From Tubiluchus corallicola (Eukaryota > Priapulida > Priapulimorpha > Priapulimorphida > Tubiluchidae): DNA of 64,000 nt. Location of the stretch: positions 3,015,001 to 3,079,000 of the forward strand of contig JAQGDQ010000002.1 in the NCBI GenBank assembly GCA_030141605.1. The letters are read 5' to 3'. The position numbers were made by a program, and so were the translations under genes. Of the stretch, positions 1-64,000 are shown one piece after another. The notes beneath the pieces were generated by a model. The model did not search any database, was not told the DNA's origin, and was given only the letters and a program-made list of their open reading frames with translations. Each line of letters opens with the position of its first letter. Within the stretch, counting starts at the first letter, position 1.

Positions 1-831
1 TATATGGGCCTCGGTTCCCAATTGTTATTACTTTTGCACTGTGTATGATTTCTTGAATACGATGTGTATGCTTATATTTTTTGATATTTTTTAAGTTGAG
101 GAAGTGCAAAAATCAAACCTACGATAAGAAATCTCGTTGTTTTCACCAGCTTTATGTGTCACTTTCACCAAGAAGGTGTTATCGTTGCTGTTACTTCTAC
201 CCATAATTATCACTCATGCAATCAAACCAGTCACATTTCTTACTTGTTGTCTTTCTATTTGTTTGACGATTAGTTAATAGTACATCAGTAGCATTTTAGT
301 TGTGGAATTAATTTTAGGTGTCTGGTTCAGTTTTAGGTAGCAACACAGTGGACTAGCTAATTTGATACTTAGATGTTATTGTATTAGTGATGATTGACAT
401 TAATCGAAAAATTTATGTACATTACATGCACACGTACACACACACACGCAAACACACACATACATAAGACATGTTCACTTAACAGATCTTAGCTATAGGA
501 CTACTGATGATGCGCTTTAGGATATTATTTCACGGTTGTTTATAGTTAGCACTTGCAGTGTGTTACTGCTAGTGACTGCTAGTTAGTGACGTGAAATAAT
601 TATTTTGAACAACAGTGCAAAATCGTTTAGTCAAAATGACTTTTAGACAGCACACCCAGCAACCTGCATGCTGAGATATTCTCAGGATGGATGGCTCTTG
701 ACTACCCGAAGACCGGAGAGTAGCGTCTTAGCTACCATCAGCTAACAATAATTTAAACAGTTGTGCTGCTTGTTGTATTGTCGTTCAATAGCTATTAAAT
801 ATTAGTTTATGACAACAATAATTCGATTTAC
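1..831. other. Pyruvate carboxylase intron 2 (start of window)
   Basis: No coding sequence recognised on either strand; the next expected block of biotin carboxylase (HPGYGFLSE region) is not here. It holds a CA-rich microsatellite near 427-470 and otherwise AT-rich unique sequence. Confidence 0.5.
427..470. repeat. (CA)n-type microsatellite
   Basis: Imperfect CA/CACG dinucleotide tract within the pyruvate carboxylase intron. Confidence 0.8.
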
Positions 832-2125
832 CAATGCTGTTTGTATAATTTCTGGAATATTGAGGTAGACTGCCACTGGTGAAAGGCCCTTTCCTATGAG
901 ATATGCTTCATCAGCTTTCTGTCTATGCATACGATGACTGTCCTGCTCTGAGTAAATGGCTACTGTCCTTATGCCCAGTTCTCCACATGCACGAAAAACA
1001 CGAACTGCAATTTCACCTATACAAAAGTTAAAGATACATCAGTGCGTAATCAAAATTTCACGCGATGATTATCATAAGAGAAAATTTTGTAAAGGTATCA
1101 TGTACCATGGTTTTCCAGTGTTTAAATTTACACCATTTTTGATACAGGTTGGTATATAATTTTTTGCTAGGGTGCTAAAAGCGCAAAAGCACAGAACAAA
1201 TTTATTACATAAAAGTATGGCTGAAACAACATGTCATGCCCTCAAAGTTTGTTGTGATAGCCTCGAGCGTCTTGCACATCCTGCAGTTTTGAGGAGATTG
1301 TTTTTTTTTGAACGAAGTGAGTGGCCAGGAAATTCGAGGACAGCCAAACACAACTATCCTAACAGCAGAGGGGATGCTAAGGTGATTAAGGTGATCAAAT
1401 TTGTGAGACAACTGAAAAATATGTAGGAGGATCTTGAGTGCATCGAGTTGGTACTCCGATCATACCGTCAATGCTGCAAACTGTAACGATTTGACGACCA
1501 ATTGGCAACCGCGTGGTCTCACTGTGTTTTATGAGTATTTAAATTAATAGATTCTGACTATTCAGTGCTACCAGCGTTGCAAACTAAGCTGTGATTTAGT
1601 GGATTGCAAAAATGAGCAAGAAGCCTTTTTATCGATGTACAAAAAATGCGATTATCTCATTTTGCAATTACAAAACGACTACTTTGAATTCAACCAACTC
1701 TTTTGAATTGCGTTAACTTATTATAAACCATGGTAGCAGCTTGTGAACTCAAATAATCTGGGTTATTTTTTGTTTTATGAATTTAGCAATAATTGACAGC
1801 TACAATTAGCCATTTAGTCACTCACTTGTTAGTGTTTTATATGTGATTCTAAGTAGTACGTTCAGCGGTTAAAAATACAGTAAAATTTTTAATGCTCAAT
1901 GAAAACCATAAAAAATCATGTCAAACCTCTGTTGGCGACCATGAGCTTTTTGACAGGCCGCTCGGCTCTTCTTTGAGCAGTAACGGTGCTTTGGAAACAA
2001 CAGGCCGCAGCAAAATTCCATGGCACACGATGCCCTAAAACTGGCATCCAGTTTTCTAGACTTTGCGTTGCCTGATTCTTTTTGATTGCATGCCGCAAAC
2101 CACTCGGTATTCGTAGCATTTTCAA
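832..2125 (-). CDS. PC: Pyruvate carboxylase, 5' part only (exons 1-2)
   Basis: Two exons joined in phase, at 1927-2125 and 832-1016; the rest lies beyond the left edge. Exon 1 ends in KKLMVANRG and exon 2 continues [20 protein letters not shown], then [13 protein letters not shown]. This is the start of the biotin carboxylase domain of mitochondrial pyruvate carboxylase, the biotin enzyme that converts pyruvate to oxaloacetate for anaplerosis and gluconeogenesis. Splice sites are GT at 1925-1926 (minus sense) and AG at 1017-1018, splitting the Gly codon; exon 2 ends in phase 0 at a GT (830-831). Two in-frame starts are possible, at 2125 or 2047. The inner one gives a leader nearer the usual length, and both leaders are basic and lack acidic clusters, as expected of a transit peptide. 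Acetyl-CoA and propionyl-CoA carboxylase subunits share the fold, but the [13 protein letters not shown] stretch fits pyruvate carboxylase best. Confidence 0.88.
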
Positions 2126-5100
2126 TGAAACTCAGAAAAGATAATGCCCAATCACAACGGAAATGATGATTTTTAAAGTTAGGCACACTCTGCTAAGCGG
2201 AGTTAACGTGGCAGCAACCGTTCAGAATTGTACAACGCCACACCTGCTTCAGATATTTGCATACATAACCTCTGTCCGATTTGGCTGCGAATATGATTTG
2301 TGTATGACGTGTAAGATTTTGCTTTTGCTACACCTATAAACACTTTGTTAACTTAGTGAGATAAGAAGAGCCAACCAGGGTTGTCATTTCAAGTACAGAC
2401 TCAAGTGCGAAAATAAGAAAATGACCTTTGTAATTATTAGTGTAGCTCAGGATGTTAGGATAAGCGGCGAGAAAACAAATGCTGTGGCCGGTCGGTTCAT
2501 GCACTTGCAGAATCTCAAGCACAAGTTAAATGTTGGCAACTGAAATTTTAATGCTACTAAAATAGTTAACTAGTTGAAGTTGTAAAAGTTACTCATACAT
2601 AGAAAAAGAATAAAAATTAAATAAAATAAAAAATGCAAGTCCACCTGTCTAACGGTGTTCTGTCCAGTTCCTAGCGTCGTCCAAGCGTACCAGACTTATT
2701 AAAAAATGCGATGAAGGTGCATAATGTATTGTGAGTCTTTTTATTTTTGAGATACTGAACTGCGGCGTGCGGGATTCCTAAAGCTTTGTCATCTTGTTGT
2801 TGCTTGTTCAGTCTTGTTTGTGTTGTTGCTGTTGCCACACTAAGTGTTATCTTTAAAAGCTATCACAGGCCATCGGTAGTGTGCACGGGGGGGGGGGTCA
2901 GAGGGGCCTGAGGCCAGAGTTTTTACCGTAGGAGTCTGAAATTTTACAAGACGATACTGTAGATAGATCTTTCACTTTTCCAATGCGGCTCTCAAGTATA
3001 TGCCCATTAAATAATCTCGCTCACTAAATAGATTTGACCTACAGCGTACTGCACACTGTTGTCGTTTGTCTCAGTTTAATGTATATTCCACTATTTTTGT
3101 GAAAAAAAAGAATCTTGACAACACAGTAAACGTTTTCCATGATTTTTTGTAGAAACCATAACCAAGACAGGAGCAAGCAGGACGTACACGAGCTAAGCAC
3201 ATTGAGTTATTTCCATTCTAGTTGAAGCCAAAGGAATAATTTTCATTTTCGGCGTAATGCTAGTCCTGACTGTGAAATTTTGCCACTTTCAAGTGCAAAT
3301 TACTCCGTCTGTCATTTGTAATCAGATAATGATTTTAAGTTGTTAATGTTGATTATGTAATTTGCAGTTTTAGCACATCACTCTAACTTAGAGTTTATAT
3401 AAAAGAGTGCAGAAGAAAAATACAGTGAAATTCGTTGTTCTTGGTAACATGCAAATTTGCTGGGCAATTCTACCCATTTTACTGTTTCGACCACGTTTCT
3501 TGCTGGGGTAAGCATGAGCCTTGCTTGAGTGACTCAAGGCAGCCTGGGTTCGCTACTTGTTCTGGGAAGTTTCATTTGCCATGCTGGTTACTTACTTCGT
3601 AAAAAGAGTATGTATATACATCTGAGCGTGGCTAAGATACCCTACTTCTGTCTGTTCAGTAGCTCATTTTAGATTCTTGAAGCATTATCATAGATGATGA
3701 GCTGGGCTCTGGTCATGCTACAGACTTTGCAGTTTGAGCTCTGCTAATTTATCCACCATTGAATGCCAGATTGTGACTCAAAATTTGTACAGTTCGACAC
3801 ACTGCAGGTCCTTAATTAGCCAGTAAGCCATATGTATAATTATTTGTTTTAATAATTATTTTAACATCGCAGTGAAAAGGTTACTGTACACTTATGGTAA
3901 AGTATGGAGGCTCAGTACAGGGAGGAACCACAGGGAAATGAGGAATTATTGTTATTATATAACAGATAAGAAACAAATGTTTTTGATCATTGACAGAATC
4001 ACATTCACAAGATAATTAAAGGATTTGTGGCTGGCACGCTGCCAGGAAGTGTGTGTGCGTGAAGCCTGTTACTCTAGACACATTTTCGACCAGGATCTTA
4101 AGAGCCTTTATTAATCCTGCTGAATTAAATACCGCATTAAACAAACACACGTACATAATCCGTATTATATAATCTTAATTTCAATATCACTTGTTGAAAC
4201 TACCTAATTAAGGGAATAAACCTACAATTATTGTATTATTGAAGCCATACTGCTAGAAGGAAATTTGAAATGCTCAGAACCGAGCACAATTTGAACATAC
4301 GGGTGGGTGAACAATGTTGCATTTATCATCGGTCTGGCGAGTGGAGCTAGAATTTCAATGTTTTTTTCTTATCTTCATTTACTGATCATTATATTTATGT
4401 TCGGGGTCGGGACCCGAGCTGTCCCGATCCAAACCTCGATCCCGAAACACTGATCCAGACCCAAATCTCAATCCCGCCAGAACCTCAAATACTCTTAGCT
4501 CTAATTATGCCCTTCGATGCTGCAGACTGTGCAAAACGCGCAAGGTTCCTACAACGAAATGAATAGTGAGACTGTTGGAAGCGGAGTAGGACACTAGCCG
4601 AAGTAGAACAATTGGCGTGCTCTGACGACGAAATCGCAGAAGAGATAACATCGCCAATTAATTTTGTTCAACGAAGATAGTGCACATTGTGCACATCTAT
4701 GCTCTAGAGAGACTGAGAGAAACATCAAGTCAATTTTGAGTTTAATAATTTATCTGTAACTTTAGATAATCAGTCGAGTAATATTTATTTTAAAAAGTAA
4801 GTTAACTGCTGCAGAAGAGCTACGATAGTAATTTTACGTTCGTAAAGTCAAAAGCTCATAAGCTTCTTTTTCTCGCCAGGCCAATAATCCTAACCTAAAC
4901 TTCCTAGTATAATTTTAACTAATTATAAGTTAAAATAATGAAACGCCCGAGGCCCTGATACAAAAACTGTTATCCGTATAAACATTTGATTTTACGAACG
5001 TAAAAATAGGAAATTGCCAACTACTTGCAATTATCACTTTCAGGCTTCAATCTTCCCATGCACTGCAAGCGAATGGAACCACCTACCAAGTACCAGAGCC

Positions 5101-6749
5101 AACAGTCCAAAGCTTGGCACTCTCGCTCTCTTCATGAGTGCCGTACACTCCATCTAAATTGGATTAAGATATTCCAACACATGCTGAATGCGGTGTATGG
5201 TGTGGTGCCTCACCTTGAGGATATTTCTATCTCTATTTTTACTGCACCACTCAGTGGTGACTCGTGTATAGTACGGTGGTACTGCAGCACCCCCTGTTTT
5301 CCTCATTATCATCGATAATATTCAATATAATAATCTTTTTTTAGTTCTTTCTTTATACCTGTGCGAAACCAGAGCACGTGAGGGAAGTACAATTTGCTTC
5401 ACAGCCCAAGCAACTTGGTGTTTGGCTGTTAGGTAGAAAGAGTACTGTCGCTCACTGCAGTGCGTGTTGTCAGTTTATGTTTAAATTAGTTTGTTTGTTT
5501 AAAATTACAATTACAACATTATAATTACATATGTTTGTTTGATTTTACACAGTATTAAAACAATGGCTAAAAAAATTTCAATTTTGCAGCAGCCCCACTC
5601 ATTTTTGTTGTGAGCAGCCACTGGCACCACTGCAGTTTTATTTGCAGTAGATGAAGCTGTTTTGAACGGGATAAGTCATCAAGTAGTTCTTTAGTGATTC
5701 AAATTAGTTAGAAAAGTCGCTGCTAAAGTAAAAGTTTCTTCGAGCAAAGCATAAAAAATCCTGGTTAAAACCAAACATGAATCTTTAGATGCAAAAAAGC
5801 TATCAGATATTCAGCGCCATTAAAACAATGTTGCATCGTTAAGTGAGGACTTACTGTACAACTCATCTAAAGTGCTAGCCAGCTTTGGAAAACATAAGGA
5901 AGAAGTTAAACACATTTACTTGGCCCTAGCTATTGGGCAATATCAGTAAATATCATACATTGAATATTACATTCTTTATCATTTTATGCAAGCATTCAAT
6001 AATTACTGTGTTACACGATACGGACATTTTAAAGACGTGTTGAAATGTCACACAGGCCCTTAGGCATCTGTGACGCATCTGTCGTCTCCCACAGGGTTTA
6101 CCCTGAGTTGCTAAACATAGCTTGTCACTTGTTTGCTGTTACTTTAAATTTGCCAGCTTAAAGATTATTTTGAATTAGAGAATAAAGAAACTTTTGTGTC
6201 TGGACAACCTTTGCCGGTTAGCTCAGTTTCTCCTGGGTGTAAATCATCACCGTTGTAGGAGTGATTATACACACAGCAACTAAAGTAGTAAGAGGACATT
6301 TCTTGCACTTCTCCTTGCTATTCTAATCCCTTTTTGAAAAAAAATTATTTTTTTATCGGTACAAGTACCATTCTCACATTGTATCACTGTAATTTATCGT
6401 GTACAGTCATGAAACCATAAAGTTTAATTTACGTGGAGGACGCTTTTACTCTGCATGAATTTTTGAGCTGTTGTCTAAAACTCATTAACATGGAACAGTA
6501 CAGGAAAGAATGATTTTATATTTAACTCGAGTATTTCATGGTATCGCAGTGAAATAACGTGAAATGCACGAGTCGAAAAAAGATTCTTCCGCACATCTCA
6601 CATGTATAAGTTTGCCTTGATAAATTTATTTGAAAGTAGAAGGCAGTTCAAGTTCAAATTTGAATATACTCTAGTATATAGTTAATGTATATTATTATAT
6701 TGCACCAGTACGAATTTATATACATTAAATTTTGCCTTTGTATTATTTA
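2126..6749. other. Intergenic region between pyruvate carboxylase and TXN2
   Basis: This is the divergent space between two genes for mitochondrial proteins, and probably holds both promoters and a 5' non-coding exon of TXN2. No convincing coding exon was found. It contains an 11-G run at 2887-2897 and a 177-bp inverted-repeat element at 4831-5007. A GC-richer stretch near 4400-4490 has several GATCC/CCCGA-like words and may be an old repeat. The open frame at 5025-5318 has no recognisable domain. Confidence 0.5.
4831..5007. mobile_element. Small inverted-repeat element (MITE-like)
   Basis: The ends are inverted copies of about 22 bp: ATTTTACGTTCGTAAAGTCA at the left and its near-complement ending in ACGAACGTAAAAAT at the right, with about 130 bp between. 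No coding capacity. I see no clear target duplication, so the family is undetermined. Confidence 0.5.
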
Positions 6750-6750
6750 G
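6741..6750 (+). other. Probable splice acceptor of the TXN2 5' UTR
   Basis: A T-rich stretch ends in TATTATTTAG immediately before GTGAAAACCG, 36 nt upstream of the TXN2 ATG. The 5' exon itself was not located. Confidence 0.5.
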
Positions 6751-6786
6751 GTGAAAACCGAGTGATCGACACTATTCAAGAGGTCT

Positions 6787-7269
6787 ATGATGGCTTTTTT
6801 GCAAACCTCCAGATTGTTCTACCATTCTGTGAGAGCATTATGTCGAGAATCAAATAGGGCACTCTGTGTGAGTAAAAAAACATTAGTTTCAAAAAATGTC
6901 TTGACAACAGCAGTGAGGGAGATTTCAACAACTCCTGTTTTTCATGACATTGTCACAATACAAGATGAGGACGACTTTAAAAAACGAGTTCTGAAGAACT
7001 CTAAACCAGTACTAGTTGACTTCTATGCAGATTGGTGTGGCCCTTGCAAAATTCTCGGACCTCGTATAGAAAAAATTGCCAGCGAAAATGAAGATAAAAT
7101 GACATTGGCTAAAGTGAATGTGGATGATCATATGGAAATTGCAATGGAATATGGTGTATCATCTGTGCCTACAGTTTATGCTATTAAGGATGGTGCTGTT
7201 AAGGACAAATTTATTGGCGTTCTAGATGAAGATAATTTGTCAAGTTTTGTGGCAAAGTTGGTGCATTAG
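6787..7269 (+). CDS. TXN2: Mitochondrial thioredoxin (thioredoxin-2)
   Basis: 160-residue thioredoxin with an N-terminal extension. Residues 1 to about 50 are rich in Arg, Ser and hydrophobics, and basic (transit peptide). The fold follows, with the redox centre WCGPCK (W83, C84, C87) and the cis-proline in SSVPT (P128). Thioredoxin reduces protein disulphides such as those of peroxiredoxin-3, and is recharged by thioredoxin reductase in the matrix. Length is close to vertebrate TXN2 (about 166). An in-frame TGA at 6763-6765 precedes the first ATG, so the start is well supported; a second ATG follows at 6790. A splice acceptor (TTTAG, ending 6750) just upstream suggests a spliced 5' UTR. The coding part is uninterrupted, unlike other genes here, and shows no decay. 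Confidence 0.95.
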   Translation: MMAFLQTSRLFYHSVRALCRESNRALCVSKKTLVSKNVLTTAVREISTTPVFHDIVTIQDEDDFKKRVLKNSKPVLVDFYADWCGPCKILGPRIEKIASENEDKMTLAKVNVDDHMEIAMEYGVSSVPTVYAIKDGAVKDKFIGVLDEDNLSSFVAKLVH

Positions 7270-8160
7270 TTTCTAAGATGCATAGTTCACTAACATTATA
7301 AAGAAATTTTTTGTAGTTTAAAAATAATGAAATCATGTAAAAAATTATTTGTTGTGTACAGGTAAAGTTACATTAGTTATTATTTCTCATGCAACATTCA
7401 AGATGCAGTAAATCCTATATAACGTTTCATTTCAAAAACAATTTTTTGGTCTTACGTAAAAAGCACTTAAGTTTTTGATGGGTTTATGCTTAAGATATTT
7501 TCTACCAACAAAATCTAGCATATTAGTGGTTTCTTTTCCTAGTAGGTCAAATGAAATGCTATGTTAACTGATGCATCTATTAAAGTATACATATATTCAT
7601 TTCCTACAGAAGTGTGTCTTCACTTAACAGGGATTTACTTAGCATCACTTTCTGGACATCATCCATGCAGGAAATGTTTACAAATATAGAAGTTAACATT
7701 GTAATTCATTTTAGAGAATTTGATATATGGAAGAATATTAATTTTAATAAAATTACTGGCTCTTGTGCAATTTCGATTTGTTTGGTGCCGTGAAGTAGCA
7801 GAAAATTATTAGAACTGTCGTATTTTATAGCTGTACTTTATCACCACAAAAATGCATTTTACATTGCAGTAGTTGGAACTTAGAATACAAACTCACTTAT
7901 GCAAGAGATTGAAATCTCAAGTGGCGATAGCTGCTAGTTTGCTAGCTAGACTTGAAAGAAAGCAAAACATTTCGTACTTCTCATACATACGTCTCCGCAA
8001 AAATTAAGCGAACAGTTTTACTTTATATAACAACACACTAGTTTCTACTTTGTGCACAATTTTTTTTGGCATACTGGAGAGGACTAAACCTAAAAAAAGC
8101 ACTTACAGAATTATCGTGTTAGTAGTAGTAAAAAATGATAGCTCTTAAGAAGTCTGTACC
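7270..8160. other. TXN2 3' flank
   Basis: AT-rich. The likely polyadenylation signal is the AATAAA in TTTTAATAAAATTACTGG near 7745. No other gene seen. Confidence 0.45.
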
Positions 8161-8405
8161 TGACAATGGGCGATGTCACTGTCTTAGTACTGAAGATAAA
8201 ATCAAAGTGAGGTGTGTATAGTGACGTCTTCACACACGACTATGGGTGATGTCACTCTTAATATAGATGGAAATCACTCAGGTGTGATATAGTGACATCC
8301 TCACACATGACTATGGGTGACATCACTCTCTTAGCACTGAAGGCTGAAGATGAAAATCAAACTTAAGGTGTGATATAGTGACATCTTCACACATCTATGG
8401 GTGAT
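8161..8405. repeat. Minisatellite, about 3 copies of a 71-84 bp unit
   Basis: The anchor ATGGG(T/C)GAT recurs at about 8167, 8243, 8314 and 8398, giving periods of 76, 71 and 84 bp. Each unit carries GTGACRTC before the anchor and GATGTCAC/GACATCAC after it, so each is partly self-complementary. It ends about 30 bp before the pogo-like element. Confidence 0.75.
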
Positions 8406-8438
8406 TGTGAATCCTATTTTGAATAAATAATCAATATA

Positions 8439-9654
8439 CAGTAGTTGCCGCTTAATAGACTCACTTTGGGACCGACTTGTTATGACCCTATTAACCGATG
8501 GGTGTAGTATTACTGCTATAGAAGTATGAGTCATCAGCTTACTATGCATTGCAAGGGCTTTTAATCAATTTTAGAAACGAAGTAATGCCTAAATTCCTTT
8601 GTGCAGTTAAAAATAAGAAAAAATTTTTAAAATATTAATTTATATAAGTGAATTAACAATAAATTAAAAAGCAGCTGGAACATTAGCATCCTTTTCCTCA
8701 CCATGGGTATGTTTGTACAAGATGTTTTCACATTTTCTCTATCACTGAAACCACCCATCTGTTGCAGCAAAATCTTCCTTTCCCATTTTCTTTGTCAAAT
8801 CTTCTGCTTTCTGTCGCATTAAAGGAGCATTCACCCGAGCATCTTTTTCTCTTGCGTTTGTAAACCACACTTTCAACGCTGACTCCACTTTACAGTCTTT
8901 TCCTGTGTGTCGCCTCTTAGATGCTAGATTTTGGTTTGCTGACTGCTCAATTTCAGACCGTTTTTCAATATTCTGCCGAGAGTACTTTGGGAAATTTTCA
9001 ACTGCGCTGCTGCACACCTCTGCCCCATCTTTGGAAGTTTACTGTACTACTCAAAAATTTTCAGTTTCTCCTTAACTGTTAGGTTTTTACACTTATGCTC
9101 CATTTTCAAACTTCTCAACTCTGTGCCCTTATTTGCTGTAACTATGATGTTTACTCTTCTAAGTAACAAGGAATACTGGCTGATTACTGTACCTGCATCT
9201 TTGACTATTAATTCATTAAGCCTGAAAGCGTGATTTGCGACTAGAGCATCAAAAGGAAACTGCTAGGCAAGTGATTAAATGTTTAGCTTCCAGAAATTGG
9301 GTAACGAGGTTAATTGCAGTTGGCGAGTGGGTAACAGATTCAAAGCAAAACTGCTAAGCTAGCGTATTAGCGCATGATAAACATACCTGTTTACAAACAA
9401 AACAGTACTTAACATGATTGTTCCTACATATATAATGTACAAAAGGGAAGTAAAAATGACATAAAAGTAGGAAAGGCTCTTTGGGCACATACAAATGTCT
9501 TATTTTAAGTACGTGATGGAAAAATACTGAGTCAATTAAGCGAAGTTATTTGAGTCAATTACCGATAGTTTTTATGTATATTTGAATAGAAGTGGCCCGT
9601 TCCAGGCGTTTTTGAGTCAATTAAGCGACTGAGTCTATTAAGCAGCGACTACTG
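8439..9654 (-). mobile_element. Internally deleted pogo/Tigger-like DNA transposon
   Basis: The left end CAGTAGTTGCCGCTTAATAG and the complement of the right end (CAGTAGTCGCTGCTTAATAG) form terminal inverted repeats of about 25 bp, flanked by TA on both sides (8437-8438 and 9655-9656). Inside, on the minus strand, is a transposase N-terminus: a helix-turn-helix start (MEHKCKNLTVKEKLKIFE, then an in-frame stop), followed by a CENP-B/Tc5-type DNA-binding domain (8742-9017; KVESALKVWFTNAREKDA, then KEDFAATDGWFQ). The DDE catalytic domain is absent and the remaining frame has a stop, so the element is non-autonomous. Tc1/mariner superfamily, pogo branch. Confidence 0.85.
8742..9100 (-). pseudogene. 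Pogo-like transposase fragment (CENP-B HTH region)
   Basis: About 118 codons can be followed from the ATG near 9100, with a TAG at codon 19. The CENP-B-type helix-turn-helix is well preserved, with the family pattern ALxxWFxxAR, then FAATDGWFQ. Nothing resembling a DDE/D catalytic core lies between here and the element end at 8439. Dead copy. Confidence 0.8.
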
Positions 9655-10396
9655 TAATAGCAAGAATCTGCTCTTGTTATCAGCTCTGTATGTTTCACAG
9701 CTGCCAGTCTGATCACATCAATTGTTATTAGACAACTGCATAATAAATGAGAAAATATATAATATAAAAACACTGATGAAGTTCCCACTCCCTTATTTGT
9801 TAGCACTCTAAGACAAATTGTAGATTTCCGTGAAATTTTTTCAATTACACACTTGGTCTTAGGAGAAAATGGTGTTAAGGATATTAAGGTATTATTTATT
9901 AGGAAATACGCCACTGACTAACAATTGATAATATAGCAACAGGTAAAGCAGAACTATCATTTTGCAGCATACGTGTAATATGTCAGACAAATTCTGCGCA
10001 TACAGGAGATCACTTCAGCAGGTTAACCTTACTACATAACATAGTGCTTTAAAAGTCATTGTTAGTATATTTCTCAATGTTTGGTATATTTCTCAAGGCA
10101 AAATATTCAGACAAACAAAGTTAATTTATATCAGTGTACATGAAAGTCTCACGAGATTATGTACTTGATGCAATAATTTTCTTAGTCAAGAAACTTATGC
10201 CTTCCACTACTACTAATAAGGCTTCAACATAAATTGTGTATTTCCCAACGAGGTTGCAAAACAATAAAGATTATTTTACTGTTAATAAAAATGAGCAAAA
10301 CGGTGGGATTAAAATTACCTAGTACAATATTCCTTCACAGTAAAATCAGAAAAAAGATAATTTTATGAAGCTATTATATCAAGAGAATCTGTTGCG
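9655..10396. other. MCM5 3' UTR and flank
   Basis: AT-rich sequence 3' of the MCM5 stop. A TTTATT (AATAAA on the minus strand) near 9895-9900 is a possible polyadenylation signal. No other gene recognised. Confidence 0.4.
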
Positions 10397-13300
10397 TTAC
10401 TTTACTCGGTAAAGCATTTTTCTTTGCATACGATGTTGCAGATCGCCCCGACGAAGCATAAAATGAAGTACTCTGTAAACTGCTTGTTCTGGATATTTCT
10501 AGAATGAAAAAAGTGCAATTATTCAAAAAAAACATGAATCATAATGGAAGAACAAAGCATTGTAATAGTTCACAAAACTGAATGTAAGACTTGTGCATTG
10601 GAAAAATAAAAGAAAGTGTTAAGCTGTACTTGTTAAATACTGCCATCCCCAAGTTCTTTCGTTAAAAGGAAAATAGGACAACTTTTAGCGCAAAAGTAGA
10701 TTTTATAACCTATTTCGAGGAACTGTAATATCCGTGGTTATTTTTACTTTTAACCATTAGCCAAGGACTACTATACTACAGGACGTGCACGCTGCAATCT
10801 CTGATTCGGCTAGCGGAGGCGATCAATACTTGCATGAACGTAATCTATAAATAGTGCGCTTTAGAGAGTAGTGATCTTGGAAATTAAAGAATGGGCGAAT
10901 CGGTAGATTGCGAGTATTATTTTTCATTTAATTGGTTCTTTACATTACGGGAGAAAAGTACCAATTGTTTATTTTATGTATCAAAGGAAATTAGTGTTCA
11001 TTTTTACTTCTTAAATAGCGCACTACTTTAGGCGTAAGTGTGTTTTACCGGAAGTAGTGCTTTGTCATTGTTAATGTGTCTGCTTGTGTTTGTTTCTTTG
11101 TGGATTATTTTCAAAATTTCTGGTGGATTTTATACATCTGTGCTCAGCAGCATGCCTAACAAGTGTGGTGTTGTTAAATGCAAAGGTAACTATGACACGC
11201 CACGGAGAACAAGTGTCGTGTGTTCACACTGCCAAGAGATCATGTAGAAAAACAGAAATGGCTAAGTGTTCTTCCCCCACGCGAAGGCTTTGTTGTTGAT
11301 CCAACGAAATTTTTCATTTGCGAAAAGCATTGGCCATCGGATACTCAAATGGTCAAAATTCCAGGTGGTCACACCAGGCCAGTGGATCCACCCAGTATTT
11401 TCAACGTTCCAACATCATGCTTGCCCACTCCAAAGCCACCACCTCGCCCTCCAAAAACTGAGGACCAGCAGCTGAATTATTTCTTTAAAAAGGATAAAAT
11501 AACTTCTCTCAATGAATTCACTCCTGAGAAAGACCTGCATAAGACGTATCAGAACCTCATTATATCTCGCACACAAGACAAATTTGTGTGCATGTTCATG
11601 GAAGAGGACCACAGTCAATGTTTCACAAGTTCATATAACATTATATGTCAATTATTGTTCACAATAAGCCTACCTTGTGTTCCCCTCTTACTCTGTATGC
11701 TTTCAAAAACGTGATCAGTGTGCCATTAAGTAAAATCCTCAGTCCGAACAATGGGCTGTCCTCTTACTCACAATTTTTCGCGGTTGTGAATTCTGTTGTC
11801 AACCACATTCATCATGTTGATGATATTGTCAACAAAGTGACAAAGTCTCTTGAACTTGAACTAGCTCAAAATCGAGAACAATCTCCTAGTGTTAATGCTA
11901 AAGCCAAGAAGCTCAAATTTCTAACACGACAGCTTCGACTATTATGTGATAAGACTTTCACAGTGTCTGATTATTGCTTTGCAATAGAGTCATTTCCCCA
12001 TTGCAATTACGAACAACTGAGTGACTTTTTAGTGTTACCCAGCAAAAGAAAGCTGCAGTCAGTTATTTCATCGACAGATATTGACAAGGTGCTAGGTAAA
12101 ACATTTCAGAAAGTAAAAAGCTCTGAGCAGAAACACTGTATGCTATTGGTGGATGAAGTGAAAATACGCCCAACAGTGGCTTTTTCAGGGGGTGTGCTAA
12201 ATGGCATGGCAAAAATGAGCCAGACAGTAAAGCTACATCAATGCTATGTGTGATGGCTAAATGTCTACATGGTGGCCCCAGCGTGATGATATCAGTGACC
12301 CCCGTTCACAAGCTGACTGCTGCATATCAATTCTCTGTCGTGAAGGAGGCTGCTACAATGGTTGAGAATTCGGGAGGAACTGTTTTAGGGTCCATGACGG
12401 ACAACCACAAGATCAACCAACAATACTGCAAATTGTTTACCAGACGAACAGACTGGGAGGCTGAACATCCCCTGGAAAATACACGAGTGTGGTTCCTGTT
12501 GTATGATACCGTCCACATTCTGAAATGTATCAGGAACAACTGGATCACGGAGAAATGTCAGAGATTATCGTTTGACAAGAAAACTGTTGGCTCATTTGCT
12601 GAAGTTAAAAGTCTTTACAAAGCTGAGAAAGACAATGTGCTCAAGTCAACACCTTTGACATATTCTGCAGTCTTCCCATTGAAACTTCAGCTCCAGAATG
12701 TGCAACATGTGCTGAGGGTGTTCAACGATCGTGTTGTTGCATCGCTGAGACTTCGAGGAGCCCAGGACACTGCAGAATTCATTCAGCAAGTGCTACGCTG
12801 GTGGAATGTGGTAAATGTTTCTGCCAGAGGTCAAGACACGAGGATGAGAGACCCTGATCGATCTGCTCAACAAGATACATCTGATACTCTTCAGTCGTTG
12901 TTGACTCTGTTTAAGCAAACCGAATCAGGACACGGACCAAATAGAATTGAATGCCTGACACATGATACGCGAAAAGCTTTGATTCAGACCACGGAGGGAC
13001 TCCTCGCAATCTGTAGGCACTTGTTTTCTGTTGGATTTCACTACGTATTATTGCGTGAACTTCAGAGTGACAGAATAGAGGGTGAGTTCTCAGTTTACAG
13101 GCAGTCAAGGGGGGCCAATGCATTCATGCAAGCTGGAGATGTCTGTTCAGCATTCAAGCGGAGACTGGCGCGTTTCTCTGCATCATTCCTGGAGTTTGTG
13201 GACACAGACACATCATCCGAAAGCCAGTTGCACACATGCAATGGGATTGATTTCGAGGATGCCAAAATTATGGAGATTTGTGTTGATGAGACTCTTTCCA

Positions 13301-16300
13301 AAACTGAACTGAACGCGTGTGCATATGTCGCAGGTTGGTTGGAGAGTAAGTGCCAAAATGACATTTCTTTTCCCGAGGATGAGCCTCTCCTTTCTGAGGA
13401 AATGAAAATTTTCATTGAAGAAGTGTCTAGGGGAGGTCTTACAGTGCCCCACACATTCACGTTCGAATTCGTAACAACTGGCTTGTGTTTTGTGAAGAAG
13501 TCAACTCACACAGTCTGCTGCCGCAACAAGCTCATGAACATCCTCTCCATAATCAATGCCTATTTTGATTTTGGACAATTTTCAAGAAATGCTCTGAGAC
13601 GCCTGGCAAAAGTACTGCTGCGTGGACTACACAATTTGGAGAAGGATCACCAGCAGAACTCAGCCCTTTACCAGACCTCCATTAAGAAGGCGCGACTAGC
13701 CGACTAATTGTCGCAAACATCTCTGCAAAATGGTGAGTGCAATAATTTCATGTATTCTAATTTACACAGAGGAACCTATGAATGAGTTTATATAGTCCTG
13801 ACAAAATGGTGCAGTCTGTTTATTCTCTATAGAAAGTGACAGGTAATCTTCGGGACACAATGAGTTGCAGATATGGTGTGTTTTTTTTTGGGGGGGGGAT
13901 ATCATAGGTACCACTGTTTTTAAATTACTAGATGACTGAGGAATATGTTCTACGTGTATTGTGGCATGCTATAGGTCACCATGGGGGGTAAATATGTCCA
14001 CATTATTAGCACTAAATGTTAAAAATAGATCGCCTCCGCTAGCCAAATCAGAGATTTCAGCGTGCCCGTCCTGTAGTATAGTAGTCCTTGCCATTAGCTC
14101 AAAACAGTCCCAAGCACAGGTCATTCTGAGGCATGGTTTAAATTTGTGTATATTTTTTGTAAATTGCACTAAAGTCTTTCAACCGAAATGAGGAACTTAG
14201 GAATTAATTCGGCTTCAGTAAGCATAATAAGTGGCCCTGCTTACGAGGGACAAAAAACAAAAAGATTTGTACCTGTCTGAGGAAGTCCTGCACAATGCTG
14301 TGCTCAGATACTTGTGAACCTATAGCAAACCGGCGTTTTAGCTGCTTCTCTATTCGATTTAACATTTCCTGATCTTCTTGTGATGTAAATCCTTCTGCTC
14401 CTGAAACAAGTCATAAACAATGATTACAAAAGGACAAAATTTCCGCATGGGTAAAATACTACATTCTACAGTCAAACCTCGTTATGCCCTCAGCCTCACT
14501 ATAACCACAACTTTTGCCCTGTCCCAATTTGCATAATATATTAAGTATAGAGAATACTGTCAACCTCACTTACCACCATACGCCAACTTCACCATACACC
14601 ATACGCATATTCTGCTGCGCCAAAAACCTATTGTACATAATAAATCTACCCCATTATAATGCCAGCCAAGATAAAGTACAATGAATTGCTGTTCAAAAAC
14701 AGCCATTGGATTGTAGAAAACAGTCATTTGTAAAAACAATTATGTATTTTAATTAAGGTTTTAGGTCTTGTTGCAAGTGACTGTATGAAAGTGAATGTTG
14801 AGGTTTTCAACAAGGAACATGCATTTTAAGAGAGCAAGAGATGCGTAGCTAAGCCTCAGTGGGGGGGGGGGGGGGGGTCGCATGGCTGCATATTTCTCTT
14901 ATCAGCAGTAGCTAATCATTTCTCTTATCAGCTAATTAACCAGCATTTCACAAGATTGCTTTGTCACGTTGTGTTACGTAAAAGTTTTATAATGTACCAT
15001 CACAGAACTACACCTGCACTGTTAATGCAGCAAAAATATTCAGTATATACCACATGTATTGTCGAGGTATAACAAAATTATACTATTTATCACATATTAA
15101 AATGAACTACGAAGCAAAATAGAGGCTACACAGCACAATGGCTTTGATATTTAATGAACCTCGTCTTTGCTGCCAACCTCGCTATACCACCATATTTAGT
15201 GGTGTTCCAAGCCTGGCGTTATAACGAGGTTTGACTGTATTACAACAATGAGAACAATTTAATTGTAATCAATGTCCTCTGAGCCGTAAAGACAACTAAA
15301 TTGAAAGTACTGCAAATATCATTTTCCGGTGGTCACCTGTCAATTTAATGACCAGGTTAGCACTGCATAATTTCATTTGCTAGCATACACCATGACCACT
15401 TGGCTATTCAACTTTCCCACTGCATGCCGTTCATGCAAAGGATAAATTCGGCAAGATTTGAAAAACATAATTTCATTATTACATAATAATTTCTTCAACC
15501 TAATGTAATTTTTTTTAGTAATTATGTAAACCTAGATAGACTCCATACAGTGTTAAATTTCAGCATCCTATCATAAATCTGTGAGACAAAGTTGAAAAAA
15601 AATTGCAAAAACAACAGCACAAAATGGAACAAATAGTGTTAAATAAAACTGAATTGAACATAATTATCCAGTCGAAGAAGTGGAGATGCAACAAATGTGG
15701 GAATAGCTATTAAATCCTGTGTACCTTGAATACACAGTATCTTGACAAGATGACAAACATCTGATACTCAACACAGCTATTGCATAATAAACTGACACTA
15801 CTTGAAATAAATTCAGACCAATCTAGCATAATTTATTCATAACACTTTTGTTAGAAGCACCTTGTCTACAGAAAATACATATAATCTAGCATAATAGTAC
15901 TTAAACAAATATATCTGTAGATGTAATAAATGCCACACAATTAAGTACCCGAAAGATCTCCTGACATAGCAGCATCTAGCGTGGAAACTTGAAACAATCT
16001 AAGTGCTTCGTCCACATGAACTTCAGTGGCAAATGGTTGTAGCTGCATTTTAGCCAATGACTCTGAGATTCTTACTATAGCTTCTAATTGCCTGTAACAT
16101 AAAATTTTTGCTTTACATTTTACTAAGTGTATTAGTAACTGAATTTCCTTACTTATGTTTAAGTCAGTAGTTCATTCTAATTCGTAAGACAATCTTTCTA
16201 GCACAACAACAAGGACAAACATCTAATGCCTATACTAACTTATTTATTAGCAAAGCAAATTACAAATGCTCAACTATGCAAAACATAAACTAAAATAAAA

Positions 16301-19300
16301 AAATGATGACTAAACAAAAAGGGATGATAAATCTTTCTTGCTTTCACAACCACTATCAGATTTATTTGCCCAACCAGGAGACAAACATGCTATTTGGATT
16401 CGCTGTTCCAGGACTCTTAAATCTAAAACTATGATCACGTTTCAACAGGATCAAAAATGAATGTGAATGGCTTAACCTTATCGTTATTGGAATAGCAGTT
16501 TTCTTGCCAGTTTCTCGCTCTTGTTCACCAGTTCCACTGCGCATTAGCACGTATCTGTTTTTAAGTTTTTCTGCAGCTGCTTCTGACAATCGAGGGCCGC
16601 AGCGCCTATAACATAAAGATGTGAACTTTTGTGTTCATGATAAAAACATTGCAAAACTTTTGTAAATGGGTTCCCAAACATTTTCTCAATTACAGACAGT
16701 TCCAGTTAATTAGTATTTAATCAGAATAAAAATAGATGCATAACACTTAAACAAAACAACTTCGAAGAAGAGAAAACTAAAAAGTTCAAAAGATTCTCAA
16801 GCCCATGTTGAAACAAAGTCACCTTTCTTAGCTCATAAGGGGTGTTATCCCAAGAATCATAAGAAATAATCATACCTTAAATGCTAGTCAGCTCAAACAA
16901 GAATGCCAATAAGTACTAGGAAGTCTGCAAATTATTTATTTTTTCTATAATGTTAAATAGTTATGCAGTGTCTTACGAGAAATCCAGGACCTTAATTCCC
17001 TCAGACAGTAAGGCTTTCTTTTGTGTGTTAATTAGTTTGTGAACACTACACAAAAGAGTAATCTATTAAAAACATCTAACCACAGTGATGTTGATGAATA
17101 GAATCGAGTCCTTCAGTTTTTTTAAATTTCAATATAAAACAGCAGATTTGAAGAAGCAGCACATAACAGGTTTAATTTTATTAGGCTAACAGTACTGCTG
17201 TTTAATAATGACATTTATAATGAGTATTTAAATTTTATAAAAACACTGACTCTTCTAACGTAAATAGGAGTGTTTGAGACAATACCACTAAAAAGAATAA
17301 ATTTCTTGATAAGAGAACCCAGAAAAATAACTAGTTGGGGATGTGAACATTGCAAGAAGTGATTGTTAAATCACAGATTCACATCATTATTTGTGTGCTT
17401 GCACAACAAAATCGTTCACAAGTTGGCAATTAAGCTTTTCTAGTTATTCACATGTCCTGAATCTCCATTTCATGAGGATCATTTCGATATCAAAATCATC
17501 ACTCTTTGTTATTTCTAAGTTAAGATAATCCAAGTTGAAGTTAAGGTGCACACTGCAAAATGTGACCTTGAGAAAATCGCTGTCCACGTTAACCATTGTT
17601 TTTGTCGCATTTCTACAAAACACTTAGCAACCGCACAAAAGTTGGTTGCTATGTCCTTTGCAAGATACTTTGAAGTTACATTTAAATCCAGCAGATTGCT
17701 TTTTAAGACAAAGATGGCAACAGAAAAAAACCTGGGCTTGGCAACAGAAAAAAACCGAAGCAAAATGACTGCTTCCACGAGCTACTATCTGAGTTTGAAA
17801 ATACAAGTTTCTAACAATTGCAGTACTTGTTTATAACCAGAAAAGCGGATATGAGGTTATAAAATTAAATGAGTATTTTTGAGAATTTTTTTGATTATTT
17901 GATGCTAGAATATAAAAGTCCAATACAGTTAGCAATTGTTTTTATAAAAAATGAAAAACTGACCAAATTTTTGACGCATTCTGCCTTGAAGTTTCAACTA
18001 TGCCGATTTATGGACGATTTTGGTTTGCAGGCACACATTTGTGGCCACACACATCAGAAACAAACTATTAGTTTGCTTATTTTGATGAAAAAGATTTTGT
18101 AAGACACTGCAATTGAAATGCACAATTTAGGTGACGCCTCATTATCTTGTACTAAGACTACCTACTTACGTTCGTGCAAATCTGATGTACTTCTTGAGTA
18201 GGTTCAGTGGCAGTTCTCCTTCCCTCTGCTCCTCCATTGTTTGCAAAGCATTCATATGAATGTTCATAACATGTTTGGCTAGAGTCTGAGAACACAAATA
18301 TGAATCAATTAACTATTGACAAACTGATTAATGGCTACATATTATGCTTTTGAGTGTAAAAATTTGTTTTTTATTTTATTCCAGCTCAGATATGGAGAAA
18401 ATGGGCATTTTTATAGACCTTGCAAGTTGTAGTGGTGTACAATTGTCAGAGAGATGAGGGGATACAAGTGAAAAATTTAAATATCAAGTAATAATATTAA
18501 TCTCTATTTAAGAATGCGAAACACGATATTAATCATATCATTAATTGGGATGTAGATTATTGAAAGTTTGTTTGTTCATCTTAGATTACTATTTTGACAG
18601 AAGTGCTATAAATTATAAACAGAATAAACATGTTTATTAGCCACAGATCATCAATCTCTCAGTTATACTGAGCACTGCACAAAATTGCAAAATACTTTAC
18701 AATTTTAATGCAAATTAGCAAGTTTTTCACACCAGTGGACATAACAATGGTTGTCTACAGCATAAGTATATCAGTAGTTTGATAACCCATGAAATTGCTT
18801 TCAATAAGGCAGCACTGATCAAATCCTTAAAACATTACTTGCTGTTCTGCTATTCAGTTTCTTAATTCAAATGTTTAGCTACAGACTCACCATATCGCGT
18901 GCTTCACTATGTTCATCTTTAACAATGAAGATCATGTCAAACCGAGAAAGAATGGTTGGCATAAAATCAATGTTTTCAGCACCCTTTGTGTCATCCCATC
19001 GGCCAAATACACTGTTTGCAGCAGCCAGTACTGAACAGCGTGAATTCAGTGTAGTTGTAATGCCCGCCTGTGAATGTAGTTATAAATCTAAAATATATTA
19101 ATTATATGGTATGTAGATTCATAAAATTCCCGGTTACAGCTCCACTGATGGCACTATTTTCGGCAATGTATATGTAACATCATCATCATACGCAGGGCCG
19201 GAACTAGATGTGGCAAGCAAGGGGGGGGGCGCAAAAATTTTCGGGGGGCGAGGTATCCGAAGTGGTTAAATAATGGTTAAGCCAATTTTTAACCCCTTTT

Positions 19301-22300
19301 ATACTGCATGCAGGCCTATAATTAGCATGTGTGTAGGACGGCGTAGCGGACAGAGCAATAATGAGAAAATTAACTCTCAGTTAACCTAACGTTATTAATG
19401 TGCTTCTAACTAAATTGTTATTTACAAAAATTTATCACACACAAGTTTTAAGAAAATAATACACTGAAGCTACCAAACATTTTTTTTACCTAATTCTAAT
19501 TCATATTGAAAATGATTACATGCGAACTGCAATATTCACTGCAAAAAAATTACTTGTCCGATTTTGCAGGGGGGGGGGGGCGCCCCCCTAGTTCCGCCCC
19601 TGATCATACGCCCGTCACATCTATTGTAGACATTGGGCAGGCAGAATTCTAAAATAAAAGAAATCTGCCCTCAGACAGGTAAACGCAGGAGTAATCCAGC
19701 AAAAAAACTAGACACTGCTATGCCAGTGGCTTGTAAACCTGTCATTACAACTGTAGGAACACAGGAAATCTTCCTCATATTTGGTTCACAATAGCAATGG
19801 CACTATACATAATACACACCCTCCTATTTCCAAAAAATACTATATGTCATGTAAATAGACCAAAAACTGTCAACCAATTCATTGCTAAACAAATTATTAG
19901 TCAGCTCACTTTCCATTTACAAGTACTGTAAAATTAAGGTTGAGCTGATTACATTACAGAAAATAAAGCTAAAAGCAAAATTTAATAGCGAAACTCCAAA
20001 TTCAACACTGTTATAACTAATTTGAATCACGTGAAGAAGCTAACAGCTACTAGGCTGCAAAATGTAAAAACTATAAAATGCAAATGCTTAACTAATTAAT
20101 TTTAAGACTGCATTATTTGTAAGTGTGTATAGTAGCATTTGAATATTTTTTCTCCTTTGAATATAACTTCATCATTCATTACCGATTCAGATTTTCTTTT
20201 ACAAAAGTGATGGAAAAAACATATAAAGCTAACCTTTGCAATAGAAATGGTCTGTTGTTCCATAGCTTCGTGAATTGCAACACGATCATCTTCTCTCATT
20301 TTATCAAATTCATCAATGCACACGCATCCACCATCGGCCAATACCATAGCACCTCCTTCCATAATAAAGTTACGTGATACAGGGTCGCGATTTACAGATG
20401 CTGTTAGCCCAGCTGCACTACTGCCCTTGCCAGATGTGTACACTCCAACTGGAGAAACTCGCTCGACAAACTTTAACAATTGACTCTTTGCTGTTCCTGG
20501 ATCACCAAGTAATAAAAGGTTGACGTCTCCTCGACGAGTGAGTCCATCAGGAAGGCGTTTCCTTGAACCACCAAACAGAAGGCAGGCTATGGCCTTCTTT
20601 ATATTTAGACTACCATATATGGATGGAGCAATGCTTCGAGCAATCATCTCATAAATACCTGAAAACAATTTCGACTTTTATCTAAAAAGGTGCTAAAGTT
20701 TAGGTTTTGCAGTCATGCTGTAAGAACAAATCGAACGAAGTGTTGGAGTTGTTTATTTGTCATGCAGCATATATTAGGCACCTGACAAAGCACGAATTAA
20801 GAAAAATGGCTATAATTCAATTTTTGTAAATCCAATGCTGCCTGAATCCCTATAGATGACATTGTTTTAAGACTATGCATGCAAACTACTATTTAAATAC
20901 AGTAAAGTATGCATAACTCAAACAGAGTGCCATGGTTTGAGTGCAATAACAAAATCAAATATTGCATCATGTCATATCAGCAACAGTCTATGAATTTCAA
21001 TGGATTCTTAAAACATTTGCACACACAACACAACAGTTGCTGTCTGCATGCCAATAGTTGATATTGTTTTAAGACTACATGCACACACTACTATCCAAAT
21101 ACAGTAAACTATGTATAACTAAAAATGGTTATTATTCAATTTTTGTAAATCCAATGCTGCTTGAATCCCAATAGATGACATTGTTTTAAAACAACGCACA
21201 AACACACAGATTACTATCCAAGTAGCGAAATATGCATAACTCAAACACCTCGGGACTGGAAAATTTGTTCGAGTTATGTAAAGGTACGAGTTAAACAGTG
21301 ATTCTGAGAAAACAAGATTGAGTCGCTTATCAATTAATGTTAGACAGTACACTGGGAACATTACAGCCTGTGAAAATGATAAACTGAGCTTTTAATCAAA
21401 TATCAAACAACAATTTTTATGAATAATCAAAAATAAAATGATTGGTCCACCTATATCGTTTGAGATAGGCGAGGTAATTTCAGTCAGATTGTTAAGAATT
21501 GTACCGGGAATTTGGTTCGAGTTACGCGATGTTTGGCAAAATGAAAAACGAAAAGGAAAATCCGTTCTGCGAGACCTGTTTGAGAGACGCAAGAATTTGA
21601 GTAATACCGGTTCGAGTTATACGTAATAAGTTATAAGTACTGGAAAATGTGAACACCCAGTTGGAAATGCCTCATTTGGTAACGTATTGCGACAAAAGGT
21701 CATTCTGCTAGTGCTTAGCTTTAAGAAGCAAACTTCATTAATAATTTAGTTCAAACACTATTTGCAGCTCACAGAAGACAGCAGTTTGCATGAGGATTTC
21801 CATATTACTTGCAGGAACTACAAAGATTTCATAAAAACTTACTTTGTAGTTGTAAAGGCCCTTTGCATATACAGTTCCATTGCGTGTATTTCGAGGACAT
21901 TTGTGTAAGTTTGTGCATTTAGAATAAACAGTTGCAAGTTAATTATTACAAAATTTTTGTGATCATTGGCTGTTTTTGTAATTTTGTGATTTTCTTTACA
22001 AAAATATCACATACCACAGCTTGTGTACAATAACAAAATCAAATATTGCATGTCAATTATTAACAACAGTCTATCAATTTGAATTTCAATGTATTCCTAA
22101 AACATTTGCCCAACACGACAATTGCACATAGCAGAAATGCCTCTATTCTCGACACTCTAGGTGTGAAACTCAAGTTAGGAAATAAATTTCGTCTTTTTTT
22201 AATCTTCGACCTTTTAATGGCCTAGAAACAGAGTGCCTGGTACCATATGTTGTTGCCACACTAATTTGTGTAAATGAATATGTGTTAATATAGAGGCTTT

Positions 22301-25300
22301 TTCCCTTCTAGAAACATTGATAGCCTAAGCTAGGACACTAATTTCAAATGAATAAGTTTCTTTGTAGCTATGTACTAGTAGTGCCGACAGCAAGAACACA
22401 GTAAAGTACCTGGTGAAGAAGCCAAACGTCGAAGCTCCTCTTCCTCACTGGGTGTAATAGATGTCCCAGAGGTAGCTCCAAGGCCTTCTGTGTCAACCTG
22501 TATGCCAACAACACGAAGGTAGGGACTTCTAATGCCAACATTGACCTTTTCTCTTGATGCCTGCAGATTAAACAAATAAAATACAATTAATGTACAAAGA
22601 TAGACAAATTAAAGAAAAATGCTTCAGTAAGTTCCAAATTAAATGGCAAAACAAAAATCAAAACACTCTCATTGTAAAAGATTTAATTTAGGTATTTTGT
22701 CTATTAAAGTGTAGCTTAACCTACCTTAGAAGGTTTAGCATTTTTCTTGATGGAATAAATGCCGATGACGGTTACTCTGTTACCCGGAACTACTTTTTCT
22801 GTCAAATACCTATGTCAGAATATGTGATTTAGGAATTGCACACTGTACTAATTCACAATCATCATGTATCAGTTAGCTGAGTAATGACTTTAGTTAATTT
22901 CCAAGTGTTGTGTAAGCATACAAAACATCCTCAGTAGCAAATTCGATCAGACTAATATTTGTAAAACAATGAGTGTTTCTATAAATAGTTGAACTTGAAT
23001 TTTTACTTATTTTGTCTCATGTAACTACAATCTTACAATAAAGTGTCAGTAACAATTAAGTAGCCAGAAAGAGAGACGGTAAAGAAAGAATATTCGGTTA
23101 ACAAGCATTCATCACCCACTCTTAATACTATGATACAAAAGTACATTTTAGTAAACAGTGGATAGGATTCAACTGATTAAAAAAGTACATTAATAAATCT
23201 AGAATTTCACTTTTATAACAAGATATCTTTTTCGCTATGGATAATGAAACAAAATTACTCTGATGGTACAACTTCTGTCAGTATTGTAACTCTTCGTATG
23301 ATGGAATTAAAATACGGTAAACAATGCAGATTAATATGTTCTGGCATAGACATTTGCTAAGGTGTTGTTCATTTAGAGAACTCTAATGCAGAAGCTGTTA
23401 AAAGCCACACCACCAACTGTTTGCGAAATAGCATGGTGATTGGAAATATCCATTCTAGTAAAGCAACATGAAATTTAACAAACTAAAATGGAAGATTAAC
23501 AAGCTGAAAACAGAAGCAGAACAAAAGCAGTTGTTAAAACTGGTTATATCATCAGTTATCGATCATGAGAGCTAATGCAAAGAAATAAAACATTTTCACA
23601 AGTTCTTTCTTTACCAAAAAATTGTAACTTATTTATATATCAGTTGGTTGTTTTAAAACCCAGACTAGTTTTCTGGGATAGTATATATAATGTCCTCTTC
23701 AAGACCTGCATATGTGAATGTTAAAAAATGGAAAATATTTGTGATCCTACTCACTGTTTCAAGGACTTGCTTGTTTTAATAAACAAATGAACTACCTCTG
23801 ATTAGCAGTTAAGGACATAAAGAAAGACTTCCTATACCTATCGGCAAATAGCAGCATGTGACGAGGCAGTTCCCCCTGAGGTACTGCATCTGGAGCTTCT
23901 TGTAGCTTGATCATCTGATAATCAACACATTTACATTTATCTGGTACAATGAAATATGGATCCAGGGGGCACTTTGGTCTGCCAGCTTGATCACTATAAT
24001 GCATTAAAACCTCAATTATAATACATGAAAAAGAATCTTAATTCAACGAGAAAGCTGCAAATATACAAAAAAAAACATACCTAAAATATATTATCATATG
24101 CCCATACATCTATCGTAGACATTGGCAGGCAAAAATGCCGAACAAAAGAAATCTGCCTCCAAGACAGGTAAACACAGGAATTCAGCAAAAAACTAGACAA
24201 TACTATGCCAATGGCTTGTCATCACCACATCCTATAACCATTACATATATTACATTATTATTATCATTATGTTCATAATAGCAGATCAAAAAGATACTTA
24301 CGTGTTACACTTGCGAGGTAAGGAATATCCCTCCATACCAGGTTTTACGGCTAAGTTGGGTATGTAGGTTCGACAGCTGCGGCACTGAATAGTAATGCGG
24401 GTGGCTTTAGCTTTGATGGCAGATTGAGCGACGATTATTCCTGGTATCTTGACTAGCTTAGAAACCATCTCACTCTAAAACAATATGTAGCAATTAAAAT
24501 CATTTGACTATGCAAAGTACTCAATGTTTCTATGACAAGGTTAGCAATATCAGATTAAAAATCTACAGAGACCATATGCAGCTCGTCTTAAGCATACAGA
24601 TAAAATGCTATGTTATGATTGTGTTAACGCTGCTATGGATGTCCGGGTAACTTTGTGCGAAAAGTAAACATACACCCTAGTCTGTAAATGAGCTGAAACT
24701 TGACCAGTTATCAGAAGAAATGCTGTTGAATGAAGGCATGACAAATTTTGTGGACAAACAGCACAGTCTAGCAGTGACGACGTCCTTTGATTAATATAGA
24801 GTAAACTCGTTAATGTAGTCAAAATGATGTAGTTTCACTCAGATAACAAACAAATCGCTTAGCAAAATCTAGGTAGTAGATTCCTTAGTTATAGTAATTT
24901 CTACTGTCATTTGGTTAACCAAATAGTGGGAAAACGTAGCTCTAGAAAGTTTGCAGCTTCGAAACCTGCGTGCTACAACTAGTGTTAAACGTTTCTATGA
25001 AAGACGTAATTAATTCAACGTGGCAGCTGATCAAAAAATTGCATGCTACAGTGCAAAATGATCACTAGCGTGAATAGTTGTTAGGGAAGGATGCTGGCAC
25101 AAAAGAATCAATGGTGGAAGTTTATAAAAATACTGTGTGCGAATATTAACTTTAGCATTTTACCGACAATTAGAGATTGAATTTTGCGCATTACGTGTGC
25201 TATCTCTATAGTAAACAGCTTTTCTAATTATTCCCAATTATAATGCTGAAATTTTCAGGAACAATTTGACAGTACCATGAAATGAACCAAAACCACTGGT

Positions 25301-28300
25301 TCAAGAAGCCAAACCAAACCAAGTCCCTGTTCTATAAAAGCTTAGACGCAGTCAATGAATAAATAAAGATGGGTTAATAAATAATGGATTAAATAAAATT
25401 CTAACAGAATGTTACAAACGTTGAGCAATGTATGTAGTAATAGGACTGCCGAACAACTTTCTAAATTATAGTAAAAAGTTTATTGTCATGTTTACTTATT
25501 TTTTAGTAAGTAAATATGTTCGAGATAATCTTGTATTTGAGACATTGAAACATACGATAGACAATATAGTTAACTAGCAAAACCTGGCTTGGTTTATGAA
25601 TTGCTGCTCACTATGCTTGCAGGCTCATTCCGGTGATGGTGCAACTTTTTCTTGCCTTTCATTCTCTCTTTCTTCATCCCTCCCTTTTTCCCTTTCTCTA
25701 TTTCTCTCTCTCTCCTCTCATTTCACCCTCTCCTGGTCATTTTAGACATATAACTATGTCCTATGAAATTTATTATTAAAACTTTAGACCTGTGTTTAAT
25801 TAGAATAATGTTGTCCACTAAAAGAATTGTTTACGTCATCTCCTCAAAGAATTTTTGCATTAAAATAAAAGTTAACCATTGAAAAATCAGCCATCAGAAA
25901 TAAATTTCTGTAAAAATTAATGTCTAGTGGCCACCCTCTAGGGCATGACGATCAAGACGATATAGCACTTTTAGCCTTCAATACGATGAGCATCATACAA
26001 AACGGTAACCCTGGCTGAGAGTTAGCCGTGCAAAAACATGGCTGTGTCCTGCGCTCTGTGTATACTGCGAATGAACGATGTTATAATAATGACTGCGTTT
26101 TATGTTTTAAATAAAAAAATGCGCTTTTGAAATCACTGCATTAAAGAAGTATATGAACTTACAAAAAAATTATAAAATTCCTGGCTGGGTGCGCGATAAA
26201 AAAATATTACCAGGGCGATTAGACAGAAACAGAAGTATTTTTACTGTCGGCCTTATTAATAGATAGCACTCAATTCAACACCGCATTACTAAAATACAAA
26301 TAATAATCCTACAATCTCAATTTCTCAAGTAATGAAGCTAAATAGGTTTCTGATTGCCTGCATCAAAATTAAATGGATTCAGAATCTTGCGTAGACAAGG
26401 CTGATGCCACTATGCTCATGAAATGCGTTTTCTTAAATTTTCTACTTTTAAGGATGATAATTGATATCATTACAGCAGACCTTTAAGTCACGAATGCTGG
26501 AAGGATTTGCATCTGATGTCAGTAAAACCTGAATGTCTTGCAATTCTTCTTCACCTTCAGCTCTGGGTCTTGTTACTTCATCTGCAACTTCTTTTGCAGC
26601 TTCTTCAAACTATGAAATAAAAAGATGTTTTCAAATAAAAAGCAAATGGATGACAGAATCGTTAAGTTTATAAGCTTACAATATGTGTAAATCTAACAAG
26701 GCAGGCATACTAGTCAGGATTCCCTTCAATATTTTTCTTACAAGTTTAGTTTTTTGTTTAGAAACTAGTTGCATCATATTTTGACATAGTCTATGTACTT
26801 TTCTGTGTTTAGTAAAGAAGATCTAAAACAATTTACTGACTGAAATAGTAATAATTAATCCAGATGAGATTAAAATTCTAGTTCTTAGTGCATACCACAA
26901 GAATAAAAAAACAGCTTGTTATCTGCTGCTTATGCGGCTTTACGAAATTAACTGCTTAATTATAAGCGCAGAAATAAGTGCACAAACAAAATTTGTTTAA
27001 TTAAAGTAATCACAGATTTCAACTCAAACTGCTTACAAAAAAAACAGGTTATAGGCTATAGAGAAACTTGTGACAACATCCTATGCTGCAAATAGTTGAC
27101 TTCACCTGTGTAAAAAAGTTGATTTACTAACCAGGTATAGCTGTATTATAAAAACTGTTTTATTTAACTGTAAGCAGATAGGCGAAGCATTGTACAGTAT
27201 TAGACAACACAGCAATAATTATAATAATGATTTTGAGTGTTGTTGTTGATTTTGACTTAAAAAAACACATAATTAGTTAGTTACCAACTGCAAATACTCT
27301 GTAGGCTGCTTTAAAAGTTTTTCTGCAAGTTCCTCGTCATAGCTAGCAATGTCTGTCAAACTTACTTCCAGCCAGTATTGTCGCAAATTATAATGACGCT
27401 TCAATTGATCTCTGAAAATCAAAGGCTTAACATTATTAAAAAAACTTAATTAGTTAATTACTAATTAATGTAGTTAAGTTATCAAGCTACTAATGACGTG
27501 TATTTTCCAACCTCAAGAAAGGGACAGAGCCTAACGTCAGTTATAAAAATTTCATACATGATGTGTGTGGGAGGTTTAGAAAAAATCTAAATGTGTGGAA
27601 CTTAATAATCAATTTTATTGGCATGAAGCTGTAAACTCCAACTGAATTGAAATCTCTCAAAGCAGTATTGCTCTTGCCTGAATATAGAATTTTAATAAAC
27701 CTGACTTTTATTTGGTTTAACTGATCTAGCTCTTTGTAAATATCACAAGTCTGTTAATAAATATTAAGCATTATTGTAATAAAGCAAATAATAATGCACA
27801 CAGCAAAGTACAAAAACTCTACAAATTGAAGTTATAGTCATTAGATGCCAAACATAGCTATTGAGTTTTGATGTGTTATATTCTCACAGCAAGTTTACAA
27901 CTTGGCACTATATTTTGCACCTTCGAATGCCAAATAATGTAAACAATGGCAGCACTGAATTTGATTAAGCCTTCCACTACGTTTTCACTACACAACAAAA
28001 AACAAAACTTGAAAGTGCAACAGTGTGAACGGTAAACAATTTTTTACGCATTAGCAACGATCAATGATAATCAAAGACAGTTTAAAATTTCCAGTTCATT
28101 TGTTTTTTTACTATAAGCAATTTTTATGTGATTTGTGTTACTCCTCTTTCAATATCTAGCGACATGGAGGTTAGTCGCATGGATTTGTGCATTTACTTTG
28201 CACAAATGGCTGATGACCACTTGGGTTCACTATTAGCTCTTAGCTGTATAATTCGTCACACTGACTGTTCTGACCTACTAACCATCTAGAGGGAGCATGT

Positions 28301-29909
28301 GTTTTCATTCAAACGTATCACCAAGACATCTCTGCCAAGTCAGCGGCTTCTTTGAGGCTCAGTGGTACTTCTCTTTATAAGTTTTCAAAATTCGTGTGAT
28401 ACATACGTTATACACTGACATATTATAGTGCCTTACTATACTAAAAATCATACTAGGGAACCTTTTTCTTTACCTGGGTACCCGATTGTTAAGATTCAGC
28501 GGCAGTGAAATACTGAAATCATTTTTATTTGCAAATAAAAACCACTGGTGAGTTTCAACTAACTGCACTGTTATCTTAACAATAAGTAGTCACTTATTGC
28601 ATGCTGAGGGCCTGAACACACAAGCCATGAGTCACAAAAACTAGTGCTTTGCCATGCTTAGCATTTGACACTTTTCCCAAACTTAATTTGTCAGCTTCTT
28701 AATTACTCTTTGTGTAATCGTCGCTTTATCAAGCACTCAAACTACATCAGCCCTGAGCAGCATTACTACAGTGTAGGAATTAAGGGAAAATAATAATCTA
28801 TATTACCCTTTTGGCACGTTGTTAAACTTAATAATCTGTTTATGTGTATCTTTGCTAGTGGAGTGGAATAGTTTTTCAAATCTTAATAAACAATTTCGTT
28901 ATAGTTAACCTATTGGTAAAAAAAATCATAGATTGTTTTTATAGATCGTCCCTACAGCAAAGTTGTTTGAGCTGCCATGCTAGAGAGATGAAGATCTGAT
29001 AGAGGTAGACAATCGTTACTGGCTTGGCTTTAGTACAGTAGATGTATAGTGTTCCCTCACTTATCGTGGGTGTTCCGTTCTAGGCCCACCCGCGATAAGT
29101 GAAGTTCCGCGAAGTAGTTTTGGTGTGTATTCATCCTTCGAATAAATACACCATTTACTGTAAATGGTAATTTTTTACGATTTATAATATTCTTTTAATG
29201 TTAGAATTAATAGTTTTAATATATTTTTATACATTTTGTGATTTTTTATGCAAAATTCGCCAAATCTATATATTACTGTACAATACGTACTACGCATGTG
29301 CAAAATATTTTAGACGGAGAATAAAAAAACCCGCGAAATAGCGAAAATACCGTGATAAATATTTTACATTAATATTTTTGAAAACCTGCGAAACAGCAGG
29401 TCTGCGATAAACGAACCACGAAGCAGCGAGGGAACACTGTAGTTCAAATAATAATACGCAATAATTTGTCAATGACCAACTCTAATGCGTTTCAGTCTAG
29501 GCTGGCATGCGTACAGGTACATGCAGAATAATTATTAATATGTAACATACAAAGTTTATAACACTTTTATAACAGTCATCAGCAGATGAAGACACATCAA
29601 GTCAACTCTATAAGAAAACTTGTGCAGTGTAAACTTAATAAATGTAAATTTGTTTTATTTAAGCAAAATAAATGGTATTACAATAAGCATTTTAACGATT
29701 TTTCTTATTGTACAGTTTGTACCCTTAATAATAATGTTTTTATTAATATTATACCTGTATATATGCGAAAAGTTTCCAGTGTAAAACTGTCTAATAAATT
29801 CTTTAAATCTGCGTAAACTAGCAACTCTGTTAATGTGATCCTGGTTTTGTTCATCTTCCGTTCCAAAATTATCTGAGAAAAATATTCCTGGATCATCAAA
29901 ACCTGCCAT
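10397..29909 (-). CDS. MCM5: DNA replication licensing factor MCM5 (14 exons, complete)
   Basis: Exons in transcript order: 29755-29909, 27285-27411, 26481-26609, 24302-24474, 23838-23993, 22725-22809, 22410-22560, 20234-20658, 18891-19067, 18170-18285, 16477-16605, 15949-16091, 14273-14400, 10397-10498. All junctions are GT-AG and in phase; the sum is 2196 nt, or 731 aa plus stop (human MCM5 is 734). MCM5 is a subunit of the MCM2-7 replicative helicase. Visible: start [13 protein letters not shown]; zinc-finger cysteines C168, C171, C193, C203; Walker A GDPGTAKS (K383); Walker B CIDEFD (D441, E442); arginine finger SRFD (R509); C-terminal winged-helix part ending QRKMLYRVK. An E2F-type site lies upstream. 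The final 34-codon exon is separated from exon 13 by a 3.8-kb intron that is almost wholly a P-element-like insertion. Paralogues MCM2-4, 6 and 7 are excluded by the close match along the whole length. Confidence 0.97.
10754..10761. repeat. Target-site duplication (left), P-like element
   Basis: CCATTAGC directly before the left terminal repeat; identical to 14091-14098. Confidence 0.95.
10762..14090 (+). mobile_element. P-element-like (THAP transposase) DNA transposon
   Basis: 3329-bp element inside the last MCM5 intron, opposite in orientation to MCM5. The 63-bp terminal inverted repeats (10762-10824 and 14028-14090) match at 60 of 63 positions and begin CAAGGACTACTATACTACAG. A perfect 8-bp target duplication, CCATTAGC, lies at 10754-10761 and 14091-14098; 8-bp duplications are a property of the P superfamily. 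The interior holds a THAP zinc finger and a P/THAP9-type transposase, broken by frame changes. The near-identical ends and intact duplication suggest a fairly recent insertion. Confidence 0.95.
11152..13707 (+). pseudogene. THAP-domain P-type transposase, frame-disrupted
   Basis: Four consecutive frame segments make one protein: 11152-11247 ([15 protein letters not shown], first half of the C2CH THAP finger), 11220-about 11640 (FFICEKHWP completes the finger with C-x2-H), about 11645-12253, and about 12205-13707 (stop). The third segment has the RNase H-like motif LLVDEVKI (Asp codon 12152-12154). The fourth has TDNHKIN and the late acidic motif [15 protein letters not shown], followed by [10 protein letters not shown], typical of P/THAP9 transposases. 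Frame changes fall at a GTGTGT run near 11218 and a run of five A near 12211, so small indels (or assembly errors) explain two of them. The one near 11640 could instead be an intron. As read, it cannot make full transposase unless spliced or frameshifted. Confidence 0.88.
14091..14098. repeat. Target-site duplication (right), P-like element
   Basis: CCATTAGC directly after the right terminal repeat. Confidence 0.95.
14469..15237. mobile_element. TA-flanked MITE (CAGTCAAACCTCGTTAT ends), pogo/Tigger type
   Basis: Left end CAGTCAAACCTCGTTATG and right end ATAACGAGGTTTGACTG are inverted, flanked by TA (14467-14468, 15238-15239). Sub-terminal words such as ACCTCRCTNTACCACCATA recur near both ends. 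No coding sequence; a 17-G run sits at 14861-14877. It lies in MCM5 intron 12. Confidence 0.8.
14861..14877. repeat. Poly-G run (17 G)
   Basis: Uninterrupted G homopolymer within the MITE at 14469-15237. Confidence 0.9.
17515..17840. other. MCM5 intron 10 segment with overlapping open frames, no recognised gene
   Basis: Open frames occur on both strands here, but none shows a domain or splice context. A direct repeat of about 18 bp (GGCAACAGAAAAAAACC) occurs twice near 17716-17757. Confidence 0.4.
19193..19602. mobile_element. hAT-type MITE
   Basis: 410 bp with terminal repeats CAGGGCCGGAACTAG and, at the other end as complement, CAGGGGCGGAACTAG. A perfect 8-bp duplication ATCATACG lies at 19185-19192 and 19603-19610. 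The CAGGGGCGGA start and 8-bp duplication fit hAT. Both sub-ends carry long G/C runs. No coding sequence. It is inserted into a dispersed repeat whose uninterrupted copy lies near 24.09 kb. Confidence 0.9.
19611..19760. repeat. Dispersed repeat, copy 1 (interrupted by the hAT MITE)
   Basis: From about CATCTATTGTAGACATTGGG onwards it resembles 24105-24225 (shared words include AAAAGAAATCTGCC, CAGACAGGTAAAC and AACTAGACA). The 5' part of the copy lies left of the MITE. Family not recognised; no RNA promoter boxes seen. Confidence 0.65.
20800..22110. repeat. Local diverged duplications in MCM5 intron 7
   Basis: A unit containing TTCAATTTTTGTAAATCCAA, ATGACATTGTTTTAA and CAGTAAA-TATGCATAACTCAAAC appears near 20815-20930 and 21130-21245, with a partial copy at 21050-21120. 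A second block (AATAACAAAATCAAATATTG ... CAACAGTCTAT) appears near 20944-21040 and 22026-22120. Copies have diverged by substitutions and small indels. Confidence 0.65.
21215..21640. mobile_element. Possible degenerate TA-type MITE
   Basis: Left CATAACTCAAACACCTCGGG and right GGTTCGAGTTATACG are roughly inverted, and internal copies of TTCGAGTTA occur near 21269 and 21510. Ends resemble pogo/Tigger-type MITEs, but no clean target duplication was found. Confidence 0.4.
24095..24230. repeat. Dispersed repeat, copy 2 (uninterrupted)
   Basis: Matches the copy near 19.6 kb and reads continuously through the position where the hAT MITE sits there (ATCATATGCCCATACATCTA). It lies in MCM5 intron 4. 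Confidence 0.65.
25645..25735. repeat. Polypyrimidine tract (C/T mirror-like)
   Basis: About 90 bases almost wholly C and T (TTTCTCTCTCTCTCC core) in MCM5 intron 3. It could be a low-complexity repeat or form triplex DNA. Confidence 0.7.
29047..29439. mobile_element. TA-flanked MITE (CAGTGTTCCCTC ends), pogo/Tigger type
   Basis: Left TAGTGTTCCCTCACTTATCG and the complement of the right end (CAGTGTTCCCTCGCTGCTTCG) form the inverted ends, with TA at 29045-29046 and 29440-29441. The interior is AT-rich with further inverted words (CGCGATAAGTG / GCGATAAACG). No coding capacity. In MCM5 intron 1. Confidence 0.75.
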
Positions 29910-30888
29910 TTCCACTTCGTTGTTGTGGTTTCAGAGTAGACATGTGTTTCTGCGAATTGGCGGGAAAAAGTACGGAAGTACCCGAAGTTGGGCGCCGCTT
30001 ACAGCAGTCGCTTATATACAGCAGTTGCGCTACTATTCATGCGCTAAATTTGGTTTATTACAACTTTTCACAAATATATTTCGTGTAGCCTTTCGTAATT
30101 TGATATAAAATTTTACTTAATTGCGGGTTTGTAACGATATGTTTACAGCAATCACAGCAAGATTGTAATAATTTGTTTATAAGTATAATGTGTAAGTGGA
30201 TTAAATTAGATGAGGCACCTAAATTTAATTATAAAAAGTGTTAAGTGCGAAAATCCCAGTGTTTATGAACTTTCTTCTAATTTCGCTTTGGACAAAATTG
30301 AAGCTAGTTTATGGAGTTACTAGTAATAATAACTATTTGAGCTTTTCAGGGCATTAGCATAAAGAAATGAGTGCATGCCTGATGTGACTAAAACTTTGGT
30401 TTCAAAAAAAATTGCTGCTGTAAGTGTAGGCCCATGCAGTATAATTATGTTTTAGTTGTCTAATATTACTGTAGTTTAGCATGTTATTTACTTTGTTTTG
30501 TTTATTATTTCTTTGCAATAATTTATAAATTTATATTTATCTTTATTTTGTAATACGTTTTATGATACTGCATTATTAACCCTTATTTGCACTAGAGCTG
30601 GCTTAGAATTAATGTTTTTATTTTGTCGAATATACATATATTTTAAATTAGCATTGATATTTTAAATTACTATTATTAAATAAATAAAGAAAACGTACAT
30701 AGCGGCTATCACTAAGGTAAAATGGACTCAATTTCTGCTGGAGATGTGTGCGTGGGTAGCCAGGACCAGGCACCGCACTTTACGGTATATAGGCTAGTAC
30801 GGTAAATAGCGTCCAACATCTGACGAGATTTTTGGCCAATTTGATTGGTTGGCGCAATCTTTCGGCGGTAGCGATCCAGGAGCCCAAC
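29910..30888. promoter_or_regulatory. Shared 979-bp divergent promoter region, MCM5 / SDR gene
   Basis: MCM5 (minus) and the retinol-dehydrogenase-like gene (plus) start less than 1 kb apart. The MCM5 side has the E2F site. The SDR side has two CCAAT motifs, CCAAT at 30836-30840 and ATTGG at 30844-30848, about 45 nt before the ATG. The middle is AT-rich with no gene seen. Confidence 0.5.
29959..29967 (-). promoter_or_regulatory. E2F-type site upstream of MCM5
   Basis: GGCGGGAAA on the plus strand (TTTCCCGCC on the MCM5 sense strand), about 50 nt upstream of the MCM5 ATG. MCM genes are classic E2F targets activated at G1/S; the match is exact to the canonical site. A GGGCGCC lies near 29990. 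Confidence 0.65.
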
Positions 30889-33800
30889 ATGTCTGCTCCC
30901 ATAAATAGTGGCAATGCATTACAGATTATAAGTTTAGCATTGATTTTTATCATATTTTTTTTCATTATAGGTAAGCGTTGGTTAATAACAAGAACTTTTT
31001 GCTTAATTCTTGTTGAATGTATGATTATCTGTTTATAGTAAATAAGTTAAAATGTGTTTTACGTTTTCTTTTTTAGTAATGTGTTATAAATTACTGCGAA
31101 GATTTGTAGGTGGAGGTGTTTGTCAGAGTTCTGCAAGACTTGATGGCAAAGTCGTCATTGTAACTGGATCAAATACTGGAATTGGTAAAGAAACGGCCAG
31201 AGATTTAGCTGGAAGAGGTAACAGCTGCTGACCATTTGATTTAAAAATGAGTATCAAGCGTAGAAAGTAATACTGGGCATCATGTCCTCCCAAGGAGGGG
31301 CAAAATATGTTCCAGAAATAAATCAAAATAAAAGTTGTCATAAAATTAAGGCAAAAATAAGGTAATTTTGGATACTGCAGTTACTGCTGAACTTTCTTAT
31401 GCAGTTATTTCAGCTTTGTATGTTTTATATTTATAATTAAATTTTTATATTGTTCTTTTGTAGACATGAAAAAAATTCAATAGTGCCTCAAAGTGGTAAA
31501 GTACGTGAAGGAAAAATTTTGTGTCAATTAAGCAAAGTTATTTGAGTCAATTACCGATAGTTTTTATGTATGTTTGAATAGAAGCGGCCCGTGCCAGGCG
31601 TTTTTGAGTCAATTAAGCGATTGAGTCTATTAACCGTGAATCTATTAAGCGGCGACTACGGTATATAGATATATATATATATGTAGAGAGAGAGAGTACA
31701 GACATCCATTTTCATATATGGCACAAAAACGTGCCAAAGTTTTGGTCACGATAGTGTCAGATGTTTTTGTATAAGCATCAAAAATTACAAGTCATTCTCT
31801 TACATGACGCTCAAATTTTTGGTAAAAGTAAAATTATAGATATTTTACTTACCTTTGCAATGAAATTGTTTCCCATATCTTGTGATCAAAGTTCAGTGTG
31901 AAAATTATTATGCAACCTGAATCATTCAAGGAAAATCTTGTTTAGTGGCACAAAAATACATGTAAAATGACTTAGGTCATTTTAAAAGATGTGTAAGCAG
32001 TACTTAATGTTTTTTTGTTCTGTGTAGTGTTATATGGCGACACACACACGGATACACACGCACACACACACACCCACACACAGAACAATGCCAAGTTTGA
32101 AATTTGAAAAAATAAAAAGTTAACTACCTTGAAAAAGGCAGCATGGTTTTCATTAATTTTTTTTGTGAGGTCTTCCACATATTTGATCAGTCAGCAACCT
32201 TTGTCTACACTGGTTGACTGATGTTTCATGATCCCTCTACGTTGCGGTCATAATACCAAGATAATGCATTAAATGATGCACTATGAGGGAGACTGGCATT
32301 GTATGATTGCAAGTGATTCATTATCACAGGCTACAATCATGTCTTCAGTTATTATGTAGAAACAAAGGTTACTTTTATTTAAACTAGGAAACTTTTCAAA
32401 CAGGTACTGGGTAAAAGCTGTAAGCATTCAGTGCTATATTAAAAAAAGTCCCTTTCAAGTAAAAGCAATAGTTACAGATACAGGTTGCTACCAATGAATA
32501 GATACATGTAGTTTGTCTTAGTTGATAGTGACTTCATGTAAATAAAGTTGTCAGAGACGCACATGAAGAAACACTCATGCACAACGACACATACATTGGT
32601 ACAAAAGAGAAAAAAATCTGCTACGTCAATGAATATTAATAAAAGCATTATTAGCTAAAAATACCTTATAACGCTTAGCAGCTATATGCAAGGAAAAAAT
32701 GGGGAGAGAGACTGTCTAATATCGGTGATTGTTTAATGTCAAAATCTTCGACTGACTGCCATTTTGTACACAGTCAAGTGTGCATTGTTAGCAGAACTAG
32801 TTAACAAATGTTTTAGCTTGTGAATTAATTTTCTTTGATGCCCTTAGAATTACCGCTTAAGAGGGAGTATAGATCTCAAGGTTAGTCGTCATATGGAGGT
32901 GGAAGTTAAATAATAAACAAAGTTTATTGCACAGTGTATGTTATTAATTTTGTCTTTTCTTATCTGAAGCTGTAATTTGTATGTTTTCAGGTGCTAAAGT
33001 GATATTAGCTTGCCGAAATCTTGAAAAAGCACAAACTGCTGCTGATGAAATTATTAGGGTTACAGATAACAATAATGTAATTGTCAGAGAAGTAGACCTG
33101 GCATCCTTCGCATCAGTTCGCAAGTTTGCTGAAAACATTCTGAAGACTGAGTCAAGGCTAGATATACTCATTAATAATGCTGGTATGAAGTAGATGCAGT
33201 ACAAAATAAAATAAAATGAAGTACAGTAAATCATCGCTTAATGACTGAACAGTAAGCACTTCATTCTCAGTAGCTCAACAACAATTCTTTACTTAATTTA
33301 AAGCACTAAAACAGTACTTTTTCATTATTTTGTTCTAAAAATACTACTAGTAACATTAGATAGTATAATATTATTTATGTTTTTGCTTCTTGACAGACTG
33401 CCAAATGTTGCTATAGTTGCTATAGTAACCATTGTTTAGATGAGATTGTCCGAGGACTACCTTGATTTAACTTTTTGCTGTGAAATGTTTAACTGCTGAC
33501 TGTGTGCTGACCTAATGAACAAGTTTGCTGTTTTGTGTGCTGTCAGTCATTTTTGCTTTGGTTCACTTGTAATGACTGCACCATTGCCACTCCACCAGTA
33601 GTGGTCAACAGTTGTGTAGCATTCTGCAAAATAAGCAAAGTGTGCAGAATGTTTGCTGCAATTTTGTTGTCACTAGTTTTGCACAGGTGACATACAGGCT
33701 CCATTTGTTGTAGCATTAAAACTTACAAATTCTTTTTTGTTTTTCTTTCTGCAGACAACAGGAGTTTGTTTGCTTTGCATAATTTGCATATGGCACATCA

Positions 33801-36800
33801 GCTTTTAAACACAGTATTGTTTAAAATGGGATTTAATCTTTGTGCGAAATAGTTGCTTATAAGATTAGAGATTGGTGATTAGTGATTAGACTATATGACC
33901 GATATGGTTATTATCTTTGTGTCACTACAGAGGGGTTGCTTGCCTCTGCACATGAATGATATATAGTGTAGCTATTGTTATTCAAATTACTCAAACTGCT
34001 TGGCATTTATTATTTGTGAATGATATGTTATAGGACTGATACACCCATATAGGAAAACAGAGGATGGTTATGAGTGGACGTTTCAAATAAACCATCTTAG
34101 TCCATTTCTTCTAACAAATCTCTTGTTAGACTTACTGAAAAAATCAGGTCCATCACGTGTTGTCACTGTGTCTTCTGTAGTTCACAAAGGTAAGTTGCTA
34201 AATTTGTTTGCAGAATGGCTGCTGAATATAGTATTGGAATATAAAACTAAATAACTCATTGAGTTATTGTCATTGATTAGAATTTGCTAAGTTACATTGT
34301 TGATGACACTTAAATACCTAAACTAATGGCAATACCCTTTATACGCCTGCATGTGTTTTAGGTGGAAGCTTAAATTTTGATGATTTAAACTATGAGAATC
34401 GACTGCTGTATACATCAGGAAAAGGTTATGCAGATAGTAAATTATGTAATATACTCTTTGCTAAAGAACTGGCTCGCAGGTGTAAAGGTATGCATGTTAT
34501 TCATTTAGAAAAGAAAATTGTTTCAGTTTGACTAACACGGTGAAACTGTAGTGCTATAACAACTGTTCACAAATTTATTATCATTATCTGCATTTTTGAA
34601 GCCTTTGAAGGAAAAAGGTAAAAAAGTGTTTAGTGTCACAGACTGATATGACTATGTGAGGGCCTGGAGACACATGTCCTGGGGCCTTCATTTTGGTTAA
34701 TAGAATTGTCCTTTTAGCTTGATATTTATTATGCTTGTAACCTTTCCTTATTTGACTTTTGACCAGAATTATTAGCCGATTGTTTTCATAAATAAAAAAG
34801 TTAACATTGATAATTAAGTTGATAAGATAATTAACTTGGACTACTCCCTTGAAAATGTCATACTTTTTATTTGGAAAATTTATGCATTAATCTAATTAAA
34901 GTCTCAGTTTTTTGGTGGCTATGACATCCAGATAACCTCGTAAATTGCAACAAATACAAAGGCTGCTAGTGTTCCGTGTCAGTTCTTGCTATTGGGGCTT
35001 GCAAGTATATTTCTTGACTCCTAGTTGATTTTTCCTTTGTTTTTCATTAGTTTGCTACTAGCATTGAACATGACATGACATTTTTTATATTTTAGGTACA
35101 GGTGTCTCATCATTTTCTTTACATCCCGGTACTGTCCAGAGCGAATTTGGACGTGATTATTTTATATTCCGACTAGGCATGGCAGTAGTAAAGCCATTTA
35201 TACTCAAAACATCTCAAGAAGGTGCACAGACTAGCATCTATTGTGCCGTTACAGAGGGATTAGAGGCAAAGTCTGGCGAATATTTCAGGTACAGTGATAA
35301 GCTTCAAGTAAAATGATTGGTATTAAAATATGTTAAACTTTTTGGTACATTTTTTATGAACATCGTAGAATGTACCAATAATTTCTGCTTCTTTTTGAAG
35401 GCATAGAAGTGCCTGTTTGCAAACATCTAAGTACAGTATAACATCATTATAGCAAACTTGCTAGGAGTAGGGACACAGAAAAGGATAACCGAGGTACACT
35501 ATAAGCATACACGGCTAATCGTGTGTATATGACTATTAGATAGATGGACAAGCACATATAAACAATAAAAGTATAAATAATATACAATGTGTGGTTTCAC
35601 AGAGGATGTAAAATACTTCTAGAATATGCTGCCAAGTACTACTTTGTAGTACATTCAAGTTCAATGAAGAGTATTTTTGTTGTGGAGATCGCTGGCATCT
35701 ATTAGAATTACATAGAACATTGTAGAATGTTCCATTGGAATGATCGTCTTACCATCTGGAATGTTCTGGAACATTACTTCTGGAAGCTTCTTCGGCGCGC
35801 TGTATAAGGCGAAGCAGGCCGCTGACAAGGGAGCTCGCACGGACGTATACTTACACATTCTCTTGTATACTTACATTTTCAGATACACTTAAACGTTTTC
35901 CAGATTTTCACGTTTACTGTAATCATTTCGCGTTCCTTCATACTTTTGTGTTGTAGAATTCTCGCTTAATAAAGTAGTTCAATTTGATGAAGTGTTTTCT
36001 GGTTTTCTCTACGAGCCTTCCGAGAGAAACAGAACACAACAAATATTGGCGCAGTCGACAGGATCCTTGGTAACTCAGTCAACAGTTGTTTATTCAAGCA
36101 ATGATGGCAGAGCAGATGGGCAAACTTATCAAGCTCCTCCGCCAGCAGTTGGATCAGCAGAGGGAACAGATGGATCGGCAGGCGCAGCAACACAAAGAAG
36201 ATATGGATGCTATGAGGAGGCTGCTTCATGCTCGAACTCCTGAAGAGAATTATAGCTCAAGCACCCACTTTCCACCTGCATCAACACTTACAGCTGCCAT
36301 TCCACCATTTGCTGCTTTTGATCCAACTTCTGAACTGTGGCCTGACTACTGGTCAAGATTTTGTACCTTCGTGGCAGCCAACGCAGTGCCTGACCAATGC
36401 AAGGCTCAAGTTTTCCTAACAAATCAGACTGCTGCCATCTACAAACAACTGGCAAATCTAGCGACGCAACAGTCTCCACCCAAGGATATCAACGAATTGA
36501 CAATTGACGAAATTGTCGACTTTATTTTGTGTGAGTTCAATAAACTAAAAATAATCGAATGTTTCATATTAAATTGTGTGTACACATTCAGCTATAAATT
36601 TAGGTGACTGACTTGTTCAATAAAGTCCATGAGATTAAAAAAAAAGTCTGTCAGATTTGTTTGCACCAAATTTCTGTTTATTTCTTGTATAAAAAGTTCT
36701 TGCAGTAAGATTCATCACATGATGAAAAATCTCAGCGGTTTCCTGCCTGCACACTTACATAAAACACCTGGATGCCAAGCCACCGAGTGACTCATTGTCT

Positions 36801-37505
36801 TTGTATGTAGTAGACAAGACGACCTTTCGATACAACATATCTCCACATGCTGCACTTCAAACTTGCCAAGAATTTAGCTGTAAATTAATTTGGAAATGGC
36901 TGGCAAAGGTAAAGTATGCAATAAGAACTTATAAATACATAGTTATGCAAACATTTGGGCCTGACAAAAAGTCCGCAATTCACAATAACCAAGTACACTG
37001 TATTCAGAACTATTATACAAGTTAAATAAATGCTGAAAGTTTGTTCTTTTCTGTGAGTTTGCATTACCAGTGCGTATGCAATGAACCATGCTTGCTGTAA
37101 AGGTGTTATACTGTACTTTCTTTGTGTAGTTGTCACCTGTCTGCTGAAGTATCACCAAGCAAGAGCCAAAAAGGTGAGGAACAATGGTAAATGTACAACC
37201 AAAAAGAATTTAATACTTTGACAGCTTGCACATTGAGAAGAACAAGTTCTTATAGTTCAATTAGCATTTACTCACTAGTCTCAGTATATTAAACAATAAT
37301 TGTGTGCAGTGAGTGTAAAGAAAAATTGACTTGGCAAAGCCTTGCTCTCCTCTGTTTTCGGTGATTGTTTGCTAGAACTTTGTTCTTTTTTAGTGATTGT
37401 GCTGTTGCAAGGCCTGGACAGAATGCTACAGATTTGGACATTGCAAGACAATTGTGGGAAATCAGCGAAGAGATGACTGGTTTGACAAGCAAGAAAACAG
37501 TGTAG
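30889..37505 (+). CDS. Retinol dehydrogenase-like short-chain dehydrogenase (RDH11-14 family), 7 exons
   Basis: Exons 30889-30970, 31077-31217, 32991-33182, 34034-34189, 34362-34487, 35096-35288, 37394-37505; all GT-AG and in phase, totalling 1002 nt (333 aa). The family is NADP(H)-dependent and interconverts retinol and retinal, or reduces lipid aldehydes, on ER or mitochondrial membranes. Residues 10-30 are a hydrophobic N-terminal anchor followed by basic KLLRR. The Rossmann motif TGSNTGIG is at 57-64, NNAG at 136-139, the TVSSV serine motif follows, and the catalytic Y213-x3-K217 sits in GYADSK. The C-terminal part SDCAVARP ... AROLWEIS-type tail (ARQLWEIS) fits RDH13/RDH14-like proteins (about 331-336 aa). 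Exact orthology within RDH11-14 is not decidable here. Introns hold a pogo end fragment (intron 2) and an LTR element (intron 6). Confidence 0.93.
31500..31661. mobile_element. End fragment of the pogo-like family
   Basis: About 160 bp similar to the right end of the element at 8439-9654 (GAGTCAATTACCGATAG, CCAGGCGTTTTTGAGTCAAT), ending in a mutated terminus CGACTACGG. The left part of the element is missing. In SDR intron 2. Confidence 0.75.
32036..32084. repeat. (CA)n-type microsatellite
   Basis: CACACA tract with scattered interruptions in SDR intron 2. Confidence 0.8.
35721..36041 (+). mobile_element. 5' LTR of a truncated LTR retrotransposon
   Basis: Inferred LTR of about 321 bp, from TGTAGAATG to ...ACACAACA. 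It has an ordered promoter layout: paired heat-shock-type motifs (35759-35790), a TATA box TATAAG (35803-35808) and a polyadenylation signal AATAAA (35968-35973). The end is followed after 5 nt by a primer-binding-like TGGCGCAGTCGACAGG (36047 on), then a gag-like frame. No second LTR was found, so the left boundary is approximate. In SDR intron 6, same strand as the gene. Confidence 0.7.
35759..35790. promoter_or_regulatory. Two three-unit heat-shock elements in the LTR
   Basis: GAATGTTCTGGAA (35759-35771) and TTCTGGAAGCTTC (35778-35790) are each a perfect alternating trimer of GAA/TTC at 5-bp spacing, the canonical HSF1 binding pattern. A further GAATGTTC dimer lies at 35725-35732. The pair lies 13 bp before the TATA box at 35803. 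HSF control is inferred. Confidence 0.7.
36047..36066 (+). other. Putative primer-binding site of the LTR element
   Basis: TGGCGCAGTCGACAGG starts with the TGG that pairs with a tRNA CCA end and lies 5 nt after the LTR. The tRNA is not identified. Confidence 0.55.
36101..36607 (+). pseudogene. Gag-like fragment of an LTR retrotransposon (truncated)
   Basis: An open frame from the paired ATGs at 36101/36104. A Q/E/R-rich coiled-coil start (residues about 5-40) is followed by [17 protein letters not shown] and [20 protein letters not shown], the pattern of Gypsy-type gag capsid regions in invertebrates. Similarity stops near 36535; the frame then drifts into AT-rich sequence and stops at 36605-36607. 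No zinc knuckle, protease, reverse transcriptase or integrase follows, so the element lost its 3' part. Confidence 0.65.
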
Positions 37506-39284
37506 GAGCAACATGTTATTCCGTATTTAACAGTGCTCAATGCATTTACGCAGTTTTCTAGTTCACTTGTACTTCATTATAGATTTGCAATTGTTTCAGC
37601 AGTACTTTGATGTAATAAATTGTTTTGTGATTGTACTTGTTAATGTACCTCCCTAGCAAAAGGTTATACATCACCCTGTATTTTGAACGAATTCCATCTC
37701 ATTCAGGGTTTCTTATTACCTCTTGCAGATATCAATTTTAAGATTAGGAATTTAATACTGATTATTTTTATGTAAATTTCTATAATAATGTACTTTTACT
37801 TTTAGTTTTTGCAGTGTTTTACTGTTCTTTGAGTTTTGCTCTTATGTAGACAAACATTAATTTTAGATGAAGTCAAACATGTTATACAAATGGGACATAA
37901 TCAGTGTGTTGTAATGAAGGTTTACTAATCAGTATTATGTCAGAGTAACACGATTTGCCACCTTATAATTTACGCAACAATCATCCCACATGCTCACTGC
38001 TTGCATAACATGCATATTGTATTATGTCCATACTGATGTTAGCATTACTGGTCTATAAGCTGGTGTTTATAGATAATAGACAGAGAAGCAAGTTTAGTAC
38101 AAATAGTTTTATATTCATTACATGACCACCACATATAGATCATGCAGTACTTGTTAAGTTTGTAAGTATAGATAAAGGCCAGGTTTTACAGCAAACTACA
38201 TGCACAATATGAAACTGTGATAATATTACTTTCTGTTAATTTTTTGTAGAAATTGATCTGATTGGCTAAACTCTAAATGTTTAAGCATGAAAAAAGCTAG
38301 TTAGTTTTACCATTTAAATTTAAATTTAAAAGTATTATGTGGAGCATTATGTGGTTTCTGGTGTAATGTAAAATAGGCTTATAGTACATTCCATGTTTTG
38401 TTTGTAGAGCATGATGGGCATCCAAATGTTATTTGCACTGTGTAGAATGTAACCAGTCAGTAATGCTTATAATGTCATTTTTTTGCAGTATTAAAAAGGG
38501 AAGTTTTAATAATACATGTACGTACATGACTCATCAGCATCCACACATGTAGTTATCACTTCTGTGTTCTTAATGAATTTCACAATAACAGTAGTCCTGA
38601 CCATTCAGGGAAATTACTGGAGTTTTTGTTGAGTGGTAATTGCATATTGTACTAATGAATTTGATAACAACTAAATTTATATATATATATATATACATAG
38701 ATGTATAAATTTAGTTGTTATACATTTAGATATATATATATATATATATATACTGCAGAAACTGAAATATACATATATGTTGTCCGATTGTGTCTCATCT
38801 TGGATAATTTTTGTCTCATGTTCAGTAGGCCAAACTTGACTTTTTGGTTTGATACTTATATCTATCTGATATTAAGTTTTCTGAGCTGTAAGGTAAGCCT
38901 AATTTTAGGAAGTGGATATCTGGCACGGGTGTCAGTGGCTACTGATTTTGGGCTAGTCAGCACAAATTTCATTTTTATTTCTATGCAGACTGATTAAAAA
39001 AGACTGGCTGGAACATCATGCAACATTAGCCATGTGCTAATGTAAGCGACTTTGACAAACACAAAGCTGAGATGCCACAAATAGATAATTGGTTGATAAT
39101 CGATTCGAATTCGCTTTCTGGTAGAGAATGCTCACCCACAGAAACAAGCGGTGATGATGTTTTGCAGCTCCGCCTGAACTTTGTTTGAACTACGTTTAAT
39201 AATCGACTGCTAAGTTTCTGTAGGCTAAGCATTTATGTGTGCGAATCGGGCGCCAGCTTTATATAAAGTTATTAATTATTCAAT
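37506..39284. other. Intergenic region between the SDR gene and EGLN
   Basis: The 3' flank of the SDR gene has ATAAA-type signals near 37613. No coding exon recognised. It holds an AT-microsatellite palindrome at 38664-38721 and a second TA tract near 38730-38751. Confidence 0.45.
38664..38721. repeat. Perfect-arm palindrome around a (TA)n tract
   Basis: ATAACAACTAAATTTATA at 38664 and its exact complement TATAAATTTAGTTGTTAT ending 38721, separated by a TA microsatellite. It could extrude as a cruciform. Confidence 0.8.
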
Positions 39285-50412
<11,128 letters not shown>

Positions 50413-51210
50413 TTTTTTGAGTGGTGAGTTTCTTTTTAGCTATACTGCACAATTATGTATTTCTAAAGTTTAAGCCTTATAAAAAGCTAATTGTTTTTAT
50501 ATACTGGATTGAAAAGATAATTATTATTTCTGGAACTTGACGACATACGTTGAAAATGCAAGCATGTATGGCAATTGTAAATAATTGTTTAATACAGTTT
50601 ATTTTTCTATGTAATATCAAATGGCTACATTCTAATCAACAGCTTATTGAGCTTTCGATTGTTTTTTTGTTATCTAAATATAGGTTGTGATTTTTTGGCC
50701 TTTCGATTATGCACAAACAGTACATAGGAGTCAATTTTGATTATGCACAAATAGTAGGTAGAGTGAGTTAATCATTATTTCTTAAGTTTGTTGGTTAAGT
50801 TTTATTGTTCACATGGCATCTTATACTTATTGCTAATATTTTGTTATGTAGTTTAATTTAAAGCAATAATATCCAGTTACTTTCCCCTTTATAGAACTAT
50901 CTGTAATTTTTTTGAAATAGTGGGACTAGTGTAAATATTACTATACTTGGTGCTTTGCAATAGAGAGTAATTACTAAATTGCATCGTAGCTAAATGTATC
51001 GATTCGTTTATATTTACTACAGCAAATATAAAATGTTTATTTATTTGGTTACAAAGTATTTAAACATTTAACTAACTAAGTCCATACATGTATAACTTGT
51101 TTTATATTATTTGTCCAGTGATGTATTAAAGATAAGAATTTAACATAACATAATGTCATGTTCTATGACTATATTTATTTAGAGTATTACAGTATGCAGC
51201 ATACAGGTAG
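50413..51210. other. EGLN 3' flank
   Basis: AT-rich, no gene recognised. Several ATTAAA/AATAAT-like words could serve as polyadenylation signals. Confidence 0.4.
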
Positions 51211-51214
51211 TACT

Positions 51215-52016
51215 TCCATGTGTGCGTAATGTGCGATGTATGTTGACTGTTTCCACGTGTCCATGAATATAAAGCTCACAGTAGTCTTTGTCATTTCTGG
51301 TTGCTATTCGTGAAAACTGCCGTTGAACTATGAATAGCTGGAAGGCATGGCTCTGTCAAAATTTTGTCGCAATAATCTCAGCAGGGGCATTAGCTTATTA
51401 TTGTACTGTTAGACAGAAGAGAAAGACAGTTTTGGGTGCACAACTTTTTCGGGGGAGAAAACAGAAGGGCACATATTACCACTTAATGAAAGAATTGCAA
51501 TATATAATATATCTTTACTGCAATTAAAGCAGACATAAAAATTGCAAAATGAAATAACATTTACATACACAAAAAACAATGAACTACATCTAAAATTTTA
51601 GTATGCATGACAAATCAACAATTAAGAACTTCCAAATTAACACTAGAAAGGAATCGTACAATTCAAATTAATTTTATATTTATAGAATACATTACGATGT
51701 ATGATACAACTAGATGCATAACACATATGTATACGCTTCTTCCATCTCTGAAAAACTGGAAAGAAAAAATATTGTGTAGGTGTCTTGAAATGACCAAATT
51801 CACCCGAACAGAAAGCCAGTTGGCAAAAATGATCACCAGAAACTTGAAAATTTGCTAAAGCACCTAGGCAATGGCAGCTTCCCATCTGTATATGGCTATG
51901 TAATGCATATTCAGACAATAGCAATGTGGATCATGTATTCAGTACACATGGAAACACTTCCAGGCATTTAAATACAGACTTTCGTATGCACATTACGCAT
52001 TCATGGATCACGCGTC
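51215..52016 (+). mobile_element. Harbinger-like transposon remnant
   Basis: Ends carry inverted words: TGCGTAATGTGC and GTTTCCACGTGT at 51224-51260, and their complements GTACACATGGAAAC and GCACATTACGCA at about 51941-51999. The 65-codon frame at 51330-51527 includes VRQKRKTVLGAQLFRGRKQK followed by GTYYHLMKEL. This resembles the basic RRR-W-x(n)-G-x-Y-x2-L-x2-EL start of PIF/Harbinger nucleases. The DDE core is not found. Target duplication not resolved. Confidence 0.45.
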
Positions 52017-53185
52017 ATGCATTGCATGTACCTTAAGACTGCAGAAATGTTGGTAAGCAACAATTACATTTACGTTGTGACTTATCAATGCTAAAATACT
52101 GACATTTTGTGTGCCACAAGTTTATATTATTTGCTTAATTGATAACTGGATTCATATCTATTTGAACATATATTATACTTCAAATAAAATAAACATTTAT
52201 TGTATTATGTTATTTCCTATTACATGCAAAGTTAAATGTGTGAAATCAGTGCTAAGTAATCATACTACACTGTATTGACTTCTGACATAACTACATATTT
52301 TTAAAGATTAGCACATGTTTTTGACGTTTGTTGCTGTGGTGATTACTAGGAATGTTGTTCTTAGCATATATATTGTTGGGGTCGATTAGTGAATGTGCAG
52401 AATTATTTGTCAGTGTTTAAAACTGGAACAGTCAGACCAATGCAATGCAAATTATACAGTCATGTTGTTTCTGTCTTGCCGTTGTTCTTACGGCTTACCT
52501 TTGTATAGTCTAAAGCTCTTGGCATGCCTGATCAGCATACAAAATGTCTTTTTTCAGTTGTCAATTTGTTTACAGTAGCACAAAGTTTTTCAGTACGCTT
52601 CGGTACAAAATTATTGTCAATTTCAGTATGGGCACTGTTGGTACTGATGGGCACTGTCAATAATTGCCGTGAGACTTTTGATTAATCTTTATTGCTATTT
52701 AACTTTGGCATTTTGATTTATGAAGAAGTGCATTTGTAAAAATGTTTTTTCATTGTTTGTTTGTAAAGCAGATATTGTCAAACAACAGTCTGCTATACCT
52801 TTGTGGTGGCTCTGAGCCAGTGTACTTAATGCTAAGATAAGTGGGTCAGGTTTTTTTTAGTAAAAAACTGTTTTGATCAAGTTATCTGATTTATTTCTGT
52901 AAGCCTTTATACTTAACATCTCATTGCGTGTGTTGTGATTATTTTAAAGGTTGTTGAACAATCAAAAAATGTGAGTTTGTTTCCAAATTATGCTTTGAGT
53001 GCTTTCATAGAATGTAAGTGAGCAAATATTTATTTTCTTATGTTTATATGATGTGAATTGTTATTATGATATTATATATTTGCTTTTGCTTGCCAATAAA
53101 ACTTCTGAAACAAAAGTTTTTTTTCGTGTTCGTCAAGTGAGTACTGTAATTAGCAGGCAATCTAGACAATGATTACGTAAAATGT

Positions 53186-53293
53186 CTCTCAAAACAAAAA
53201 GGCAAGGAACCAATAAGCCGTAGTGTTAACATGTTTTAAAATAATATTAAGACTGTGACTTATTCTTGCTTCCCTGCCTTTTTGTTTTGAGAG
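53186..53293. repeat. Long imperfect hairpin (about 35-bp arms)
   Basis: Left arm 53186-53219 begins CTCTCAAAACAAAAAGGCA; right arm 53257-53293 contains its exact 19-base complement followed by imperfect pairing. The loop is about 37 nt. Either a small MITE or an RNA hairpin; the 108-nt size is compatible with a small-RNA precursor, but nothing else supports that. Confidence 0.6.
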
Positions 53294-56177
53294 GCTTATC
53301 GAATTGATTAAAAATAATACAAATTACCATATGCAGCCATTGTTTTAAGAAAATAAGAATACGAAATAAGTAGCACTCTGTAATGCTTCCATTTTTGTCA
53401 CTGGGTAGTCCATATGCTTTCATAAGCACCATTGCATCCATACATAAATTATTATTACACTATTAAACGTTAAAGTCAAATTTCTTCCATCCTGTACCCT
53501 GAAATATTATTGCACCGACGATATTAGATACAGAAAATTACTACAAATGCAACGATATTAACAATCAAAGATTTTTCCGGCGCAAAATGTTTTACGTTGA
53601 TAATAATGTAATTTGGAAGTACAGTATAAAAAACAAATCGCATTGTGATTACAATGGCTTATTTTATATTTTTCCAAAAAATTGTATCAGTCAAAGCACA
53701 ATTAACGGAATTAGGTGCATATGGCTTTTTTCTATTTTTTGTGTGGCATAGCCTATAAAGCCATAATTTATCTGGGATCATTCGCTTACATAGCACCTGA
53801 GCCCAGATAAATCAGAGCCATTACGCACCTGGCACTGCATGCACTGAGTAGCATAATTATATTGCTTACTATTTGGCTTCACTCCTTTTGCATCGCCTTT
53901 GAGTAGATCATTTCTCAAAATATAATGTGACCCCAAAGCTAACAGGCATAATTAATTTTCCGGAATACAGCTCATCGATTCATTTGCAGATATTGTCAGT
54001 AGATTCGGTTTCTCGGCGTTGAAATGAAGCCAAGTTTTTATCAGAGAGCAAACATAATTATGCTTGACATAAAAACATTGATCGACCAATTGAATAGAGG
54101 AGTAAATCTAGCTACGCGGCATGTCACGAGAAGGCACGCGAACAGAATAAGTGAAAACGAAAGTAGAAGATTAGATACACTAGTGAATACGTGTCACGTC
54201 CAGATACTTATCCTCATAGAGGGATAGGATGGGGGGGGGGGATAGTTGACAGTGCGAAGTGTGAAACTTTCACTTTTAAGTCCCAGTTATTTACCGACCG
54301 AAAGCACTGTATAACACGAAGCTACACCTACTTATTATTAACATTTACATTACATATACAAGCAAAGACAGGGAGGTCGATTTAAGGAGCTAGCTGGATT
54401 CCTTTTCTGTATTTAACAACAGAATTAGGCCTATTCCTAAGCTTCATTGGCGGTGCTCAGTATCCGCGGGGGAATTTTACAAAACTAATCATAACGTTTT
54501 TCAGGCGTTGGTTTGTTCCCCCATAGTTTCCTACTCCCACTCAGGGGTGTAGTAGAGGGGTAACGTCGGATGACTGAGTTACCTTATCATCTGCTTAATA
54601 CAATTACCACCTCTGTTATCTAACGGTATTGCGTTACATATTTAAAAAAGATCCTTATCTGCAAGATAAGTGCAGTTAAGTACATGATATCTGCAGTTAC
54701 CCCACTTATATTACTACACCCATGATTCCACTCGGTGCACTCATGCAGATGTTAACAAGCATATTTTTCAAATTCCAAGTTGTCCTTGAGATCGATACAG
54801 AAATTAATTTATGAAACATGAATTGCAAATAATGCAAATGTATATCATGTGTGTCACCTTGGCCATAATATCTACAAACCTTTAACTCGGAGTATTTATA
54901 TCAGAAATCAACCTAGTTTGTGATATCACTTTTTGCCCGTTACCGTATCTCTGGTTTATGCCTTATAAACACCATCTGTTTCTTGCCATTTTTTACCTTC
55001 CCGCAATGTTTAAACTCAGCACACTGTGTTAATTTTCTATTCGTCATTTTAGATTAAAATACACGAGCGGTTTTACCCATTTATTACAAAATTATAAGCT
55101 GCCCACCCCTTTATCGACAATAGATTAGTCCTGTAGAAGCCACGAGAACAGCGCCTGGCACAGTAGTCACGTGACATAGTAGATACTAAATCGGTTGATC
55201 AGTGAAAGTCGGTGAAAGTGCGAATTGGGCGCATGCGTCAGCTGTTCCCAATAGATGCCTGGTACTAATACAAGAATAAGGAGAATATAGATTTGTATCC
55301 TAGGTGAAACTGTCCTTAACAAATGTAGGGCGCCATGAAAGAGCGGTTCGAGTGATGTTATGAGAAGCATTCAGATTTTTTGTGCCGTGGAGAACTCAGT
55401 TAGTGCGTGGCGTTAGTTTTTGTGTGAAAAGCATTGTTAAGTATAGCGCTTTTTGATACAGACCTATTCGAGATAAATTACACTATTTAGCAAAGAGTTT
55501 TATTTGTTTTAATCAGTTATTCTTATAATAAAGGATGAGATTTTAAATAAAATCATTTTAAGTAAGGGTATAAAATTATAGTTTCCCCTTTGTTGTCTGC
55601 AGATGGTGCTGAGTGATTTGCAGCATTTACTACACCAAGGTGTGTGGATAACTAATATTGCCTTCTATAGCACTGCTGTTGAGCAAGTAGTTATAGAGTA
55701 TCTTTATATTAAAAATACTTTAAAACAAAGATTTTTACTTATTCTGTGGGCACAATTAATGAATAATCGGTTTATAAAGCTATTTAATACGCATCTTTTC
55801 AACAAGTGACTTCTACTCATCCTATATTTATCACCAATTTGAAACGATAATAAATTCTTAGAGTTTTAGCAGTGCAAACCAGTTGTCAGCAACAGATTAA
55901 ATGGAATTGAATACAAGAAAGAAGAAAGCGGGTGGTGTTGAAATAGAGTTGGAATAAATAAGTGCAACCAGGAACTGATACATATCTGTCGCCTCTATGC
56001 ATACGACTCAGTGTTTGAAACAATTTTATGGACGAAACGGCATTCGGCAATGGAACTCAAAAGACGTCGCACGTACGAGTGTATCAATCATTGAATTTGA
56101 AGAAGTTTCGAGCCTAACAGCATGCTAAGCATGTTTCCACCACTGTGTCAACTCCTGGAACAACTTAATGCAATGTG
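53294..56177. other. Intergenic region upstream of the LRR gene
   Basis: No coding exon recognised. Near 53766-53817 there is a short inverted pair (TTATCTGGG / CCCAGATAA). A 10-G run or longer lies near 54231-54240. A splice-like TCTGCAG precedes the open frame at 55603-55809, which has no recognisable domain. The last few hundred bases probably hold the LRR gene's 5' UTR; an in-frame TAA (56166-56168) precedes its ATG. Confidence 0.4.
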
Positions 56178-58674
56178 ATGACTAACATCAGCTCGGTACA
56201 GATCTGCGAGTCAGAACTGACCGACAAAGACACAGAGGACATCATAGATGTGTTGAACCAGAACACTCTGCAGATATTGTCATTGCGAGATAGTCATGTC
56301 AATCTGGAACAGTTCAAGAGGTTAGCAAGAGCAGCAGGGTGCTGCAGTTCCATTAGAGAGCTGTACTTTAGTACAGGAATAGTAACTGACATTCAAAGAC
56401 TCAGGCTTTTGTGCACATGTCTTACAGAAAATGCATCTGTTAAAGTTTTAATGTAAGTTTTTTTTTGAAAATTTTCTTATTCTCAGGTGGCACAAAAATG
56501 CGCCAAACTTTTGATCACAAAATTATAAGGTTCACAATACGGAATCAAATGAAAATTGCCAACGATGTTACAGCACTTACGTATAAATGCATAAAAATTC
56601 CAAAAACACAGAAGTTTTAAAACAAGTCAAAAAAATAAATACTGAAAAAAAACGTTTGTGTGTCACTATTGCTAAAATTTACAGCAAGTGCTCTACGTGT
56701 CCACGATTTTCATTGCAAACTAGATGAAGGCATTTCTTCCAACACCTGACACAGTTTCTCACATAAGGTGTATTTGATCCCAGTACTCAGCAAGTTTTTG
56801 TTTTGGTTCCTCTGCATCAAATGTATTTCTGCAGGCATCGTACACTTTTTCTCTAAGGGAATGCCAAATACCACTATCTGCAGGGTTAAATTCCACTCTT
56901 TTCTAGGGAACAAATCTCTATCAGTGCTTTATTTTGTGTGCAAGAGAATTTTAAATTTCACAAGACATAGTTCAAATGAAAATTGGATTTCTGTGCAATA
57001 CTGCACACGGGCTTGGGTTGTACCGTTAGTTGATATTTGTGAATGGCCAGGATGGTACCTTGGGGATGCCAGTTATAGAAATGAATACACGTGCTTGATC
57101 GAGATGCACACACACTGCCTATTTCACTAAACAGCCGGGATGGTAATTACTTCATCATCAAAACATCGACCAGTGACTGTTCTGCAGTTTATGATTAGCT
57201 GGCATTGTTCAGGCATTTAGTTTTTTAACATACGACAGCTTTCCGGTCATATCTTGAAAACCATTAAACTATGCGCATGTAAGTTTTGCAGCCAAAAGTT
57301 AATGTATTTTAATATCATGCTGTGAAATTTCAATTTTGTATGGCACTTGCAAATAATATCATAGTAGTCTGAACTTCAGCACATTTTTTCTGTGCCACCC
57401 AATATTAATACTCTCCATGATACCTTCCAGAGTATGTTTTTAATTGCCTTTAGCTTTTAACTTTTTCATGCTAATACCAATAGAAAAACGTTATGTAATA
57501 TTAGTAAATGTTAATTTTGAAGCCTTAAACTGCTTCGATTTTTGCCCCATCAGACACCCAAACATAGTGTCAACTATTGCGTTTAATGGACAGCTGATTA
57601 GATCTAGGCAAATCAAGATTGAGGTGCTCCTAGAACAATACTCTAAAATTGATTAGTTGACAGACAAATTTAGAAAACTCATTAAATCACAAGTTTCTTG
57701 CTACCTGTTCATATGCAAATTTTTTATGTTCAGTTATCTGTGGCAATAAACTGGCCAGCTTTCAATGTCCATGTATTTTCAAGGGCAAGTGCGTCAAAAT
57801 AGAAAAGTTACATTGCAACTCATGCAAACAGTGCATCAACTTAACTTTTATTGAACACTCTAGACTTGAACATCATCCACTGAGTGAAGGGGAGGCTCTG
57901 TTACTTTTCGATGCTCTGAAGATACACCCACCATTGACTTCGCTTTCACTTATGGATTGTGACCTGACTGATACAGCCATTGCTGGAATACTGAACACAC
58001 TCAGATGGAGAAATTGTCTTCCTGGTACGTACATGCATTAAAAATATGACCTATATTTGAAAATGCTTAGAGGACAACCATGAAATGTTTCAAATAGTTT
58101 CAAAGTCAGAAAAGTTAAACACATCGAATACTTACTGTTAAGCTCATTCGTATTGTAGCTTTGTCTTATACATGAACAACATTCTTTTTTATTCGTAATA
58201 AGGATTCTGTTTCAGGATTGGTGAAACTAAATCTGTGCAAAAATCCACGCATCACTCAGCAGGGATGGGAACACCTGGCAACTGGAATCTCATGTGGGAC
58301 AGATCTCCAGAAGTTAAACATATCCAACAACAATATTGGCGATCGTGGTGCCATTGCCTTGTGTGTGGCAATTGCAGGAAACAGAACACTGGAGTACATT
58401 GCTGTAGAAAGCAGTTGCATATCAGAAAAAGGTGGAAAGGTGAGAAAAATGTCTTTAATTTTGGGTACATGGAAATATCATTTTAATTGTGAAAATAGAA
58501 AGCCTTCTGAATGACATACGAGTAATAATTTTTATGTATTTTCAGGCATTCTTGAAACTATTGGAACTTTTTCCATACCGGCTTCGGGAGTTGAGGCTGG
58601 CTGACAACCATATCGGTAAGATGCTGATGATGCAGATAAGTTCCAATTTATTGGCGCCACCTATTGCCAAGTAA
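56178..58674 (+). CDS. Leucine-rich-repeat protein (ribonuclease-inhibitor-like LRRs), 4 exons
   Basis: Exons 56178-56452, 57864-58024, 58216-58439 and 58546-58674, in phase with GT-AG junctions, give 262 aa. Repeats of the RI/NLRC type, about 28 residues each, are visible: LQILSLRDSHV, LTSLSLMDCDLTD, LVKLNLCKNPRIT, LQKLNISNNNIGDRG, LEYIAVESSCISE, LRELRLADNHIG. Such solenoids bind proteins; no NACHT, CARD, kinase or other partner domain is present. The ATG is preceded in frame by TAA. A GTAAG at 58616 could instead splice to a further exon not found here; reading through gives a stop at 58672-58674 with AATAAA just after. Family identity unknown. Confidence 0.75.
56486..57400 (-). mobile_element. 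Degenerate mariner-like transposon
   Basis: Ends GGTGGCACAAAAATGCGCC and the complement of the right end (GGGTGGCACAGAAAAAATGT) are inverted. On the minus strand, scattered frames recall a mariner-type transposase C-terminus: a W/F-GI-L-EKxxx block, then CNENRGHVEHLL-stop (stop at 56679-56681). Many frame breaks; inactive. It occupies most of LRR intron 1. A similar end word, GGCACAAAAACGTGCC, occurs alone near 31718. Confidence 0.65.
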
Positions 58675-59731
58675 TAAAAAATACAGATGCATGCTTTTGA
58701 GTAAAAGAAGTTGTCTCAACAATATTCACATGTACACCTTGTTGTTCTTGGATGTAGTATGCTAGATGTCACTACGGAAAGTTGGTAATAAAATGTTAAA
58801 ATTAAGTACAAGTTGTAAAGAAGTAGAAACCTTCTGTACACCTATTATAGGAATAATACAAAAACTTAAATAAATAACAAACCACAGATGTTTTCTAATA
58901 GCTTATATTATGTTGACCTTATAGCTGTCAGATTTAAAGATGTTTTTCATTACTATGACGATCAATAAATAATATGGACACATAAACACCTGACATACCA
59001 TTATTTGAGCTGTTCATGTACATGGAGAATTGGATATGCAAAATTTCATGCATTTGCTCACTCGTTTTTACAAATTATGAGCGTTATTGTTGCACACACG
59101 AGGCACCACGTGAGAAAGGTTATCATATAGTTGGATACAAATAATGTTAATTCCACTGTTTGTTCTATAGTGAAAATATTGAAGGAACACCCTGCAAGCA
59201 ATGTAGAAAATATGCTTTCTACATGTTGAGCTTCAGGTTTCAGGACCAATTAGTTTCATCTTTAAAAAGCAAAATGTATTGAAAATTTTTGCTTATTTTG
59301 AAAATTCTTACTTTCAAAAAGAATTTCTGAGGTTGCTCTAAGCTCGTACTATTCATGGTCTGAATGAAAATGCATTGAAAGGAAAATGTGCAAAATTCGA
59401 ATAGGGTAATTGACTTTTAAGTATTTAGCCAGTATTTGACTGCTAACAAAGTTTGGGTTAATGAACTGAACATTTATAATTGAAAGCGCTTGCAAATGGA
59501 ACAAGCATGCAGATTTTCGAAAAGGTTAATTATTTCTAAGTTATTTTGACAATATATTTTATCGCTAATGTATCACCAGATGATACTGATTAGAGTTTAA
59601 AAATCTTAAAAAATGTTCACACAGAATTCCATTGCTTATAAATAAATAGCTGTATTTTAATAAGCAAAAAGTATCAAAATGTTCTACAGGAAATGACAAT
59701 CACAGTGCACTATGAAAATTGTGACAGATAA
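58675..59731. other. Intergenic / convergent 3' region between the LRR gene and SELENON
   Basis: The LRR gene and SELENON are convergent. AT-rich, no coding exon seen; polyadenylation-like AATAAA words at 58674 and 58787 serve the plus strand. Confidence 0.4.
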
Positions 59732-59810
59732 GATTTCTTTTCACTCATAATAATTCAGATCTGCTTTCTCAAACATTTCAAAAACAATCGTCATTAGTCG
59801 TGAGGAAATC
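59732..59810 (-). promoter_or_regulatory. Candidate SECIS element in the SELENON 3' UTR
   Basis: On the minus strand: lower stem GATTTC...GAAATC plus TCAC...GTGA; then AUGA (59794-59791) opposite UGAA (59757-59754), forming the non-canonical quartet. A helix GAUUGUUUUU / GAAAGC-A-GAUC of 10 pairs with one bulged A follows. Unpaired AA in the apical loop begins 12 nt after AUGA. Spacing and order match eukaryotic SECIS elements, which recruit SBP2 and the Sec elongation factor. About 690 nt after the SELENON stop codon, on the same strand. Confidence 0.75.
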
Positions 59811-60497
59811 ACATCTGTACAATAATATTGCTGTTGGTGTAAACACAATGTGATACAGAAAATGATGAGCGTGGATATCATAATTCTTATGTAAGCTTAT
59901 TATTACGCAGCTTCACCATGTATATATACAGTACACTACACACCTACATTCTGTTTGGTTTACAAATATACACTCATGTAAGTTTTTTTTAATGAAAAAC
60001 TGAATTAACTGTTTTGTGTAATGTGTTAACAGCACTTTTTCGATTTATCACAGTCTGTAATCTAGCCTCAGTTATCACAATATAAGTTTAACTATCACTG
60101 ATTGGTCTTAGACAAAATTATATAAAACTTCCAGTACAGCTGCTCTTTTAGTTATTCAAACTTCTTTCTTATAAAAATACGAAAAAATAAGTAAAGGTAT
60201 GTAAAATATGTAAAACATAATTTAAATCACAAATATATGATTCCTGTGCAAAATAGCATTTTTGTTACAGTTTAAATGAAAACGTTTGCCCAAAATTCTA
60301 CACAAATACTTACAATCTCTGTGCACTGTAATTTTTTATACTGCGAAAAATCTAATCTATCTATTACTTTGGCATATATTAAAAACAAATGAAATCAACC
60401 AAACCTTGCAACAATTCAATCATGAATCAGCTTATGAAAATAGCAGTCCTTCTGATAATGCAATCTGGAACCTAATGCTTCAGTTAGGGCTTCCTAA
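59811..60497 (-). other. SELENON 3' UTR upstream of the SECIS
   Basis: Inferred untranslated sequence between the stop (60498-60500) and the SECIS candidate. AT-rich; the frames here are not coding-like. Confidence 0.5.
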
Positions 60498-62253
60498 CTA
60501 CGGGTACTGTTCTGACGACACATTTGCTTTAGCTAGGGCTTCCTTGAGAAATGAGAGATAAGCTGCAGTGACTGGGTCTTGAAATCTAAAAACAAGAAAA
60601 AACATTTAAAGACCAGTTAGTACATATAGACTTACATGGTATTTAAGGCACTAAAACTAGAATTTTAACATGAAAATAATAATTTGTGTAAATGATAAGG
60701 ATCAAGTGTCTCTTGCTGATCAATGCTGTACAGCTCAAATACATTGTTCAAGTTCACATCAAAAAGACTTCAGGCAAAGCACACTTGAAAAAATGAGCAA
60801 TACTTTTTAAGCTAGGAGAAGACCATTAATATAGCTCAGTACATTTCTCTGGAAAGTTTGAATCATTTTACAGCTAGTCCCAGAAAACAACAAACAGTCA
60901 CTTGTCAGATAGTCTGATGATTTACTTGGTTAAGCTACATTAATGGGCTGATACTTCTCAAGCTCACAGCTTACATTAGTTACCTGAAAGTCGCAACTAT
61001 CTATAAAAATGACAAACCAATTTTTGAAGTATCATTTAATTATTTATGTCTTTTGTAAAGACAACTGAAAGAAAAAACTTAGCTATTTACTAATGCAACT
61101 ATACAATTGATGATTAAATAAAAGACCAAAACCATAAAAAAAGTGATGTCACTGCCCTCAAGTGGTGAAGCCACCTCTCCATGAGAATAATACTGAGCCA
61201 TAACTATGCGGCATTAACTTCTACCCTGACTTACAAATTCTCACAACTGCGCAAGTTTGTGCTTTCACTAGTCTGTACATTCCGATTTTAAATACCATAA
61301 TTAAATTTATGCACTCAGCATCACTTCTCATTAAAGATAAAAATAATATTCAGAATAATGAAACAGAAATAGGAAATATGTCTCAGTGGATAAGAAAGGA
61401 AGTGATCAGAATTTACTAACATAGTGAGAAAACTGCTATTCATTTCTGCTTCATCCAGCAAGTCATTAGCATTTATGTGATGCAAAACAGTTCCATTAGG
61501 TGTCAGCACTATAGTTTCTACAGGAAACTTGTATGCCCTGAGCATGGCTGCTGCCACTACACTGATAGCAGAAGTATTATCTTCACGGATGTAAGTCTGA
61601 AAATACAAAGCAATGTTGTATTATATAAAACAAAATGGATAACAAGATCCAAAGTGAAATGAAACTAAAAGCTGGTAAACTTTTTAAAAAAATGCAATGC
61701 AGACTTTAGACATACCCGTAAATGATAACACTCTTGTGTTATCATTTACACAAGAAAGTTGAAATTTGAAAAAAAAATTAGAAGCAAAATTAAAGTTAAA
61801 TAAGTAGATTTAGATGTAGTAGACAATACTTATAAAAATTAGGCTAAAGACTGAATACAAATAAGCTTAAAGAACTGCACCAGAAATATGAGTGTTTCAA
61901 TGCTAGTTTAGAATAGAATTTAATTTAACAATTTAAAAGCGAACGTGTTGTACAAATGCTTTCTACTTCCGAGTAAAAATGAACCCATTGGCTATAGATA
62001 TTAGATAGTTCTACATTTTTAAGCTTAAAACACACATTAAACAAACCTCCAGTTCAGCAACTAATGACCATGAGCTGACAAATGATTCTTTTAGAATGTT
62101 AATTACGGGCGGACTAGCGAGAGCAACATCACGCAAAGTCCGCCCACTTCCTCAGCATGACTGGTCATCTAGCGCACCCCACAACAACACGAAGTGAATG
62201 AGTTGATGGCTAGATACATGTTCGAGAGCTTCTTCTAATGAATAGTATTTAAT
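60498..62253 (-). CDS. SELENON: Selenoprotein N, 3' part, with in-frame UGA (Sec)
   Basis: Three in-phase exons: 62047-62253, 61421-61596, 60498-60585 (stop TAG). Exon 1 of this set reads [22 protein letters not shown], then [18 protein letters not shown]. Next come [20 protein letters not shown] and [17 protein letters not shown]. This matches the C-terminal half of selenoprotein N, an ER-membrane redox protein that acts on SERCA2 and calcium handling; its loss causes SEPN1 myopathy in humans. The UGA (62154-62152) sits in the family's Ser-Cys-Sec-Gly redox site and must be read as selenocysteine. A stem-loop follows it and a SECIS candidate lies in the 3' UTR. The upstream exons (N-terminal, EF-hand-bearing part) are beyond the right edge or unrecognised. 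Confidence 0.95.
62107..62145 (-). promoter_or_regulatory. Sec-redefinition stem-loop downstream of the UGA
   Basis: In the SELENON transcript, GGGCGGACT (62145-62137) pairs perfectly with AGTCCGCCC (62115-62107), 9 bp extendable by two G-U pairs, with a 21-nt loop holding an inner GCG/CGC. It begins 6 nt after the UGA. SELENON is the family in which such an element (SRE) was described, where it promotes UGA readthrough. Confidence 0.85.
62152..62154 (-). other. Selenocysteine codon (UGA) of SELENON
   Basis: TCA TGC TGA GGA in frame; conserved protein sequence continues for 35 codons after it in the same exon. Confidence 0.93.
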
Positions 62254-62588
62254 CTGAAATGTGAAAATTCAATTAAAACAAAACAAAAATGGTTGTCTTG
62301 TGAAACTCTGAACAAATATCTAGGAAATAAGATTAAATTTAAATCTAGTTAGTTATGTTAGCTTTAAATACTTTTACCCTTTCAGTGAAGTAGATGTATC
62401 AACTTTTCCTGTTTATCTTATTGAGTCCATTAAGTTTTCATAAAGCTAATTTTATCAACAGACTAGTAATCATTTGCAAGATTGTCTTTTTAATAAAATT
62501 TGTATTTTCATAGAAAAATTAGTTATCAATTTAACACATTAAACTTTTTTTGACAACAGCTCGAGTTGCTTTTCAAACAGTCTGGAGG

Positions 62589-63050
62589 TCACAAATCTAA
62601 TTTTGAGCAACTTTCCTTCAGGCTAAAACGATTTAAGTCATCTCTTGCAACAAACAGTCGGATTCTACAAAGTGCTTCGATGTTTAGCTGTTCTTCTTTG
62701 GAGTGATGATCACAGTCAAGAAATAATGGTGTATGCTTGACTGCAAAGTCAAGCATTGCCAAGTTTTTTTTGCTTATTGGATAAGCGACCACAAGAAATA
62801 CTAATGTGTATGGTAGTCCAAGTATTTTTATCACTCAGAGAGAGTCTTTACACACCCAACATGGTCAAGGCATAACATATCTGCCAGTCAGCAAGTTCAT
62901 TGTCTGATTTCAGGAAATATGATTGATAAAAACTAGATTCTAGTTCTGCAACACTATTAACAATTAATAGTAGACCTGGTGCTTTTAGTGCCAGATACAG
63001 AACTGCATTAAAATTATTTGTGTGCCCACTCGAAATGCAGGTTGATTAAA
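62589..63050 (-). other. Unrecognised coding-like fragment, broken frame
   Basis: Two minus-strand frames look protein-like. About 63050-62860 reads NAVLYLALKAPGLLLIV, then ELADWQICYALTMLGV-stop. 62831-62589 reads LPYTLVFLVVAYPI, then LDFAVKHTPLFLDCDHHS and ALCRIRLFVARDDLNRF-stop. They are in different frames with stops between, so either a decayed mobile element or pseudogene, or exons whose junctions I could not place. It does not match recalled selenoprotein N sequence. Confidence 0.35.
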
Positions 63051-64000
63051 TGGCCTGCAACAAGATGTTATTTTTCTGGCTAGAATACCTTGCAAATCTG
63101 TTACTAAAAAATTTGAGTTGCATCACCTCATAAGCTTTAATGAAAGAGTAAGACCAAACAAACAAATCGACTCACCATACAATTACTCAGTTATGCCTGG
63201 CAACCATTGAGCACTTACCTATATACCTACATTTTGTACTCTGACGGTGCTTGCACTCATGCTCTTATTATATAAAATGCAATTATAATTGATACATCTA
63301 CAAACTACAAATTTTGACAAAATTTCAAGGACTCGTTCATTCCACTGAGAGCACAAACACAAGTTTGATTAATTGTAAGACTGTATAATGTTGTCAAAGA
63401 TAATAACTGTTGTACTGGCCTTGCAAAAAATTGAAAAAATAGATCATTTGTAGATGGTGCTTGCCCCACTCCAGCTGAAAACTAATTGACATGGACACCT
63501 TTTTTGGACAGTTGAGGTTGTGCTGACGTACTTGATTAAAATGGAAAGTAAAAACTTTCCATATTTTTTGTGCAATGTGTTTTAACACTTAAAACCTATT
63601 AGACATCATTTGCCATCCTAAGTAAACAAATGCAGATGGGCGTCTAGGAAAGTCTTTAAATTTTGTACATCATTTTAAGCACTTGAATAAATTGTAAAAT
63701 CTCTTGTCTAACCATCGAAAAACAAGGCGAAAAGATTTTCTATGCTGCCTCCGAGAACGCGAGTAGAAAACGTTATGTAGTTTTTTGCAATATGCTCAAA
63801 AAATGTTATTCTTCAGTAGCTAAATTCCACAAAATGCATACTGTTTTTTATATTTTTTGCAAATAGGTACTATATTAGTTGTTTCAATGCCACAGAGAAA
63901 TTAGCTGAAACTTCAAAGCCAGGTGCTGTGCATTTTGTGTAACTGTGAACCAGTTTTTGCAAATAACTTAGACTATCAATACACAGCTAACAATTATCAT
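63051..64000. other. Right edge of the window, nothing assigned
   Basis: AT-rich; no exon of SELENON or another gene recognised on either strand. Probably SELENON intron or 5' flank. Confidence 0.4.

Follow-up and report, generated by a model that had tools for sequence, protein, structure and literature searches.

The closest described system is the selenocysteine redefinition element (SRE) of human SELENON (SEPN1), reported by Howard et al. in 2005 and 2007 as cited in PMC8704476 and PMC4561486, and described in PMC8704476, PMC3541580 and PMC12839072; all papers named here by PMC number are cited for individual passages. The human UGA occupies c.1384-1386, with variants at c.1396C>T (Arg466Trp) and c.1397G>A (Arg466Gln) (PMC8967691), and the human selenocysteine (Sec) residue is numbered 458 in one passage of PMC12839072 and 462 in another. 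Variants affecting G463, R466 and R469 fall within the SRE and reduce the insertion of Sec, and human changes at this site are reported to cause myopathy (PMC3541580). SREs also occur in UGA-containing eukaryotic SPS genes (PMC4561486), and homology between the SRE and the bacterial SECIS (bSECIS) is a published hypothesis (PMC4561486). SELENON was tabulated in 2012 for sponge, sea anemone, limpet, annelid and amphioxus (PMC3473315), and a tick selN has been reported in a paper that refers in a general way to the SelN stem-loop (PMC3840058). A literature search by title found no paper on a SELENON SRE in arthropods among the matches listed, and we do not claim that such an element is unreported.

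The locus described here lies on the minus strand of a window of 64,000 nucleotides, by which we mean the whole stretch of DNA that was analysed. Three features define its Sec site:

62152..62154, minus strand: in-frame TGA within SCUG, predicted to encode selenocysteine as residue 484 of 606 (frame and gene model)
62146..62151, minus strand: six-base spacer GGAAGT between the UGA and the stem
62107..62145, minus strand: hairpin placed like the SELENON SRE (fold, codon and repeat tests)

The frame reads D-Q-S-C-UGA-G-S-G-R-T, and Gly, Arg and Arg follow the Sec at the same offsets as in the human SRE (G485, R488 and R491 here). The arginine at Sec+4 is encoded by CGG in both genes, the human codon being deduced from Arg466Trp (PMC8967691), since CGG alone becomes Trp by a first-base C>T change. 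The arginine at Sec+7 is CGT here, whereas the human codon would be CGG if R469W is a single C>T change, a deduction from PMC3541580. The host also differs, being apparently a protostome. As in the SPS SREs and the hymenopteran readthrough element (HRE), a stem-loop adjoins an in-frame UGA (PMC4561486), and the host's own SEPHS likewise has one, but the gene is a different one and the HRE works in genes without a SECIS (PMC4561486). With the bSECIS the locus shares a hairpin immediately after the UGA within the coding sequence (PMC8704476); SelB reads the bacterial hairpin, whereas here a SECIS-like element is found in the presumed 3' UTR.

Neither the SELENON gene nor its redefinition element is new, and the present case is a genuine, well-preserved further example that involves no new mechanism. 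We consider it highly probable that this is an intact protostome SELENON gene, single copy at the sensitivity of our search, in which codon 484, a UGA, specifies Sec and the hairpin disfavours termination and raises recoding. One genome here combines a protostome SELENON, its UGA and the adjacent hairpin with a SECIS-like element and some of the Sec machinery.

Gene structure and protein identity

The gene comprises nine coding exons separated by eight GT-AG introns whose phases fit, and it encodes 606 residues on the minus strand, with the TGA as the sole internal in-frame stop. Coordinates above 64000 lie beyond the window, in the adjoining contig; unless stated otherwise, exons were recognised by open frame and splice signals.

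69385-68897, minus strand: coding exon 1
68620-68498, minus strand: coding exon 2
68171-67959, minus strand: coding exon 3
66267-66143, minus strand: coding exon 4
64827-64676, minus strand: coding exon 5
64520-64273, minus strand: coding exon 6
62047..62253, minus strand: coding exon 7, the Sec exon, 207 nt, phase 0 on both sides (AG acceptor, GT donor)
61421..61596, minus strand: coding exon 8
60498..60585, minus strand: coding exon 9, ending in TAG at 60500-60498

This is a sequence-only model, in which exon limits were assigned manually on the evidence of open frames, splice signals and resemblance to the family; the first ATG is a prediction, and there may be a 5' non-coding exon. The Sec exon is a clear case of one that ordinary gene callers may cut short or skip. 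When the 331 C-terminal residues were searched against the gene's own assembly, seven matches were obtained, namely exons 4-9 of this gene and a weak one elsewhere (E 0.006, 24% identity, with a TAA inside), so SELENON looks single copy at the search's sensitivity. Contamination is unlikely to account for the gene, given its eight introns and a contig of 3.1 Mb.

According to published descriptions, SELENON is recognised by its type II membrane layout, its EF-hand and the SCUG motif (PMC12839072, PMC10650576, PMC8967691). The predicted protein carries SCUG at residues 482-485, with the TGA at 484 (motif as in PMC12839072), an EF-hand-like match to PF13202 at residues 133-151 (E 2.8e-4; 20.7 bits, under the curated cut-off of 25.9) and, ahead of that match, a stretch of hydrophobic residues (about 85-106) noted on visual inspection of the translation. 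Searches of Pfam, NCBIfam and PDB gave no SELENON match and left the protein unnamed: the Sec exon had no PDB match at E <= 1, and the whole protein matched one calbindin chain at E 0.45. The name SELENON is consequently a probable one, based on the published marks and on general resemblance to the family. We take the protein to be closely similar to human SELENON along its whole length.

Relatives were also sought outside animals. The C-terminal 157 residues gave 30 pattern matches in viral contigs, none of which was judged a relative; Sec had been typed as Cys in this query, so its Sec-site pattern could not match a UGA gene, while the other five patterns could. The viral contigs also contained no match to a degenerate DNA pattern covering the Sec site. 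In prokaryote genomes a 109-residue query gave one locus out of 34 pattern matches (L007, in a Devosia bin); its matching frame is one of several overlapping mechanical open reading frames on both strands, and the locus was judged a chance match.

The hairpin and the choice of codons

The stem is a perfect 9-bp helix with its 5' arm, GGGCGGACT, at 62145-62137 and its 3' arm, AGTCCGCCC, at 62115-62107 of the minus strand; these enclose a loop of 21 bases, within which a small inner stem is predicted. Folding of the 74 nt from the G of the TGA gave -25.6 kcal/mol (z -3.46 against dinucleotide shuffles), and none of 200 shuffles was as stable. The initial annotation had proposed this stem, its six-base spacing and its coordinates without naming a strand, and had suggested folding the sequence downstream of the UGA; all of these were borne out on the minus strand, and the fold agrees. 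Its wider claim, that a SELENON-type gene here uses UGA to encode Sec and has a hairpin in the position of the published SRE (PMC8704476, PMC3541580), is likewise supported.

The arms encode G-R-T and S-P-P, part of a redox-site region under protein constraint, and the hairpin might accordingly be a by-product of conserved protein sequence with no role as RNA. We think this quite improbable in view of the codons used. In draws from a pool of the gene's own codons, the observed ones included, nine pairs (G-U allowed) arose 17 times in 200,000. Synonymous permutation over the whole gene never produced as stable a fold in 5000 trials, the closest reaching -24.1 kcal/mol against the observed -24.9 kcal/mol; the permutation mean for the 48 nt after the UGA was -10.8 kcal/mol (z -5.2). 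Moreover, the gene's sole GGG codon and its sole CGG codon, the latter at Sec+4, both sit in the 5' arm. With no permutation as stable and with these two codons in the arm, the protein alone does not explain the stem.

The hairpin also stands out against its surroundings. Of 590 windows slid along the coding sequence, the four with the lowest energy all overlap it; by z-score it supplies the two lowest windows, the third and fourth belonging to another hairpin at codons 395-396. A count at 9-mer resolution, allowing loops of 3-30 bases, gave 75 perfect inverted repeats in 83.9 kb (the window and a further 19.9 kb of its contig), of which the Sec stem alone has at least seven G-C pairs. Combinations of a TGA and such a 9-mer, with spacers of 3-12 bases, number 18 in the same 83.9 kb, and the other 17 have at most four G-C pairs. 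In the 343.5 Mb assembly, a single site has the exact two-arm pattern with a spacer of 10-30 bases.

Together, the codon and repeat tests point to RNA-level selection on the hairpin; they do not reveal its function. The codon test is a strong sign, obtained from a single sequence, of selection on RNA as well as protein.

A second strong fold was seen at SELENON codons 393-412 in coding exon 6 (64446-64387 in extended coordinates, beyond the window), at -20.1 kcal/mol and with arms CGCGCCAT and ATGGCGTG. The window at codon 396 has a z-score of -4.7 against codon permutations, and we know of no role for this fold.

SECIS-like element and selenocysteine machinery

About 700 bases past the stop codon lies the following feature:

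59732..59810, minus strand: SECIS-like element in the presumed 3' UTR (Rfam RF00031, motif scan and fold)

It has an AUGA from 59794, an apical AAA and a UGA at 59757-59755, with a helix II of about 10 bp, a helix I of four pairs in a row and an outer helix whose limits were taken from the fold. The order AUGA ... AA ... UGA is thus in register with the pairing of helices I and II, on the presumption that the region is 3' UTR. Rfam family RF00031 (SECIS_1) aligned end to end over 59804-59744 with 18.8 bits; because this is under the gathering score of 35, we call the element SECIS-like. Its E value is 2.7 over 4227 families, or, by division, about 6e-4 for RF00031 alone in 2.1 kb. A snoRNA family scored slightly higher at the same site (20.6 bits, gathering score 50), which we take as a chance match, and a scan of the whole window at Rfam gathering scores gave no matches. 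A search of the whole assembly with RF00031 found nothing at E <= 0.001, but it recovered none of 14 controls and is uninformative.

A motif scan of the 1.8 kb after the stop, with rules written post hoc once the Rfam hit was known, returned the AUGA site at 59794 alone; in 1000 shuffles of the region scanned by these rules, any hit arose 14 times and one as good five times. An earlier scan had found the same AUGA with a different 3' partner, and the post-Rfam scan gave the Rfam register. A 101-nt fold of the region had a z-score of -2.9, with 2 of 200 shuffles as stable. In the minimum-energy fold the AUGA pairs with a downstream AU-rich stretch and the quartet is not open, under an energy model that ignores the quartet. 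The element is therefore SECIS-like, good in the order of its motifs but weak in score.

Parts of the Sec machinery were found in the same assembly. There are 13 matches to tRNA-Sec, two of them above the Rfam cut-off. One (contig C1915) has no encoded CCA and looks like an animal tRNA; the other (C151) has an encoded CCA at its end and is probably bacterial. Matches resembling selD occur in long uninterrupted frames on contigs C493, C1799, C120 and C1339, and with the bacterial-looking tRNA-Sec they suggest bacterial DNA in the assembly, from a symbiont or a contaminant. SepSecS is represented by two stretches on contig C615 that cover only the first 70 of 389 positions, and in the Sep15/SelM family one exon was found, in which the Sec site was not seen. 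SEPHS, on contig C2218, is multi-exon, with each exon under the whole-protein cut-off; its upstream frame reads KGUGCKVPQE with the TGA in frame:

L039 (contig C2218), 4302-4374, minus strand: SEPHS frame with in-frame TGA and SRE-like hairpin

The 70 nt after the SEPHS UGA fold at -29.1 kcal/mol (z -2.53, with 4 of 200 shuffles as stable), and a long stem begins seven bases after the UGA.

A SECIS in the 3' UTR recruits SBP2, eEFSec and Sec-tRNA, and by this usual eukaryotic route the UGA at codon 484 would be decoded as selenocysteine. The hairpin six nucleotides past it would lower termination and raise recoding, as reported for the human element. Presumably the gene is transcribed, Sec is incorporated and the hairpin promotes that step.

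The UGA could instead be a true stop, the downstream exons being those of a decayed gene or being joined by splicing without the Sec exon. Skipping would preserve the frame, since this exon is 207 nt long with phase 0 on both sides. However, the exons past it are open and have GT-AG junctions, with a SECIS-like element downstream of the last stop codon, and components of a Sec machinery are encoded in the host, so that we regard a true stop as very improbable. It is scarcely credible that the hairpin promotes readthrough independently of a SECIS and that some other amino acid is placed at the UGA, as proposed for hymenopteran SPS1; the human SELENON element does give some Sec-independent readthrough without a SECIS (PMC4561486), but here there are a SECIS-like element and components of a Sec machinery, and the SCUG motif fits Sec.

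Host placement and the rest of the window

The initial annotation had raised the possibility of an early-branching animal, which the Hox genes do not support and in fact count against. A homeobox search of the assembly gave at least 118 matches, with 150 of 186 candidates scored; 28 stretches were retrieved, and a homeodomain frame was present in 24 of them and absent from four. Contig C1217 carries three Antp-class genes in a row, which we take to be Scr, ftz and Antp, and other homeobox genes are presumably Dfd, lab, pb and Hox3. The PDB comparison covered the Abd-B-like and Ubx/abd-A-like homeodomains, and both were nearest to fly-type proteins. The Ubx/abd-A-type gene (69 residues) best matched an Ultrabithorax chain with 117.2 bits, and scored 110.4 bits against abdominal-A and 107.1 against Ultrabithorax when compared with homeodomain-only chains; the Abd-B-type homeodomain scored 106.5 bits against abdominal-B and 94.9 against Hox-C9. 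As PDB samples few animals, these matches say protostome, probably an arthropod or near, and no more. A search for COX1 gave no match.

The present locus can help to date the redefinition element. It may be that the SELENON hairpin is ancient and that RNA-level selection on it, down to the specific CGG codon, predates the protostome-deuterostome split, which together with the SEPHS hairpin would fit the hypothesis of descent from the bSECIS; we hold this extension to be doubtful.

Several other features were seen in the window. Leucine-rich-repeat-like exons, recognised by eye, occupy about 56000-58650 on the plus strand, convergent with SELENON. A thioredoxin open frame lies at 6787-7269 on the plus strand (PF00085, E 3.8e-29), possibly with a mitochondrial leader. 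Three overlapping open frames span 11220-13707 on the plus strand, the third having a weak match to PF21787 under the cut-off and the first none; we assume them to be a transposase of the THAP/P-element type. Among 2-kb bins of the window, 12001-14000 has the highest GC content (0.439). Finally, an MCM helicase exon is found at 20102-20668 on the minus strand (PF00493, E 1.1e-65).
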